Positions 1 through 64,000 of a stretch of DNA of 64,000 bases are shown one piece after another. Made by a program: the position numbers and the translations under genes. The stretch covers positions 1,550,001-1,614,000 of the forward strand of contig NZ_CP147917.1 of NCBI RefSeq assembly GCF_039645965.1. The letters are read 5' to 3'. Under the pieces are notes generated by a model. That model was given only the letters and a program-made list of their open reading frames with translations, was not told the DNA's origin and ran no database searches. Every line of letters starts with the position of its first letter. Position 1 is the stretch's first letter. Origin of the DNA: Sulfurimonas sp. HSL3-2 (GTDB lineage Bacteria; Campylobacterota; Campylobacteria; Campylobacterales; Sulfurimonadaceae).

Positions 1-650
1 ACATCGACATAGTCACACACTTCATTGTTATCGTTACACGGCTGTGCATACCCAGACATCGGATCGTTTTTAGCATCTGCAAGATTGTCTGAGACAAATT
101 TCCAGTTTATCAGTTTCCACCAGTTTTCAAGATAATCAGCTCTGCCGTTACGATAGTCTATGTAATATGCATGTTCCCAGACATCGCAGGTAAGTAACGG
201 TATCTTATCATGACGCAGCGGATTGTCTGCATTTGAATACTGTTCTATACCAAGAGCACCGCCTTTAGTCAAGACCAGCCATACCCATCCCGAACCAAAA
301 AGGGTCGCTGCTTTATCTAAAAAGAGCTTTTTAAAATCCTCCTGCGAACCAAAAACAGTGTTTATCATATCTGAAAGCTCCACGGAACATGTGGTTGAAC
401 TATTTGTAAGTCCGTTCCAGTAAAAATCGTGATTAAACACCTGTGCCGCATTGTTGAAGATACCGCCGCCTGCATTTTTAACTATAAATTCTAAAGGCTT
501 GTCCGCGTACTCGCTGCCCTCTATTAGAGCATTGAGTTTATTGACGTAACCCGCATGGTGTTTACCGTAATGGTAACTTATTGTTTCAGAGGAAATATGT
601 GGTTCTAATGCCGCTTTATCAAAGGGCAATGACATCAGTTCAAACTTCAT
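1..650 (-). CDS. sodB: Fe superoxide dismutase, 3' end outside window
   Basis: Converts superoxide to hydrogen peroxide and oxygen in the cytoplasm. The reading frame is open from the ATG at 650 to the window edge (216 codons visible), and the start has an AAGGAG site just upstream. Family features visible: SYHYGKHH with the first metal-binding His (H27), NNAAQVFNHDFYW with the second (H74), and DVWEHAYYIDYRN carrying the Asp and His ligands. The Gly/Ala pattern fits the iron type rather than manganese, though this is a family-level judgement. After the usual C-terminal NWKFV it continues into a Cys-containing tail, as some Campylobacterota SODs do. The stop codon is not visible. It sits near nitrogenase genes, which are oxygen-sensitive, but a regulatory link is only inference. 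Confidence 0.95.
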   Translation of the reverse strand, partial: MKFELMSLPFDKAALEPHISSETISYHYGKHHAGYVNKLNALIEGSEYADKPLEFIVKNAGGGIFNNAAQVFNHDFYWNGLTNSSTTCSVELSDMINTVFGSQEDFKKLFLDKAATLFGSGWVWLVLTKGGALGIEQYSNADNPLRHDKIPLLTCDVWEHAYYIDYRNGRADYLENWWKLINWKFVSDNLADAKNDPMSGYAQPCNDNNEVCDYVD

Positions 651-840
651 TTTACACTCCTTACTTGCTAAGTTTCTACTGTCATCGTAACTGAAAAAAA
701 ATAATGATTTGCAAAAAATATTGAACTAGTTTAAATAAGTTATTGTAGATGAGATTTTTTATACAAATCCATTAAATTTCAACTATAATTGCAAAGTAAA
801 AAATAACAATCAATTTCTAGAAAGAAACACAAGATTAATA

Positions 841-1371
841 ATGAAAATATCTATTGCAGAATTAGTTGATTTGGTTAATGAAAAAACGTTGTTGAAACTG
901 CAAAAAAAAGCCATAGCAAAATATGAATGGACACCAAACAGAAAAATAAGAATATCCTACACAAACGGTACAGTCGAGCACTACGGCTGCTACTTTGACT
1001 GCTTTGCAGCACTCAATTCAAAATATCGTTTAAATCTAGAACCGCGTAATAGTGATCTTACCCTCTTTAGTAACAATAAATACGAAGAGGAAGAAACTGT
1101 CGTAAAGAAAAAGCCTAATCCGCACATTGACAAGATCATCCTTCGTTTGACAAAGGTCCTAAACAGAATAGAAAAATCAAAAAAAAGTATCCATTTCAAT
1201 CTGGCAGAGATACAACAGGCTGTCTTTATGATGAAAAGAGAGATATTTTTATGCAATCCGTATGATCTTAAAGTAGCTTTGTCGGATCTCTATAATAAAT
1301 TGTATGCCAGTGATAAAGATATGGTTGTGTATTTTGAAAGAATTAAAAAAGAGATAGATTCATTTGGATAA
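841..1371 (+). CDS. Hypothetical protein, 176 aa, convergent with nifK
   Basis: I do not recognise this family. The protein is cytoplasmic-looking (no signal peptide or membrane segment) and Lys/Glu-rich. The N-terminal 75 residues are mixed alpha/beta with a small Cys pair (YGCYFDCF); the remainder, from about residue 95, looks helical. It converges on nifK with about 50 bp between the stop codons, and a hairpin lies in that gap. The ATG is the first in frame; upstream AGAAAGAAACACAAG gives only a weak ribosome site. Its position beside nifHDK is suggestive, but nothing in the sequence ties it to nitrogen fixation. Confidence 0.6.
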   Translation: MKISIAELVDLVNEKTLLKLQKKAIAKYEWTPNRKIRISYTNGTVEHYGCYFDCFAALNSKYRLNLEPRNSDLTLFSNNKYEEEETVVKKKPNPHIDKIILRLTKVLNRIEKSKKSIHFNLAEIQQAVFMMKREIFLCNPYDLKVALSDLYNKLYASDKDMVVYFERIKKEIDSFG

Positions 1372-1375
1372 ATAG

Positions 1376-1401
1376 GTGTACCGATCCAAGAGGATCGGCA
1401 C
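1376..1401. terminator. Hairpin between convergent hypothetical gene and nifK
   Basis: The inverted repeat CCGATCC-AAGA-GGATCGG (1381-1398) is a perfect 7-bp stem with a 4-nt loop, flanked by imperfect GTG/CAC pairing. It lies between the stop of the plus-strand gene (1371) and the stop of nifK (1423). An A-tract at 1411-1416 on the plus strand means a U-run precedes, not follows, the hairpin on the nifK transcript. It may end or stabilise transcripts from both sides; it is not a textbook intrinsic terminator for either. Confidence 0.5.
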
Positions 1402-1422
1402 GGAGAATGAACAAAAAATAGA

Positions 1423-2967
1423 TTAACGAACCAAGTCGAAGAAGTAGTCAGTAGAAGCGATGTTTTTAGTCTCTTCGTCTAACTGATCTAGAACTTTATT
1501 TGTAATCCAAGTTAATAAGTTTAACGCTCCATCATATCCACTGATAGAATATCTATGTAGGTGGTGACGGTCGAATATTGGGAATCCGATATAGATTAGC
1601 GGAGTACCAGTATCACGCATAAGCTCTTTACCATAACTGTTACCGATCATGAAATCAACCGGCTCTGTAAATAGTAATGAACGCATATGCCATAGATCTT
1701 TACCAGCCCATACATGACAATCAGCTGCAGCAGGTGAAGTATCAAGCATTGCTCTGATCTCTTCTTCCCAACCACGGCCAGGATTGTTACATAATACGTG
1801 AGTAGGTTCAGCACCCATCTCTAAAAGGAATGAAACCATACCTACCAAGAAGTCTGGATCTCCCCATATAGCGAATTTTTTACCGTGCATATACGGATAA
1901 GAATCTTGCATAGCATCTACAAGACGACCACGCTCGACTTTTAGTTTTTCAGGAACATCTTTACCTGTAAGTTCAGCTAATTTCATAACGAACTCATCTG
2001 TACCTTTAAGACCGATCGGGTTAGAGAATCCGCCTTTATGTTTCCAACGTTTTTCAACCATTTTCATAGTTTTAACAGTTGCATATTTTTGTAAAGATAT
2101 AGTTGCTTTAGAGTTTTTACAATCTTTAGCATCAGCTATAGTCGTACCACCAGCGAACATGCTGTACTCACCAGCCGGCATATCCCACTGATCAGAGTGG
2201 TCACCAAGCATTGTATACTCAGCACCGAAAGATTCTACTATAGCTTTTATAGAACGGATTGAACCGATATATGTTTCAAAACCTGGAATGATATTGATCT
2301 TTTCATTTTTGTTAGTTTCAACACCTTCAGTCAATTGAGACATAATACCGTGCATCATGTTATCGTAACCAGTGATATGGCTACCAGTAAACGACGGTGT
2401 ATGTGCATAAGGGATCGGGAAATCAGCCGGTAAGAATTCTCCACCGTCTTCATCTTTAGCCGCTGTTGCAAACGCATTCAAGTCATCACCGATAACTTCT
2501 GCCATACATGTAGTCGATACTGCGATCATTTCAGGTTTATAAAGTGCCGCACAGTTTTTAAGACCGTCTTTCATATTTGTAAGACCACCGAAAACCGCTG
2601 CATCTTCTGTCATTGAATCAGAAACACAAGGAGTTGGCTCTTTAAAGTGTTTCGTGAAATATGAACGGAAATACGCAACACATCCATGAGAACCATGAAC
2701 GTAAGGCATAGTGTTTTCAAAACCTAGTGCAACCATGACAGCCCCTAGAGGTTGACATGCTTTAGCCGGGTTTACAGTGATAGCTTCACGAGCAAGATTT
2801 TTCTCACGGTAATCCCATGATTTAGTCCACTCAGCTATCTCTTTAACTTTTTCAGTATCGACTGCGCCCATGCCGCCTTCGAACTCTTTTTTATTTTTTA
2901 AAACTTCTTGATACTCAGGACGTTGAAATAGTTTTTGACCATTTACAATATTTTCTATTTCTTGCAT
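1423..2967 (-). CDS. nifK: Nitrogenase MoFe protein beta subunit
   Basis: Beta subunit of dinitrogenase; with NifD it forms the alpha2beta2 MoFe protein and holds half of each P-cluster. The start chosen is the ATG at 2967, whose A is shared with the nifD stop (TAATG) and which follows GAAGGAGAAG; an in-frame ATG at 2991 inside nifD is rejected. That gives 514 aa, slightly shorter than the Azotobacter subunit. P-cluster cysteines are C71 (AKACQPLGA), C96 (GSHGCVAYFR) and C154 (STTCMAEVIGDD), offset by one from A. vinelandii C70/C95/C153. The one-base overlap implies translational coupling, keeping the subunits equimolar. It is the last gene of the nifH operon. Confidence 0.98.
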   Translation of the reverse strand: MQEIENIVNGQKLFQRPEYQEVLKNKKEFEGGMGAVDTEKVKEIAEWTKSWDYREKNLAREAITVNPAKACQPLGAVMVALGFENTMPYVHGSHGCVAYFRSYFTKHFKEPTPCVSDSMTEDAAVFGGLTNMKDGLKNCAALYKPEMIAVSTTCMAEVIGDDLNAFATAAKDEDGGEFLPADFPIPYAHTPSFTGSHITGYDNMMHGIMSQLTEGVETNKNEKINIIPGFETYIGSIRSIKAIVESFGAEYTMLGDHSDQWDMPAGEYSMFAGGTTIADAKDCKNSKATISLQKYATVKTMKMVEKRWKHKGGFSNPIGLKGTDEFVMKLAELTGKDVPEKLKVERGRLVDAMQDSYPYMHGKKFAIWGDPDFLVGMVSFLLEMGAEPTHVLCNNPGRGWEEEIRAMLDTSPAAADCHVWAGKDLWHMRSLLFTEPVDFMIGNSYGKELMRDTGTPLIYIGFPIFDRHHLHRYSISGYDGALNLLTWITNKVLDQLDEETKNIASTDYFFDLVR

Positions 2968-4439
2968 TACGCTTCTCCTTCTTTTTCCCATGGTGCTTTA
3001 GTGTGAGCCCATACTGGAGAGTTGATCGCTAAATCCATGTCTTGTGCAAAGATTGCAAAACCGTCGTATCCATGGTAAGGACCACTATAATCCCAAGAGT
3101 GCATCTGACGGTATGGCAGACCCATTTTTTGGAACACATATTTCTCTTTAATACCAGATGCAACTAAATCCGGTTGAAGTGCTTTAACAAACGCTTCAAG
3201 TTCATATTCATTAACATCATCATAGATAACAGTAGAACGGAAGATCTCATCTTTAGTTCTTTTGTAATCATCATCATGAGCGAACTCATAACCAGTACCG
3301 ATAACTTCCATACCTAGATCTTCATAAGCACCGATAACGTGACGTGGGCGTAGACCACCGACGAATAACATTACTTGTTTGCCTTCTAGACGAGGACGAT
3401 ATTTGTTAACAACCGCATCAACAAGTGGTTGATATTTAGCGATAACTTCTTCACATTTTTTCTGAATACTCTCATCAAAGAATGCTGCGATCTTGCGTAG
3501 AGATTTAATCGTTTGGCTTGGGCCAAAGAAGTTATACTCTATCCAAGGAATCCCGTACTCTTTCTCCATGTGACGAGAAATGTAGTTCATTGAACGGTAA
3601 CAGTGAAGTAGGTTCAGTTTTACTTTAGTAGTTGCTGCCATCTCTTTAAGAGTTGCATCACCTGACCATTGAGCAACAACACGTAAACCCATCTCTTCAA
3701 GTAAAATACGGCTTGACCATGCATCACCACCGATATTATAATCCCCGATGATAGCTACGTCGTACTCTGTTTCTTTGATCGGTTCACCAAGTGATTGGAT
3801 GTTTCCGTCAAATACATAGTCACGAACTGTATCATTTGCGATGTGGTGACCAAGTGATTGAGAAACCCCACGGAAACCTTCACAGTTTACAGGAACAATA
3901 GTGTTACCAGTTTTTTTAGCATACATTTTAGATGTCGCGTTGATATCGTCACCGATAAGACCGATCGGACACTCAGATTGAACTGTTATACCGTTGTTTA
4001 ACGGGAATAACTCATCGATCTCACTAAAACATACTTCAAGTTTTTTATCTCCACCGAAAACGATGTCTTTTTCTTGGAAATCAGAACTGAAGTTCATTGT
4101 AACGAATGTATCTACACCAGTTGTACCGATATAGTAGTTACGACGACCGGCACGGCTATATTGACCACAACCGATAGGACCGTGAGAGATATGAACCATA
4201 TCTTTAACAGGACCCCAAACAACCCCTTTTGAACCTGCGTATGCACAACCACGTTGACTCATAACACCAGGAACAGTTTTCTTGTTTGAACGAACGTTAC
4301 CACAAGTTTTTTGACTTTCATCTTCCGGGCTACCAACACCTAAGTGTTTAGCACGGTTTTTAGCAGCTTTCGCAGGATAAGCTTTTAAGACTTCTTCTAC
4401 GGCCGCTTTTTGTTTAGCTTCCAATGATTCTGGACCCAT
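2967..4439 (-). CDS. nifD: Nitrogenase MoFe protein alpha subunit
   Basis: Alpha subunit of dinitrogenase, carrying the FeMo-cofactor where N2 is reduced. It is 490 aa, normal for Mo-nitrogenase NifD. P-cluster ligands: C65 ([12 protein letters not shown]), C91 ([11 protein letters not shown]) and C157 ([12 protein letters not shown]). FeMo-co ligands: C280 ([11 protein letters not shown]) and H447 ([16 protein letters not shown]), matching A. vinelandii C275 and H442. The GGLRPRH loop (361-367) that lines the cofactor pocket is intact. No insertion typical of VnfD/AnfD is seen, so the Mo form is the best reading. ATG at 4439 follows AGAGGAGAACAAG. It lies 39 bp after the 116-aa gene and overlaps nifK by one base. 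Confidence 0.98.
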
Positions 4440-4478
4440 CTTGTTCTCCTCTATGATTTTTTTTAATTAGTTGCTCAA

Positions 4479-4829
4479 TTACGCTACAGTGATTTTAAAC
4501 TGAGCCATAGAGTCGAATTTTTTACAAAGAGCCATAGTCTCATCATCGCTATCTAATCTTTTAGAAAGTTCAGAAATTTGGTAACGGTTTGTATAGATCA
4601 TATAGTCTGTAGCAGCCGTTTTTGCATAATGTACAAGTGCTTTGAACATGAATGTATCTTTGTTAGTGTATGAAGTCTCTTCTTTTTGACCTTCACGACT
4701 TTCACTGATCAATTTGATCTCTTTAACACCGCTAATATCAACACCAGCGTTGTCTAATTTTTCAATAACTTTTTCATCTGGAATGTTATTTCCCATATCT
4801 GCCGGGAAGTGAAATCCTAAAATAAACAT
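4479..4829 (-). CDS. Unknown 116-aa protein encoded between nifH and nifD
   Basis: This small cytoplasmic protein lies inside the structural nitrogenase operon, co-directional with nifH and nifD, with a strong ribosome site (GAAGGAGAATT) before the ATG. I do not recognise a family. It is acidic, with a predicted beta-strand start (MFILGFHFPAD), an alpha/beta middle and a helical Asp/Lys-rich C-terminal half; one Cys (in MALCKKF). Methanogens and some other anaerobes place the PII-like nifI1/nifI2 genes at this position, but the PII T-loop and the Walker-like end are absent. Its location suggests a role in nitrogenase regulation, protection or assembly; that is inference only. Confidence 0.85.
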   Translation of the reverse strand: MFILGFHFPADMGNNIPDEKVIEKLDNAGVDISGVKEIKLISESREGQKEETSYTNKDTFMFKALVHYAKTAATDYMIYTNRYQISELSKRLDSDDETMALCKKFDSMAQFKITVA

Positions 4830-4879
4830 AATAATTCTCCTTCTTTGTCTATTATTTTCTTTTCATTACGAGAATGTGT

Positions 4880-4903
4880 ATCTCCCCTCTATCTTAGGGA
4901 GAT
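4880..4903 (-). other. Hairpin in nifH / 116-aa gene intergenic RNA
   Basis: ATCTCCC (4880-4886) and GGGAGAT (4897-4903) form a 7-bp G/C-rich stem with a 10-nt loop, 25-50 nt after the nifH stop on the transcript. No U-run follows on the minus strand, so simple termination is unlikely. In many diazotrophs a hairpin here stabilises the nifH part of the message and raises NifH over NifDK; that role is inferred from position. Confidence 0.45.
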
Positions 4904-4927
4904 AAATTTTGTATTTAGTTTTACTAA

Positions 4928-6185
<1,258 letters not shown>

Positions 6186-8336
6186 TTGAAGTATTTACCA
6201 GCATTATTAATCATATTGACAATCACGGGTGCAGAACTGTTTGGCGGACAAGGAGATGTTAAAGAACAAGGAGACTACGGCCTTCTTATTGCGACATTCC
6301 TTTTAGGAGGGATTGGGATCATCACGCTTATCATCTCTTCGTTTCGGATCTCAAAAGTAAAAAAAGAGTATAAAAAGATCGAGCAAAGCAGTAAAGAGCT
6401 TGAAGAGAAACAAAACGAACTGCTTTCAAGTATGAGTGCCAATATTCATAAAATGGTCAAGCAAGCCATCGGAAGTACAACTGCTATAGCCAATAAGATG
6501 AAATCAAATGAGATCAACCAAGACTTAAATGATGTCTTACAGGCAGAGAACCAGCTTCTTGATACCGCCAACGATCTTATCGAGTTTTTACATCTTAAAG
6601 CTAAAAAGGTCAAGATAAGCAATAAACGCTATAAACTTGATAACCTTCTTAATGACATAACAGGTTTCATAAGCAAAAACTTTAATATCAAATCACTTCA
6701 CCTTACATATAAAATAGATAAAGATATACCTAATGAACTTATAGGAGACACTCTTAAGATAAGTAAAGTACTCTATAACCTATTAGACTATTCTATCCGC
6801 AACGGAGCTTCAGACCTGCTCTTACATGTCTACAAAGCACCCGGATTTCAAAGCAAAAACGAACTTACTTTTTTAATCCATACAAACATGGAGATCGACG
6901 TAGAGAACAATGCCTTTTTCTTTAAGACTCAATATGATGAAGAAAACGGTAAATATGATTCACTCGGACTTTTCGTCGCAAAAGAGCTTGCATCTCTTAT
7001 GCAGGGAGAACTGATAACACGCAATAGTGAAAACGGAGAAGTAGAGTTTCTGTTTTCTATGACTTTTCATTCCCCTGCCGATCTGCCAAAAAGAGTATAT
7101 GACGATCGATTACGTCACAAAAAGACACTTATAGTAGAAAGCAATGCACACTATGCAGATGCGCTTAAAGAGATGTTGGCGGTTTATGAACACAAGGTCA
7201 CAATACTGACACCTGAACAGTTTTTTGAAAAACAACATATTTTACATGAGTTCGATCTTATCATCCTCGATGAGAAACTCTTTAACGCTTCTGTTATAAA
7301 ATCTCTTGAGAAACTGGACAAAGAACAAAACAAAGTCATCGCTCTTTCTAACTTCTTTAATCCTATGAATGCGCAGTACTACACTAAAGTAGCCCAGTAC
7401 AAAGTCTTAAAACCGACTATACGGGGAACTCTGCGACGCCTCTTGGAAACGATCTATCTTCCTAAAGAGGAACAAGAAGCGACTAATGCACAAGATAGAA
7501 GAGCTACAAAACTAAAAGTCTATACAGAGGACTTTGCAAAAACTCCTGATGTATCCATAGATACATTTGCTCTGTTTAAAGGGCAGAAACTTCTTATCGT
7601 CGAAGATGATATCATCAATCAAAGAGTGCTTCAGGGTGTCCTCAAGCGTTCAGGCATGGAGATAGATATTGCAAATAACGGTGAAGAGTGTCTTGCACTG
7701 CTCAAAGAGAAAAAACATTATGACGTGATCCTTATGGATATCAATATGCCGACAATGGACGGATACACGGCAACGCGTGAGATACGCCGCAACAGTGAGT
7801 ACGATTCTATCCCTATTATCTCGCTCACTGCTCTTATCTCACCTGATGAGATCAACAAGATGTTCAATCTGGGAATGAATGCACATCTGGCTAAACCTTT
7901 TTACAAAGAGAAGCTCTTTACAGCATTTGATATGTTTTTAACATCTACGAATGAAGAGATAGAGTTCCCAAGACCTAAAGATGAAAAAGCGACACACTAC
8001 GAAGGACTCGATATCAAGCGCGGTATTGCACAAGCGAGTAACAACGAAGAGTTCTATAAAGAGATACTTTTAGAGTTTTTAGCGACCTACCAAGACAGTG
8101 CTAAACTTTTTGAAAAGCTTATCCATGATTTTCGTTATGAACAGGTTCGTATGCAGTGTCTTGATATCAAAGGGTTGTCCGGTCTTATCGGGGCGACGGA
8201 ACTTCATAACCTTATGATGGATATTCATCACCAGCTTATCTTTAAAAAGTTTGATATGCTGGGTGATTATGTCCAACCGTTTTATAAAACTATGGATACC
8301 GTAAACAAATCGATCAAAGAGTATATAGAAAGCTAA
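6186..8336 (+). CDS. Membrane hybrid phosphorelay protein with degenerate kinase and HPt domains
   Basis: 716 aa, beginning with TTG (preceded by AAAGGA). Order of parts: a signal-like segment (2-19), membrane helix (~33-53), coiled coil (~55-85), a dimerisation/H-box-like segment with H88 (SANIHKM, lacking the usual Glu after His and the Pro), an HATPase-like domain (~145-295) whose N-box Asn is Asp (NLLDYSIRN) and whose DxGxG G1 box is missing, a pseudo-receiver (~310-430), a canonical receiver (~468-590, D518 in LMDINMPTMDGY, KPF near 580), and an HPt-like domain whose phospho-His position is L659 (LDIKG). The canonical receiver probably works; kinase and HPt activity are doubtful. It diverges from nifH, so a link to nif control is possible but not shown. 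Confidence 0.85.
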   Translation: MKYLPALLIILTITGAELFGGQGDVKEQGDYGLLIATFLLGGIGIITLIISSFRISKVKKEYKKIEQSSKELEEKQNELLSSMSANIHKMVKQAIGSTTAIANKMKSNEINQDLNDVLQAENQLLDTANDLIEFLHLKAKKVKISNKRYKLDNLLNDITGFISKNFNIKSLHLTYKIDKDIPNELIGDTLKISKVLYNLLDYSIRNGASDLLLHVYKAPGFQSKNELTFLIHTNMEIDVENNAFFFKTQYDEENGKYDSLGLFVAKELASLMQGELITRNSENGEVEFLFSMTFHSPADLPKRVYDDRLRHKKTLIVESNAHYADALKEMLAVYEHKVTILTPEQFFEKQHILHEFDLIILDEKLFNASVIKSLEKLDKEQNKVIALSNFFNPMNAQYYTKVAQYKVLKPTIRGTLRRLLETIYLPKEEQEATNAQDRRATKLKVYTEDFAKTPDVSIDTFALFKGQKLLIVEDDIINQRVLQGVLKRSGMEIDIANNGEECLALLKEKKHYDVILMDINMPTMDGYTATREIRRNSEYDSIPIISLTALISPDEINKMFNLGMNAHLAKPFYKEKLFTAFDMFLTSTNEEIEFPRPKDEKATHYEGLDIKRGIAQASNNEEFYKEILLEFLATYQDSAKLFEKLIHDFRYEQVRMQCLDIKGLSGLIGATELHNLMMDIHHQLIFKKFDMLGDYVQPFYKTMDTVNKSIKEYIES

Positions 8337-8353
8337 GCTTTTTATATAACCGC

Positions 8354-9856
8354 TTATACTATGTAGTGATAGATGTTGAGATGCGTCTTTTTAAAACCGC
8401 GGCGGCTGTAAAACTGTAGAGCATTTTTATTATCTACATCGGCTGCAAGTTGAATACGTTTGTATCCGTACTCGACTGCCATACTTCTCATCTTGTTGAT
8501 AAGACGGCTTCCGACGCCCATCTTTCTATACTCCTCATACACGACAAGGTCTTCTATCTGTCCTACATAGTCACCCTCGGCACTCGAGATAAGACGCTGC
8601 ATCGTTATCATACCGATGACCTTTCCCTCATACTTTGCTACAAGCAGGTCACTCGTATCATGTTCAAAAAGACGTGTGATCCCTGCCAGCTGTTTGTTAT
8701 AGTCGATCGTAAAATCTGTCTCTATCGTAAAGAGCACGCTGAGTAGTTCCGCCATTTCAGGCAGATCGGCTTCTATTGCTTTTTCTATGGTTATTCCTGT
8801 TTTCATATTCAAGTCACAAATCTCCGGGTCTAGTATAGTTATTACTTTCTTTGCCTCTTCGCTCAGAGGGTTTCCATTTATATACAGCGTCTCCAAATAG
8901 GAGAGATTTGCCAAAGTATCGGGCAGTTCTTTTATCTTATTGCCGTCGATATCCAGCTCTTGCAGCTGTGTATACCTGCCTATCTCTTTTGGAACTGTTT
9001 CTATCTCGTTTGAAGAGTAACATAAAAGTTCCAGACTCTCCGACTGCGGCAGTAAAAACTCATCTAATCCGCAACTGTCGCATGAAAACTCTTTTAAGTA
9101 CGGTGCAAAACTAAAATCCATATCCAGTTTTCTAAAAGGATTTTCATCAAGGACAAGCACTTCAAGTTCGATAAGTGAATGCAGATGCAGCGAAATAAGA
9201 AGGTTCGCACTCAAATCGACACGCTCGACATCCAACTCAAAAAATGCATCATCGATCTTTTCTATATGGTTGTACGCTGCTTCAAACTCCTCTATCGACA
9301 ACAACTCTTTGACAGTCGAAGGGATCTCTTTTATGATGTTATCGTTTATATTTAATCTCTGGACTTTTTTCAGTAGAGAAAAGACACTGCTCAGATCATG
9401 CAGGAGGTTCGATGATAGGTTCAGTGTACGAAGTTCGTTCTCTAAACCGATGGAACCGTCTATACTTTTGAGTACATTACTGCTTAGGTCAAGGACTCTT
9501 ACATGTAAGCACTCTTTGAGCACACTTACATCGGCAAGAGTGTTTGAACTTGCATTGATCGAACGCAGTTCCATATGTTTTAGTACCTGAGGCAGGACTT
9601 TAAAACTGTTTCTTCGCAGATCGAGATTTGAAAGCTTATTGAGTTTTTCCATCGAATCAGGCAGAGAACTCAGCTTGTTGTTCGAGAGGTTTAAAGCGAT
9701 CAAGTTTGTAAGCAGTCCGAACTCTTGCGGAAGCTCTTCGATCTTACGACCGCTGAGATCAAGTCTGATGATCTCTTGAAGCGATTCGATCTTCTCATCA
9801 ACGGCACCGTGAGTCACCAACCAGTTTTTCAGTCTTTGTTCGCTGCTACTCATCAT
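8354..9856 (-). CDS. Leucine-rich-repeat protein fused to a GNAT acetyltransferase
   Basis: 500 aa. Residues ~25-345 hold about a dozen leucine-rich repeats of the bacterial LxxLxLxxNxLxxLP type (LIALNLSNNKLSSLPDS is typical). The last ~145 residues are a complete GNAT domain: ITIEKAIEADLPEM start, IEDLVVYEEYRKMGVGSRLI with the acetyl-CoA pyrophosphate loop (R/K-x-x-G-V-G), and NALQFYSRRGFKKTH end. GNAT enzymes acetylate amines; the LRR part probably chooses a protein partner. ATGATG at 9856 lies inside the end of the preceding gene, so this is the last gene of the nifB operon. Substrate unknown. Confidence 0.9.
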   Translation of the reverse strand: MMSSSEQRLKNWLVTHGAVDEKIESLQEIIRLDLSGRKIEELPQEFGLLTNLIALNLSNNKLSSLPDSMEKLNKLSNLDLRRNSFKVLPQVLKHMELRSINASSNTLADVSVLKECLHVRVLDLSSNVLKSIDGSIGLENELRTLNLSSNLLHDLSSVFSLLKKVQRLNINDNIIKEIPSTVKELLSIEEFEAAYNHIEKIDDAFFELDVERVDLSANLLISLHLHSLIELEVLVLDENPFRKLDMDFSFAPYLKEFSCDSCGLDEFLLPQSESLELLCYSSNEIETVPKEIGRYTQLQELDIDGNKIKELPDTLANLSYLETLYINGNPLSEEAKKVITILDPEICDLNMKTGITIEKAIEADLPEMAELLSVLFTIETDFTIDYNKQLAGITRLFEHDTSDLLVAKYEGKVIGMITMQRLISSAEGDYVGQIEDLVVYEEYRKMGVGSRLINKMRSMAVEYGYKRIQLAADVDNKNALQFYSRRGFKKTHLNIYHYIV

Positions 9857-10124
9857 CGCCGACCCCTTCGCATAATCTCTTAATTCTCTCTAGCCGCTGC
9901 TCTATCAAGTAAGCGATCTCGTCATAATCATATCGGCCGTATTGATTCATATCGTAGAGTTTCATCAAAACTGCACGGCAGCAGCTTTTATTACACTCTG
10001 TCACCAGTTTTTTAGCTTTTTTAAAAGGGAGTGCCGTATTTTGGAATATATCGATAGCTTCTGCGACATTTTTTTGACCGCATTCGCAAACTTCCATCTC
10101 TAGAATCTTTTGCTTATCCTGCAT
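9846..10124 (-). CDS. Small Cys-rich protein, possibly BFD-like [2Fe-2S]
   Basis: 92 aa from the ATG at 10124, which follows TTAGGAGAGGAGTGTCGC; an ATG farther upstream (10193) has no ribosome site. Five cysteines: C13 and C15 (VCECG), then C44, C48 and C49 (CNKSCC). The C-x-C-x28-C-x3-C layout resembles the bacterioferritin-associated ferredoxin (BFD) [2Fe-2S] module that also forms the middle of NifU, but spacing is not exact and the C-terminal half is a charged helix. It may carry a cluster or sense iron for the nif operon. Its end overlaps the LRR-GNAT gene by 11 bp. Confidence 0.75.
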   Translation of the reverse strand: MQDKQKILEMEVCECGQKNVAEAIDIFQNTALPFKKAKKLVTECNKSCCRAVLMKLYDMNQYGRYDYDEIAYLIEQRLERIKRLCEGVGDDE

Positions 10125-10208
10125 GCGACACTCCTCTCCTAATAATTCTAAAAATAGTGTGACAACACCATTTTTAGAACTATCATACGGCAACAGCCAA
10201 AAAGGCTA

Positions 10209-10403
10209 TTATAGACCGTTTGCTTCTTTAAACTCGTTTGCTTCTTTTACAGCATCAACAAGTCTTTTACTTAGTTCCGGCATTCTATCATAATCCGTCC
10301 ATAGCGTATCTTCTACAATATCGTGTATCTCAGAAGCGATCTCTACCGCCATTCTTTTAAACTTTGCCAACTCTTTCTTTTTTTCTTTTATCTCTTCAGA
10401 CAT
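10209..10403 (-). CDS. Nif-associated Rop-like small helical protein (CCE_0567/DUF683 type)
   Basis: 64 aa, entirely helical, with the middle segment IASEIHDIVEDTLWTDYDRM followed by a second helix. This matches the short Rop-like proteins regularly found in nif operons beside nifX or ferredoxin genes (cyanobacterial CCE_0567 is the structural example). They form helical hairpins and have been suggested to bind metal through the conserved His; the function is not settled. Good ribosome site (AAGGAGAACAAA). It follows the feoA-like gene in the nifB operon. Confidence 0.75.
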   Translation of the reverse strand: MSEEIKEKKKELAKFKRMAVEIASEIHDIVEDTLWTDYDRMPELSKRLVDAVKEANEFKEANGL

Positions 10404-10450
10404 TTTTGTTCTCCTTGTGTTTATTTAATTTGCCGTTATCTTGGCGGAAT

Positions 10451-10675
10451 TTAGATTTTGTGAACCATTATCTGTGCAGCTTCATCTTTGCGAAGCGCTA
10501 TGAACGAACGATTTATCATAACTTGAACCGTACTTTTAAACCATCCGAAGTTTTTAATGCTTATATTCGCATTGCGTATCAGTCCGAGTGCTACAAGACG
10601 CTTTTTCAGTTCACCGCTTACATTGACAGTATCGATGACTGCCATCTCTCCTCTTTTCATCTCTAATAAACACAT
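10451..10675 (-). CDS. FeoA-family SH3-like protein
   Basis: 74 aa, with the FeoA pattern: GEMAVIDTVNVSGELKKRL, then ALGLIRNANISI, then a C-terminal strand AQIMVHKI. FeoA domains are small SH3-like beta barrels that help the FeoB Fe(II) transporter; stand-alone copies in nif operons are known and may support iron supply or assembly. No feoB is nearby, so a nif-specific role is more likely than bulk iron uptake (inference). ATG at 10675 follows ATAAGGAG. It lies 9 bp after the GNAT gene, within the nifB operon. Confidence 0.85.
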   Translation of the reverse strand: MCLLEMKRGEMAVIDTVNVSGELKKRLVALGLIRNANISIKNFGWFKSTVQVMINRSFIALRKDEAAQIMVHKI

Positions 10676-10684
10676 ATAAACTCC

Positions 10685-11512
10685 TTATAAAGAAAATGCG
10701 TAGATATTCTCAAAGTTGATATCAGTCGTCGTGCCTCTTGACATATGGACAAAACGCTGTTTACATTGAAAATGATACTTCTCATACAAGTCAACCACAT
10801 GTTTGACACCTAATGGAACGTCTGCGACAACTTTTTTCAGTCCTCTAAAATACAACACTCCGCGCATCATCTTTTCTGCTTCGTCATCGTGACCAGCACG
10901 AACCTGCCAAGGCCCTAAGTAGACATTGCGGGCATTGACGATACTTGAGTGTTGAAACCCGTTTGGAAGTGTAAGTTTTAAAGAGCTGTTTCTCTCCATC
11001 TCATCCAAAAGAAAATCCATTCTGTTTTCATGAAATGTCTCTTTGTCTATCGTTGCGATAATTGACTCGAAATTACTGCCGTCAAGCTCTTTTGCGTGAG
11101 CGTTGGTAAAATTAAAAGGCGGTACTTTTCCGACGTTGATATATCTTCCTACATCCATCTTAGACTCGAAACCGTATCTTTCAAAAAACGGTACCATGTC
11201 AGGATTTGCATGAAGATACAAACTGTTATATTCACTACTGACTGCACCTAGAAGCGTCTCAAAAAGACGACGGCCGATGCCCTGTTTTTGGTGGCTTGGC
11301 TTGATCATAAAATACTTGATCATGCATGAGTGCTCAAATTCAATGGCCATAATGGCACCCACAAGCTCTCCATTATCATAAGCACCGTAACAAAGGTGCG
11401 GAGAGTGCATCATCATAAGTTTTACATGGTAGCCGTCAAGCAACCAGCCCACATCCTCGGAGATAGTTACAAGGTCGCTTACATCAGCGAATTTAAGCCA
11501 TCCTATAAACAT
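10685..11512 (-). CDS. GNAT acetyltransferase, two-domain, in nifB operon
   Basis: 275 aa. The N-terminal half is a GNAT fold with the acetyl-CoA loop in IKPSHQKQGIGRRLFETLL (Q-x-x-G-I-G) and the closing PFFERYGFESK. The C-terminal ~130 residues form a second domain resembling the tail of YitH-type acetyltransferases (it contains VRAGHDDEAEKMM). It overlaps the 3' end of nifV by 10 bp, so it is translationally coupled to homocitrate synthase. Its substrate is unknown. It is a separate gene from the LRR-fused GNAT downstream, so the operon encodes two acetyltransferases. Confidence 0.85.
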   Translation of the reverse strand: MFIGWLKFADVSDLVTISEDVGWLLDGYHVKLMMMHSPHLCYGAYDNGELVGAIMAIEFEHSCMIKYFMIKPSHQKQGIGRRLFETLLGAVSSEYNSLYLHANPDMVPFFERYGFESKMDVGRYINVGKVPPFNFTNAHAKELDGSNFESIIATIDKETFHENRMDFLLDEMERNSSLKLTLPNGFQHSSIVNARNVYLGPWQVRAGHDDEAEKMMRGVLYFRGLKKVVADVPLGVKHVVDLYEKYHFQCKQRFVHMSRGTTTDINFENIYAFSL

Positions 11513-12615
11513 AGGCTTTCCCTGTATAAAGTGACTAACTCTGCATCATCAAGAACTCTTTTTCTTGATGTCACAATCTCACGGATGCGAGGAAGCAGAT
11601 GAGCAAGAGTATGCTTTTCTGCTACTATACCGAGCTGTTTTAAATGGTATAAAATCGTACCTGTTCCCGAATGTTTACCGATAGGGAACTCTCTTATGCA
11701 CCCTACTTCTTCTGCATCAAAAGGCTCATATGCCCTGCCGTTTTTCATCATACCGTCCGCATGGACTCCACTTTCGTGAGAGAAGATATGTTCTCCGATG
11801 ATAGGTGCGCTTGGCGATAGCGTCATGCCAGCCGCATTTGCTACGGTCATGGCGAGATTGCGCATTCCGAGTGAATCTATATGACGTGTCTGACCGTAGA
11901 GGTGTTTAAGTGCCATAGATATCTGTTCAAATGAAGCGTTACCCGCTCTTTCACCTAAACCTATAACTGTCGTATTGACACTGACTGCACCTGCGTCCAA
12001 ACCGCTAAGCGCATTTGCATTTGCAAGACCGAAATCGTTATGAGTATGCATCTCGATCGGCAGAATATCTAAAGAAGTAAGTGCTTTAATGTCGCTGTAT
12101 ATCTGTGTCGGTGTCATGATCCCGACCGTATCGCAATAGCGGAAACGGTCAGCTCCGAGTTCGCGTCCTAAAGTCATGACTTCCGTCATAAACTCTATGG
12201 AACCTCTTGAACTGTCTTCACCGCCGATACAGACAAACAGTCCCTCTTGTTTTGCCGCGATTATCGTAGATTCAAGTTCGCGCAGCATCGCAGACTTGTC
12301 GCCTGCAAATTTTACATCGATCAAGATATCCGAAATAGGGATAGAAAGATCTACTGCTTTGACACCACACTCAAGCGAAGCTTCAAGATCGCTCATCTTC
12401 GCACGGTTCCAAGTCATCATACGTGCATCCAATCCCAGTGAAAGAAGCTCTTTTATATCCTCTTGCTCTTTACTTCCCATAGCAGGGATACCGATCTCTA
12501 GTTCATCGGCACCGCAAGCTACTAGACCTTGTGCAATTGAAAGCTTCTCTTCTGTGTTAAATGCAACGTACGGAGCTTGTTCACCGTCACGAAGCGTAGT
12601 GTCATTGATTAACAT
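11503..12615 (-). CDS. nifV: Homocitrate synthase
   Basis: Condenses acetyl-CoA with 2-oxoglutarate to give R-homocitrate, the organic ligand of FeMo-co. 370 aa. Motifs of the DRE-TIM aldolase family: NDTTLRDGEQ (4-13), HTHND (190-194) with two metal-binding His, GLGERAGN (~218-225), and SHESGVHADGM near 280. The length is that of NifV rather than isopropylmalate synthase (no LeuA allosteric domain). Its place directly after nifB (4-bp gap) supports NifV over lysine-pathway homocitrate synthase. ATG at 12615 follows AAGGGAATTAACAAG. Confidence 0.95.
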   Translation of the reverse strand: MLINDTTLRDGEQAPYVAFNTEEKLSIAQGLVACGADELEIGIPAMGSKEQEDIKELLSLGLDARMMTWNRAKMSDLEASLECGVKAVDLSIPISDILIDVKFAGDKSAMLRELESTIIAAKQEGLFVCIGGEDSSRGSIEFMTEVMTLGRELGADRFRYCDTVGIMTPTQIYSDIKALTSLDILPIEMHTHNDFGLANANALSGLDAGAVSVNTTVIGLGERAGNASFEQISMALKHLYGQTRHIDSLGMRNLAMTVANAAGMTLSPSAPIIGEHIFSHESGVHADGMMKNGRAYEPFDAEEVGCIREFPIGKHSGTGTILYHLKQLGIVAEKHTLAHLLPRIREIVTSRKRVLDDAELVTLYRESLCL

Positions 12616-12619
12616 CTTG

Positions 12620-14038
12620 TTAATTCCCTTCTAATTCTTCCGGCAGATTGAAGTATTTTCTAGTCGCTTTTAAAACAGATACTTCTATCGGCTCATAAGC
12701 ATAACTTTGATCTGCGATAAGTCCCGCACGTGCCAGATCGTCCTGAGGACATCCGCCTATCTTAGCAGTAAGTATCAGCTTCACGTCTTTTAGTTTTTCT
12801 AGGATCGGTTCCATCGGGTTTGCACCGTCCGGTCCTGCACAGTACTCATAATCAAGTTTTCTGTGATGGATAAAACGGATACCCTTGTCACCCGCTTCAT
12901 AGATCAGGAACTCTCTAACAGAACCGAAGTGCTGGTTGATCATCCCCTCGCCTGCAGTCGTAACTGCTACAAGGATAGTCTGACCGTCAGAGCTTAGTTC
13001 CTCTTTCTCTTTACGTACACGCTCATTTGCTTTATCTAAGAAAAATCTGAACTCTTCGATCTTCGCTTGAGACTCTTGACGCGCTTTGATGTTGTAATGG
13101 TCTTCAAGATCATCAAAACTCATAGAGCTAAATACATCTTTAGTAAACTCTTGACCTCTGTCTTCACCGATAAGACCTACGGCATCCGCACGACATTGGC
13201 GGCAGTGCTGCATAAGTTTCATATCCATACCGCACGCTTCTTGAACTTCCATCTGTTGTTGATCAGTCGCACTAGGTACGCCTGAGAGTCCAAACGCAGT
13301 TCCGTGTTCAGGTTCAGAGATGATCGGCATGATGTTGTGTAAGAACACGCCTATCTCTTTTAGCTTTTTAGCGACTTCAGGCAGGTGTTTGTCGTTGATA
13401 CCAGGGATCAAAACAGAGTTTGCTTTGATAAGGATCCCGTTTTCAACACACTTTTTCATACCTTCAAGCTGACGCTCTAAAAGAATACGAGCCGCTTCTT
13501 TACCGTAGATACGTTTGTTGTTATAGAAGATCCAAGGATATATCTTAGAACCTATCTCACCAGTCGTATCCACACTGTTTATAGTAACGGTCACGTGGTC
13601 GATGTCGTACTTGACCATCTCATCTACGAACTTTGGAAGCTCCAAACCGTTTGTAGAGAGACAAAGTTTTAGATCCGGCGCTTTTTCACGTACCAGTCTA
13701 AATGTCTCGAAAGTCTTTTTAGGATTTGCAAGCGCATCACCGGGACCTGCGATCCCAAGTACGCTTAGACGCTGAACTTCACCGCCTACATACATGACTT
13801 TTTTCGCTGACTCTTCAGGTGTCAGTCTTTCACTTGTAACTCCCGGACGGCTCTCATTTGAACAGTCATATTTTCTATTACAATAGTTACATTGGATATT
13901 ACAAGCCGGCGCAACCGCCACGTGTATTCTCGCATAATGATGGTGAGCACCCTCAGAGTAACACGGGTGGTTGTGTATCTTGTCTTGAATATCTTGAGGC
14001 ATAAATGCTTCAGCTGGATTGCTTGAACTACAACTCAT
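12620..14038 (-). CDS. nifB: FeMo-cofactor biosynthesis radical SAM protein NifB
   Basis: Builds NifB-co, the [8Fe-9S-C] precursor of FeMo-co, by a radical-SAM reaction that inserts carbide. 472 aa. The CxxxCxxC motif is C46-NIQ-C50-NY-C53, followed by NRKYDC. Residues ~1-310 are the SAM domain; ~345-472 are a NifX-like C-terminal domain (VTTAGEGMINQHFGSVREF) as in the long NifB type. Cysteines in MQHCRQCRADAVGL (~290) are likely ligands of substrate clusters. ATG at 14038 follows AAAGGAGCTAGA. A strong -24/-12 promoter lies about 85 bp upstream, making nifB the first gene of a seven-gene operon running to 8354. Confidence 0.98.
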   Translation of the reverse strand: MSCSSSNPAEAFMPQDIQDKIHNHPCYSEGAHHHYARIHVAVAPACNIQCNYCNRKYDCSNESRPGVTSERLTPEESAKKVMYVGGEVQRLSVLGIAGPGDALANPKKTFETFRLVREKAPDLKLCLSTNGLELPKFVDEMVKYDIDHVTVTINSVDTTGEIGSKIYPWIFYNNKRIYGKEAARILLERQLEGMKKCVENGILIKANSVLIPGINDKHLPEVAKKLKEIGVFLHNIMPIISEPEHGTAFGLSGVPSATDQQQMEVQEACGMDMKLMQHCRQCRADAVGLIGEDRGQEFTKDVFSSMSFDDLEDHYNIKARQESQAKIEEFRFFLDKANERVRKEKEELSSDGQTILVAVTTAGEGMINQHFGSVREFLIYEAGDKGIRFIHHRKLDYEYCAGPDGANPMEPILEKLKDVKLILTAKIGGCPQDDLARAGLIADQSYAYEPIEVSVLKATRKYFNLPEELEGN

Positions 14039-14085
14039 TCTAGCTCCTTTATCTATATCTATTTAGGAATTCAAATGATCTCGCC

Positions 14086-14104
14086 TCATGTAGCTACAAT
14101 CATT
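14086..14104 (-). promoter_or_regulatory. 19-nt leader element shared by nifB and ferredoxin operons
   Basis: On the transcript strand the element reads AATGATTGTAGCTACATGA, containing the palindrome TGTAGCTACA. The same 19 nt occur at 26716-26734. In both places the element begins exactly 17 nt after the C of the -12 box, so it should sit at about +5 to +23 of the mRNA. It could be a protein-binding operator or an RNA element; the sequence does not decide. Confidence 0.6.
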
Positions 14105-14120
14105 TACTGTAAACGATTAT

Positions 14121-14135
14121 GCAATTGATGTTCTA
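14121..14135 (-). promoter_or_regulatory. Sigma-54-type promoter of the nifB operon
   Basis: On the minus strand: C-TAGAAC-ATCAA-TTGC-AT. The -24 GAAC and -12 TTGC are spaced as in the Campylobacter/Helicobacter sigma-54 consensus TGGAAC-N5-TTGCTT. Predicted start near 14109, leader about 71 nt. Confidence 0.7.
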
Positions 14136-14233
14136 GCACTATCTTGGAGATATACAACAAAAGAGTGACAATTTTGTATTTTTTGGAGAGTTACGTGTAA
14201 AGAGGAGTATTATAAATGTAGGTGAATAAAAAA

Positions 14234-14270
14234 ATCATATATATAAAGAGGTCTTACTCCTCTTTATCAA
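14234..14270 (-). terminator. Intrinsic terminator of the DUF4395 gene
   Basis: On the minus strand AAAGAGG (14265-14259) and CCTCTTT (14251-14245) form a 7-bp stem with a 7-nt loop overlapping the stop codon, followed by an AT-rich stretch and TTTTTTT (14234-14228). A reasonable Rho-independent terminator separating this gene from the nifB control region. Confidence 0.6.
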
Positions 14271-14979
14271 ATGCTTCTAGTTCCTTTTGATATTCTGCTT
14301 CCTCTAATGCTTTAAGTTCTGCATCACTCATCATCATGATTTTTATCTTTTTAGTAAGACTTGTTCTGTCAGGAAGTTTTGTCATATAGGCATACGCACC
14401 ATAAGTCATAACTAAAGCGGTGATGATAGCGATGGCTTTTTGTACAGGAGAAAATCTCTGTATAGGCTCTTTTACCCTCATCTCGCATACACCGCCGGGA
14501 CAGTTTGTAGCTTTCTCTTTTTTAAAAATGTTGAAAAGTTTACAACCCAGACAGATCGAAAAAGCGGCCTCAAGAAAAAGCAGTGCCATACAGATAAGAC
14601 AGACAAGTACTTTTATAGGATTCGGCTGAAAATCTATGACAAGATAGTAAAACATCGGCCATGCTAGTATCATCCCTAAAAGCCAAGCGAAACGTTTTTG
14701 TTCAGCTCCCACGTACTCAGGTGTCTGGTTTTGAACAAAGAAACGGCCCAAGAGAAGACTCGGAGCATATTTTGGCTTGATGACACGGATGGTAAAATCA
14801 AGTGCGAAGAAACTCACGAAGTACTCTGAAAATACTGCAGTCCCCAGCATAACACCGTTTGTCAGTCCTAAAAATGCTCCGACAAAGAGTATGGCAGCAG
14901 CTGCTCTCGCTTCTCTCTCATTTAAAACTCTGACATCATACCCGGGGACTTTCTCACCGTATGCAAATAATTCTTTCAT
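14254..14979 (-). CDS. DUF4395-family membrane protein
   Basis: 241 aa from the second of two close ATGs (14979), because GAGG abuts the first and is well spaced from the second. Four membrane segments are visible (~28-48, 50-70, 98-118, 122-145), then a Cys cluster (SICLGCKLF and NCPGGVCEM), a fifth membrane segment (~184-204) and a charged C-terminal tail. The first part matches DUF4395, which often accompanies thiol/sulfur or rhodanese genes. It diverges from the NifX-like/ClpXP operon and lies between two nif operons. Function unknown; the Cys cluster hints at redox or metal binding. Confidence 0.8.
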   Translation of the reverse strand: MKELFAYGEKVPGYDVRVLNEREARAAAAILFVGAFLGLTNGVMLGTAVFSEYFVSFFALDFTIRVIKPKYAPSLLLGRFFVQNQTPEYVGAEQKRFAWLLGMILAWPMFYYLVIDFQPNPIKVLVCLICMALLFLEAAFSICLGCKLFNIFKKEKATNCPGGVCEMRVKEPIQRFSPVQKAIAIITALVMTYGAYAYMTKLPDRTSLTKKIKIMMMSDAELKALEEAEYQKELEAFDKEE

Positions 14980-15042
14980 TATCATCCTCTATCAATACTT
15001 CTAAAATCACTTTTTTATCACAAAATTATATCTTTTTTTCCA

Positions 15043-15085
15043 TTTGGAATATAGTTTCAATAAATATTCCAAATCTTACATGTAA
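15043..15085. promoter_or_regulatory. Inverted repeat upstream of the NifX-like/ClpXP/NifS operon
   Basis: TTTGGAATAT (15043-15052) and ATATTCCAAA (15064-15073) are perfect 10-bp inverted arms with an 11-bp spacer, followed two bases later by the palindrome TTACATGTAA (15076-15085). The pair lies 66-110 bp upstream of the predicted -24 box at 15139, the usual distance for an activator site of a sigma-54 promoter. It could also act on the divergent DUF4395 gene. Confidence 0.5.
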
Positions 15086-15138
15086 GACATTTTTGTCCCC
15101 CTTTTGTAAGACTCTCCTTATCTTCGTAAACATCCATC

Positions 15139-15153
15139 TAGAACGCTATATGC
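15139..15153 (+). promoter_or_regulatory. Sigma-54-type promoter of the NifX-like/SIR2/ClpXP/NifS operon
   Basis: C-TAGAAC-GCTAT-ATGC-AAAT. Same core and spacing as the nifB and ferredoxin promoters. Predicted start near 15165, giving a leader of about 23 nt before the ATG at 15188. Confidence 0.65.
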
Positions 15154-15187
15154 AAATACCTCACTAAATTATATAAAGGCGTAGTTT

Positions 15188-15628
15188 ATGGAGATAGCGA
15201 TTCCCACTGACGATCAACATGCAATCTATCACGACAACCCATATACTGCGCCGAAATTCGCAATATATTCGATCACATTGGGCACTACTGATATATTTTT
15301 CTCACTAAAGGCCATTGTCGAAAACCCTTTAAAAAGACTCAAATGCAACAGTTTTGAAGACGATCAGCTGACATGCAGCTGTGATGAAGAGCGTGCAAGC
15401 AGTCTGCGACATATCTATGAGCATTACGCTTTAGTAGATGTCATAAGCGGCTGCAGCTATCTTTTGGCAAACCACTACTGTAAAAACGTAGTCAGAACGA
15501 TGGAGAGAGGCGGCATCATCGTCTACAAGATACCGCCCATCATCAAAAAGATAGATATGGCGATAAAAAACTTTTTAATAGGAGCTTCACTTGCAAATCA
15601 AGTACAAAACATACACAATGAGTCTTGA
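15188..15628 (+). CDS. NifX/NafY-family dinitrogenase cofactor-binding-like protein
   Basis: 146 aa. The start MEIAIPTDD and the end GGIIVYKIPPIIKKIDMAIKNFL follow the dinitrogenase iron-molybdenum cofactor (NifX/NafY/NifB C-terminal) fold, a small alpha/beta domain that carries NifB-co or FeMo-co. Unusual is the Cys-rich middle (KCNSF, LTCSC, SGCSYL, HYCKN), which could bind metal directly. First gene of the operon, with a sigma-54-type promoter upstream. It overlaps the next gene by 38 bp. It is distinct from the NifX at 27266-27643. Confidence 0.8.
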   Translation: MEIAIPTDDQHAIYHDNPYTAPKFAIYSITLGTTDIFFSLKAIVENPLKRLKCNSFEDDQLTCSCDEERASSLRHIYEHYALVDVISGCSYLLANHYCKNVVRTMERGGIIVYKIPPIIKKIDMAIKNFLIGASLANQVQNIHNES

Positions 15629-16106
15629 TGATATGCCTATTGACGTAGGATATGCATCAGAGAAAGTAAGTGTAAAAGACAAAGAGAACAACTCTCATAT
15701 ATTAGGAGGTCAAAACGGTAAGACTCAGCTTATCATCACTGCACCTTTTATAGATGAAAGTTTACTGGAGGAGCTTCAAAGTATAGAAAAAGAGTTGCCT
15801 GAGGGCGGTGTGCACGAAGTGACTGCCTCTTTGGTCTTAGCCCATGATTTAAAGGATGATTTAAATATGGGGAAGATCAAACTTTATATAGATGATAAAG
15901 AGGAGTTTAGTGATTTTTACGGTGTGAAACTCAGCGGTGAACCGTACGGCGGTGAACTGACAAAGGCGATCATACTTATCTCAAAAGACGGAGCCGTTTT
16001 TTATGATGATTTTAAAAACGATCTAGAGGATAAATTCAACCAGGAAACACTTATGCGTAAAATATACGCAGCACAAACCTGCTATACAGGAAAAGGATGC
16101 CATTAA
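15591..16106 (+). CDS. Thiol-peroxidase-like (Tpx fold) protein without the peroxidatic cysteine
   Basis: 171 aa. TTG at 15591 is taken as start because AGGAG lies just upstream; the ATG at codon 10 has no ribosome site. The layout follows atypical 2-Cys peroxiredoxin Tpx: VSVKDKENNSHILGGQNGKT-QLIITAPF, then later FSDFYGVKLSGEPYGGELTKAIILISKDG. Where Tpx has the active TGVC the protein has IDESLLEE, and no resolving Cys is present. The only two Cys are at the extreme C-terminus (CYTGKGCH), a possible metal or thiol hook. Peroxidase activity is therefore unlikely; a scaffold, sensor or chaperone role is possible. Overlaps the SIR2-like gene by one base (TAATG). Confidence 0.75.
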   Translation: MQIKYKTYTMSLDDMPIDVGYASEKVSVKDKENNSHILGGQNGKTQLIITAPFIDESLLEELQSIEKELPEGGVHEVTASLVLAHDLKDDLNMGKIKLYIDDKEEFSDFYGVKLSGEPYGGELTKAIILISKDGAVFYDDFKNDLEDKFNQETLMRKIYAAQTCYTGKGCH

Positions 16107-16936
16107 TGAATGAAATAATACAAACGATAAAAAAAGAGCTTAGAAACCAGACTACCGTGCCCTACTTCGGTCTTGGGATATTTGAAGGCGTAACAACTAA
16201 AGAGGGCGAAGAGATGCCTTACGATTCAGACTCGATGATACTCAAGATGAACAACGGCAGACCTATGAGCCAAAGACTTATGTTTGAGTACTCACGTGCG
16301 GCTATGCACTTAGAACAGCGCCGCGGTGTCGAGTACATCACTCAGCTTATGAACCATATATACACAAAAAGCTTTGAGCCTACATCTTTACAAAAAGCGA
16401 TCATCGATATGTCTCCAAGATATATCATAGACACGAACCGTGATACGAAGATACAAGAACTGCTGGCTTTTGAACCGCATTGTCTTATCATCGGTAAGTC
16501 TAGGATCATGGCTGATAAAAACAGATATGAAGTCTATGAGTACGATGTCGAGAATAAAAAATATTTTCTTGTAGAAGACGAAGTCTTGGATAACGCAGAA
16601 AAGATACTTTTCAAGCCGATGGGTTCGCCTCTTCCTGAGCCGAACTTCATCATCTCAGATGCGGATTATGTCGACTGGCTGACTGAAGCGATGGGCGGGT
16701 TTGCACTGCCTCCGATACTCAAAACATACAGAAAGACAAAAAAATATCTGTTTATGGGAACATCATTTGACCGTGATACGGATAGAATGGTCGCAAACGA
16801 GCTGACACTCGATCTTGAAGGCGGTTACGTCATAACAGACAAAGAGTTAGGGAAAAAAGAGAAGAAATTTATTGAAAAACACAACCTTGAGGTCATCAAC
16901 ATGTCACTTCAAGACTTTATCAAAGAATTTATATAA
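16106..16936 (+). CDS. SIR2-like domain protein in nif operon
   Basis: 276 aa from the ATG sharing its A with the previous stop; an ATG nine bases upstream is less likely. The pattern fits SIR2_2-type proteins: YFGLGIFEG near the start (degenerate Rossmann Gly loop), RYIIDTNRDTKIQELL in the place of the usual TTNYD motif, and KYLFMGTSFDRDTDRMVANEL in place of the GYSLRDPD motif. SIR2 folds bind NAD or ADP-ribose; members deacylate, ADP-ribosylate or hydrolyse NAD. The Gly loop is weak, so binding but no catalysis is possible. Sitting before clpP/clpX/nifS, it may mark or recognise nif proteins; that is inference. Confidence 0.7.
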   Translation: MNEIIQTIKKELRNQTTVPYFGLGIFEGVTTKEGEEMPYDSDSMILKMNNGRPMSQRLMFEYSRAAMHLEQRRGVEYITQLMNHIYTKSFEPTSLQKAIIDMSPRYIIDTNRDTKIQELLAFEPHCLIIGKSRIMADKNRYEVYEYDVENKKYFLVEDEVLDNAEKILFKPMGSPLPEPNFIISDADYVDWLTEAMGGFALPPILKTYRKTKKYLFMGTSFDRDTDRMVANELTLDLEGGYVITDKELGKKEKKFIEKHNLEVINMSLQDFIKEFI

Positions 16937-16947
16937 AGGATAAGAAC

Positions 16948-17543
16948 ATGCCAATGATTCCAACAGTAAAAGACCGTTCACCAAGAGGTGAAAGATATTT
17001 TGACCTTTTTTCAAAACTTTTAAACGACCGTGTCATCGTCATTACCGAACAGGTAGACGACCATATGATGGGTGTCATCGTATCTCAGCTTCTTTACCTT
17101 GAAGCTGAGGACTCTACTGAGCCTATCCATATGTATATAAGTTCACCGGGCGGTTCAGTGATGGCAGGACTTGCTATCTTGGATACGATGCAGCTTATCA
17201 GCGCACCTGTTCACACATACGCTATGGGTATGGTCGCTTCTATGGCAGCCGTACTTTTTACTTGCGGCGAAAAGGGTCACAGATATATGCTGCCAAACGC
17301 GGAGATCATGATACATCAGCCTTTAGGCGGGACATCAGGTCAGGCAAGCGACATCGAGATTCAGGCAAAACACATCATGAATCTTAAAAAAAGACTTTAC
17401 AAAATTCTTTCAAAGGCGACTGGAAAACATGTTAAGACTATTGAAAAAGAAAGCGATCGTGATAACTATTTTGAAGCAGAGCAGGCAATTGCATTTGGAT
17501 TGGCCGACACAATACTAAGCAGCACTGATAAAAAGGATAAATA

Positions 17544-17544
<1 letters not shown>
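16948..17544 (+). CDS. clpP: ClpP protease subunit, nif-associated paralogue
   Basis: Serine peptidase that forms the degradation chamber of ClpXP. 198 aa, the normal mature length. Catalytic triad: S98 (GMVASMAAV), H123 (IMIHQPLGG) and D172 (SDRDNYF). The handle and DIEIQAKHI helix are intact. The N-terminus (MPMIPTVKDRSPRGER) and active-site loop differ from typical housekeeping ClpP (GQAASMGAFL), which in Campylobacterota usually lies beside def, so this looks like a second copy devoted to the nif system. Overlaps clpX by one base (TAATG). Ribosome site AAAGGATAAGAAC. Confidence 0.93.
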
Positions 17545-19940
<2,396 letters not shown>

Positions 19941-19941
<1 letters not shown>

Positions 19942-20144
19942 TGCGTTACCTTATAGAGGTTCGCGTTGCGGATAAAAAGCCGCGACTTTTTCCTATTGAT
20001 GCAAAAGATGAAGAGGAAGCCAAAGAGCGCTTGGCTCTTCGCCTTCCCCCAAATGAAAGAGACAACTTCATTATTGACAGCATTAAAATCGATCCTAAAA
20101 GTCTTGTAGATAGCGATCCATACGGTATATTTACAGAGGAATAA
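19941..20144 (+). CDS. Small conserved-looking protein after nifS, 67 aa
   Basis: Not recognised. It starts at the A of the nifS stop (TAATG), so it is translationally coupled. MRYLIEVRVADKKPRLFPID is followed by an acidic/basic helix and DPKSLVDSDPYGIF. The shape (strand-helix-strand, charged) suggests a small partner protein of NifS rather than an enzyme. It ends the seven-gene operon. Confidence 0.75.
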
Positions 20145-20201
20145 ATAACTTTCTTCAGTCCACATGATGTATGAACATCCCCTCCTCTCTTCTAATTATA
20201 A

Positions 20202-20216
20202 TAGAATCAAAATTGC
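20202..20216 (+). promoter_or_regulatory. Sigma-54-type promoter of the 188-aa gene
   Basis: A-TAGAAT-CAAAA-TTGC-AT. The -24 ends in T instead of C (as in the nifH candidate), the -12 is perfect. Predicted start near 20228, leader about 26 nt. Confidence 0.55.
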
Positions 20217-20253
20217 ATTATTTGAGTTATAAATAAATCAAAGGAATAGTTCA

Positions 20254-20820
20254 ATGTCAAAAGTACAAGAGTTCATTTACGACAACAACCTGCAATGGCA
20301 GGCATCATTCAGTGCAAAAACAGATAAATATGCGTATGGCTACAGAGGAAGCCTCGTTATCACTCCGGGTAAAGTGCTCTCAGCAGACAAACAACTACCG
20401 CCAAAAGCAACAGCTACACAAGTCATCTTAGTAAGTAACAGCGACAAGATCGATTTTATCGCTTGTGAATTAGAAACTTTAGATTTCTTCGAGCCATTTG
20501 TAGAACGTTATAAAGATGTTCTGTCAACTGACGGTCTTTATATTCTTTTCGTAACAGACCTTGACGGTGACGGCAAGTTCGAATATGAAGGTTTTACATT
20601 CTACGCATTTTCACTTGATGAGAGTTCAGTATGGAATGAGCTTTTAGATCACGCCGACCTTTCAAAAGGCGATTTGAAAAAAGCAAGTGCTGAAGAGAAG
20701 ATAGATATCGTTTATGATGAGATCAAAGGGACTACTTTACGTATGAGCGCTAAGTCTTACGACGAGATCAAAGCTCTTAAAAACGAAAGCAAAGGGAAAA
20801 CGATTTTCGGAGCTGTATAA
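20254..20820 (+). CDS. Unknown 188-aa protein with a DxDxDG loop, nif-promoted
   Basis: I do not recognise the family. No signal peptide. The N-terminal half is beta-rich; at ~111-122 is TDLDGDGKFEYEG, a DxDxDG calcium-type loop, not followed by a clear EF-hand helix. The C-terminal 60 residues are charged and helical. AAAGGAATAG gives a good ribosome site. The gene has its own -24/-12 promoter and follows the nifS operon, so it is predicted to be expressed with nitrogenase. Confidence 0.8.
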   Translation: MSKVQEFIYDNNLQWQASFSAKTDKYAYGYRGSLVITPGKVLSADKQLPPKATATQVILVSNSDKIDFIACELETLDFFEPFVERYKDVLSTDGLYILFVTDLDGDGKFEYEGFTFYAFSLDESSVWNELLDHADLSKGDLKKASAEEKIDIVYDEIKGTTLRMSAKSYDEIKALKNESKGKTIFGAV

Positions 20821-20827
20821 GCCTTTT

Positions 20828-21472
20828 TCAGCCTTTTAACGACTCTAGCAGTGTCGGAAGTTCACAGAGCTTTTTTATCCTATAGGTAGCACTGCTAAAG
20901 TCATGTGTCGCGGTAAACTCGTTTTCTACTACCGCACACTCTATCCCCGCATTTACAGCAGCACTTAAGCCTCTTTGCGAGTCCTCTATGACCAGACACT
21001 CTTTTTGCGATGCATCAAATTTTTTCATCCCTGCCAAGTATGGATCGGCATACGGTTTCGCTCTTGGATACTCCTCCACGCAGAGTGTAAAGTCCATAAA
21101 CTTCACTATCTCTCTTTGTGAGTGAATAAGTTCAAAATCCTCACGTCTTGAAGTCGTTACGATACCCATCTTGTACTCATGTGAAAGTTCTTCAAGGACA
21201 TCAAGCACTCCCTCTATCTCTATATGCATAGAGGAGATAAACTCTTGATAGTAGCTGTCTCGTCTACGTCTTTGTTCATCAATGACCGCTTTTGAGTGTC
21301 CATTTTTTTGTGCCACTTCCCAAGCTGTACCGCCTCTGGCCATTATCTCCATATAGACATCGAACTCTAAGTCCACATCTATCTCTCTTAAAGACTTTTT
21401 ATTTGCTTCGTAGTACCATTTTTCAGTCTCGACGAGTACTCCGTCGTTATCAAAAAGAAGAAATTTTTTCAT
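20828..21472 (-). CDS. HAD-superfamily phosphatase (subfamily IA)
   Basis: 214 aa. Motif I FDNDGVLVETE (nucleophile D8 and D10), motif II VTTSR, lysine in RAKPYADPYL and motif III VIEDSQRGLSAAVNAG. The all-helical cap after motif I makes it a phosphoglycolate phosphatase / beta-phosphoglucomutase-type enzyme; the substrate cannot be told from sequence. It converges on the 188-aa gene with an 8-bp gap. Not obviously part of the nif system. Confidence 0.9.
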   Translation of the reverse strand: MKKFLLFDNDGVLVETEKWYYEANKKSLREIDVDLEFDVYMEIMARGGTAWEVAQKNGHSKAVIDEQRRRRDSYYQEFISSMHIEIEGVLDVLEELSHEYKMGIVTTSRREDFELIHSQREIVKFMDFTLCVEEYPRAKPYADPYLAGMKKFDASQKECLVIEDSQRGLSAAVNAGIECAVVENEFTATHDFSSATYRIKKLCELPTLLESLKG

Positions 21473-21574
21473 GGCGGGATTATATACTATTTGAACTTAG
21501 CAAAAATATGTAGTTTCATTTAACTTTGAGAGTTTAAAATGCGTTATGATAACATCAGTTAAAAAAGAGAGTCC

Positions 21575-22057
21575 ATGGAAGAGTTTATAGCAAATTTTAG
21601 AACAGCGGTCATCGGTACAATCGACAAAGGGAATCTGCCGTTTTCTTCGTACGCGCCCTTTATCTATGACGATAACCGTTTTTATATCTATATCTCGGAC
21701 ATCGCGACACATGCAAAAAACATACAACTAAACCCGAATGCTTCTCTGTTTTTTATAGAGGATGAGAGTATGTCGTCAAACCTCTTTGCAAGAAAGAGGA
21801 TCTCTTTACAGTGTTCTTCACAAAAGATACAAAGGCAGAGTGAACGCTTTGACGAAGTGCTTGATCTTTTCACTAGAAAGTTTGAGAGTTCCATGGTAGA
21901 GATGCTTAAAAAGATGATGGACTTCAACCTATATGAGTTACATGTAACCTCCGGCGAGGCCACTTTTGGTTTCGGCGAAGCCTATCTCATCGGTGGAGAC
22001 GCGATGAACGAGCTTGTCCCTCGGCAAACAGCCGGAGGACATAAACAGCAGAAGTAA
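21575..22057 (+). CDS. HugZ/HutZ-like haem-utilisation protein
   Basis: 160 aa, split-barrel FMN-binding-like fold (pyridoxamine-phosphate-oxidase superfamily). TAVIGTIDKGNLPFSSYAPF is the first strand pair; the tail TFGFGEAYLIGG is the signature of the HugZ group, which binds haem and releases iron in Helicobacter and Campylobacter. The terminal His (AGGH) could be a haem ligand, as the C-terminal His is in HugZ. Shorter than HugZ (~250 aa) because the N-terminal part is missing, so it may be a reduced relative. Confidence 0.75.
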   Translation: MEEFIANFRTAVIGTIDKGNLPFSSYAPFIYDDNRFYIYISDIATHAKNIQLNPNASLFFIEDESMSSNLFARKRISLQCSSQKIQRQSERFDEVLDLFTRKFESSMVEMLKKMMDFNLYELHVTSGEATFGFGEAYLIGGDAMNELVPRQTAGGHKQQK

Positions 22058-22145
22058 GTTCTCTTTGAGATTAGCATAAATATTTTATATGCTTATAATA
22101 TATAATGAGAGATAATAATTACTTATTAGATCAAAGGAGTCGATA

Positions 22146-23213
22146 ATGAATCTTTTCTCGCCTATAAAAATTGGAAATTACAATCTAAAAAATAGAATTT
22201 TTATGGCTCCTATGACACGATGCCGAAGCATCAAAGACAATGTACCAAACGACCTGATGGTCGAGTACTACGCACAAAGAGCAACGGCCGGGCTTATCAT
22301 AACCGAAGGAACGCAGATATCTCCTCAAGGTATCGGTTACCCCTATACTCCAGGGATCCATACAGATGCTCAGGTACAAGGCTGGAGAAAAGTCACAAAA
22401 GCCGTACATGAAAAAGAGGGCAAGATCTTTTTACAGCTGTGGCATGTGGGGAGAGTATCGCACTCCTCATTTTTAGGCGGAGAACTTCCGGTAGCACCCT
22501 CAGCCATAAAACTCTTAGGTAAAAAATACACCTATGAGGGGATGAAAGATTATGAAAAACCGAGAGCACTTAAAGCCGAAGAGATAAAAGACATTGTCCA
22601 AGACTATGCAAATGCTGCCAAAAATGCGATGGATGCAGGTTTTGACGGTGTAGAGATACACAGTGCAAACGGCTACCTGCTCGACCAGTTCCTGCGTGAC
22701 GGTACAAACCAAAGAAAAGATGAGTACGGCGGAAGCATCGAAAACAGAAGCCGTTTCCTTTTGGAAGTCATAAAAGCAGTGACTGATGCCGTAGGAGCAG
22801 ACAAAACAGGTGTCAGACTCTCTCCAAGCGGAACGATGAACGATATGAGCGATTCAAATCCGCAAAAACATTTCGCCTATGTCTGCCAGAGACTAAACGA
22901 CTGTGACCTTGCATATCTGCATATCGTCGATGCGCTTGAAGGCGACATAAGACACGGCGCAAATGTCGTAGAGCTCTCAGTACTGAGAGATGCTTACAAA
23001 GGTACTCTCATCGTATGCGGAGAGTATGATAAGGTCAAAGGAAATCTGGTCATTGAAAACCATCTTGCAAACGCCGTAGCCTATGCGAGACTCTTCCTTG
23101 CAAATCCCGACCTGCCAGAGCGTTTTAAAAAGAACGGCAAGCTAAACGAACCGGACAGCACCACCTTCTACACGCAAGATGCAAAAGGGTATACTGATTA
23201 TCCGACGTTGTAA
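22146..23213 (+). CDS. Old Yellow Enzyme-family ene-reductase
   Basis: 355 aa FMN-dependent NAD(P)H oxidoreductase that reduces activated alkenes. Features: MAPMTRCR at the start, WHVGRVSH (FMN and substrate contact), GFDGVEIHSANGYLLDQFL, the GGSIENRSRFLLEV helix and GVRLSPSG. Active-site pair appears as HSAN, typical of NemA-like enzymes. Likely a detoxification or general redox enzyme. AAAGGAGTCGATA provides the ribosome site. No operon partner. Confidence 0.95.
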   Translation: MNLFSPIKIGNYNLKNRIFMAPMTRCRSIKDNVPNDLMVEYYAQRATAGLIITEGTQISPQGIGYPYTPGIHTDAQVQGWRKVTKAVHEKEGKIFLQLWHVGRVSHSSFLGGELPVAPSAIKLLGKKYTYEGMKDYEKPRALKAEEIKDIVQDYANAAKNAMDAGFDGVEIHSANGYLLDQFLRDGTNQRKDEYGGSIENRSRFLLEVIKAVTDAVGADKTGVRLSPSGTMNDMSDSNPQKHFAYVCQRLNDCDLAYLHIVDALEGDIRHGANVVELSVLRDAYKGTLIVCGEYDKVKGNLVIENHLANAVAYARLFLANPDLPERFKKNGKLNEPDSTTFYTQDAKGYTDYPTL

Positions 23214-23298
23214 AATGTTACCCATTAGTTACTAAATAGACTTTATCATTGTCATCGGGTAAGAATTTTTTCTTGCTACACCAGACTAGGAGTCTACC

Positions 23299-23976
23299 AT
23301 GACAGTTAGTTCTAACTACAATGCGTATTCATCTTACAGCTCTTCAGGTGTCTCGTCTTCTGAACATAGAAGAAAACCAGACTTTGAAAAGATGGCTCAG
23401 CAGCTACTGACCTCTATGGACAGCGACAACAGCGGTTCTATTGATAAAGCAGAGTTTAGTGCCGCAGCACAGGCTCTTGCATCAAATACAGACAGCAGTA
23501 CCAGCACAGGAGACAGCAGTTCATCAACATCAGACATATTTAACACGCTTGATACAAACAGCGATGGAAGTTTAAGTACTGATGAACTTATGGCAGCGCT
23601 TAAGAACATGAAACCGCCTAAACCACCGCAAGGTGATGGACAAAATCAAAATGGCGAAATGCCGCCACCGCCGCCAGGAGGAATGCCACCACCGCCACCA
23701 AGCGATTCGACATCTGATGCATCAGGAAGTATGAGTCTTGACAAACTATTTTCTGCGCTCGATACGAATCAAGACGGCAGTATCAGTTCAGATGAGCTAT
23801 CAGCACTTTTTAGCGATTCGACGAATCAAGAAAGTACTACAGCTTCATCCTCATCTCAAACAGAGACAACGACTAAACAGATCAGTAATGACTGGCTGCA
23901 AAAGATCCTTTCTTACTATGGAAACAACAGCAGTAATACTACCGACACTACATCACTTCTTAACACAAGTGCTTAA
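23299..23976 (+). CDS. EF-hand calcium-binding protein with polyproline linker
   Basis: 225 aa. Three EF-hand loops: DSDNSGSIDKAE (~41-52), DTNSDGSLSTDE (~84-95) and DTNQDGSISSDE (~155-166), separated by Ser/Thr-rich stretches and by a linker PPPPPGGMPPPPP (~121-134). No signal peptide or membrane segment. Low-complexity Ser/Thr/Asn/Gln ends. It looks like the XopAW-type EF-hand group. A terminator separates it from the two-component pair downstream, whose sensor has a very similar polyproline stretch, so the genes may act together. Confidence 0.85.
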   Translation: MTVSSNYNAYSSYSSSGVSSSEHRRKPDFEKMAQQLLTSMDSDNSGSIDKAEFSAAAQALASNTDSSTSTGDSSSSTSDIFNTLDTNSDGSLSTDELMAALKNMKPPKPPQGDGQNQNGEMPPPPPGGMPPPPPSDSTSDASGSMSLDKLFSALDTNQDGSISSDELSALFSDSTNQESTTASSSSQTETTTKQISNDWLQKILSYYGNNSSNTTDTTSLLNTSA

Positions 23977-23980
23977 TACG

Positions 23981-24010
23981 CATGCCCTGCTTTGGGCATG
24001 TTACTTTTTA
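23981..24010 (+). terminator. Intrinsic terminator after the EF-hand gene
   Basis: CATGCCC-TGCTTT-GGGCATG (23981-24000) is a perfect 7-bp stem with a 6-nt loop, followed by TTACTTTTTATTT. Good Rho-independent terminator on the plus strand, 5 bp after the stop codon. Confidence 0.8.
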
Positions 24011-24038
24011 TTTACTTTCTTAAAGATATAATCGAAAA

Positions 24039-24707
24039 ATGATAAACGTATTGATGATCGAAGACGACTGTGAATTGGCACAACTACTTAAAATGAGCCT
24101 ACAAAAAGAGGATATAGAAGTAACTGTAGCTTCTACACCGCTTGAGGGTTTGAGTCTTTTTCAGGCAAGAAAGTATGATCTGCTCGTCTTGGATCTCTCG
24201 CTTCCGCAAATGGACGGAATGGAGATATGTCGTTTGATCCGTCAAGAAAGTGAAATCCCTATCATCATCTCATCTGCCCGTTCAGATATAAGAGATAAAA
24301 TGATGGGCTTTTCACGAGGTGCAGATGACTACATACCAAAACCTTATGACTCTCAGGAGCTAGTCTTCCGCATCAACGCCATTATGCGTCGTATCCATCC
24401 AATGATGGCTAAAAAGTCCACTCCTTTTGAGATAGATGACCACCGTCATGAGATCTCAAAACATAACATTCCACTACAATTGACACAAGCAGAATACGAT
24501 ATTGTCTCATATATGATAAACAAAGACCGTTTTGTCATAGCACGTGAGGAATTACTTTTAAATATAGGCTCTATCAAATATGAAAGCAGTCTTAAAAGTA
24601 TAGATGTTATTATGGGACGTATTCGCCAAAAAATAGGTGATGATCCTAAAAACCCCCGATATATAGTCTCTGTTCGAGGAATCGGATATAAGTTTATAAA
24701 TGAATAA
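24039..24707 (+). CDS. OmpR-family response regulator
   Basis: 222 aa. Receiver domain (1-115) with phospho-acceptor D52 (LLVLDLSLPQMDG), acidic pocket EDD (8-10) and K in YIPKPYDS; winged-helix DNA-binding domain (~130-222) ending in YIVSVRGIGYKF. Overlaps the sensor gene by 8 bp, so it forms one unit with it. The RR-then-HK order and the architecture are close to the ArsRS-type systems of Campylobacterota. Target genes unknown; the EF-hand gene upstream is a candidate. Confidence 0.95.
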   Translation: MINVLMIEDDCELAQLLKMSLQKEDIEVTVASTPLEGLSLFQARKYDLLVLDLSLPQMDGMEICRLIRQESEIPIIISSARSDIRDKMMGFSRGADDYIPKPYDSQELVFRINAIMRRIHPMMAKKSTPFEIDDHRHEISKHNIPLQLTQAEYDIVSYMINKDRFVIAREELLLNIGSIKYESSLKSIDVIMGRIRQKIGDDPKNPRYIVSVRGIGYKFINE

Positions 24708-25947
24708 ACATTCTATTATACGTCTTATCAGTGTATTTTTTATCCTTATATTCACTCTTATCAACGGACTGTTTTGGATAGCACATCAACATTTCACTAA
24801 ACAACAAGAGGGTGAACAGATACGCCGTTTTCTTCTTGCTGACAGATTACTCCATAATGAACAACAAGATTTTTCTGTAGAGTTAACACAACTTATGATC
24901 AAACCTTCCAAACTATCTTCAAAAGAACTCTTGTCTAAAGGCAAGACATTAATAGAACTGCCCTTTGGGAAGATGATTAGCTATAGAGGTCACACATTTT
25001 TTACAAATATTAAACCGCCCCCTCCGCCGCCGTTTGCTTTTGAACATCTGGGATTCATGCCTCCGCCGCCGCTGGATATGAGAGAGTTTAGGACTCATGT
25101 CCTTGAAGATATACAGCCACATTCACTCGTGATCTTTTGGACAATACTAGCTGCGGTTGACTCTCTTATCTTGGTTTTCTTTATTTATCTTATCCGCAAA
25201 CTGCTTCCTTTACACCGTCTTAAAAATGCGATCATCGCTTTTAAAGATGGAGACACCAACATTGATCTTCCGATCAAAGGAAATGATGAAATATCGCAGA
25301 TAACCTATGAATTCAACTCTGCTTTAGAAAAGATCGCCGCGATGAGAGAAGCACGTTCCCTTTTTTTAAGAAATGTCTTACATGAACTAAAAACACCTAT
25401 AATGAAGGGGTCTCTTACAACGGAGTGTCTTGAGACCTCTACTGAACAAGAACGCTTGAAACGTATTTTTTTTCGTATGGATTATCTTCTAAACGAATTT
25501 GCAAAAATGGAAAACTTTAACAGTGGAGAATGGCATTTAGAACTACAGGAGTACAGATTTGTCGATCTGCTCGACCATTCCTGCGATATGCTTCTTTGCG
25601 ATAAAGAGAGTATAACGGTGCACGGTGAAGAAAATCAGCTTATCGTCAAAGTCGATTTTAAACTTTTTACCATTGCTTTAAAAAATCTCCTGGATAATGC
25701 ACTTAAATATTCAATAGCAAAGCCTATAGTCACAATAAAAAAAGATGCCATCGAGATATGCAGTGCGGGTGATCCGTTACCTATAGAGAAACAAAACTTT
25801 ACCAAGCCCTTTAACCGTGACTTTGAAGACTCATCTGCAGGTCTTGGACTAGGACTTTATATAACCGACTCCATACTGAAAAAACACGGTTGCCGACTTA
25901 CTTACAAATATATAAAGGGACACAACTGTTTTAATGTCCTTTTTTAG
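24700..25947 (+). CDS. Sensor histidine kinase with polyproline periplasmic domain
   Basis: 415 aa. Two membrane helices (~8-28 and ~143-165) enclose a periplasmic domain with PPPPPPF (106-112) and MPPPPL (120-125). Then HAMP-like linker (~165-215), H-box H228 (RNVLHELKTPIMKG), N-box KNLLDNALKYS and G-box GLGLGLYITDS. All kinase motifs look active. Polyproline sensor loops of this kind occur in Campylobacterota kinases annotated ArsS-like. Partner of the regulator at 24039. Confidence 0.95.
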   Translation: MNKHSIIRLISVFFILIFTLINGLFWIAHQHFTKQQEGEQIRRFLLADRLLHNEQQDFSVELTQLMIKPSKLSSKELLSKGKTLIELPFGKMISYRGHTFFTNIKPPPPPPFAFEHLGFMPPPPLDMREFRTHVLEDIQPHSLVIFWTILAAVDSLILVFFIYLIRKLLPLHRLKNAIIAFKDGDTNIDLPIKGNDEISQITYEFNSALEKIAAMREARSLFLRNVLHELKTPIMKGSLTTECLETSTEQERLKRIFFRMDYLLNEFAKMENFNSGEWHLELQEYRFVDLLDHSCDMLLCDKESITVHGEENQLIVKVDFKLFTIALKNLLDNALKYSIAKPIVTIKKDAIEICSAGDPLPIEKQNFTKPFNRDFEDSSAGLGLGLYITDSILKKHGCRLTYKYIKGHNCFNVLF

Positions 25948-26276
25948 ACTAACCGTTCTCTGACACCGGCCTTAAATGCTTTCATTTTGGGCCTGGTTAT
26001 CATCTCCATGGCGTCTTGACGAAGTGTCTTTATCTTTGAGTAGATCTGTGCTGTTGGAGTTTTACGGCCCTCTTCTATAAGTTCAAATACACTTTTGTCG
26101 AAGTAGTCGCTTTGTTTGTTCTCTATGGCGTCATAAAGCATCATAAAAATGCTTTTTTCAAGGTCGTCCATCTTACATGTATCGTCGGTTATCTTGAGTA
26201 CGACGGTGATGGCACAGTCCCGCTCGAAAGCATCAAGCGAGTTTGCGACTGAGGGAATTTTACCTAAGTCGTACAA
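25944..26276 (-). CDS. Unknown 110-aa protein downstream of nif ferredoxin
   Basis: Starts with TTG two bases after the ferredoxin stop, with a weak AGTAGG site, so it depends on coupling. Not a recognised family. It is alpha-helical: hydrophobic pattern AITVVLKITDD, then LEKSIFMMLYDAIENKQ and a basic C-terminus (KMKAFKAGVRERLV). It shares the ferredoxin operon's sigma-54-type promoter, so it is predicted to be a nif-regulon member. Converges with the sensor kinase gene, overlapping by 4 bp. Confidence 0.75.
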   Translation of the reverse strand: MYDLGKIPSVANSLDAFERDCAITVVLKITDDTCKMDDLEKSIFMMLYDAIENKQSDYFDKSVFELIEEGRKTPTAQIYSKIKTLRQDAMEMITRPKMKAFKAGVRERLV

Positions 26277-26277
26277 C

Positions 26278-26673
26278 TTAGCCTACTTCTGATTCTTCAG
26301 GTTCTTCTTGGACTTTTTCACCTACACCGCGTTTTGTAAGAGGGATATCTTCACGGAATTTTTTCTCTTTGTATGCAGGAGATTTCACCTGTCCCTCTTT
26401 ACTTGTTCCAAGTTTGTATATCTCGTCATTTAAGAAATGCTCGTCAAACTCTTTAGTAAAAGGCATATCCCATGTGATACATCCGATACTCGGACAGATC
26501 GCCGCACACTGAGGATCGTCATATATGCCGACACACTCGACACATTTATCAGGCTGTACGTAGTAGCGAGGGTTTCCCGTCGGATTATCCGAATCATCCA
26601 CTATCGCCTCTACCGGACAGTTCTGCAGACAAGCATCACAAGTTATACAAGTATCGTTTATTATTACTGACAT
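26278..26673 (-). CDS. 2[4Fe-4S] nif-type ferredoxin (first of three)
   Basis: 131 aa. Cluster 1: C9, C12, C15, C19 (CITCDACLQNCP). Cluster 2: C44, C47, C56, C60 (CVECVG-YDDPQCAAICP), with an extra C65. The stretched second motif is the Allochromatium type common in nif regions (FdxN-like), low-potential electron carriers or partners of NifB. The long C-terminal tail (65-131) with WDMPF is shared with the two other copies. ATG at 26673 is chosen over the TTG one codon upstream because it has the GGAGAT site. Followed by the 110-aa gene. Confidence 0.93.
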   Translation of the reverse strand: MSVIINDTCITCDACLQNCPVEAIVDDSDNPTGNPRYYVQPDKCVECVGIYDDPQCAAICPSIGCITWDMPFTKEFDEHFLNDEIYKLGTSKEGQVKSPAYKEKKFREDIPLTKRGVGEKVQEEPEESEVG

Positions 26674-26715
26674 CAATATCTCCTTGATAATTAGTTAATA
26701 TGTAATGACCTTGCA

Positions 26716-26734
26716 TCATGTAGCTACAATCATT
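26716..26734 (-). promoter_or_regulatory. 19-nt leader element, second copy
   Basis: Identical to the element at 14086-14104 (transcript strand AATGATTGTAGCTACATGA) and at the same 17-nt distance from the -12 box. Flanking bases differ, so the identity is not just a recent duplication of the whole region. Confidence 0.6.
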
Positions 26735-26750
26735 CTTTATCTGAGTATTT

Positions 26751-26765
26751 GCAAGATGCGTTCTA
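26751..26765 (-). promoter_or_regulatory. Sigma-54-type promoter of the ferredoxin/110-aa operon
   Basis: On the minus strand: C-TAGAAC-GCATC-TTGC-AAAT. Predicted start near 26739, leader about 66 nt, containing the 19-nt shared element. Confidence 0.7.
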
Positions 26766-26876
26766 GAAGAGCTACATGTAAGGAAAATATTTGCAAAATT
26801 GTAGGTTTTTAGAAAATTAATATGAAATTTAAGGATTTTATTTTTTGTAAGTAAGAGTAAGAGGAGAAATTAGAAT

Positions 26877-27266
26877 CTAATTATAAAGTTTCAATGTCTC
26901 TCCGACACTGACACGGTTTTCCCTCTGCTCTTTTGTGATGTTTTCTCTGTATGCTTGCGGATTAACGGCGGGGGAGAGTATGCCCTTCTTCTTATGCACG
27001 CGAATAACATAATCATCACTCTGTGTAAAGTGATCATTATACTCTTCGATGTACGGCATATCCCAGACTATACACCCTTCTGTCGGGCAGACATCGGCAC
27101 ATTTAGGCACGGCGGCGTCTACACACTCGATACATTTTTCCGGCTTGACATAGGTATATTCGGCATCCGTTAAAGGCGATTCGTCGGCACTTACGATCGC
27201 AGTCGCGGGACACTCCTCTATACAAGCATCACAGTTTATACATGTATCGGTGATAAGAACAGCCAT
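26877..27266 (-). CDS. 2[4Fe-4S] nif-type ferredoxin (second of three)
   Basis: 129 aa. Cysteines C9/C12/C15/C19 and C45/C48/C56/C60 plus C65, same architecture and WDMPY tail as the copies at 26278 and 27649. ATG shares its A with the stop of nifX (TAATG), so it is made together with NifX. The 200-bp gap after it carries the promoter of the next ferredoxin operon. Confidence 0.93.
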   Translation of the reverse strand: MAVLITDTCINCDACIEECPATAIVSADESPLTDAEYTYVKPEKCIECVDAAVPKCADVCPTEGCIVWDMPYIEEYNDHFTQSDDYVIRVHKKKGILSPAVNPQAYRENITKEQRENRVSVGETLKLYN

Positions 27267-27643
27267 TATGCACTCCTACTCTCTGCTTTGTGAAATATTC
27301 TTTGCAACCATAAGGGTGGATTATCATTTAACATCTCTTGCAGTTTTTTTGCAGCTTCTTCTATGCTCTCGCCTTCGGTAACACGTGCAGGGTGGATACC
27401 TGAGGCTTGAACCATCTTTGAAGCAGTCGGTCCGATCTGCGTACAGTACATTATGTCCGCGTCTCCGAGCGTCTTGATCTTGTAGTTTAACTTCTCCTGT
27501 TCACCCTCAGGCTCCTCTGAGCTGTCTACTACCTCTAAGAACTCGACTTTTTCTTTATCGACTTTGTAGATATAAAAACTTTTTGACCAGCCGAAATGCT
27601 GGTCTATTTTTTCACCTGTAGTCGATGCGAATGCTACGTTCAT
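27266..27643 (-). CDS. nifX: NifX, FeMo-co/NifB-co carrier
   Basis: 125 aa. MNVAFASTTGEKIDQHFGWSK is the NifX start, with the DQHFG motif, and GPTASKMVQASGIHPARV matches the GG(x)AA(x)...NIHPIKV region. NifX holds NifB-co and the VK-cluster on the way to NifEN. It lies between two ferredoxin genes, five bases after one and overlapping the other. Absence of nifE/nifN nearby is unusual, since nifX normally follows nifEN. Confidence 0.85.
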   Translation of the reverse strand: MNVAFASTTGEKIDQHFGWSKSFYIYKVDKEKVEFLEVVDSSEEPEGEQEKLNYKIKTLGDADIMYCTQIGPTASKMVQASGIHPARVTEGESIEEAAKKLQEMLNDNPPLWLQRIFHKAESRSA

Positions 27644-27648
27644 GATTC

Positions 27649-28038
27649 TTAAAACGAATCCATAACGTTCGCGTGTGATGTACGAGCATCCATAGATATA
27701 TCCATAAATGCTTGTTCTTTTACTGTAGGAAGCATAAGACCTTTTGATTTGTGTTCACGGATCTTATATGTTCCTGCTTCGTTTCCTTCTGCATAGTAGT
27801 CGTTGAACTCTACAGTATAAGGCATATCCCAAACGATAGAACCTTCAGTAGGACAAGCTTCAGCACAACGAGGTGTGTCAGCGTGGCTTACACACTCTAC
27901 ACAAGTCTCAGGTTTTACATAAAATCTTTCACCCTCAAACGGGTTTTTCTCATTGTCATCAGGTAGTATCGCAGCTACCGGACATTCAGATGCACACGCA
28001 TCACAGTTTATACACTCATCAGTTATCATTACAGCCAT
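27649..28038 (-). CDS. 2[4Fe-4S] nif-type ferredoxin (third of three)
   Basis: 129 aa. C9/C12/C15/C19 and C46/C49/C58/C62; the extra Cys found at 65 in the other copies is Ser (TEGSIVWDMP). Shares the C-terminal WDMPY tail. Ribosome site AAGGAGAAAAACA. 51 bp downstream of the Mop gene, in the operon starting at 29247. Confidence 0.93.
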   Translation of the reverse strand: MAVMITDECINCDACASECPVAAILPDDNEKNPFEGERFYVKPETCVECVSHADTPRCAEACPTEGSIVWDMPYTVEFNDYYAEGNEAGTYKIREHKSKGLMLPTVKEQAFMDISMDARTSHANVMDSF

Positions 28039-28089
28039 TGTTTTTCTCCTTGTTTTTTATACAAATAAATATGCAACTTTTATTCTGAA

Positions 28090-28512
28090 CTATGCGTTAC
28101 CGACTTTTAACGGATCTTCGACCGGTTCTATCTTGATATCCGTACCTCTTAAGAGCATTGTCGCACTACAACCCTCTTGCAGTTCAAGCTTGTCGTAAGC
28201 ACTTGAAGTGATAAGCGAGATGATCTCTCCGAAGTCGCTGTTCTTTAAAGTCAATTCACATAAAGAGTTATTTTTTCTGACGCATTGCAGAGTCACGGGT
28301 AAAGTGTTTTCTATGGAGACTTTTCCCGGACAATCCTTACTCACACAGACAGAACCCTCTTGAAAATTACAATAGACCTTATCTCCCACTTTTAACCATT
28401 TCGGTCTTTGCGATCTGATAAGCTGCATCTTTGTGTCACCGCTATTGACATGTATATATGTCACGACATCACTCTCTTCGATACCCTCTACCGTTGCTAT
28501 TAACTTATTCAT
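28090..28512 (-). CDS. Mop/TOBE-type molybdate-binding protein
   Basis: 140 aa with two TOBE-like beta-barrel repeats (residues ~1-65 and ~70-137). ATVEGIEESDVVTYIHVNSG and LKVGDKVYCNF fit the first; FGEIISLITSSAYDKLELQEGCSATMLLRGTDIKIE fits the second, ending as molbindins do. Small Mop proteins store or deliver molybdate (or tungstate). Between the Sel1-NifU gene and ferredoxins, it would supply Mo for FeMo-co. The central CVSKDCPGK pair is not usual for Mop. Confidence 0.8.
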   Translation of the reverse strand: MNKLIATVEGIEESDVVTYIHVNSGDTKMQLIRSQRPKWLKVGDKVYCNFQEGSVCVSKDCPGKVSIENTLPVTLQCVRKNNSLCELTLKNSDFGEIISLITSSAYDKLELQEGCSATMLLRGTDIKIEPVEDPLKVGNA

Positions 28513-28521
28513 ATTTGTTGC

Positions 28522-29247
28522 CTACATTAGATAAAGTACGACATTTTTGTCGATCATTGTTTCAAAATGATTCAACAGCATATCTGCCGTTGATGTAGAA
28601 CCCAAATGACACCCTGAACACGTTCCCTGATAGTTTAGCCATACCTGCGGTTTCTCTCCCGGTATATAGTTTACAAGTTCGATCCCGCCGCCGTCGATTG
28701 CAAGTGTCGGACGGATCTTCGTCTCAATAAGGTTTTCGACCAATGCTCTTTGTTTGATGGCGTCAAGTGCATGAAATATTTCATTTTTTTCTGTCGCTAT
28801 AGATGAGTTGCTCACATAAGTGATGATCTCTTGAGCCTGCTTGTTGTCATTGTATGCAGCGGTGATAAGATAACGCATAGCCTCTGCATTGTTCCCTTTT
28901 TGTTTATAAAGTATCCCGGTTTTTAGTTGAGAGTCCACATGTCCGCTGTCTGCACCCATCTTGTAGTATTTCAGCGCTTCATCTTCGTCTATACTGCCTA
29001 ACATCCCTTTTTCATAAAAGATGCCGAGGCTGTGCTGTGCTTTAGTGCTGCCCAGCTCTGCAGCCTTAAGAAACCATGATTTTGCAAGTTCATAGCTTTG
29101 AGTACATCCGCGTCCCTGCATATGCATGATAGCAAGATTGACCATCGCATCCGGATTATTGGGTGCGGCCTCTTCGAAAAGTCCATAAGCTCCTATATAA
29201 TTTTTTGATTCAAACTCTTGTATCGCTTTATTAAATATTTCGCTCAT
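28522..29247 (-). CDS. Sel1/TPR-repeat protein fused to a NifU C-terminal domain
   Basis: 241 aa. Residues ~1-145 are Sel1-like repeats (AKSWFLKAAELGSTKAQ is typical). Residues ~165-241 are a NifU C-terminal (Nfu) scaffold domain: IETKIRPTLAIDGGGIELV, then CSGCHLGS with C210 and C213, which bridge a [4Fe-4S] cluster between two subunits. The Sel1 part probably binds a client protein, the Nfu part delivers a cluster. First gene of the minus-strand operon to ferredoxin 26877, with a sigma-54-type promoter. The N-terminal IscU-like part of NifU is absent. Confidence 0.92.
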   Translation of the reverse strand: MSEIFNKAIQEFESKNYIGAYGLFEEAAPNNPDAMVNLAIMHMQGRGCTQSYELAKSWFLKAAELGSTKAQHSLGIFYEKGMLGSIDEDEALKYYKMGADSGHVDSQLKTGILYKQKGNNAEAMRYLITAAYNDNKQAQEIITYVSNSSIATEKNEIFHALDAIKQRALVENLIETKIRPTLAIDGGGIELVNYIPGEKPQVWLNYQGTCSGCHLGSTSTADMLLNHFETMIDKNVVLYLM

Positions 29248-29286
29248 ACTATTTTCCTTTTTCTATGTACATTTTAAACTCATTAT

Positions 29287-29301
29287 GCATCAATTGTTCT
29301 A
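29287..29301 (-). promoter_or_regulatory. Sigma-54-type promoter of the Sel1-NifU/Mop/ferredoxin/nifX operon
   Basis: On the minus strand: TAGAAC-AATTG-ATGC-ATAA. Predicted start near 29275, leader about 28 nt. Its -24 box shares two bases (TA of CTAG) with the -24 box of the divergent promoter at 29300-29314. Confidence 0.65.
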
Positions 29302-29314
29302 GAACTGTTTTTGC
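29300..29314 (+). promoter_or_regulatory. Sigma-54-type promoter of the divergent NifX-like operon
   Basis: TAGAAC-TGTTT-TTGC-ACTT. Predicted start near 29326, leader about 37 nt. The palindrome GTTCTAGAAC (29296-29305) serves as -24 box on both strands. Confidence 0.7.
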
Positions 29315-29362
29315 ACTTAAGTGTACGAGACCTGGTTAACAGCTGATATATAAGGAGCTAAA

Positions 29363-29746
29363 ATGATTGCAATTCCGGTTGACTCTGCATCCATCGATGC
29401 AAAATCATCAAAACTTTTTGGAAATGTAAAAATGTTTGCTATCTATAAACCGACAGAAGATGCTTTCTTTTTTATACAAAACAAGGAAAGCGGAAACGGC
29501 ATAAACACTGCCAAACTACTAAAGAAGTGGGACATAAAAAGCGTAGTCTATTCATATATGGGCAACGGTCCCTTCTCTGAACTGAACAAAGACGAAATTG
29601 ATGTCTATTACATAGGAAAAGAGCCTATGGGACTCTCTGATATCGTCAAAAAGATCGGGGAGGATTCGTTTATAAAAGTAGATGCCGACAATGCTTCGAC
29701 ATATCTTGATCCAGGTACATCATCCCAAAATTGTGAGTGTACATGA
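29363..29746 (+). CDS. NifX/NafY-family cofactor-binding-like protein
   Basis: 127 aa. MIAIPVDSASIDAKSSKLFGNVKMFAIY is the dinitrogenase iron-molybdenum-cofactor domain start; NTAKLLKKWDIKSVVYSYMGNGPF matches the central part. The C-terminus CECT adds two Cys not typical for the family. A third stand-alone member in this window. Ribosome site AAGGAG. Ends in an ATGA overlap with the next gene. Confidence 0.8.
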   Translation: MIAIPVDSASIDAKSSKLFGNVKMFAIYKPTEDAFFFIQNKESGNGINTAKLLKKWDIKSVVYSYMGNGPFSELNKDEIDVYYIGKEPMGLSDIVKKIGEDSFIKVDADNASTYLDPGTSSQNCECT

Positions 29747-29967
29747 AAACAAATGAGATACTAACGACAGAGATGCAACAGATCAAGGCTATGATAATCG
29801 ATACCGTAACACAGCGCGATGCGTTTAAGACCGAAATGGAATTATGGTATCAGGAACATCCAAAACTACACTATCCGAATATGAAAAACCTCATACTGAT
29901 AGATGCGACACTGTCCAAGCTTGACAGTTTCTATAAGAAGTTATGGGATTATCATAATGCAAAGTAG
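29743..29967 (+). CDS. Small helical protein, 74 aa, nif operon
   Basis: Coupled to the preceding gene by ATGA. Fully helical, with QIKAMIIDTVTQRDAFKTEM and IDATLSKLDSFYKKLWDYH forming a probable helical hairpin. It resembles in shape, but not clearly in sequence, the Rop-like protein at 10209. Function unknown. Confidence 0.75.
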   Translation: MKTNEILTTEMQQIKAMIIDTVTQRDAFKTEMELWYQEHPKLHYPNMKNLILIDATLSKLDSFYKKLWDYHNAK

Positions 29968-29970
29968 TCT

Positions 29971-30573
29971 ATGAGCGAGACATACAAGAAAAAAGCCAGA
30001 CTTATAGATGAAATATCCGATATAGAGCAGTATAAGCCTATCTTGGAGAAAGACAGTTTTAAAAAAGATGAGCCTCATTGGAGAAGTATCAGTAAGAACA
30101 CGATCACGCTTTTTCAGGTGCTCATCGACCAAGACCTGAGAGATCTTGTAAATGTTCTGAGACATTATCCAATATATACCGAGTGGGTATGTGAGCATTT
30201 TAGATATGCCTATAGTTACAGCGAGAACGAAGCGGACATCGATGCGGCTTCTGAACTCCTTGTGCTTGGAGAAGAGCACTTTTCAAAACAGTTTGTAAGA
30301 AACGTCGTACGTAAACTTCCAAGGTGTGATGATATGAGTGTCGAAGAACTTTCAAAACTGGCTTTACATGTAGAGCAGAACCATAGCGACTGGCACCCGA
30401 TAGTGACCAACTATCTGTGCGACAATATTACAAAAGCGGTTAACAGATCGAACCTGCATCCGCTGCAGCGGATAGTCGTGACAAAACCGATACTGAGCAT
30501 AAAGCGTAAAGAGACCTACATATATGATGCCGAAGACCGTGATGCGGTTTTAGACATACCCTATATGAACTAA
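29971..30573 (+). CDS. Unknown 200-aa protein in nif operon
   Basis: Not recognised. Mostly helical with no membrane segments. WHPIVTNYLCDNI and PIYTEWVCEHFRYAYS have spacing reminiscent of helical repeat (HEAT/LRV-like) folds, but I cannot confirm repeats. Only three Cys. Follows the small helical protein by 3 bp and shares the NifX-like operon promoter. Confidence 0.75.
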   Translation: MSETYKKKARLIDEISDIEQYKPILEKDSFKKDEPHWRSISKNTITLFQVLIDQDLRDLVNVLRHYPIYTEWVCEHFRYAYSYSENEADIDAASELLVLGEEHFSKQFVRNVVRKLPRCDDMSVEELSKLALHVEQNHSDWHPIVTNYLCDNITKAVNRSNLHPLQRIVVTKPILSIKRKETYIYDAEDRDAVLDIPYMN

Positions 30574-30588
30574 AAAAATGGAGATAAG

Positions 30589-31101
30589 ATGGATAAAGAA
30601 ACACTAACACAAGACCTTTTAAAACATGCGAGAAACGCTTTTGAAACGGCATCTACAATACATGACAACCAAAGGGTTGAAGTCTATCTTAACGACGGCG
30701 TGGCAAAGACATCGGATGTCTTGGATGAAGGGGATGAGATCGTCTATACTCCCTCACGTATACTTTGTTATCAGATACACGGGTATGACTACTTAGAAGA
30801 TGAGATAAAGACCTGGATAGACTTTGCAAGAAAACTGCAGCAGCCTACAGATGACGGAATGCCGCTTCCCGAACCTACAAGTGTCGAGAAGTCGATACGC
30901 GAACTGATAGACGAGATCGCAAAAAGAAACGGCGTGAACAGAGATATGGTCAGCTCTTTTGAGGTATTTGCAAACCTGCCTATCGACCTGCTTGGAACGA
31001 TAGAACAGCAGATAATCGAATACTGGTGGAGTGCGGACGAAGAGGAAAACGGAAAGAAACTGGCACTTGCACAGATAGAAGAGGCTTTAAAAGGGGTCTA
31101 A
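30589..31101 (+). CDS. Unknown 170-aa protein ending the NifX-like operon
   Basis: Not recognised. N-terminal helix, then a beta-rich part (RVEVYLNDGVAKTSD, GDEIVYTPSR) with CYQIHGYDYLED, then a helical C-terminal half with VEKSIRELIDEIAKRNG. Acidic. Good ribosome site (GGAGATAAG), 15 bp after the 200-aa gene. Converges on the Sel1 gene at 31098. Confidence 0.75.
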   Translation: MDKETLTQDLLKHARNAFETASTIHDNQRVEVYLNDGVAKTSDVLDEGDEIVYTPSRILCYQIHGYDYLEDEIKTWIDFARKLQQPTDDGMPLPEPTSVEKSIRELIDEIAKRNGVNRDMVSSFEVFANLPIDLLGTIEQQIIEYWWSADEEENGKKLALAQIEEALKGV

Positions 31102-31505
31102 TACCCTTTTCTCTTCAACTCGTAGTAGTTTTTACACCCCTCTTCAAATCCTGCATCACATGCTTTTTTATAAAGCTCCGTGGCTTTTTTCTTGTCCTGC
31201 TTTACAGTATACCCGTAGTTGTACATCTTCGCGACTTTAGCACAGTCTTCGCCGTTACCCGAGATACACACTTTCAAAAACAGTTCTTTTGCTCTTAACT
31301 GATCTTTTTCCGTGCCGTATCCGAAGTAGTACATAGAGCCTAGCTTATCGCACGCTTCCATAAAACCGTCGCTGCACGCCTTTGACCAGATGCTTATGGC
31401 ATCATCAAGATTGCCCTTCTCATACGCTGAAGAACCATCTTTAAAAAGGTCTGCATTAGCACTTATGCCGATGAGGAGAAAAAGAGATAAAACTGTTTTT
31501 TTCAT
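31098..31505 (-). CDS. Secreted Sel1-repeat (Hcp-like) protein
   Basis: 135 aa. Signal peptide (1-18, cleavage after ANA). Sel1-like repeats with paired cysteines at repeat ends (ACSDGFMEACDKLG, VCISGNGEDCAKVA, ACDAGFEEGCKNYY), the pattern of Helicobacter cysteine-rich Hcp proteins, where each repeat has a disulfide. Probably periplasmic. Not evidently nif-related; it converges with the last gene of the nif operon, overlapping by 4 bp. Confidence 0.88.
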   Translation of the reverse strand: MKKTVLSLFLLIGISANADLFKDGSSAYEKGNLDDAISIWSKACSDGFMEACDKLGSMYYFGYGTEKDQLRAKELFLKVCISGNGEDCAKVAKMYNYGYTVKQDKKKATELYKKACDAGFEEGCKNYYELKRKGY

Positions 31506-31542
31506 TGCTGTTCCTTATATGAGAAAATTATAGCAGAACTCT

Positions 31543-33312
31543 CTAAATCAATTGATTTTTAATGAACTCCATATAGTGTCCCTCTTGCTCTTCAAGCTCT
31601 TTATGTGTCCCGCTTTGCACTATCTTGCCGTTGTCTAAGACATAGATCATATCTGCATTTTTAACGGTACTTAAACGGTGTGCGATGGTGATGACGGTCT
31701 TTTCTTTTAGTAGTGGCATAATGGTCGTGTAGAGTTTTGCCTCCGTTTGCACATCAAGTGCGGAAGTGGACTCATCAAAGATCACTATACTCGGGTCTGC
31801 GATGATCATCCTCGCTATGCTAAGGCGCTGTCTCTGCCCGCCTGAAAGACGGATACCGTGATGCCCGACTATAGTATCAAGACCTTGCGGCATCGCGTCG
31901 ATCATCTCGCTCAGCTGTGCTGTATGTAGTGCTTTAAATATCTCATCGTCACTAATGCTCTCATCTCCCATCGTTATGTTAAAACGAAGCGTGGAGTTAA
32001 AGAGTATGGGCATCTGAAGTACCAAGAATATCTTCTCTCTTAAAGAGTGTTTATCGAGTTCCTCTATGTTTATGCCGTTACATGTAATGACTCCGCCATC
32101 CTTTTCATAAAAGCCCGATATCACCTGAGCCAGTGTCGTCTTCCCGCTACCGCTTGCACCGATAAGTGCTATCTTAGAGCCTGAGGGGATATCAAACGAG
32201 ATATCTTGAAGTATCTGTTTGTCGGCATTGTATGAAAAGCTGAGATTTTTCAGTGAGATATCTACATGTACAGAGTCGATAACCTTCTCACCGCTGGCTT
32301 CGGTCTTAAGAGCGAGTATCTTATTAAGGCGTTTTATTGCTGCCATCGCAGAAGCGTAGGAGTATTGCATGGAGAGGATATCCTGTACGGGAGTCATGAT
32401 AAACCAGATGTAGCCGAACATCGCGAACATCATCCCGATACTCAGGTCACTGTATGCCACAAGAAGAAGTCCGCTTGCACGTAAAAGTTCGAACACAATG
32501 AGAAAGATCGTGTACGAAAGCTTCTCAAATGCTACACTTTTGTAGCCATACTCGTTTGAAGTCTTTTGTATGTCGGCCGCCTGAACGATCGCTTTTGAGA
32601 AAAAGTAGTCCTCTTTGTTGCTTGCTTTTATCTGTCCGTAAAGTTCCAAAGTCTCACCGATCTCGCTTTGAAACTTCTCGATAGACTCGTTCTCCTCTTT
32701 TTTGAGCACCCCTACTCTTTTTGCCATCTTTTTACTGACAAACATGATAAGAGGCTGGATAAAAAGGATCAGGATCCCAAGAAGCGGGTCTATCATTATC
32801 ATCACCACGCCCACGGCAAGCAGGGTCAGCACAGAAGAGACAAAACGGCTTACACTTGTGATGATAAAGCTGTCAAGCGTGTTGACATCGGTGATAAGAT
32901 TTGCCGTGATAGCTCCGCTTCCAAGAGTCTCATACTCGTTCATTGACGCGATCTTAAGATGTTTTATCAGCCTGCGTCTGATCATATATGTCACATATTT
33001 AGATATCTTTGTAAATATCTTCGTGATGATGACACCGAAGACAAAGTAGATAAAACGTAAAAAGATGACTGCCAAGGTGACGATAGCTATGTAGTAAAAA
33101 GCACTTCCAGAACCAAAAAGATAATCGATCGTACCCACAAAGTGCGACGGTTTATGCAGCAGGACCTCATCGACCATCACCGGAAGCATAAGCGGGATAG
33201 GCACGCTCAGCAAGATAGTGATGACGGTTATGATCTGTCCGTATATCAAAGCAGGCTTGTTATGCAGTATGAGTTTAAATATATATTTTAAAGTAATAGG
33301 TTCGTTATTCAT
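31543..33312 (-). CDS. ABC exporter, fused membrane and ATPase domains (MsbA-like)
   Basis: 589 aa half-transporter. Six membrane helices in residues ~1-320, then the ATPase: Walker A GASGSGKT, Q-loop LVLQMPIL, signature LSGGQRQR, Walker B IVIFDESTSALD and the switch His in IAHRLSTV. Probably exports a lipid or small molecule as a homodimer; the substrate cannot be told. Stands alone. Confidence 0.92.
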   Translation of the reverse strand: MNNEPITLKYIFKLILHNKPALIYGQIITVITILLSVPIPLMLPVMVDEVLLHKPSHFVGTIDYLFGSGSAFYYIAIVTLAVIFLRFIYFVFGVIITKIFTKISKYVTYMIRRRLIKHLKIASMNEYETLGSGAITANLITDVNTLDSFIITSVSRFVSSVLTLLAVGVVMIMIDPLLGILILFIQPLIMFVSKKMAKRVGVLKKEENESIEKFQSEIGETLELYGQIKASNKEDYFFSKAIVQAADIQKTSNEYGYKSVAFEKLSYTIFLIVFELLRASGLLLVAYSDLSIGMMFAMFGYIWFIMTPVQDILSMQYSYASAMAAIKRLNKILALKTEASGEKVIDSVHVDISLKNLSFSYNADKQILQDISFDIPSGSKIALIGASGSGKTTLAQVISGFYEKDGGVITCNGINIEELDKHSLREKIFLVLQMPILFNSTLRFNITMGDESISDDEIFKALHTAQLSEMIDAMPQGLDTIVGHHGIRLSGGQRQRLSIARMIIADPSIVIFDESTSALDVQTEAKLYTTIMPLLKEKTVITIAHRLSTVKNADMIYVLDNGKIVQSGTHKELEEQEGHYMEFIKNQLI

Positions 33313-33386
33313 GATGTAATTATATCTCTTACATGTAAAATCTTTATCTTTAGTGTAAAATTATAAAAACGCTTTAAAAGAGAACT

Positions 33387-33965
33387 ATGGAACGTGTAGA
33401 GTTTGGAGACCATTACAGAGATAGAAAGAACGCCGTATTTTTGGCTATCTATGTCAATGAGATATCGCCTTGGAAATACTTTAACGACGACATCAAACAT
33501 ATGATATGTCCGGCACTCATCATGATAGACAGATGGGACGGGCGTATGGGTTTTCCCGGCGGGACTGTCGATGAGGGGGAGGATCTTTTAGATGCTCTTG
33601 TACGCGAAGTCAAGGAGGAGATCGGTATCACCGTAAAACCGGAAAAAGTCCGTCCGATAGCAACACATGTCGGAAAGATAGCTACCCACCTTTACGCTCT
33701 TGAAGTCTTAGAAGTCGAGTTCCTGCACATCTACTACCATATCCTAAACAACTTTTCCCGCTCCATCTTGCTTCATGCTTATGAAGAGGGAGATAAGTCC
33801 CATTTTATGTCTGAGATCACCGGCATAAAGATAGTCCCTATCTTTGAACACAAAGAGAAGGGGATCAACCTTTTTTTACAAAACTCTTTTGCGGGTTCCT
33901 CAAAAGATGAGATACTAATTATGCTTGATGAGCTTTTTGGTATTGATAAGAGCAAGTTCGAATAG
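33387..33965 (+). CDS. Nudix hydrolase (NUDT16-like)
   Basis: 192 aa. Nudix box GGTVDEGEDLLDALVREV followed by KEEIGI (~59-82) is complete. The surrounding MICPALIMIDRWDGRMGFPGG and the long C-terminal part with HAYEEGDKSHFM resemble the NUDT16 group that acts on (deoxy)inosine nucleotides or RNA caps. Bacterial role uncertain. Its 3' end overlaps the DUF808 gene by 51 bp in convergent orientation. Confidence 0.9.
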   Translation: MERVEFGDHYRDRKNAVFLAIYVNEISPWKYFNDDIKHMICPALIMIDRWDGRMGFPGGTVDEGEDLLDALVREVKEEIGITVKPEKVRPIATHVGKIATHLYALEVLEVEFLHIYYHILNNFSRSILLHAYEEGDKSHFMSEITGIKIVPIFEHKEKGINLFLQNSFAGSSKDEILIMLDELFGIDKSKFE

Positions 33966-34790
33966 TCTTACAGCGACTATAACGACCACTCCAATAACAA
34001 GCCCTACTATCAGATCGTTAAGCAGGCTTGGAACACCTTCTATGAAATAATGGTGAAAAAACTCCACATGGTGAGCGAGTATCCCGCCGCCGACCAAGAT
34101 CATCGCAAACGTCCCGATAAATCCTAACGTTTTTATAAGTTTTGGCATAGCATTTATCAGAAAGTTCCCGCTTCTCGTTCTCTTTTTTTCTATCAGCCAG
34201 AAACCGACATTGTCCATTCTGACAATAAGTGCGACAAATCCGTACACTCCAAATGTAGCCAGTATCGCGACAAATACCGTAGAGATGACTTGAACCATAA
34301 AAGGCTCGTTGATGACCGTACCGAGTGCGATGACAACTATCTCTATCGAGAGTATAAAGTCTGTAAACACCGCCGACTTGATCTTCTTTTCTTCGATATC
34401 GAGGATGTTCTCTTTTGTAGAGTTTAAAAGCTCTTCATCTTTTTCTTCATGACCTTTATGAAACAGGTACTCCTCTATCTTCTCAGTGCCCTCATAAAGC
34501 AGATAAAGCCCGCCGAGCATAAGAATGTAGATGATAAGAGTCGGAGCCACACTGCTTAGTATAAATGCTATAGGCAGAATGATCGCTTTGTTTTTTAAAG
34601 AGCCTTTTGTGATCGCCCAGATGATGGCAAGTTCGCGCGACTGATCGAATCCCGTCGCTTTTTGCGCGTTGACTGCGAGGTCGTCGCCTAGTACCGCACT
34701 TGTTTTTTGTGTTGCTATCTTACTTGCGACTGCGACATCATCGGCTAGTGCCGCGATATCGTCTAAAAGCATAAAAATTCCCGATGCCAT
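33915..34790 (-). CDS. DUF808 inner-membrane protein (YedI-like)
   Basis: 291 aa. MASGIFMLLDDIAALADDVA is the conserved DUF808 start, followed by KTSAVLGDDLAVNA and at least six membrane helices (about 65-95, 137-160, 165-190, 215-240 and two near the C-terminus). Function unknown in the family. Standard length for the family. Confidence 0.9.
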   Translation of the reverse strand: MASGIFMLLDDIAALADDVAVASKIATQKTSAVLGDDLAVNAQKATGFDQSRELAIIWAITKGSLKNKAIILPIAFILSSVAPTLIIYILMLGGLYLLYEGTEKIEEYLFHKGHEEKDEELLNSTKENILDIEEKKIKSAVFTDFILSIEIVVIALGTVINEPFMVQVISTVFVAILATFGVYGFVALIVRMDNVGFWLIEKKRTRSGNFLINAMPKLIKTLGFIGTFAMILVGGGILAHHVEFFHHYFIEGVPSLLNDLIVGLVIGVVVIVAVRLFELALINTKKLIKHN

Positions 34791-34829
34791 CTATTCGTCT
34801 GTCCTTTTATTTTGTTAGCGTATTATACA

Positions 34830-35951
34830 TCAAATAGAGGGCTCAAGCATTATCTCAGTTATCTCGGAAGAGGCTCCAAGTCTCATCGGAGGGCCCCAGA
34901 AACCAGTTCCTTTATTTACATATATCTGCAGCTCTTTCGTATGTTGGTGCAGTCCGCTGATGTAGGGCTGTACTAGTCTTATCAAGAACTTAAAAGGATA
35001 TATCTGTCCGCCGTGGGTGTGGCCGCTGAGTATCAGGTCTACTTTACCGTTCACCTCTTCTATAAAGCGAGGCTGGTGTGCCAAAAGAATGGTCGGAGAG
35101 TCTTGGATACCTTTTAAAGCTTTGGGCAGATCCGGCATATAGCTCTTCGTCCTGTACCCGAACACGTCATAGACACCCGCAAGATTAAACCCTCTACCCG
35201 CTTCTCCTATGTAAACATTCTCGTTTTCAAGCACTCGTATGCCAAGCGACTTGACGGCAGCAATGATCTCGCCTATGCCGTGAAAGTACTCATGATTACC
35301 TACGATGAAATATGTACCGTACACAGAGCGGAGTTTTTTTAGCTCCTCTAATGTCTCTTTTGCATACTCGGCCTTGACGTCTATAAGATCACCCGTTATC
35401 ACCACTACATCAGGGTTTAAAGCATTGACTTTTCTTACTATGTCATGGATAAACTCTTTACCCACCAGACCGCCTATATGCAGGTCGCTTATCTGTGCTA
35501 TCTTGTACGGACGTGCAAGTCTTTTTATCTTGACCTTGACCTTCTCTACCCCTACGATTCTGGCCTCATACATCGCTCTGGCACTAAGTGATACTGCCAC
35601 GATCAGTGAAGAGATATCAAGTGATCTTTTAAAAAAATCTCTTCGCTTCTTTGAAATAGGTACAAGTGAAAGTATGATCCTAGAGAGATCATAGACGATC
35701 GCCGTACAAAAGAGTAAAAATAGTACGCCGATAGGAAGAGAAAGCAGATAATATAGCCAGCTTGGGATGTTTACGTAGTATCTTGCCGAGATATAAGCGA
35801 TAATACCGAGAAAATTGATGACCAAAAAGATATTCAGAGAGTGTTTGATCCTCTTTGAGAGATCCAGTTTTTCGATCAATCTCTTATGGATATAAAGATT
35901 TAACAAGACAAATACGGTTGAAAATATCAACCCAAATAGAAGTGCGTTCAT
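34830..35951 (-). CDS. Membrane-anchored metallophosphoesterase
   Basis: 373 aa. Three to four N-terminal membrane helices (~1-115), then a calcineurin-like phosphoesterase domain: DLHIGG, GDLID, GNHEYFHG, HQPRF and GHTHGGQ, i.e. all metal ligands. Related to YkuE/LpxH-like membrane-attached phosphoesterases; the substrate is probably a lipid or cyclic nucleotide. Confidence 0.92.
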   Translation of the reverse strand: MNALLFGLIFSTVFVLLNLYIHKRLIEKLDLSKRIKHSLNIFLVINFLGIIAYISARYYVNIPSWLYYLLSLPIGVLFLLFCTAIVYDLSRIILSLVPISKKRRDFFKRSLDISSLIVAVSLSARAMYEARIVGVEKVKVKIKRLARPYKIAQISDLHIGGLVGKEFIHDIVRKVNALNPDVVVITGDLIDVKAEYAKETLEELKKLRSVYGTYFIVGNHEYFHGIGEIIAAVKSLGIRVLENENVYIGEAGRGFNLAGVYDVFGYRTKSYMPDLPKALKGIQDSPTILLAHQPRFIEEVNGKVDLILSGHTHGGQIYPFKFLIRLVQPYISGLHQHTKELQIYVNKGTGFWGPPMRLGASSEITEIMLEPSI

Positions 35952-36031
35952 AAATTTGATTATATCAAATTAATATAAATTTGATAAAATAGTTTGACTT
36001 AAAAACTATGAGTGACAGCAAAGGTGTAAAG

Positions 36032-36958
36032 ATGATAGATATCAACAAAATACTGAGTGAGATAGAAGAGGAGATAAAGCCGTTTCTGCAGCAGGGCAAG
36101 GTAGCAGACTACATCCCTGCTCTTGCTCATGTAGACCCGGACCAGTTCGCGATGAGCGTGACTTTGTTTGACGGTACGACATACAGCATCGGCTGTTCTG
36201 ATACGAAGTTCTCTATCCAAAGCATCTCAAAAGTATTTACCTTTACAAAATCACTGAACATCTACAGTAAAGACCTCTATAAACGTGTAGGAAAAGAACC
36301 CTCGGGAAATCCTTTTAACTCTTTGGTGCAGTTAGAGTATGAAAAAGGGATCCCTCGTAACCCTTTTATAAATGCAGGGGCTATCGTAATCACCGACACC
36401 CTGCTCTCGCACTACAAAACGACAAACGATACGTTTGAGAAGATTCTTGATTTCATAAAAAACGTCGCGCATAACGATGATATCACCTATGATGAAGAGG
36501 TCTATCTTTCAGAATACAACCATGGCTATAGAAACTTAGCTCTTGCCAACTTGATGAAGAGTTTCGGCAATCTTGAAAATGAAGTCGAAGATGTAGTAAG
36601 AAGCTACTTTAAACACTGTTCTATCACGATGAGTACACAGGAACTCTCACGTGCGATGCTCTTTTTGGCAAACCACGGGACAGACCCTATCTCCGGCGAG
36701 AAGTTCATTACCGATAATCAGGCAAAACGTGTCAATGCAGTGATGCTGACATGCGGACATTACGATGCTTCAGGGGAGTTTGCTTTTCACGTCGGACTTC
36801 CGGGAAAAAGCGGTGTGGGAGGCGGGATCGTCGCCGTCGTCCCTAAGCTTATGAGCATAGCCGTCTTCTCGCCGAGGCTTAACAGCTGGGGGAACTCACT
36901 TGCAGGAACGCAGGCGCTTGAACTCTTTTCTCAAAAGAGCGGGTTATCGGTCTTCTAG
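36032..36958 (+). CDS. glsA: Glutaminase
   Basis: Hydrolyses glutamine to glutamate and ammonia. 308 aa from the ATG at 36032 (MIDINK), which has AAAGGTG upstream and aligns with E. coli glutaminase starts; the ATG at 36008 has no ribosome site. Beta-lactamase-like Ser-Lys pair S64/K67 (SIQSISKVF), NPFINAGAIV, YNHGYRNLALANLMKSFGN and GLPGKSGVGGGI are all family motifs. It could affect the internal glutamine signal for nitrogen status. Confidence 0.95.
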   Translation: MIDINKILSEIEEEIKPFLQQGKVADYIPALAHVDPDQFAMSVTLFDGTTYSIGCSDTKFSIQSISKVFTFTKSLNIYSKDLYKRVGKEPSGNPFNSLVQLEYEKGIPRNPFINAGAIVITDTLLSHYKTTNDTFEKILDFIKNVAHNDDITYDEEVYLSEYNHGYRNLALANLMKSFGNLENEVEDVVRSYFKHCSITMSTQELSRAMLFLANHGTDPISGEKFITDNQAKRVNAVMLTCGHYDASGEFAFHVGLPGKSGVGGGIVAVVPKLMSIAVFSPRLNSWGNSLAGTQALELFSQKSGLSVF

Positions 36959-37338
36959 CATGAGACCATGCTGATGACATCCTCTTTTTTAGGTACCAGA
37001 CACAAAAACTCGTAGTCCTCGTCACCGATCGTCTCATACATATGAGGTACATTTGCGGGGATATACAAGATATCGCCTTTTACTGCTTCAAACACCTCGT
37101 CACCAACAGTCACTTTCGCTTTGCCTTTTAGCACGAACTGTTCATGTTCTACGCTGTTTGTGTGAAAGGGCATATGGCCACCGACTTTAATTGTGAACTG
37201 TCTCATAGCAAAGTTCTCAGCTTCATCGGGTGAGAGAAGCATCTTCATAGAGACACCTTTTCCCGCTTTTTGTTCGACCGATGCTATCTCTGTAACTGCT
37301 TTTTTTATCATAAGAGGATCCTTACATGTAAGATGCAT
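36955..37338 (-). CDS. Cupin-domain protein
   Basis: 127 aa. One cupin barrel: GGHMPFHTNSVEHEQFVLKG (motif 1, metal His and Glu) and GDILYIPANVPHMYE (motif 2). Mostly a small metal-binding protein or sugar/amino-acid isomerase-like; no specific function. Overlaps glsA 3' end by 4 bp (convergent). The start region contains TTACATGTAA (37322-37331). Confidence 0.85.
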   Translation of the reverse strand: MHLTCKDPLMIKKAVTEIASVEQKAGKGVSMKMLLSPDEAENFAMRQFTIKVGGHMPFHTNSVEHEQFVLKGKAKVTVGDEVFEAVKGDILYIPANVPHMYETIGDEDYEFLCLVPKKEDVISMVSC

Positions 37339-37373
37339 TAAATTTTTGGAAAATATACCATAAAAACACTGGA

Positions 37374-37997
37374 TTATTCACTTAAAAGTCTTTTACCTTT
37401 TTGGGATAAAAACGGATATATCTGCAGCTCGAACAGCATCTCTTTAGCTTCGTTAATAGACTCTTTTGATATCACATCATAAGTCGAAGTAAACACCTGC
37501 CAGTAAGCAGATATGAACCAGTGCAGTTTTGCTCTTTTTGCTATCTGCTCTTTTGGGATGTTCTCAAGTATCTCCTCATGGATCAAAAACTTCAGCAATG
37601 ATTCTATCTGGAGTATTCTTTTTGCCTGATTTGCCGCGAACATCGCTTTTAGTTCAGGATCGATCGCCATAAGCAAAGCAGAATCCCGCATCAAAAATCT
37701 ATACTCCCAGAACAGTTCGCCGTATCTGTCAAACATGCTGTGCATCTCTTTTAACGGATTTACGCTGCTAAGTATCTGCTCGAAACTGTTAAACGACTCA
37801 AATGTTGTGGACATATCCTGATAAATATCTCTGATTATCTCCTCTTTGTTTTTATAATGATAGTAAAGATTGCCAGGAGAGATACCGAGCTCTTTGGCAA
37901 TATGGTTCGTTGTCACAGACAATGAATCACCCTCGTTACACAGGTAAACAGTGGCTTTTTTGATCTTTTCTTTTGTAGGTGAGAGCTTCTTTTTCAT
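37374..37997 (-). CDS. TetR-family repressor
   Basis: 207 aa. Helix-turn-helix at ~27-48 (TTNHIAKELGISPGNLYYHY), then a helical ligand domain. Divergent from the DinB-like gene; palindromic sites lie in the gap, so it probably controls that gene and itself. Ligand unknown. Confidence 0.92.
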   Translation of the reverse strand: MKKKLSPTKEKIKKATVYLCNEGDSLSVTTNHIAKELGISPGNLYYHYKNKEEIIRDIYQDMSTTFESFNSFEQILSSVNPLKEMHSMFDRYGELFWEYRFLMRDSALLMAIDPELKAMFAANQAKRILQIESLLKFLIHEEILENIPKEQIAKRAKLHWFISAYWQVFTSTYDVISKESINEAKEMLFELQIYPFLSQKGKRLLSE

Positions 37998-38011
37998 AAA
38001 GACATTATAGC

Positions 38012-38062
38012 ACTTTAGAGTATAAACACTAACTTTTTTAACTATTTTAGAGTAATTACTCT
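38012..38062. promoter_or_regulatory. Probable TetR operator region
   Basis: AGAGTAATTACTCT (38049-38062) is a perfect 14-bp palindrome. A second TTTAGAGTATAAACACTAA at about 38014-38032 repeats the TTTAGAGTA half. Both lie between tetR and the divergent DinB-like gene. Confidence 0.55.
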
Positions 38063-38124
38063 ATTTTTAAGCTGTATTAAATATTTATTCAAATAAAATT
38101 TTCTAAATCAAGTGAGGAAATAGC

Positions 38125-38703
38125 ATGAAACTAGGACTACCCGGAGGCGGACTGCCAAAATTGGAACAGCTGTTTATAAAACACTTTTTAGTACCGAGCG
38201 TACGATTTGTATTTACTTGGGAATCTGCTCTAAAACTCTTAAACAAAGAGGTAAAAAAGATAGAGAATATCGTAAGTAAGATCTCAAAAGAGGATCTTCA
38301 AAAACGAGTGATCATTGACAGAGTCTTTGCCATCGAAGACAACAGCCGAGACTTTTCTATCAACATGGTCATGGAGCATCTGGTCATCGCAGGAACGGGT
38401 GTCATGGGCATCATCTATGCGCTTTCAAAAGAACAGGAGTTTACAAAAGAGGTGACGATAGAGGGTGTAAAACCTTATGAAAACAGTGCCGATACGATTA
38501 AAGAGTTTCTGGCTTTTTCACAACAATACGACTCATTTATAAGTTCTCTGCCAAAGAAAAAATCGATAATGACTAAGAAGCATCCGTGGTTTATCGAGTT
38601 TAACAACTTTGAATGGAGCGCATTTATGTTCATACACACTTTGATCCACAGAAGACAGATAGAAGCGATAGGTAAAGCATTAGGTAAAGGTCAGATGGAA
38701 TAA
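38125..38703 (+). CDS. DinB-superfamily (DUF1569-like) protein
   Basis: 192 aa. The pattern HPWFIEFNNFEWSAFMFIHT followed by HRRQIEAIGKALG is the C-terminal part of DUF1569/DinB-like four-helix proteins, with His residues (MEHL, FIHTLIHRRQ) placed to bind a metal. Such proteins include thiol transferases and damage-inducible proteins; the activity here is unknown. AGTGAGGAAATAGC precedes the ATG. Confidence 0.75.
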   Translation: MKLGLPGGGLPKLEQLFIKHFLVPSVRFVFTWESALKLLNKEVKKIENIVSKISKEDLQKRVIIDRVFAIEDNSRDFSINMVMEHLVIAGTGVMGIIYALSKEQEFTKEVTIEGVKPYENSADTIKEFLAFSQQYDSFISSLPKKKSIMTKKHPWFIEFNNFEWSAFMFIHTLIHRRQIEAIGKALGKGQME

Positions 38704-38748
38704 AAAATGCTTATGTAAACTACTTAGATAAGGCTATCAGGAGTGATA

Positions 38749-38934
38749 ATGAGCTATCTTGAAACAATAAAATTTGATTCTAATACAGACTATAAAATAA
38801 ACAACGAGCAGACCACTTATACATATCAAGGTGAAGATGTCCAGGTCATCACCATATTTAAAGATATAAACACCGCTATCGTAGAGGATAAAGCCGGTAA
38901 GATATTTGAGATCTCGATAGACAGCCTGCAATAA
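38749..38934 (+). CDS. Small hypothetical protein, 61 aa
   Basis: ATG at 38749 has AGGAGTGATA upstream. Beta-rich (YTYQGEDVQVITIFKDINTAIVEDKAGKIFEIS), resembling a small SH3-like or DUF-type barrel. Followed directly by the DUF1294 gene. Confidence 0.65.
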   Translation: MSYLETIKFDSNTDYKINNEQTTYTYQGEDVQVITIFKDINTAIVEDKAGKIFEISIDSLQ

Positions 38935-38935
38935 A

Positions 38936-39244
38936 TTGCTAAACATCTGTTTTACTCTGACATACTTTGAGGTATACCTCATCACAGTAAATATCTTTGC
39001 TTTTATGCTCTACGGTTACGATAAGATCAAAGCACTGAGCAACAACAGGAATGTCCGAAGAGTTCCAGAGTTCAGACTTTTATTATCGTCACTGCTGGGC
39101 GGCTCTGTCGGTTCATTGATCGCAATGTTTCTCTTTCGTCATAAGATAAAAAAGACGTCGTTTCTCATAAAATTCGTTTCTGTGGTCATCCTGCAGCTTG
39201 CAGTCATAGTTGTTTATATTAAAAATCCATACAGTTTTTTGTAA
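38936..39244 (+). CDS. DUF1294 membrane protein
   Basis: 102 aa from a TTG start right after the previous stop. Two membrane segments. VPEFRLLLSSLLGGSVGSLIA and MFLFRHKIKKTSFL are the DUF1294 signature. Family function unknown. Confidence 0.8.
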   Translation: MLNICFTLTYFEVYLITVNIFAFMLYGYDKIKALSNNRNVRRVPEFRLLLSSLLGGSVGSLIAMFLFRHKIKKTSFLIKFVSVVILQLAVIVVYIKNPYSFL

Positions 39245-39283
39245 TATAATCTAGCAGTTACTTCCATAGTAAAAGGATATAAG

Positions 39284-39646
39284 ATGACTACGATCATTAT
39301 GCTTTTTATCCTGCCACTCGGTGTTTTACTCTACTTTATCGATAAAAAGACTCAAAAAACGAACAAAGCCAATTATGAAGACTATATAGCAAAGATAAGA
39401 GCAAGTGATTTCAGTCAAAAAGAGAAACTGGACATGATAGACGAGATGTACTATCAAAACGGCTATAAGATCGTGTTTAAGACCGATGACACCATCATAG
39501 TAGAGAAAAAGCATTTCAACTTAGGAGTGCTTTTCATATTTTTCGGACTTCTGACCTATTTTGGACTTCCGCTGTACTATCTGTACTACCGTTTTATCTT
39601 AAAACCCAGTCAGGTAAGTGTCAGTTTTAAAGACTCACTTGTTTGA
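39284..39646 (+). CDS. Small membrane protein, 120 aa
   Basis: Two membrane segments (~3-19 and ~78-103) flank a charged part (KANYEDYIAKIRASDFSQKE). No family recognised. Ribosome site AAAGGATATAAG. Overlaps the end of the DksA-like gene by 12 bp (convergent). Confidence 0.7.
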   Translation: MTTIIMLFILPLGVLLYFIDKKTQKTNKANYEDYIAKIRASDFSQKEKLDMIDEMYYQNGYKIVFKTDDTIIVEKKHFNLGVLFIFFGLLTYFGLPLYYLYYRFILKPSQVSVSFKDSLV

Positions 39647-39976
39647 AGCGCAGTCCCTGCAGTGAGTAGATTCTGGAAGAAGCAGAAGTCTTTCAAAAAG
39701 TATATCCTCGCCACATTCTGCACAACTGCCATACTCATCATTTTCATCTATAGTACTGAGTATATGTCTTAATCTACCCAGCCGTATCTGTGAATTATGC
39801 AGAGCTTTGTGAAACACATCCTGTTCGTGCATCATCTCAAAGCGTGTCAGGTCACCCAAAGAGCAATCCGGAGAGATCGGTCTTATCTTCTCCTGAAGTT
39901 CCGCTATCTCTTTTTCAAGAGACGCGATATGCTCGACAATATTCTCTTTGATCTGCTCTTTTTGTGAAGTAGTCAT
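39635..39976 (-). CDS. DksA/TraR-type zinc-finger protein
   Basis: 113 aa. Coiled-coil N-terminal part, then a four-Cys zinc finger CAECG...CRDC near residues 84-110 with FERL in between. Shorter than DksA (~150 aa), closer to TraR/YbiI-like members. May bind RNA polymerase and tune stress transcription. Starts near a GAGG. Confidence 0.85.
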   Translation of the reverse strand: MTTSQKEQIKENIVEHIASLEKEIAELQEKIRPISPDCSLGDLTRFEMMHEQDVFHKALHNSQIRLGRLRHILSTIDENDEYGSCAECGEDILFERLLLLPESTHCRDCASNK

Positions 39977-40065
39977 AGCCTCGTCTCTATAGATAGGATT
40001 TTGTAAATTATAGTATAAAAGATCGGATTTACAAAAAATTCATAAAATAAAGAGTTGAAACTATT

Positions 40066-41988
40066 TTACTTTATCATTGTCGGAAGTTCTACTTTAAAAA
40101 TGGCTCCATCCTCACTGTTTGAGACTGAGAGTCTTCCGCCCATCTTCTCAACTACAAGCATTTTTGCCAAATAGAGACCTATTCCAGAGCCTTCTTGGCC
40201 TTTTAATGAATATGAATGATCAAAGATATGATGTATATCTTTTGCTTCTATTCCGCCCGCGTTGTCACTGAAAAAGATATTTACATGATCGTCATCTACA
40301 AAAATTTTAATCCTTATGTACGGGTCTTTGATCTTTTTTGTCTCCAGTTCATATATACTGTTGTCAAAAAATATCATAAGAATATTTGCAAATGATTGTT
40401 TATAGTTAGTGATCTTTATAGTGATGTCACAATCTATATCTACACGTATATTGGAAAGTATCAGCCTGTCTTTTAAGATTCTTGTCACTAGTTCTATCTG
40501 TTCTTTGATATCAAATACGGATACTTTAGAGTTTTGCGAATAGAACTGATAGACTTCAGAGACCACACCGTTCATGTATTCGATATTGTCTTTAATGCTC
40601 GGAAGATTCTCCTTTACTTCCTTGTACAGCAACTCTTTGTTTTCTCTTGCCAGTACAGCTTCAAAATAGGTCATATATGAAGCTATTTGAGAGATAGGAC
40701 CTTTCCATTGGTGTACGACATTTCCTAAGTTTTTTCCGATAGAGGTGAATCTTGCTTCCTCCATCATTATGAGCTCTCTTGCTTCATTATTTTCTTTTAT
40801 GATCTTAATTCTTCTAAGTAAAGCCAGGAACATAAATATGGAGTCGAAAAAAAGCCCGAAAAGCAAAGCATAAGAGGATAGATATGACATACCGTCGTCA
40901 CTCATCATCACATAAGAGGATATATACGACATACCCTCATCACTCATCATCAAAACTGCCGTGTAAATAATCGAGACCAAGTAGATGCTCGTACCTACAA
41001 AGAAACAGATTGAACCACTCTTTTTTTTATAAACTGCATATAAAGAAAAGATAAAGACTAACAATATCTCTAAATATATCCCTGCATTAAAATAGAGGTT
41101 ATCTTCTATCCAACTATGATCAAACATTTGGTACAGCATTACAATAGAGATAGCAGTGTTCAAAAAAGACAAAAATAAGAGCAGTGTGTAAAATATATTT
41201 TTATCCTTATTGAGTTTAAAAAAATAGATTACAAAAAAACCCTGCATAGCTATTAACAGATAAGCGGCACTCCAAGTACTCACATTCAAAAAGTATAGAT
41301 TTAAACCGATGTCCAACATATAAAAGATACCCGATATCGCATAGATAAACCAGATAGAAGAGAATGAATGCAGTGTATAAAAGACTAATGACAGATCTTT
41401 GATCGTAAAGAACATCGTAATACTGTATATCAAAAGTGCAAAAATCACTCCTCCGAACAATCCGTATAACAATAGTTCTATGCTGTTGTCATATGAATAT
41501 ACACTTGTGTTGAATATTTCCCAATTCAGACTCAAGGGACCTAGATTTTCCATTTTGGAGATTATCGTAATGGGTACATGGGGCGGTAAAGTGACATAAA
41601 ACGCACTGTGTATCGATAACAGCACTCTATGCTTTTGTTCTCTCAAGTCTCCAAGCAGGTATGAGCTCATAAGTCTATTGTCTTTATATACAAACACATC
41701 TATCTTATCCATCCCTGCCCGTGGGTTTCTCAGTACCAAAGCGATGTCTTTGTCGGTTGTGTTTATTAAGTCCACTTTTGTCCAAAATACACTTTTTGTA
41801 TATGAAGCTGTAGATTTTTTGTAGTTAGAATCCAGTTGAAAGATATCTTCTTTTTTTAATGAAGCGTTCCTGTCTTCTATTGTTATTTGCGATTTTGATG
41901 AATCGATAGATGTAAACCGATCATTGATCTGTATGACATGAGCAAGCAGATTTGAGATAATGAACGAACATATAATAAAAAGTTTCAT
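40066..41988 (-). CDS. 7TMR-DISM sensor histidine kinase
   Basis: 640 aa. Signal peptide (1-15), extracellular 7TMR-DISMED2 domain (~20-160), seven membrane helices (~170-395), a kinase domain with a variant H-box (NVVHQWKGPIS, typical of Campylobacterota) and ATP domain (DNAGGI, GSGIGLYLAK). Between helices 6 and 7 a 14-residue segment (MMSDEGMSYISSYV) is tandemly repeated with small changes. Overlaps its response-regulator gene by 4 bp (ATGA). Confidence 0.93.
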   Translation of the reverse strand: MKLFIICSFIISNLLAHVIQINDRFTSIDSSKSQITIEDRNASLKKEDIFQLDSNYKKSTASYTKSVFWTKVDLINTTDKDIALVLRNPRAGMDKIDVFVYKDNRLMSSYLLGDLREQKHRVLLSIHSAFYVTLPPHVPITIISKMENLGPLSLNWEIFNTSVYSYDNSIELLLYGLFGGVIFALLIYSITMFFTIKDLSLVFYTLHSFSSIWFIYAISGIFYMLDIGLNLYFLNVSTWSAAYLLIAMQGFFVIYFFKLNKDKNIFYTLLLFLSFLNTAISIVMLYQMFDHSWIEDNLYFNAGIYLEILLVFIFSLYAVYKKKSGSICFFVGTSIYLVSIIYTAVLMMSDEGMSYISSYVMMSDDGMSYLSSYALLFGLFFDSIFMFLALLRRIKIIKENNEARELIMMEEARFTSIGKNLGNVVHQWKGPISQIASYMTYFEAVLARENKELLYKEVKENLPSIKDNIEYMNGVVSEVYQFYSQNSKVSVFDIKEQIELVTRILKDRLILSNIRVDIDCDITIKITNYKQSFANILMIFFDNSIYELETKKIKDPYIRIKIFVDDDHVNIFFSDNAGGIEAKDIHHIFDHSYSLKGQEGSGIGLYLAKMLVVEKMGGRLSVSNSEDGAIFKVELPTMIK

Positions 41989-42677
41989 TGTATCTCTAGG
42001 CGGTAGCCTATATCTTTGATCGTTAAAATAATATTATTTTCAGTACCTATCTTTTTTCTAAGACGGTAGACCATGTTTCTGAGAGTATTGAGATCTGTCA
42101 ATTTTGCAAAAATGGTATCTTCTATCTCTTCATTACTTACAATACTTCCTTTTTTTTGGATCAAAAGTTCTAAAAAAGCGACTTCATTTTTACTAAGAGG
42201 TTCAACCCGATCATCGATTAAGAGAGATTTATTTAAATAATTGTAAGTCACCCCTTCACATAAGGGAAGAGTAATCCTAGAGTTTTCTTCTAAAATTGTC
42301 ACAGACTTTTTTAGTGAGTCCATAAGAGCATTATAATCTATCGGTTTTTCCAGATACGAGACAAGATTTAAGCCAATAACACTCAGAAGCTTCTCTTTTT
42401 CAGTATGACTGCTAGTTATGAATATCGGTACGGTCTTATCTATCTTTCTTATCTCTTTGGCAACTTTTGCACCGTCAAGCACGGGCATACTGTAGTCAAG
42501 GATAACAATATGGATCTGCTCGGTTTTAAATAGTTGTAGAGCATCTTTACCATTGTCTGCTTGAAAGACTTTGTTGCAAAGCAGGTCAAATATTTTTGCC
42601 GTGTTTTTTCTAACGACATCATCATCTTCTGCATAAAGAATATTTAAATATTTCAACCTGTCAGTCAGCTTTTTCAA
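41985..42677 (-). CDS. OmpR/PhoB-type response regulator
   Basis: 230 aa. Receiver with phospho-acceptor D61 (IVILDYSMPVLDG) and acidic EDDD (17-20); winged-helix C-terminal domain ending TIKDIGYRLEIQ. Partner of the 7TMR-DISM kinase, which overlaps its stop. Upstream 235 bp are AT-rich and hold no gene I can support, only promoter sequence for this and the divergent PAS gene. Confidence 0.93.
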   Translation of the reverse strand: MKKLTDRLKYLNILYAEDDDVVRKNTAKIFDLLCNKVFQADNGKDALQLFKTEQIHIVILDYSMPVLDGAKVAKEIRKIDKTVPIFITSSHTEKEKLLSVIGLNLVSYLEKPIDYNALMDSLKKSVTILEENSRITLPLCEGVTYNYLNKSLLIDDRVEPLSKNEVAFLELLIQKKGSIVSNEEIEDTIFAKLTDLNTLRNMVYRLRKKIGTENNIILTIKDIGYRLEIQ

Positions 42678-42912
42678 GAGTGCCCTCTCTTATTTATTTT
42701 TTTATAGTATCTAAAGTATATCATTTTCATATCACGAGTCATCCATACTTCTAAATAACTTATTTCATGATTTTGGAATGATATGCATTAACTAAACTAT
42801 CACTTAGTATTTTATATGCATATAGAATATATTACCTTGATATGAATCAAGATGATAGACCACATGACTCGATACTATGATGTGGTTTAAACTTAAGAAA
42901 GTAGGATAAGTA
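42678..42912. other. AT-rich divergent intergenic region
   Basis: Between the response regulator and the PAS protein. No ORF or RNA gene is evident. AT-rich promoter sequence; a short inverted pair (CCACAT at 42857 and ATGTGG at 42880) lies before the PAS gene. No sigma-54-type site found. Confidence 0.3.
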
Positions 42913-43296
42913 ATGCAAGAATATATATTAAAAGATGACGACTTTTTAGTTTCACAGACCGATGACAAGGGAAGGATCTTATTTGCAAATGATGATTTTT
43001 GTAAAATCGCAGGATACACAATAGAAGAACTAGTCAATCAAAACCACAACATTGTCCGTCATTCGGATATGCCTAAAGCTGCGTTCAAAGACCTATGGAA
43101 TACAGTAAGAGAAGGAAAGATCTGGACAGGCTATGTCAAAAATAAGACAAAAGATAACGGATATTACTGGGTATATGCAACTGTTTATCCGATGAAAGAT
43201 CCTATAACTCGTGAACCTCGCTTTATGTCATGTAGAAGAAAAGCTTCACAAAAAGAGATCGAAGCAGCTCAAAATCTATATACGACATTAAGCTAG
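42913..43296 (+). CDS. PAS-domain energy-taxis protein (CetB-like)
   Basis: 127 aa, a single PAS domain: VSQTDDKGRILFANDDFCKI, HNIVRHSDMPKAAFKDLW, GYYWVYATVYPM. RHxDMP is the Aer/CetB signature of FAD-binding PAS domains. Together with the membrane receptor encoded 14 bp downstream it forms a bipartite Aer-type system in which CetB senses redox and CetA signals. Confidence 0.9.
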   Translation: MQEYILKDDDFLVSQTDDKGRILFANDDFCKIAGYTIEELVNQNHNIVRHSDMPKAAFKDLWNTVREGKIWTGYVKNKTKDNGYYWVYATVYPMKDPITREPRFMSCRRKASQKEIEAAQNLYTTLS

Positions 43297-43310
43297 AGGG
43301 TACTATTTAA

Positions 43311-44426
43311 ATGAATAATTTACAAAAAAACATAATCACGACCATAGCATTCGCCGTCTTGATAGCGTCATTGTTTTTAACGACTTCAACTCTTATACAG
43401 GCAATACTAGCGATTGCCGCATTGATTGTAGTCATTACAGTATATACACGTACCGGTTCAAACAGTTCTAAAACTCTAAACCAAAAAAGCTTAGAACTTG
43501 TCGAGATGATAGAGTTTAAAAGAAATAAGATCGATCTTAACGAGAATCCGACCGATGAAGCGGAAAAAAACTTTAATAAGATTATCACAAGTTACCAGAA
43601 TACGGTACTCGCCGATACAAAAGTCGCCGGAGAGATGGTGCTTCTAGCGGACAAAGTCTCAAAAGGTCATTACACATGTAGAGTTGATGCAGATACAAAG
43701 ACACCGTATGTCCATGTACTTAGAAACAGTATGAACAACATGATAGATTCATCTGAAAAGAATCTTGATAATGCGATAGAGACCCTAAAAAGTTTTTCAA
43801 AAGGCTCTTTTCAGGCCAGAAGTAAGATCAATGTCGAAGCAAAGATGGCTGAGCTTTTAGAAAATGTAAACTCTTTGGGCCAGTCTCTTGAAGATATGCA
43901 AAAACAAAATGAAGACTCAAATAAACAGATCATCGAATCGGCAACCACGCTGAACCATACGATAGAAAACATCACTAACACGACGATCGTAGACTTTAAA
44001 GATATGATAAACTCTATTGTGCAGCGTATTCACGATGTGTCTCTAAAAGAGAATGAGATGGTCAGTAATCTTCAAGCATTGGTACAAAATGCAAATGATA
44101 CGAAAGTCATACTGCAGACTATCGGCGATATAGCCGAACAGACGAATCTTCTAGCCCTCAATGCTGCCATCGAAGCGGCACGTGCAGGTGAGCACGGACG
44201 CGGTTTTGCCGTTGTTGCCGATGAAGTCAGAAAACTCGCAGAACGCACGCAGAAAAGTCTTGCAGAGACTGCTGTAACGACGAATGTGCTTATCCAGTCT
44301 ATCTCGGACAGTTCGGATGCACTCAATAAAAATGCAGATGAAGTAAATGAGATCTCAGATGATGTTAATGCGGTAAGCAGCAAAATGGATGAGATCATCA
44401 CTATGCTAAACAACTTAGTAAAATAG
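43311..44426 (+). CDS. Methyl-accepting chemotaxis receptor (CetA-like)
   Basis: 371 aa. One or two N-terminal membrane helices (~8-45) with no large periplasmic domain, a HAMP-like region and the conserved signalling tip [20 protein letters not shown] followed by [20 protein letters not shown]. The receptor for the PAS protein upstream. Ends shortly after the tip helix, so the adaptation region is short. Confidence 0.93.
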
Positions 44427-44608
44427 TCTTCATAACACTCCCTTTTTTGTCCATCATATTTTTATGATGCTGTAAAGGGATGTGTCCGCTTAAAAATATT
44501 AATAATCATAATCTTCTCTTTGTAATGGAATAATAAAAAAAGATTTGCAAATAATGAACAAAGTTTTATATAATCGATTCTAATCAAATCATTATCAGGA
44601 CAGATACA

Positions 44609-45370
44609 ATGTTTTTCAGGTCAAAAACTTATTTATTAGCCGTATATGCTCTGAGTACCGTTATACTAATAAATGCCTGTTCTACAACAACTGATTCCTT
44701 GAAATTCACACAGTCTGAAGTAAAACAAATCCCCAGCATTGCACTGCAGAAAGTCATATCGTCTCGCTTTGCAAATGAAACTATTGCTGTCAAAGCTAGA
44801 GGACTTGACGGGACAGGGATCGTAAAAGGATTTGTGAATCAGGAATATGTCATCGTAACTGATAAGGATCAAAAAGAGGTGAAAATAAAAATCTCCGACA
44901 TCACAGAGATACAACGCATATGGAAAAGTACGGTACCTGCGGACTCTTCCAATAAAAATGGGGCTACTACTGCAGATACTGTCGGTGAGACACTGATCTA
45001 TGCACCACTCATTCCCGTAGCAATTGGCACAGCTCCTTTTCTCAGAATGACAGGTCTAGATGCCCTCAAAAATAATGAAGATGAAGAGAAAGCCAGATTG
45101 GTTTATGAAGGTATGTCAAAGCAGAACCTGATTCAGGCTATTGGGGAACCTATGGAAAAATATCATTGTAATCCCAAAAATGCCAATGGCAGTATAGATA
45201 TATGGGTTTATGGAAAACAACAAGTCCTACGTGGCGGTAGATCCCTGTTTATAGACTCGGATAAAGGAACTGTATATCACAACTCTTACGATACAACATT
45301 TTTTAAAAACTCGGAGTGGCTTAACTGCTCACAAGTAGAAAATAATACGACTACTGATCAAGAAAAGTGA
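44609..45370 (+). CDS. Predicted lipoprotein, 253 aa
   Basis: Signal peptide with lipobox (VILINAC; Cys 24). The rest is soluble and beta-rich, with a TADTVGETLIYAPLIPVAIGTA segment and EKARLVYEGMSKQNLIQAIGEP, which resembles SmpA/OmlA-like repeats. Unknown function, probably in the outer-membrane inner leaflet. It converges on the nuclease gene with an 11-bp gap. Confidence 0.8.
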   Translation: MFFRSKTYLLAVYALSTVILINACSTTTDSLKFTQSEVKQIPSIALQKVISSRFANETIAVKARGLDGTGIVKGFVNQEYVIVTDKDQKEVKIKISDITEIQRIWKSTVPADSSNKNGATTADTVGETLIYAPLIPVAIGTAPFLRMTGLDALKNNEDEEKARLVYEGMSKQNLIQAIGEPMEKYHCNPKNANGSIDIWVYGKQQVLRGGRSLFIDSDKGTVYHNSYDTTFFKNSEWLNCSQVENNTTTDQEK

Positions 45371-45381
45371 GCCTATAGATG

Positions 45382-46035
45382 TTAATTGTTTTCAAGCTGA
45401 TTACAATCAACCAGATGGGATTTTAATCGATCCTGCCTAACGAGCACATCTAAATCGTTCTTATAGTAAAAACACTTCTTAAACTTCTTTTCATCATTAT
45501 AGATCATCTTCCAAAAAGCATCCGGAACAGCGACTTCATTTTTACCTATACGTTTTGGATCGGAAGAATAGATAACTCCATTAATGACAGTAACTGAACC
45601 TAAATCCGAAGCAACTGTTCTTTCATATTTTTCTGCTTTAATCCAAGTCTTACGATTTACTTTTGGAGCTTGAGGAATGATGTTGGCCATCGTATATGTT
45701 TTACGGAGAGCTTTTTCACTATAATCAAAATCGGCATCATTTGCTAAGTGTCCTCTGTCATAGCCACTATTGACATAGTCTTTACTAGTTGAACGGTATT
45801 GTTTAGGTAGATTTTTTTCTGTATAGAATCTAGGGCGTTTCTTTATATTAGTACTGTTCACAAGAGAACCGTCTAATCTATAAGCCACATATTTTGCGCC
45901 TTTTAGTTTATAGTCATAGCATATTGTAAATATTGATTTATCTATGATCTGACTGCAATTATTTTTATTGATATAATCAGATATATCTGTTGCATATAAG
46001 GAGATCGTAGTTATTAAGAGAAAAAATAATTTCAT
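45382..46035 (-). CDS. Secreted DNA/RNA non-specific endonuclease (NucA-like)
   Basis: 217 aa with signal peptide (1-15). Active site DRGHLAND (catalytic His) and the metal-binding Asn in MANIIPQAPKVNRKTW. Mg-dependent beta-beta-alpha nuclease, degrading extracellular or periplasmic nucleic acid. Similar to NucA/Dns enzymes of Campylobacterota. Alone in its transcription unit. Confidence 0.93.
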   Translation of the reverse strand: MKLFFLLITTISLYATDISDYINKNNCSQIIDKSIFTICYDYKLKGAKYVAYRLDGSLVNSTNIKKRPRFYTEKNLPKQYRSTSKDYVNSGYDRGHLANDADFDYSEKALRKTYTMANIIPQAPKVNRKTWIKAEKYERTVASDLGSVTVINGVIYSSDPKRIGKNEVAVPDAFWKMIYNDEKKFKKCFYYKNDLDVLVRQDRLKSHLVDCNQLENN

Positions 46036-46075
46036 TTTAAAAGTTTTGGAATTTCACATTTTAGGAAGTTGTAGG

Positions 46076-46152
46076 TGGTGGGTTCTCGGAGACTCGAACT
46101 CCGGACCGCTCGGTTATGAGCCGAGAGCTCTAACCAACTGAGCTAAAAACCC
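46076..46152 (-). tRNA. tRNA with CAU anticodon (Met elongator or Ile2)
   Basis: 77 nt with CCA encoded. Acceptor GGGTTTT pairs with AGAACCC, D-stem GCTC/GAGC, anticodon stem CTCGG/CCGAG with loop CTCATAA (anticodon CAT), variable CGGTC, T-stem CGGAG/CTCCG with loop TTCGAGT. All stems pair (one G-T in the acceptor). It is not an initiator (C1:A72 absent). Sequence alone does not tell elongator Met from the lysidine-modified Ile2. Confidence 0.95.
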
Positions 46153-46233
46153 TCCACGTCAAGTAAGTGAACACTTATTTGAGACCGAAATTATACTAGA
46201 TATTTATTAAAGAAAATTGAAATTTTTGTGAAT

Positions 46234-47346
46234 CTATAAAAAACTTTTTGTGCCGCGTGAGTCGTATGAATCTTTGAACCTGAATGAGACAAGATTTTCC
46301 ATCACGGCAAAGAGGATTATAAAGTTCAAAAAGCTGCTTCCCCCGTAACTAAACATAGGCAGAGGCACCCCTACGACGGGTGCGAGTCCCATGGTCATGG
46401 CTATATTGACACTCATATAGATAAATATCATAAATGCGATGGCCGAGGCCACGACCTTGATGTAATAATCATCATGATATACACTAACGGCAAAGAGATG
46501 CAGTATCAAAAGGATATACATCGTTATGATAAATAAAGAGCCTAGAAAACCCGTTCTTTCGACTACATATGCAAATATAAAGTCGCTTGTAGCAATGGGC
46601 AGAAAGCGCATCTGTGTCTGTGTTGCATCATCTTTGTCTTTACCGCTCCAACCGCCCGAACCGATGGCGATAATAGACTGCTGTACGTGGTAAGAGGGTT
46701 TTTCAGCTACGAAATCCAATATCCTCTGTTTTTGATAATCGTGGAGCAACTGAGTATAGACTATCGGAAACATCAGTACGACGGCTACAAAGATAGTAGC
46801 CCAGATCTTCCAATATACTCCTACAAAGAAAAGGACTCCAAAACCGATCATAACCAAGACCATAGCCGTACCTAAGTCAGGTTCTTTTGCTATAAGTATG
46901 AAGGGGAGTAAAATATATGCGGATATCTTTAAAAACTCTTTGATTCTATAACCGTCTGGCGGAGGCGGAGCTTTACTTATAAGATATGCGAGCATTAAGA
47001 TAAGTGCGGGTTTTACGAACTCTGATGGTTGTATGGTCGCATGGACAAAAGGTATCTCGATCCAGCGTTTTGCACCCAGACGAGAGTGACCGAAAAACTC
47101 CACAGCGACAAGAAGCAGGATGTTGATCCAGTAGATAATGGGGATCATCCAGTTCATACGTCTTATCGGCAGAAAAAATACTACTGCAAAAGCCAAAAAA
47201 GCAAAAAAGACATAAGCCGTATGCTTTTGTGCCAACATCGGGACGACTTCGCCGATGAGCCAATGTGAGATAAATATAAGAGGCATAATGAATATGATGG
47301 AAATAAAATCAAATTGTGCTAAAATTCGCCTATCAATTCTCCACAA
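46234..47346 (-). CDS. rodA: Rod-shape protein RodA (SEDS glycosyltransferase)
   Basis: 370 aa from a TTG with AGGAG nine bases upstream, giving MWRIDRRIL like the RodA starts of relatives; the TTG three codons earlier lies directly on the ribosome site. Ten membrane helices; AKRWIEIP, QPSEFVKPALILMLAY, KEPDLGTAMVL and PVVGVPLPMFSYGGSS are SEDS motifs. Polymerises peptidoglycan for elongation with PBP2. Divergent from the rluD-like gene. Confidence 0.93.
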   Translation of the reverse strand: MWRIDRRILAQFDFISIIFIMPLIFISHWLIGEVVPMLAQKHTAYVFFAFLAFAVVFFLPIRRMNWMIPIIYWINILLLVAVEFFGHSRLGAKRWIEIPFVHATIQPSEFVKPALILMLAYLISKAPPPPDGYRIKEFLKISAYILLPFILIAKEPDLGTAMVLVMIGFGVLFFVGVYWKIWATIFVAVVLMFPIVYTQLLHDYQKQRILDFVAEKPSYHVQQSIIAIGSGGWSGKDKDDATQTQMRFLPIATSDFIFAYVVERTGFLGSLFIITMYILLILHLFAVSVYHDDYYIKVVASAIAFMIFIYMSVNIAMTMGLAPVVGVPLPMFSYGGSSFLNFIILFAVMENLVSFRFKDSYDSRGTKSFL

Positions 47347-47405
47347 ACTGCACAACTCCTAAAAAAAATTATGAGATTGTAACATACAAAGGTACTTATT
47401 TAATA

Positions 47406-48374
47406 ATGAATGAAAAAATATACACGATCCAAGAGCAACAAAGGTTAGATGCATTTTTAACTGATGAAATTGGACAGACAAGATCGCAAATAGTACAACT
47501 CATAAAACAAAATGCCGTAACGGTAGACGGGAAAGTAGTCGCAAAACCGGGTGTGAAACTAAAGCCCGGACAAGAGATCAAAGTCACATTTCCCGAAGCT
47601 AAAGAGAGTGCACCGTTAAAAGTGGATTTCGATGTGGAGATACTTTATGAAGACGATGACCTGCTTGTCATTAACAAACCTTCAGGTGTGACAGTACACC
47701 CTGCTCCCAGCGTAAAAGAAGCGACACTTGTCGACTGGCTGAAAAAAAGAGGGATCAGACTCTCGACTATAAGCGGTGAAGAGCGTCACGGTATCGTCCA
47801 CAGACTTGACAAAGGGACAAGCGGAGCTATGGTCATAGCAAAGACAAACGAAGCCCATGAAGCACTTTCTCTTCAGCTTCAAGACAAGACTATGGGAAGA
47901 TACTATCTTGCGATAAGCACACCTCCTCTAAAAGATGATATCACTGTCGTCGAAGAACCCATAGCAAGAAGCTCACACAACCGCTTGAAGATGGCTATCC
48001 AGTCTCACGGGAAATATGCAAAAACCGAGTTTAAAAAGACTCTTCTGAGCAAAGATGAGAGCTGTGAGCTTCTTACATGTAAGCTTTTTACAGGAAGAAC
48101 ACATCAGATAAGGGTCCACCTTGAAAAACTCAACAGACATATCGTAGGTGATCATCTCTATGGAGTAAAAGATAAGAAAGATAAGACGGAACATATCTTG
48201 CTTCATGCTTATTTATTATATTTTGTGCATCCGACGATGAAAACAACGCAGTATTTCACAGCCTCATTAGACAATGATATGTTACAATTTATAGAGAAAA
48301 ACTTTGATATGGAGAATTTTAATGAAAATATTAAACCTGATAGCATTAGGCACGGCTTCAGCACTTCTAATTAG
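47406..48374 (+). CDS. RluA/RluD-family 23S rRNA pseudouridine synthase
   Basis: 322 aa. S4 RNA-binding domain (~15-60), then the catalytic domain with HRLDKGTSGAMVIAKT (catalytic Asp) and LFTGRTHQIRVHL. Likely makes pseudouridines in 23S rRNA (RluD-type). ATG at 47406 taken; an open frame begins earlier but inside rodA's start region. Overlaps the next gene by 53 bp. Contains TTACATGTAA (48073-48082). Confidence 0.92.
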   Translation: MNEKIYTIQEQQRLDAFLTDEIGQTRSQIVQLIKQNAVTVDGKVVAKPGVKLKPGQEIKVTFPEAKESAPLKVDFDVEILYEDDDLLVINKPSGVTVHPAPSVKEATLVDWLKKRGIRLSTISGEERHGIVHRLDKGTSGAMVIAKTNEAHEALSLQLQDKTMGRYYLAISTPPLKDDITVVEEPIARSSHNRLKMAIQSHGKYAKTEFKKTLLSKDESCELLTCKLFTGRTHQIRVHLEKLNRHIVGDHLYGVKDKKDKTEHILLHAYLLYFVHPTMKTTQYFTASLDNDMLQFIEKNFDMENFNENIKPDSIRHGFSTSN

Positions 48375-49704
48375 CGGTTGTGTTTCTAGTACACCGACAC
48401 CTGCAAACGAAGATGCCATAGATACAAGTCTGCCTGTCATATCTTTAAACGGTCATATAGAAGATATGAAATCAGTCGCATTTGAATGGAAAGACACGAA
48501 AGATCCGAGAGTCAACGGTATATATGTTTACAGAAGCAATCCTGGCGAAAGTGACTCACAGATCACTAGATACGCTACTATTACCAACCGTTTTGCAACG
48601 CACTATGTAGACAACAACGTGAAACCGGATACAAAATACCAATACTTTTTTACAACTTTTTCGTCTGCGGCTCAAAGTGAAAAATCTCCGACTGTCAGTG
48701 TAAACACTCTGCCTGTACTACAGTCTGTTGCTTGGATACAAAGCATACAAAACATGCCAAGAAGCGTAAAAATACTTTGGAGACCACACACAAACCCTAG
48801 AGTAAGCGGATATATCTTAGAGAGAAAATCATTAAAAGATGAAGACTTTACAAAAATAGCACAAATAGACGGCAGACTAAATGCCGAGTATATCGACACA
48901 AACCTAGATGACGGGCAGGTCTACAAATACAGACTAAAAGCAGTCACTTATGACAATATCGTCTCAACTCCGAGTCTGATCATACAAGCAGTGACAAAAC
49001 CTCTTCCACTGGATATCAAAGGTCTGCATATCACAAACAACCTGCCTAAAAAGATACAGTTGTCATGGGATCCTAGTAATGCAAAAGATTTCGATTACTA
49101 CAAGCTCTACAGAGGAACAAGTGCGACGGGAAGCCTGGATTACTATGCAAAACTGAGCAACAACGAGTTTACGGATGCTGTAGATGAAGACGGTAAACAG
49201 TATTTTTATAAAGTGACTGTCGTCGACAAAGACGGTCTGGAAAGTGACCAGAACATTCCGGCTCTTCAAGGTATTACTCTGCCAAAACCAAAAGCACCTG
49301 CAGTTATCGGCGCAAAGATCGTAAACAACAGAGTCGAACTAAAATGGTCACAAGTAGACCCGAGAACAAAAAGCTATACGATCATCAAGACAGCAAAAAA
49401 AGGATGGCTTGACTCTCACGTAGATGAGATAAAAGGGATCCCGGTAACAAACTTTAGCGATGCCAACATATATGCAGGAGTAGAATATATCTACCAAGTC
49501 GTAGCAGTTGATGAAAACAACATCGCATCTGAACCTAGCAGCGAAGTCAGAGTATCATCAGACGACCTGCCTCCTTATGTTGAACAAAAAGATGAAAAAA
49601 TGATGGAAGACAAACCGATGCCACAAGAGAAAAAAGTAAATACACCGCCTGCACAAAAGAATTCTATAGAAGCAGCACCTGACCTTGATACGAGTACGCT
49701 CTAA
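48322..49704 (+). CDS. Fibronectin type III repeat lipoprotein
   Basis: 460 aa from the ATG at 48322 (GGAGA site). Lipobox LLISGC with Cys 20. Four FN3-like domains (~35-120, 125-215, 218-310, 312-405; each with a WxP/W start and a YxYxVxAV end) and a Pro/Lys-rich tail. A surface or periplasmic lipoprotein found next to trmB in Campylobacterota; role unknown. Confidence 0.9.
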   Translation: MKILNLIALGTASALLISGCVSSTPTPANEDAIDTSLPVISLNGHIEDMKSVAFEWKDTKDPRVNGIYVYRSNPGESDSQITRYATITNRFATHYVDNNVKPDTKYQYFFTTFSSAAQSEKSPTVSVNTLPVLQSVAWIQSIQNMPRSVKILWRPHTNPRVSGYILERKSLKDEDFTKIAQIDGRLNAEYIDTNLDDGQVYKYRLKAVTYDNIVSTPSLIIQAVTKPLPLDIKGLHITNNLPKKIQLSWDPSNAKDFDYYKLYRGTSATGSLDYYAKLSNNEFTDAVDEDGKQYFYKVTVVDKDGLESDQNIPALQGITLPKPKAPAVIGAKIVNNRVELKWSQVDPRTKSYTIIKTAKKGWLDSHVDEIKGIPVTNFSDANIYAGVEYIYQVVAVDENNIASEPSSEVRVSSDDLPPYVEQKDEKMMEDKPMPQEKKVNTPPAQKNSIEAAPDLDTSTL

Positions 49705-50882
49705 TGCCGCATCTACATGTAGAAAGTTTTAAAAAGATAGACCTCCCTTCTAAAAACGGGGAGTATACATTTAATTTTTTAGCAAAAAATGTAAAACATC
49801 CCGAAGAGCAGTTGATCGCCGTTGATACAAATGGACAGGAGTTTTTTCTTCTTTCCATACAAGATGAAGGAAAAAGTCTTCTCAAGACAGATAAGATAAC
49901 ACGTCCCTCATCAACATACTTGGTTCATCAGGCACTTTTATCATACGCGAAACTCTCGGGCATGGATGTACTTGCATCAAATGTGATCGACGGTAAAAAA
50001 AATATTCACCTGGACAATGTGACAGCACTTAAAGATATTGAGTACTTCGCATCGAACTTTCCTACAGACAAAGAGGTAAGAATAGAGGTCGGTTTCGGCT
50101 CGGGAAGACATATCCTGCATCAGGCAAAAAGCAATCCTGAGATCCTCTTTATTGGGATCGAGATACACCGCCCTTCTATCGAGCAGGTACTTAAACAGAT
50201 AAGTATAAACAAGCTGGATAATCTTCTGCTTCTTGACTATGATGCGAGACTCTTTTTAGAGCAGGTCCCATCAAACATCGTCGGCAAGATATATGTCCAC
50301 TTTCCTGTGCCTTGGGACAAGAAACCTCATCGCCGTGTGATCTCTAAAAAGTTTTTAGACGAAGCGACAAGAGTCCTTAAAGTCGGCGGACAACTGGAAC
50401 TCAGAACTGACAGTGAGAACTACTATGCTTACTCGTATGAGACGTTTATCTCTCGCACAAAAGTCAAGCTGCAGATAAACAAGAACCAGGATATCGCTAT
50501 CGTCAGCAAATATGAAGACCGCTGGCGTAAGATGGAAAAAAACATCTATGACATCACAATGATAAATGATGAAGAGAGCGAACCTTTACATGTAGAGGGT
50601 GACTTTAGTTTTGAAGCTGTGCAGACGGGAGCTGACAAACTTCAGGAGCTCAACTCTGTCATCAAAAGATTTGAAGACGGATTTATACACGTAGAAAGAG
50701 TATATAATGTCGAAGACAAAGATGCGATGCTCTTTAGAATATCGATGGGAAGCTTTGACAGACCGGAACATCTTTATGTACTGATAAGTCAAAACGAAAC
50801 AAGATATTTTCCAAAGCCGCCTTTAAAATCATCGGCAAATATAAAAGCCCACCAAATTTTAAAAGAGATGTTACATGGATAA
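49704..50882 (+). CDS. trmB: tRNA (guanine-N7-)-methyltransferase
   Basis: Makes m7G46 in tRNA. 392 aa, longer than E. coli TrmB because of N- and C-terminal extensions usual in Campylobacterota. SAM motif VEVGFGSGRHIL-like (RIEVGFGSGRH), then IGIEIHRPSIEQ and HFPVPWDKKPHRRVI. ATG shares its A with the lipoprotein stop (TAATG). Overlaps ftsE by 8 bp. Confidence 0.93.
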   Translation: MPHLHVESFKKIDLPSKNGEYTFNFLAKNVKHPEEQLIAVDTNGQEFFLLSIQDEGKSLLKTDKITRPSSTYLVHQALLSYAKLSGMDVLASNVIDGKKNIHLDNVTALKDIEYFASNFPTDKEVRIEVGFGSGRHILHQAKSNPEILFIGIEIHRPSIEQVLKQISINKLDNLLLLDYDARLFLEQVPSNIVGKIYVHFPVPWDKKPHRRVISKKFLDEATRVLKVGGQLELRTDSENYYAYSYETFISRTKVKLQINKNQDIAIVSKYEDRWRKMEKNIYDITMINDEESEPLHVEGDFSFEAVQTGADKLQELNSVIKRFEDGFIHVERVYNVEDKDAMLFRISMGSFDRPEHLYVLISQNETRYFPKPPLKSSANIKAHQILKEMLHG

Positions 50883-51546
50883 AGTGATAGTAGCAGAGGA
50901 TCTAACCCTTTCATATAATAAAAACGAGACGATCATAAACCAGGCCTCATTTTCGATAGAGTCAGGCAGTTTCACCTTTATTACAGGAGCCAGCGGTAGC
51001 GGTAAATCAACTCTGCTAAAATCACTTTACGGTGCACTTAAACCTGCTCAGGGAAGCCTGATCGTCGGCGGCGCACAGATCAACAATATCAGTTCAAAAA
51101 AACTGAACTTTCTCAGACAGCATATCGGGATAGTCTTTCAGGATTATAAACTCGTCAAAGAGTGGACTATCGAGAAAAACGTTATGCTGCCGCTGATCAT
51201 CGGCGGATATGAAAAGAGCGTAAGCGAACAGCAGGTTCATAAGCTTTTAAACCATGTCAAACTCAACCACCAGTCGGGAAAATATCCGCTTGAACTAAGC
51301 GGTGGGGAGCAACAGCGTGTAGCAATGGCGAGAGCACTTTCGCATAACCCTATCCTTATCCTTGCTGATGAGCCTACGGGGAATCTGGATGAGTACTCAT
51401 CAGAACTGATATGGAACCTGCTTGAGGGTGCGAACACTCAGCTAAAGACGACTATCATAGTTGTAACGCACCATATCCCAGAGACTATGAAGATCGACTA
51501 TAAACATCTCCACATCGAATATGGAACAATATATGAAGTCACTTAA
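50875..51546 (+). CDS. ftsE: Cell-division ABC ATPase FtsE
   Basis: 223 aa. Walker A GASGSGKS, signature LSGGEQQR, Walker [14 protein letters not shown], His switch TIIVVTHH. With FtsX it controls peptidoglycan hydrolysis at the septum. Overlaps trmB (8 bp) and ftsX (14 bp), forming a coupled cluster ftsE-ftsX-envC. Confidence 0.93.
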
Positions 51547-52345
51547 AAACCACTTTTCACTTATATTAGCACTATTTTCTATTCTCTTTGCTATTCAGAT
51601 ATTCATTATCAACGATAGAGCTCTAAAAGCTTATGAGGTAAAATTATCATCCAACTATTCTATGATAGTCGTTGCCAATACATCGATCACTGATGAAACA
51701 TTTAAACAATACAGCACAAATATAGAGACGATAGAACAGCTTTCAGCAGATGAGATAATCTCAAAACTTGAAAAGAATATAAGCAAAAAGAACATAGACC
51801 TTCTTAAGATCTCTATGCCGAAGTTTTACCGTATTCACCTAAAGACATTCCCTTCTCCAAGCGAGATCAAGAACTTAACGGCAAAGATGCTGAAAAACAA
51901 TACGATCACGAAAGTGGAAGATTTCTCAAATAACCACGATACGGTCTACAAACTTCTTCTGCTCTTTAAAGGGATCACACAGCTGTTTGCACTGGTAATA
52001 CTGGTCGTTACTGTACTTCTTATCGCAAAAGAGATGAGAATATGGCAGTTTAAACACAGCGAACGTATGAATATCATGGGACTCTTCGGAGCACCTGTAT
52101 GGTTACGCAGTGCCGTTCTTTTCAGACTCGCCATTGTAGATGCCCTGCTTTCATCTATCTTTGCCATAGCGCTTTTTTATGTCATCTCAAAAACAGCATG
52201 GGCAAAAGCACAGCTAAATGTCATAGGTATAGATATAGACATATTCAAATTTGTAAGCGATGGCAGCGTTTTAAGTATTGTCTCCATAACTATCTCTATC
52301 TTACTTGCAAGCATGATAGTCATAGGATATAAAGAAGAGGTATGA
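51533..52345 (+). CDS. ftsX: Cell-division permease FtsX
   Basis: 270 aa from ATG at 51533 (MKSLKNHFS). Membrane helix ~8-24, a periplasmic domain (~30-140), and three helices near the C-terminus (~145-165, 200-220, 245-265). Fits FtsX, which passes ATP-driven motion from FtsE to the periplasmic hydrolase activator encoded next. Sequence is divergent, as usual for FtsX in this phylum. Confidence 0.85.
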   Translation: MKSLKNHFSLILALFSILFAIQIFIINDRALKAYEVKLSSNYSMIVVANTSITDETFKQYSTNIETIEQLSADEIISKLEKNISKKNIDLLKISMPKFYRIHLKTFPSPSEIKNLTAKMLKNNTITKVEDFSNNHDTVYKLLLLFKGITQLFALVILVVTVLLIAKEMRIWQFKHSERMNIMGLFGAPVWLRSAVLFRLAIVDALLSSIFAIALFYVISKTAWAKAQLNVIGIDIDIFKFVSDGSVLSIVSITISILLASMIVIGYKEEV

Positions 52346-53556
52346 TGAGATTATTTTTATCTTTTATTCTTATCTTTTTTCCTCTTTTTGCCAATGCCTC
52401 AACTGTTGACAAAAAAATAAAAAGTACAGCATCGGCTATCCAAAGTAAAAAAAGTGAGTACTCCTCTATTCATGAGAAGATGCAGAAAAATGCACAAGAG
52501 ATCCTAAAGCAGAAGCAAGAGATCAAAAGGCAGCTCGAAAGGCTCAAAGAACTTGAGATCGAGCTTGCGATAAAAGAGGATGTTTACAAAACCAATATTT
52601 CTGAACTTGAAAACCTTTCTACAACGCAGTCAAACCTTAAAAAAGATCAAGAGGATATAGAACAAAAACTGATCTTCAACATCGCCAGAATGGCATCATT
52701 AACGATACTGATGGATAAAAAAGAGAGTACCAGCGTTGATTCTATCATGAGTGAAGAGATCATTAAGATACTGGCAAAACAGACGGATATGGATATTAAA
52801 GACCTTAATGAAAGGTTTTTTAAGAACAACGAGTATATGGCATCGTTAGAAAAGCAGAGTAACCTTATCAAAGACGAGATCGCATCTATCGACCAAAAAC
52901 GTAAAGAACTCAAACAGACAAAACAAGAAAATGAAAATGAACTTGCCAACTTAAAGAAAAACAAACAAAACTACAAGATCGCTTTAGAAAGGATCCTCAA
53001 ACAGCAAGACTCTTTGAAACAGACTCTAGCTAACTTAAATATCATCAAAGTTGATGAGATCAAAAGAGCAAAAGAGAAAGAACAGCAAGAACAGGCGATG
53101 AACGACGTCGATCTGACAAACATGCCTAAAGTCAAAAAAGTGGGAAGCAGCTATCAAAGCGTAAAGACAATAAGATACAGAGGTACTAAGACGATAGCTC
53201 CGCTTGACGGATATACCGTGACTAAAAAATACGGGAACTATACAGACCCGATCTATAATATAAAAATATTCAATGAATCCGTTTCGCTGGCACCTAAAGA
53301 GAAAGACGCAAAGGTTAGAAACGTGTTTAACGGAAAAGTGATCTTTGCTAAAAGCACACCTCTTTTAGACAATGTCGTCATCGTCGAACACGATAACGGC
53401 TTACATACGATCTATGCAAACCTCTCGCAGATAGCACCTGATATCAAAAAAGGGAAAAAGATCAGAAGAAGCTCAGTTATCGGACGTGTAAACGATGAAC
53501 TGGTTTTTGAAGTAACGCAAAAAAATTATCATATTAACCCGTTAGAACTGTTTTGA
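52342..53556 (+). CDS. envC: EnvC-like septal hydrolase activator with degenerate LytM domain
   Basis: 404 aa. Signal peptide (ends ANA), long coiled coil (~25-260), and a LytM-like C-terminal domain (~290-404) with VVIVEHDNGLHTIYANLSQI. The metal-binding HxxxD and HxH of active M23 peptidases are lost (no His in the first; FEVTQ at the end), as in E. coli EnvC, so it activates amidases rather than cuts. Overlaps ftsX by 4 bp (ATGA). Confidence 0.88.
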   Translation: MMRLFLSFILIFFPLFANASTVDKKIKSTASAIQSKKSEYSSIHEKMQKNAQEILKQKQEIKRQLERLKELEIELAIKEDVYKTNISELENLSTTQSNLKKDQEDIEQKLIFNIARMASLTILMDKKESTSVDSIMSEEIIKILAKQTDMDIKDLNERFFKNNEYMASLEKQSNLIKDEIASIDQKRKELKQTKQENENELANLKKNKQNYKIALERILKQQDSLKQTLANLNIIKVDEIKRAKEKEQQEQAMNDVDLTNMPKVKKVGSSYQSVKTIRYRGTKTIAPLDGYTVTKKYGNYTDPIYNIKIFNESVSLAPKEKDAKVRNVFNGKVIFAKSTPLLDNVVIVEHDNGLHTIYANLSQIAPDIKKGKKIRRSSVIGRVNDELVFEVTQKNYHINPLELF

Positions 53557-53841
53557 TCAGTTCTGCTCTTTGACGAAAGCATCGACTTTTCTCATCTCGT
53601 CAAAGAGTTCCTCTTTAGTAGAAAAAGTCAGTTCTACCCTATTTTTAACGACCTCGCCTAGAGGGTCGAAATCAAACACTAAGACATAATTCGCCAACTT
53701 TACTTTGTCACCGTTTAATTCAGCCCATTCAAGTGAGACCTGTGCTATTTCACCGTGAACATCTACTTGTACTGCAGGATACAGCCTTGTTATCTTTGTT
53801 AGATCTAACTCATGTCCATGAGACTTATATATCATCTTCAT
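53557..53841 (-). CDS. Small hypothetical protein, 94 aa
   Basis: Not a recognised family. Beta-rich (AVQVDVHGEIAQVSLEWAEL, YVLVFDFDPLGEVV) with a helical C-terminus. Adjacent to envC (convergent, no gap) and overlapping the start of the next minus-strand gene by 17 bp. No signal peptide. Confidence 0.7.
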   Translation of the reverse strand: MKMIYKSHGHELDLTKITRLYPAVQVDVHGEIAQVSLEWAELNGDKVKLANYVLVFDFDPLGEVVKNRVELTFSTKEELFDEMRKVDAFVKEQN

Positions 53842-54079
53842 TCCTATTTAAATTTTTTCGCATCTTTCCTGTCTGCATCTTTAAAAAAGCGAGCACTCCG
53901 AAAGTGACTCCGACAATGATAAAAAACATGCCTAGATAATCATCTTTCTCGTAGGCCATGATCACCCAGCACATATCCGCTAGAAGGAATGCTATGACAG
54001 ACTCATATATCTTGCCTTTGTAGGTTAGATATGCTCCGATATTCAAAAGAACACCGCCTATGACTGCATAAGAGACCAT
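53825..54079 (-). CDS. Small membrane protein, 84 aa
   Basis: Two or three membrane segments (~3-17, 25-42, 50-65) with a charged C-terminal tail. No family recognised. Coupled to the 94-aa gene by overlap. Confidence 0.7.
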   Translation of the reverse strand: MVSYAVIGGVLLNIGAYLTYKGKIYESVIAFLLADMCWVIMAYEKDDYLGMFFIIVGVTFGVLAFLKMQTGKMRKNLNRNEDDI

Positions 54080-54082
54080 AGA

Positions 54083-55288
54083 TTACTCCTTCATATATTT
54101 TTTATAGATCCAGAAATAGTAGAGTGAACTCATAAAAAAGGCTACTGCCATATAGATTATTATACTTTGTAATGGAACCCCAATTTTAGCCAATTCTCCG
54201 GTTAAAAGAGAAGTTATCGATGCAACTGTCAAAAATATCATATCGTTGTATGCTACTATACGACCATAGTACTCTTTATCTGTCTTATGTTGTATCAGCG
54301 TATAACTATATGACCAGAGTGTCGTCGTAAAAAAGCCCACCAATACCGATGCAAGCAGTGAAAGATAAAAGTACTCCATCACGTATGACCAGATAAGCAG
54401 TGCACTCCCCTGAAATATAAACAGATAAAACAGTCTTTTGTCGTTTATCCACTTTCCTAAAAACATCGGACCAAAAACAAGACCGACAGCTCTTGAAGAG
54501 TGCATAAGACCAAGTGCCAATGCCGTAGCGATTACGGCTGAATAGTATTTATCTACCATAAGTGCGACTATTGCATCAAAAGATGTAAGCCCCACGAGAG
54601 AATGGACAAGCATAAGATGCAGAACATGTCTGTTCTCTTTTAGATATGTAAATGTCTTTCTCATCATCTTGATGAGTGATTCATTGGACTTTGTGACGAT
54701 CACTTCTATTTGAACATTGAAAAGAAGTAAAAAACCTGTAAAGAATAAAAGTGCATCCAAAATGAAGGCCGTTTTAACGCCGAGTGCAAATACTACAAAT
54801 CCGCTGACTGCCATCCCGACCGTATATGAAAAAGACCAGATGATCGAGTGTATTTCGTTTGCCTGTTTGAGTACATCATGTTTCAGTATTCTAGGCAGAA
54901 GCGACATCTCCGCAGTAAAATAAAAACTTGCAGCTCCCATCCTTATGAATATGATGATATACAAAAGCCATAATAAAGAGACATCGGTTACCAGCAAAAG
55001 AGACAATGTGGAGATGATCTCGATCGATAAAAGTGTGAGCATAAGCTTTTTGGGGTCAAGTCTGTCTATAAGTGTCCCGCTCAGAGGCGCCTGTAAGACA
55101 CCGGGCAAAAAGTGAAGTGCAGCTACCAGTGCGATGACGCCTGCCGATACGTTCATCTCTATAAGCAAAGTATATATTGCGACATTACTAAACCAAGCAC
55201 CGAAATAGGAGATAAGCTGTATGGTCGACAAACGTCTTAAAACGTATTCATTTTTCAATAATTCTAGATATTGTTTCATAAACGGCAT
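54083..55288 (-). CDS. MFS transporter
   Basis: 401 aa, about twelve membrane helices. GTLIDRLDPKKLML is the MFS loop 2-3 motif (variant of GxLaDrxGrkxx). Resembles the MFS_3/EntS-like exporters. Substrate unknown. Three bases before the 84-aa gene start, so one operon. Confidence 0.88.
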   Translation of the reverse strand: MPFMKQYLELLKNEYVLRRLSTIQLISYFGAWFSNVAIYTLLIEMNVSAGVIALVAALHFLPGVLQAPLSGTLIDRLDPKKLMLTLLSIEIISTLSLLLVTDVSLLWLLYIIIFIRMGAASFYFTAEMSLLPRILKHDVLKQANEIHSIIWSFSYTVGMAVSGFVVFALGVKTAFILDALLFFTGFLLLFNVQIEVIVTKSNESLIKMMRKTFTYLKENRHVLHLMLVHSLVGLTSFDAIVALMVDKYYSAVIATALALGLMHSSRAVGLVFGPMFLGKWINDKRLFYLFIFQGSALLIWSYVMEYFYLSLLASVLVGFFTTTLWSYSYTLIQHKTDKEYYGRIVAYNDMIFLTVASITSLLTGELAKIGVPLQSIIIYMAVAFFMSSLYYFWIYKKYMKE

Positions 55289-55431
55289 AGTATCAAAAAT
55301 AGCTATAATTTTTACACACTACATGTAAAGAATTTAAAAATGTTAAATAAAATTCATTTTTTGCTAAAGTTTTTAAATTAACTGTCGATAGTAAATTCAG
55401 AGTGATATTCTTAAATTATAAGGAGTGTGCC

Positions 55432-55803
55432 ATGGACGGCTTACAAAACATCGCAAGACAGCAAGTCTCACAAATGTCTCATCCAAGTGCTCAAGGAAGA
55501 GCTGCGGCAGAGCAGACGCATCAAGCAACTGTAGTTCAGCAGATGCAAAAAGAAGATATGCATCCGACAAAAAAGATTACTTCAGAAGATGAAGTGAACG
55601 CTTTGGTCAAAAAAATGAATGAGGCATTAAGCCCGTTTAATACATCTATAAAGTTTGGTGTCGATACACAAGATACATTTTATGTCTCGGTTATAGATTC
55701 TAAAGATCAAAAGATGATAAGACGTTTTCCGGTTGAACAAGCCGTAGAATTTTTACCAAAAATGAAAGAATTTACAGGAATACTATTCGATACAAAAGGA
55801 TAA
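55432..55803 (+). CDS. flaG: Flagellar protein FlaG
   Basis: 123 aa from ATG at 55432 (AAGGAGTGTGCC). C-terminal part KEDEVNALVKKMNEALSPF-like (EDEVNALVKKMNEALSPFNT) and KFGVDTQDTFYVSVID, IRRFPVEQAVEFLPKM are the FlaG pattern. Limits flagellar filament length. The N-terminal Gln/His-rich tail is usual. Transcription ends in a clear terminator overlapping its stop codon. Confidence 0.9.
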   Translation: MDGLQNIARQQVSQMSHPSAQGRAAAEQTHQATVVQQMQKEDMHPTKKITSEDEVNALVKKMNEALSPFNTSIKFGVDTQDTFYVSVIDSKDQKMIRRFPVEQAVEFLPKMKEFTGILFDTKG

Positions 55804-55820
55804 GGAAACTTATCCTTTTT
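55794..55820 (+). terminator. Intrinsic terminator after flaG
   Basis: AAAAGGATAAG (55794-55804), loop GAAA, CTTATCCTTTT (55809-55819): an 11-bp perfect stem ending in T-run. It overlaps the flaG stop codon and may also terminate from the other side. Confidence 0.85.
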
Positions 55821-55905
55821 GTCTACTCCTCCTCCACTAACTATTTTTTAATCTATTTTGTTGTAACATCACGCATATTATTTTATCTATTACGAGGTTT
55901 TGTGT

Positions 55906-57144
55906 ATGAAAAAAGAGGTAAAAAAGGTAGTCTTAGCTTACTCAGGCGGGCTAGATACTAGTGTGATCTTAAAGTGGCTTCAAGATGAGTATAAAGCTGA
56001 AGTCATTACTTTTACGGCTGATCTTGGGCAAGGTGAAGAGGTTGAACCTGCACGTGAAAAAGCACTTAAAATGGGGATTAAACCAGAGAACATCTTTATT
56101 CTAGATATTCGTGAAGAGTTTGTTCGTGACTACGTATATCCAATGTTCAGAGCAAATACGATCTACGAGGGTGAATACCTTTTAGGAACTTCTATCGCAA
56201 GACCGCTTATTGCAAAAAAACAAATCGAAATCGCAAACAAAATGGGCGCTGATGCGGTCAGTCACGGTGCGACAGGAAAAGGAAACGACCAAGTACGTTT
56301 CGAACTCGGATACCTAGGGCTTAATCCTGATATCACTGTTATAGCTCCTTGGAGAGAATGGGATCTAAACTCTCGTGAAAAACTTCTTTCATATGCGAAA
56401 GAGCACGGCATCGAGATCTCTCAAAAACATATAGATGAAAACGGAAATCCAAAAGTGAGTCCATACTCAATGGACGCAAACCTTCTTCATATCTCTTACG
56501 AAGGGCTGCACTTAGAAGACCCTAATGCAGAACCGGAAGATTCAATGTGGTTATGGACGACTGATCCTGTAAATGCTCCTGATGAGGCGGAATACATCAC
56601 TATCAGCTATAAAAACGGTGATCCTATCGCTGTTAACGGTGAAGAGATGTCTCCAGCGACACTTCTTAAAAAACTTAACGATTATGGAAATAAACACGGA
56701 ATCGGACGTATTGATATCGTTGAAAACAGATATGTCGGTATGAAAGCTCGCGGATGTTATGAGACTCCGGGCGGAACGATTATGTTAAAAGCGCACCGTG
56801 CTATCGAATCGATTACACTTGATCGTGAAGCTGCGCATCTAAAAGATGAGATCATGCCAAAATATGCAAAACTTATCTATAACGGTATGTGGTTCTCACC
56901 TGAGCGTGAAGCACTTCAAGCACTTATCGACAACACGCAAAAGCATGTTGAAGGCGATGTAAGACTGAAACTTTACAAAGGGAATGTTATGGTAGTCGGT
57001 AGAACTTCACCAAAAACACTTTTCTCTGAAGCCCACTCTACATTTGAAGCTGACACTGTTTACAACCAAAAAGATGCAGAAGGTTTCATCAGATTAAATG
57101 CCCTACGTTTCATTATCGAGGGTAAAGCTAGAAAAAAAGACTAA
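55906..57144 (+). CDS. argG: Argininosuccinate synthase
   Basis: Joins citrulline and aspartate for arginine synthesis. 412 aa from ATG 55906 ([15 protein letters not shown]). ATP motif AYSGGLDTS, then [15 protein letters not shown]-type [15 protein letters not shown], and [13 protein letters not shown]. All usual residues present. Confidence 0.97.
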
Positions 57145-57155
57145 AGGAAAGTATT

Positions 57156-57893
57156 ATGAGTATAATCAAGATAGATATGAATTCACCGGAGTTTCAAGCT
57201 GAGCTTGAAAAAACTGTTCGTTTTACAGATAAAGTAATCAACCAATTCAACTGGGAATACAATCCTGAAGACATGATCAACGAAGGTGTCCAAATGGGAC
57301 TTGCTCGTAACAAGATGATGTATAACAAAAGATTTTGTCCATGTTTTATGGTTGAGGAAGTAGATGGAAAACCGAGAAGCGTTGAAGACAGAATCTGTCC
57401 TTGTACTCCTGCTATTGAAAAAGAGATCCCTACTGAGGGTGTATGTCACTGTCAGATCTTCTGTACTCCTGAGTACGCTGCTAAGAAAAGAATCGAACTT
57501 GGTATGGAAGAGGTCGTTCACCAACACTCTCGCGGTCTGACAAAAGAGGAATGTGAAGTTTTAGTTAACAACAGCGAACTGGATTCTGACGAACTTGTAT
57601 CACTACTTGAAGCACGTGAACTTGGAATGGTAAACTTTAAACTTGTCGACGTTCGTGAGCATATGGAATGGCAAATGGGTCATATCAAAGGTGCAGACCA
57701 ATTGATCCCTACAAGCAGTTTCTTTAACACATTAAACGAATCAAAACTGCAAAAAGATGAAAATATCATCGTTTACTGCCACGTCGGAAGCAGAAGTGCT
57801 CACGTTGCAAGAATATTAAAAGATATGGGTTACACTAAAATAGGTAACCTTACACATGGTATAGTTTCTTACGGCGGTACGATAGAACGTTAA
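57156..57893 (+). CDS. Ferredoxin-thioredoxin-reductase-like domain fused to rhodanese
   Basis: 245 aa. Residues ~15-115 carry the FTR catalytic-chain pattern: C61-P-C63, C81-P-C83, C97-H-C99 plus C103 (CPC-x17-CPC-x13-CHC); in FTR these bind a [4Fe-4S] cluster and form the redox disulfide. Residues ~150-245 are a rhodanese domain with active C208 (VYCHVGSRS). The fusion suggests transfer between electrons from ferredoxin and sulfane sulfur. Between argG and rplI; 11 bp after argG. Confidence 0.85.
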   Translation: MSIIKIDMNSPEFQAELEKTVRFTDKVINQFNWEYNPEDMINEGVQMGLARNKMMYNKRFCPCFMVEEVDGKPRSVEDRICPCTPAIEKEIPTEGVCHCQIFCTPEYAAKKRIELGMEEVVHQHSRGLTKEECEVLVNNSELDSDELVSLLEARELGMVNFKLVDVREHMEWQMGHIKGADQLIPTSSFFNTLNESKLQKDENIIVYCHVGSRSAHVARILKDMGYTKIGNLTHGIVSYGGTIER

Positions 57894-57910
57894 TAAATTT
57901 AGGATAAATA

Positions 57911-58357
57911 ATGAAAGTATTGTTAACAAAAGATGTAAAAGGCTTGGGTAAAGCCGGAGAGATCAAAGAGGTCAAAGACGGTTACGGACAAAATTTCCTG
58001 ATCGGAAAAGGCTTCGCTAAGCAAGCTACAAATGAAGTTTTAGCTAAGCATGCTGCCCAAGAAAGAAAACGTCAAGAAGATGAAGCTAAAGAGATAGAAG
58101 AGTTAAAAGCTTTAGCTGTAAAACTAGACAAACTTGAGATCGTGATCACGAAAAAGATGGGACAAAACAACCATCTTTTCGGTGCAGTGACAAAAGATGA
58201 GATTGCTCATGCACTGCAAGAACAACACGGTATCGAAATAGATAAAAAACATATCGTTTCAAAAGAAAACATTAAAAGTGTCGGTGAACACGATATAGAT
58301 TTTAAACTGGGACACGGCCTGCATGCGACTTTACATGTAGACGTTGTCGGTGAATAA
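57911..58357 (+). CDS. rplI: Ribosomal protein bL9
   Basis: 148 aa. [21 protein letters not shown] and [14 protein letters not shown] are the bL9 start; the long helix and C-terminal domain ([20 protein letters not shown]) are normal. Shares its stop A with the hslV start (TAATG). Confidence 0.97.
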
Positions 58358-58902
58358 TGTTCGACGCAACGACGATACTTGCCTATAAGGGTAAAAATAA
58401 AGCGGTTATAGGCGGTGACGGTCAAGTGACATTCGGCAACAGTGTCTTAAAAGGCAATGCCACAAAGATCAGAACCCTCTATAGCGGCAAGATACTAGCC
58501 GGATTTGCCGGAAGTACAGCCGATGCTTTTAACCTTTTTGAGATGTTTGAAGATTATTTGACAGACAGAAAAGGTGACCTTCTAAAAGCTGTTATCGATT
58601 TTTCCAAAGCTTGGAGAAAAGACAAAGTTCTGCGTCGCCTAGAAGCGATGATGATCGTTTTAAATAAAGAGCATATCTTTATTCTTACTGGAAACGGTGA
58701 TGTCGTAGAACCTGAAGACGGCGAGATCGCATCCATAGGAAGTGGCGGTAACTTCGCCATCTCTGCAGCACGTGCACTCAAACGCCACGTCGTGGATATG
58801 GATGAAGAGCTGTTAGTAAAAGAGAGTCTAAAGGTCGCAGCAGAGCTTTGTATCTATACAAACGAAAACATCAAAACACTTACATTAGAGGAAAACGACT
58901 GA
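58357..58902 (+). CDS. hslV: HslV protease subunit
   Basis: 181 aa. Propeptide MFDA then the catalytic TTIL (Thr at residue 5 becomes T1 on processing), [25 protein letters not shown]. Almost identical in layout to Campylobacter HslV. Works with HslU. Followed by hslU with TGATG overlap. Confidence 0.96.
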
Positions 58903-60230
58903 TGGATATGACTCCAAAAGAGATCGTAGACTATCTTGACAACTATGTCATAGGTCAAAAAGATGCTAAAAAAAGCATCGCTTTAGCACTTCGAACCAGA
59001 TATAGAAGAATGCAGCTCGATAAAAATATCCAAGATGAGATCATGCCAAAGAACATCTTGATGATAGGTTCTACCGGTGTCGGTAAGACTGAGATCTCCC
59101 GCCGTCTTGCAAAGATGATGAAAGTCCCGTTCATCAAAGTCGAAGCAAGTAAATACACGGAAGTAGGATTTGTCGGACGGGATGTCGAGTCGATGATAAG
59201 AGACCTTGTCGTTGCATCGATCTCGATCGTAAAAGCAGAAAAAGAGGAAGAAAACGCTGAAAAGATAGAAAACTATATTATCAACAAGATAGTTGAAAAG
59301 CTTCTTCCACCGCTCTCTTCTTCAGTTTCTGATGAAAAAAAAGCCGAGTATAAAGAACTTTTAAAAAAGATGGAGGACAAAGTCGTCTCAGGCGAGATGG
59401 ATGATAAAGTCATTAAGATTGATCTGGCAAAAACGTCTATTGAGTTTAACGATACGAACCTTCCTCCGGAGATGGTAAAAGTCCAAGAATCTTTTACACA
59501 GATGTTTTCCTCACTTTCAAAAGAGAACAACTCTATGGAGGTCACTGTCAAAGATGCAAAACAGCTTCTTCGCCAAGAAGCGAGTTCTAAACTTCTTGAT
59601 ATGACGAATATCCATAATGAAGCTTTAAGACGTGCAGAGGATGGCGGAATCATCTTTCTTGATGAGATAGACAAGATCGCAGTCAACTCTAAAAGTGAAG
59701 GTAGAAACGATCCGAGCAAAGAAGGAGTCCAGCGCGACTTGCTTCCTATCGTCGAAGGAAGCAGCGTTACGACAAAATATGGCGTTATAAAGACTGACCA
59801 TATCCTGTTTATCGCTGCCGGTGCATTTCACCTTTGTAAACCAAGCGATCTTATCCCTGAACTTCAAGGACGTTTTCCTTTAAGAGTCGAACTTGAATCA
59901 TTGGATGAGGAATCTCTTTACAAGATACTTGTCCAGACAAAGAACTCTCTGCTTCGTCAGTACAAGTCACTGCTTAGTGTCGAGGGTGTCGAACTAGAGT
60001 TCAGCGAAGAATCGATAAGAGCCATCGCTCAGGTCTCGCACAAAGCAAATGAGATAACAGAAGATATAGGTGCAAGACGTCTTCACACCGTACTTGAAAA
60101 AGTTTTAGAAGATGTAAGTTTCAATGCCGATGAGTTTAGCGGTCAAAAATATGTAGTCACGCCGGAACTTGTTCATGAAAAACTTGATCTTGTTGTTGAG
60201 AATCAAGATCTATCAAGATATATACTATAA
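58902..60230 (+). CDS. hslU: HslU unfoldase ATPase
   Basis: 442 aa from the ATG overlapping the hslV stop. Walker A GSTGVGKTE, pore loop GFVGRDVE, Walker B GGIIFLDEIDKI, I-domain (~110-220), sensor GAFHLCKPSDLIPELQGRFPLR. Complete. Independent of the nif ClpXP. Confidence 0.97.
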   Translation: MDMTPKEIVDYLDNYVIGQKDAKKSIALALRTRYRRMQLDKNIQDEIMPKNILMIGSTGVGKTEISRRLAKMMKVPFIKVEASKYTEVGFVGRDVESMIRDLVVASISIVKAEKEEENAEKIENYIINKIVEKLLPPLSSSVSDEKKAEYKELLKKMEDKVVSGEMDDKVIKIDLAKTSIEFNDTNLPPEMVKVQESFTQMFSSLSKENNSMEVTVKDAKQLLRQEASSKLLDMTNIHNEALRRAEDGGIIFLDEIDKIAVNSKSEGRNDPSKEGVQRDLLPIVEGSSVTTKYGVIKTDHILFIAAGAFHLCKPSDLIPELQGRFPLRVELESLDEESLYKILVQTKNSLLRQYKSLLSVEGVELEFSEESIRAIAQVSHKANEITEDIGARRLHTVLEKVLEDVSFNADEFSGQKYVVTPELVHEKLDLVVENQDLSRYIL

Positions 60231-60238
60231 GGGTAAAT

Positions 60239-61114
60239 ATGAGCAAATGTGGTTTCGTAGCACTGATCGGCCGTCCAAACGCAGGTAAAAGTACATTAAT
60301 GAACTCCCTACTGGGAGAGAAGATCGCAATGGTCTCACAAAAAGCGAATGCGACAAGAAGACGTTCAAACGCGATAGTCATGCACGGTGATGCACAGATC
60401 ATCTTCGTAGATACTCCGGGTCTGCATGAAAAAGAGAAGATGCTCAATCAGTTTATGCTTGAAGAGGCTCTAAAAGCTATCGGTGATTGTGATCTTATCG
60501 TCTACCTCTCTCCTGTTACAGACTCACTTGAACATTATGAAAAATTTTTAAAGATAAACGGCGGCAGAAAGAAACACATCGTTGTTCTCAGTAAGATAGA
60601 TCAAGTCTCTCAAGAGAAACTTTTCAAACGCATCAACAGTTACAACCAGTACTCGGATAAATTTGAAGCCTTGATACCTGTAAGCATATCAAAAAAAGTG
60701 GGACATAAGGACCTTCTAGACACGATCGCAAAATACCTTGACGAATCACCGTATCTTTATGACCCTGAAGATATCACGACAGAGATGTTAAGAGATATCT
60801 ACAGAGAGTTCATCCGCGAAGCGATTTTCGATAATGTAAGCGATGAAGTACCATACGAATCCGATGTCATCATTGATAAGATAGATGAAAAAAACAATAT
60901 AGACCATATACGTGCGACTATCATACTTGAAAAAGAGAGCCAAAAAGGGATCATACTCGGAAGCGGCGGCAGTACGATCAAGCGTATCGGCAAAGGTGCA
61001 AGATTGAAGATAGAGCAGCTGTCCGGTAAGAAAGCATTTTTAGATCTTTTTGTTTCGGTAAAAAAAGGTTGGACGAACGATAAAAAATTCTTAGAGGAGA
61101 TAGGATATAAATGA
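60239..61114 (+). CDS. era: GTPase Era
   Basis: 291 aa. G1 GRPNAGKST, G3 DTPGLHE, G4 SKIDQV; C-terminal KH domain with KGIILGSGGSTIKRIGKGAR. Assists 16S rRNA maturation. Overlaps the csd6 gene by 4 bp (ATGA). Confidence 0.97.
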   Translation: MSKCGFVALIGRPNAGKSTLMNSLLGEKIAMVSQKANATRRRSNAIVMHGDAQIIFVDTPGLHEKEKMLNQFMLEEALKAIGDCDLIVYLSPVTDSLEHYEKFLKINGGRKKHIVVLSKIDQVSQEKLFKRINSYNQYSDKFEALIPVSISKKVGHKDLLDTIAKYLDESPYLYDPEDITTEMLRDIYREFIREAIFDNVSDEVPYESDVIIDKIDEKNNIDHIRATIILEKESQKGIILGSGGSTIKRIGKGARLKIEQLSGKKAFLDLFVSVKKGWTNDKKFLEEIGYK

Positions 61115-62073
61115 TAAAGGTTTTATTGGTTCTAGCATTTGTAAATCTTGCTTTTGCACAAGATATATTGACGCAGTATAGACTAAACGGTATTGAAGGG
61201 ATCCAACAGAGACTGGATCTTGAGCTATCCGATAAATCGTATTGGGATAAGGTATTAAGTACATCTGATACAAAGTATGGATATATCGAAACAGATATGG
61301 ACATCCTTACATGTAATAAAAAAGCTTCTTCATTGGAACTTCATGTAATGGATAAAAATAATACTTTCCATGAAATAAACAACTACAGTGCCTTTACTGG
61401 TAAATACAGTGGAGACAAGATGACTGAAGGTGATCTAAGAACACCTGTAGGTATATACAACATCGTAAAAAAGATCGATAAAGTCGACTCTTTTTACGGA
61501 CCATTGGCGCTTGTCACTTCATATCCGAATCTCTACGACAGATACAACAACAAAGACGGCCACGGTATCTGGATTCACGGTCTGCCGACGAATCAGCAAA
61601 GAGATGACTTTACAAAAGGCTGTATCGCTATAGGAAATGACGATATCGTATGTTTAGACAAGACTATCAACTATGATAAGACATTACTCATAATAAACGA
61701 TACAGAGATAAAGACTTATCCTTCAAAAAATGATTTAGCCCTTATACTCTCGCAACTCTATCAGTGGAGATACTCTTGGATATATAATGACGTAAACAAA
61801 TATCTAAGTTTTTATGATGAATCATTCAAGCGCTTTGACGGCATGCAGATAGATGAGTTTAAAAAATATAAAACTCGTGTCTTTAATAAAAATGAGAAAA
61901 AAACTATAGAGTTTACAGATATCTCCGTAATCCCTTATCCGAATTATGAAAAGAATATTTATGAGATTAGTTTTAATGAAAAGTATAAATCAGAGAGTTT
62001 TTCGTTTTCAGGCAATAAAAAATTGATCGTGAAGCTAAATGATTCTGAAATAAAAATATTAACAGAAAGATAA
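61111..62073 (+). CDS. csd6: Peptidoglycan L,D-carboxypeptidase (Csd6/Pgp2)
   Basis: 320 aa. Signal peptide (1-16). YkuD-type active site IHGLPTNQQRDDFTKGC (His and Cys) within EGDLRTPVGIYN...GIWIHG. C-terminal NTF2-like domain. Trims tetrapeptides to tripeptides; needed for helical shape in Helicobacter/Campylobacter, which suggests a curved cell here. Followed one base later by csd4. Contains TTACATGTAA (61307-61316). Confidence 0.9.
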   Translation: MIKVLLVLAFVNLAFAQDILTQYRLNGIEGIQQRLDLELSDKSYWDKVLSTSDTKYGYIETDMDILTCNKKASSLELHVMDKNNTFHEINNYSAFTGKYSGDKMTEGDLRTPVGIYNIVKKIDKVDSFYGPLALVTSYPNLYDRYNNKDGHGIWIHGLPTNQQRDDFTKGCIAIGNDDIVCLDKTINYDKTLLIINDTEIKTYPSKNDLALILSQLYQWRYSWIYNDVNKYLSFYDESFKRFDGMQIDEFKKYKTRVFNKNEKKTIEFTDISVIPYPNYEKNIYEISFNEKYKSESFSFSGNKKLIVKLNDSEIKILTER

Positions 62074-62074
62074 T

Positions 62075-63361
62075 ATGCGTTTTTTTATCGCACTATGTGC
62101 TCTTTATATATCCGTACAGGCCTATGATTTTAACTTCATAAAAAAAAGTGGAACTGATAACAATAACACCCTATTAGTCATAGGCGGTATACACGGAAAT
62201 GAACCCGGCGGGTATTTTTCAGCTGCTATACTCGCTTCACACTACAAAATCACATCAGGCAATCTCTGGATCGTCCCAAATCTAAATGCAAAAAGTATCC
62301 AAGCCGATCAGAGAGGTTTATACGGGGATATGAATCGCAAGTTTTTAAAAATCGATAAAAACGATCCCGATTTCAATATTGTTTCCGATATAAAGAAGAT
62401 CATACTCGACAAAAATGTGACCTTGATCATAAATCTCCACGACGGCCACGGCTTTTATAGAAACAAAGACTACGGAACTATCTTTAACCCTAAATCATGG
62501 GGACAGACGTGTGTGATCGATCAATGTGATCTAAAGAACAGCACTACTTATAATGATATGGACAAGATAGCTACGCAGGTAAAATTAAATATAAACAAGA
62601 ACCTTTTAGAAAATCATCATATGTTTAACGTAAAAAACACCAATACTAAGTTTGATGATGAAGAGATGAAACACTCGCTTACCTATTTTGCGGTAACTCA
62701 TAATAAACCGGCTTTTGCAATCGAAACAAGTAAGAACCTATCCAGTCTATCACAGAAAGTCTATTACCAATTGAACGCTATCGAAGAGTTTATGAATATC
62801 ATGAATATTCACTACCAAAGGGACTTTGAGCTTAATTCAAAAGAGCTCTCAAACATTATAAACAATTATGGAACTATTACTATAAATGGCAATATTTACC
62901 TAAATTTAGAGGATATAAAAAAATCTTTAAGTTTTATTCCGCTACAATCGAGTTATAACGATTTTGTGTTTTCTAGTTCAATTGGGAGTGTAAAAACACA
63001 GAATGGATCTTTTGATTTATATGTTGGAAACAAAAGGGTAACGACACTACATAGACAAACTTTTGATCTTTGTAAAAATATCGACTCTAATGTTTCTATT
63101 AAAGTAGACGGAAAAGTTAAACAATTTAAATTCGCTTCAGAATTTTTTGTGAATGACGATTTTACTGTAATGAAGACTAATGACATGAGAGTAAATGTCA
63201 TCGGATTTACAGATAAAAAGCACAAAGATGAGAGCGATTTAAACATTAACTATAAGTCTTTAGATAAAAGTTACTCAATAGATGATCATAAAAAGAGATT
63301 TCGTATCGAGTTTTATGATAAGAATTCATTCTGTGGAATGATTGTCGTTAATTTTAGGTAG
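62075..63361 (+). CDS. csd4: Peptidoglycan D,L-carboxypeptidase (Csd4/Pgp1), M14-like
   Basis: 428 aa. Signal peptide (1-16). Zinc ligands H40, E43 (GGIHGNEPGG) and H122 (INLHDGHGF). In H. pylori Csd4 the first ligand is an unusual Gln; here it is the common His. Removes the terminal residue from tripeptides (made by Csd6) to give dipeptides. The C-terminal half is an Ig-like/extra domain as in Csd4. Confidence 0.9.
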   Translation: MRFFIALCALYISVQAYDFNFIKKSGTDNNNTLLVIGGIHGNEPGGYFSAAILASHYKITSGNLWIVPNLNAKSIQADQRGLYGDMNRKFLKIDKNDPDFNIVSDIKKIILDKNVTLIINLHDGHGFYRNKDYGTIFNPKSWGQTCVIDQCDLKNSTTYNDMDKIATQVKLNINKNLLENHHMFNVKNTNTKFDDEEMKHSLTYFAVTHNKPAFAIETSKNLSSLSQKVYYQLNAIEEFMNIMNIHYQRDFELNSKELSNIINNYGTITINGNIYLNLEDIKKSLSFIPLQSSYNDFVFSSSIGSVKTQNGSFDLYVGNKRVTTLHRQTFDLCKNIDSNVSIKVDGKVKQFKFASEFFVNDDFTVMKTNDMRVNVIGFTDKKHKDESDLNINYKSLDKSYSIDDHKKRFRIEFYDKNSFCGMIVVNFR

Positions 63362-63368
63362 GTGTTAA

Positions 63369-64000
63369 ATGAATCAAGAAAAACAGCAGAGCTTTACAAG
63401 TGTTATATCTGTTGATCCATATAAGAGAGAATATTACAAAAGCATATCTAGTCACCTAAGTAAAGAGCTAGAGCCTGGATATTCTAAAAGTCAATACGCT
63501 ATATCTTACCTTGGTACAAAAAGCTTTATAAGTGCACTTATAAGTGTAAGTAAAAATATACCGGAAGATGATTTACCTGATGTTATAGAAAATAAAGTAT
63601 ATGAAGACTTAGCCCTTGATATGGCGATCTCGTATAAAACAAACTATATAGAAGCGTATAATAACGTAGATGAGAGTAACAGGTTCTTTCATGTTTTCGT
63701 TGTCGATCCACTTACAATAGACGAAGATTTTAAAGATGTCATAGAAGACATAAAATATATCGATCAGATACTTCCTGCGCCTTTATTATTAAAAAGTCTT
63801 TATTCTAAAGAGATCATAGATGATGCGGGTGTTCATTGTTTTATATATTTTCAAGAAGATGATACATTTTTAACTATCTATAACGAGAATGAGTTTGTCT
63901 ATACGAAGTCTCTAAAATATTCATTAAAAGAGATCCATCAAAGATTTTGTGAACTTCTAGGTGAACAACTTCCTTTTGAAATCTTCCTTCAGATACTATC
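63369..64000 (+). CDS. Unknown protein, 3' end outside window
   Basis: 210 codons visible from ATG at 63369 (TAGGTAGGTGTTAA upstream), open to the window edge. No signal peptide or membrane segment in the visible part. Alpha/beta with VDPYKREYYKSISS, LGTKSFISALIS, FHVFVVDPLTIDEDF, HCFIYFQEDDTFLTIY. The fold outline could fit an actin-like ATPase/PilM-type component of a pilus or competence system, but motifs are not clear. Probably in one operon with csd6/csd4. Confidence 0.7.
   Translation, partial: MNQEKQQSFTSVISVDPYKREYYKSISSHLSKELEPGYSKSQYAISYLGTKSFISALISVSKNIPEDDLPDVIENKVYEDLALDMAISYKTNYIEAYNNVDESNRFFHVFVVDPLTIDEDFKDVIEDIKYIDQILPAPLLLKSLYSKEIIDDAGVHCFIYFQEDDTFLTIYNENEFVYTKSLKYSLKEIHQRFCELLGEQLPFEIFLQIL

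Follow-up and report, generated by a model that had tools for sequence, protein, structure and literature searches.

A palindromic element predicted to serve as common -24 box of two divergent sigma-54 promoters in a Sulfurimonas nif island

In the nif island of a Sulfurimonas genome two operons diverge from a common intergenic region, and midway between them lies a perfect 10-bp palindrome, GTTCTAGAAC. This arrangement raises the question of whether one -24 element can serve two sigma-54 promoters that face in opposite directions and, if so, which sigma-54 factor reads it and what the sharing means for the two operons. The window is the whole stretch of DNA analysed here, 64,000 nucleotides (G000:C1:1550001-1614000) within a 2.24-Mb genome. 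The palindrome has a single copy in the window, compared with 0.05 expected by chance, and the predicted features at this site are the following:

29296..29305, no strand: overlapping -24 elements of both promoters, palindrome GTTCTAGAAC, conserved in relatives
29300..29315, plus strand: rightward sigma-54-type promoter TAGAAC-TGTTT-TTGCA, predicted start 29326, from matrix and conservation
29286..29301, minus strand: leftward sigma-54-type promoter TAGAAC-AATTG-ATGCA, predicted start 29275, from matrix and conservation

Each strand of the palindrome reads TAGAAC, and the two boxes have the bases 29300-29301 in common. On the plus strand TAGAAC (29300-29305) is followed by N5, TTGC (29311-29314) and an A, and on the minus strand TAGAAC (29301-29296) is followed by N5, ATGC (29290-29287) and again an A, with G(-24), G(-13) and C(-12) present at the standard sigma-54 spacing on both strands. 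Counting with the C placed at -12, we predict starts at 29275 (minus), 28 bases upstream of the start codon at 29247, and at 29326 (plus), 37 bases upstream of the start codon at 29363, so that both leaders would be short; a preliminary description of this DNA had arrived at the same two positions. Its assignment of the boxes to the sigma-54 -24 element also stands, with the correction that the canonical GG at -25/-24 is absent from both boxes, the base at -25 being A. As this A is found at the pair and across the nif island, we assign the pair to a variant, not a canonical, class of sigma-54 promoters. To judge from its letters, the palindrome is a shared DNA element that can be read in both orientations, as in a bidirectional promoter.

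The genes on the two sides, and one further predicted promoter among them, are as follows:

28522..29247, minus strand: Sel1-repeat protein with a NifU-like domain at its C terminus, encoded by the first leftward gene
28090..28512, minus strand: TOBE/Mop-type protein, probably molybdate-binding, leftward operon
28072..28087, minus strand: further nif-type sigma-54 site CAGAATAAAAGTTGCA, upstream of the ferredoxin gene
27649..28038, minus strand: 4Fe-4S ferredoxin, leftward operon, with its own sigma-54-type site upstream
27266..27643, minus strand: NifX with a Nitro_FeMo-Co domain (nifX is its best match in NCBIfam, at 110.6 bits with a cut-off of 112)
29363..29746, plus strand: NifX-like protein with a Nitro_FeMo-Co domain, product of the gene that opens the rightward operon
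29737..29967, plus strand: small protein of unknown function with no Pfam hit, rightward operon, likely start ATG at 29743
29971..30573, plus strand: unknown protein, rightward operon
30589..31101, plus strand: unknown protein, rightward operon

The additional site CAGAATAAAAGTTGCA is the same in G004 and near-identical in G003 and G001. Because the ferredoxin and NifX genes have this site of their own, competition at the palindrome should mainly affect the Sel1-NifU and Mop-like genes. In the rightward operon, the small protein has homologues in relatives, and the gene at 30589..31101 is the most widely kept among the relatives inspected. The two proteins encoded at 29971-31101 have no Pfam or NCBIfam match and recur beside the pair in relatives; they are uncharacterised nif-associated genes.

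Both promoters were scored with a position matrix derived from 29 nif-island sites that did not include the pair, in a scan of ~228,000 positions in 114 kb; the minus site (18.5 bits) ranked 11th and the plus site (12.0 bits) 24th, on a matrix that is not fully independent, as its training sites were chosen by their core pattern. At the score of the plus site, 24 sites were observed in the 114 kb, compared with 3.4 in Markov sequence, and a head-to-head pair appeared in none of 30 Markov replicates. Searches for canonical TGG-type sites over the whole window gave no excess over chance.

Among the named genomes, the nearest relatives of the window carry the label Sulfurimonas or Sulfurimonadaceae. 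When the same palindrome was sought in relatives, a comparison already named in the preliminary description, it was found exact and with both -12 elements kept in the same-genus genomes that hold the locus (G001, G003, G004 and G007), and several relatives with the locus carry the exact palindrome or a one-base variant. Among 47 loci from named genomes, one is incomplete, and a head-to-head pair is present in 42 of the 46 that can be read; of the remaining four, three lack a convincing pair and one shows a distant match only. The gap between the hexamers in these 42 loci is -2 (n = 11), 2 (n = 1), 4 (n = 1), 5 (n = 19), 6 (n = 5) or 10 bp (n = 5), corresponding to distances between the G(-24) guanines of 3, 7, 9, 10, 11 or 15 bp, and it broadly follows lineage, with -2 in Sulfurimonas-like, 4-6 in Sulfuricurvum-like and 10 in Sulfurovum loci. 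In the other genera (Sulfuricurvum, Sulfurovum) the boxes lie 2-10 bp apart, each with its own -12 element. Halves that separate in this way without either losing its -12 element are more readily understood as two promoters than as one palindromic operator, which bears out the earlier view of two divergent sigma-54-type promoters with a common -24 palindrome. The predicted back-to-back layout is the rule among relatives that share the nif locus, and the assignment of GTTCTAGAAC as the shared -24 element of two divergent sigma-54 promoters is, at the level of sequence, well supported.

We also scanned the genome with the pattern TRGAAC-N5-WTGC. Promoters of the nif island follow TAGAAY-N5-WTGCA, with A at -25, whereas flagellar promoters follow TTGGAAC-N5-TTGCT. 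Where an intergenic TAGAAC site is closely followed by a gene start, the gene belongs to the nif island and the base after WTGC is A. The TGGAAC sites lie before hook, flagellin, cap and other flagellar-like genes and have T as that base; these genome-wide statements rest on pattern searches, and the flagellar genes were named from their N-terminal sequences, not from a family search. A relaxed scan found 14 island sites, with A at -25 in 13 and C in one, and one of the sites precedes rpoN2. Single nif-type sites in the window include:

5918..5933, minus strand: nif-type sigma-54 site GAGAATGATGGATGCA, upstream of nifH
14120..14135, minus strand: nif-type sigma-54 site TAGAACATCAATTGCA, upstream of nifB
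15139..15154, plus strand: nif-type sigma-54 site TAGAACGCTATATGCA
20202..20217, plus strand: nif-type sigma-54 site TAGAATCAAAATTGCA
26750..26765, minus strand: nif-type sigma-54 site TAGAACGCATCTTGCA, upstream of another ferredoxin gene

The 41-kb nif/rpoN2 stretch of G004 likewise holds nine TAGAAC sites and no TGGAAC site. At the nif sites of ten genomes with two sigma-54 factors, G occupies -25 in 2 of 76 cases, against 13.8 expected from local composition, while in three genomes with RpoN2 only it does so in 13 of 32, against 6.6 expected, a contrast that comes from few lineages and not from independent events. G031 is an exception, having only RpoN2 and yet mostly A at -25. We take these counts to suggest, as a hypothesis, that in genomes which also have RpoN1 an A at -25 is the mark of RpoN2 promoters. 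At the palindrome the A is also required by geometry, since two TRGAAC boxes that overlap symmetrically by 2 bp must have TA as their common bases, which puts A at -25 on both strands. The AG box at the pair is the nif-island version of the -24 element, and it is probably read by the second sigma-54.

An rpoN gene is present twice in the genome, at 1196346 and at 1517801; the two products are 42% identical and fall into separate, fully supported groups, and the genes for RpoN2 and NifA lie close to the nif island. Only two strong NtrC-type activators are encoded in the genome. NifA, at 1505025 and ~13 kb from rpoN2, scores 519 bits against TIGR01817 (cut-off 528.85); the other, at 316023, is of the response-regulator type, resembles FlgR and ends shortly past the AAA+ domain. 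The genome therefore encodes both partners on which a sigma-54 promoter depends, the sigma factor itself and an activator of the enhancer-binding kind. RpoN2 forms a clade of its own with its own promoter class, the two being linked by location and co-occurrence. The RpoN box reads VRRTIAKYR in RpoN1 and VRRSIAKYR in RpoN2, and its two arginines, which are required for -24 binding in other bacteria (PMC7175178), are kept in both and are followed by T in RpoN1 and by either S or V in RpoN2. The T-to-S change was considered as the sole cause of A(-25) and rejected, as G017 and G033 have S yet use GG at the pair. The rpoN2 gene has a nif-type promoter at G000:C1:1519128-1519143, 88 bp before its start and conserved in relatives, by which it probably regulates itself.

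With respect to the activator, canonical NifA sites (TGT-N10-ACA) were not enriched upstream of 50 sites (2 found, 2.3 expected). A dyad that differs from TGT-N10-ACA, ACAANNTTGT, precedes nifH, nifB and several others in several genera at a distance of 63-98 bp, and it is found at 11 promoters against 1.0 expected, many of those sequences being homologous; we regard it as a candidate NifA site in these nif loci. Two copies in the window are:

5996..6005, no strand: candidate enhancer ACAANNTTGT, upstream of nifH
14168..14177, no strand: candidate enhancer ACAANNTTGT, upstream of nifB

No ACAANNTTGT dyad lies within 300 bp of the pair, and near-matches to it in the pair loci are few, below the expectation of ~0.49 per 600 bp.

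The explanation that best accounts for these data, to which we assign a probability of roughly 0.7, is that two divergent promoters share one -24 box, depend on RpoN2 and NifA, and exclude each other. One promoter would serve the Sel1-NifU, Mop, ferredoxin and NifX genes and the other the NifX-like gene and its partner genes, both being read by RNA polymerase with the second, nif-dedicated sigma-54 (RpoN2) and activated by NifA. RpoN2 would read TAGAAY-N5-WTGCA, with A at -25 and A at -11, and RpoN1 would read TTGGAAC-N5-TTGCT at flagellar genes, A(-25) keeping RpoN1 off the nif promoters. With the G(-24) guanines of GTTCTAGAAC only 3 bp apart, one bound holoenzyme must, we infer, exclude the other. 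Sigma-54 closed complexes occupy the DNA from about -34 to -5, and with this footprint and the spacing of 3-15 bp two holoenzymes should not fit together in any of the genomes with a pair. Each binding event would then commit the shared site to one operon and tie the outputs of the two operons together. A fuller version, in which nif-dedicated holoenzymes with altered -25 recognition compete at the symmetric -24 element, the nif operons fire alternately, and the A at -25 both insulates them and permits the overlap, is possible but in our view doubtful as a whole.

Such a perfect palindrome, 10 bp long and placed midway between divergent operons, is also typical of the operator of a dimeric regulator, in which case the -12-like sequences would be coincidental. 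We give this almost no credence, because most relatives split the palindrome by 2-10 bp, each half keeping N5 and its own -12 element, a change that a dimer site would not tolerate, and because the same half-site stands singly before many other nif genes. That a single promoter works and the other is a by-product of the symmetry would agree with the lower score of the plus site (12.0 vs 18.5 bits), but we consider it highly improbable, as both -12 elements are conserved, even in loci with separated boxes, and each predicted start leaves a short leader. The main rival accepts both promoters and dispenses with meaningful competition, occupancy being so low that the operons behave independently, as at basal E. 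coli sigma-70 bidirectional promoters. The latter compete only when one side is strongly activated, not basally (PMC12825309), and the lack of a candidate enhancer near the pair means that the promoters here may be weak. Against this, the close spacing is kept across genera, though compactness alone could explain it. Sigma-54 closed complexes are, moreover, stable and long-lived, which favours occupancy, and on balance we judge independence unlikely, if a serious contender.

The A at -25 could likewise reflect base composition or drift, RpoN1 and RpoN2 being interchangeable at nif promoters. The genomes with two sigma-54 factors are indeed AT-richer (G+C 37-48%, vs 50-57% in the RpoN2-only genomes) than the GG-using G017 and G033, and in-ORF matches give an A/G contrast between the genome groups similar to that at nif sites. 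However, the groups overlap in the chance that GAAY is preceded by G (0.09-0.25 with two sigma-54 factors, 0.20-0.21 with RpoN2 only), and composition cannot explain why this very genome has G at flagellar and A at nif sites, which makes such an origin distinctly unlikely.

The proposed RpoN2-dependent pair resembles the situation in Rhodobacter/Cereibacter sphaeroides, where paralogous sigma-54 factors serve nif (RpoN1, with NifA) and flagellar genes (RpoN2, with its own activator) and are discriminated at -11 (PMC11999139; PMC3162934). In contrast to R. sphaeroides, the classes here differ at both -25 (A vs G) and -11 (A vs T), in another phylum; what is new here is the difference at -25, together with the sharing of a -24 box. 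In the E. coli bidirectional promoters a pseudo-symmetric element engages polymerase in two orientations (PMC12825309, in which sigma-54 is not mentioned); that symmetry is centred on sigma-70 elements, whereas here it is centred on the sigma-54 -24 element and an activator is needed. Two divergent sigma-54 promoters between related operons are also indicated by the title of Lutz et al. 1990, cited in PMC3844500, on divergent NtrA-dependent promoters in the E. coli hydrogenase 3 gene cluster. Nitrogen fixers with two rpoN genes include, according to their abstracts, the rhizobia Bradyrhizobium DOA9 and Mesorhizobium loti R7A, the latter with one rpoN on the symbiosis island; these abstracts report no altered -25 base or overlapping -24 elements. 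Our literature search found no paper joining two rpoN genes with Sulfurimonas, nor one on nif regulation by a second sigma-54 in Campylobacterota. If the proposal is correct, paralogous sigma-54 factors have a second route to avoid cross-talk, by altering the -25 base of the near-universal GG, and sigma-54 motif scans that demand GG would miss the nif-type regulon. The relatives, in turn, provide a natural spacing series (3, 7, 9, 10, 11 and 15 bp) for tests of sigma-54 competition.

Further predicted sites lie outside the window. A second head-to-head nif-type pair, 12 bp apart and also present in G004, is found at G000:C1:1526928-1526971, between probable nifE/N-like and hemerythrin-like genes (named by resemblance only). 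A divergent pair at G000:C1:1512015-1512151, ~105 bp apart, has one ACAANNTTGT dyad between its members, which is possibly a shared enhancer. Finally, TGGAACAATTTTTGCA at G000:C1:1200041, 3-4 kb from rpoN1, has no ORF of 60 aa behind it and is found in a similar place in G001, G003, G004 and G007; it is a putative orphan sigma-54 promoter, perhaps for a small RNA or a small gene.
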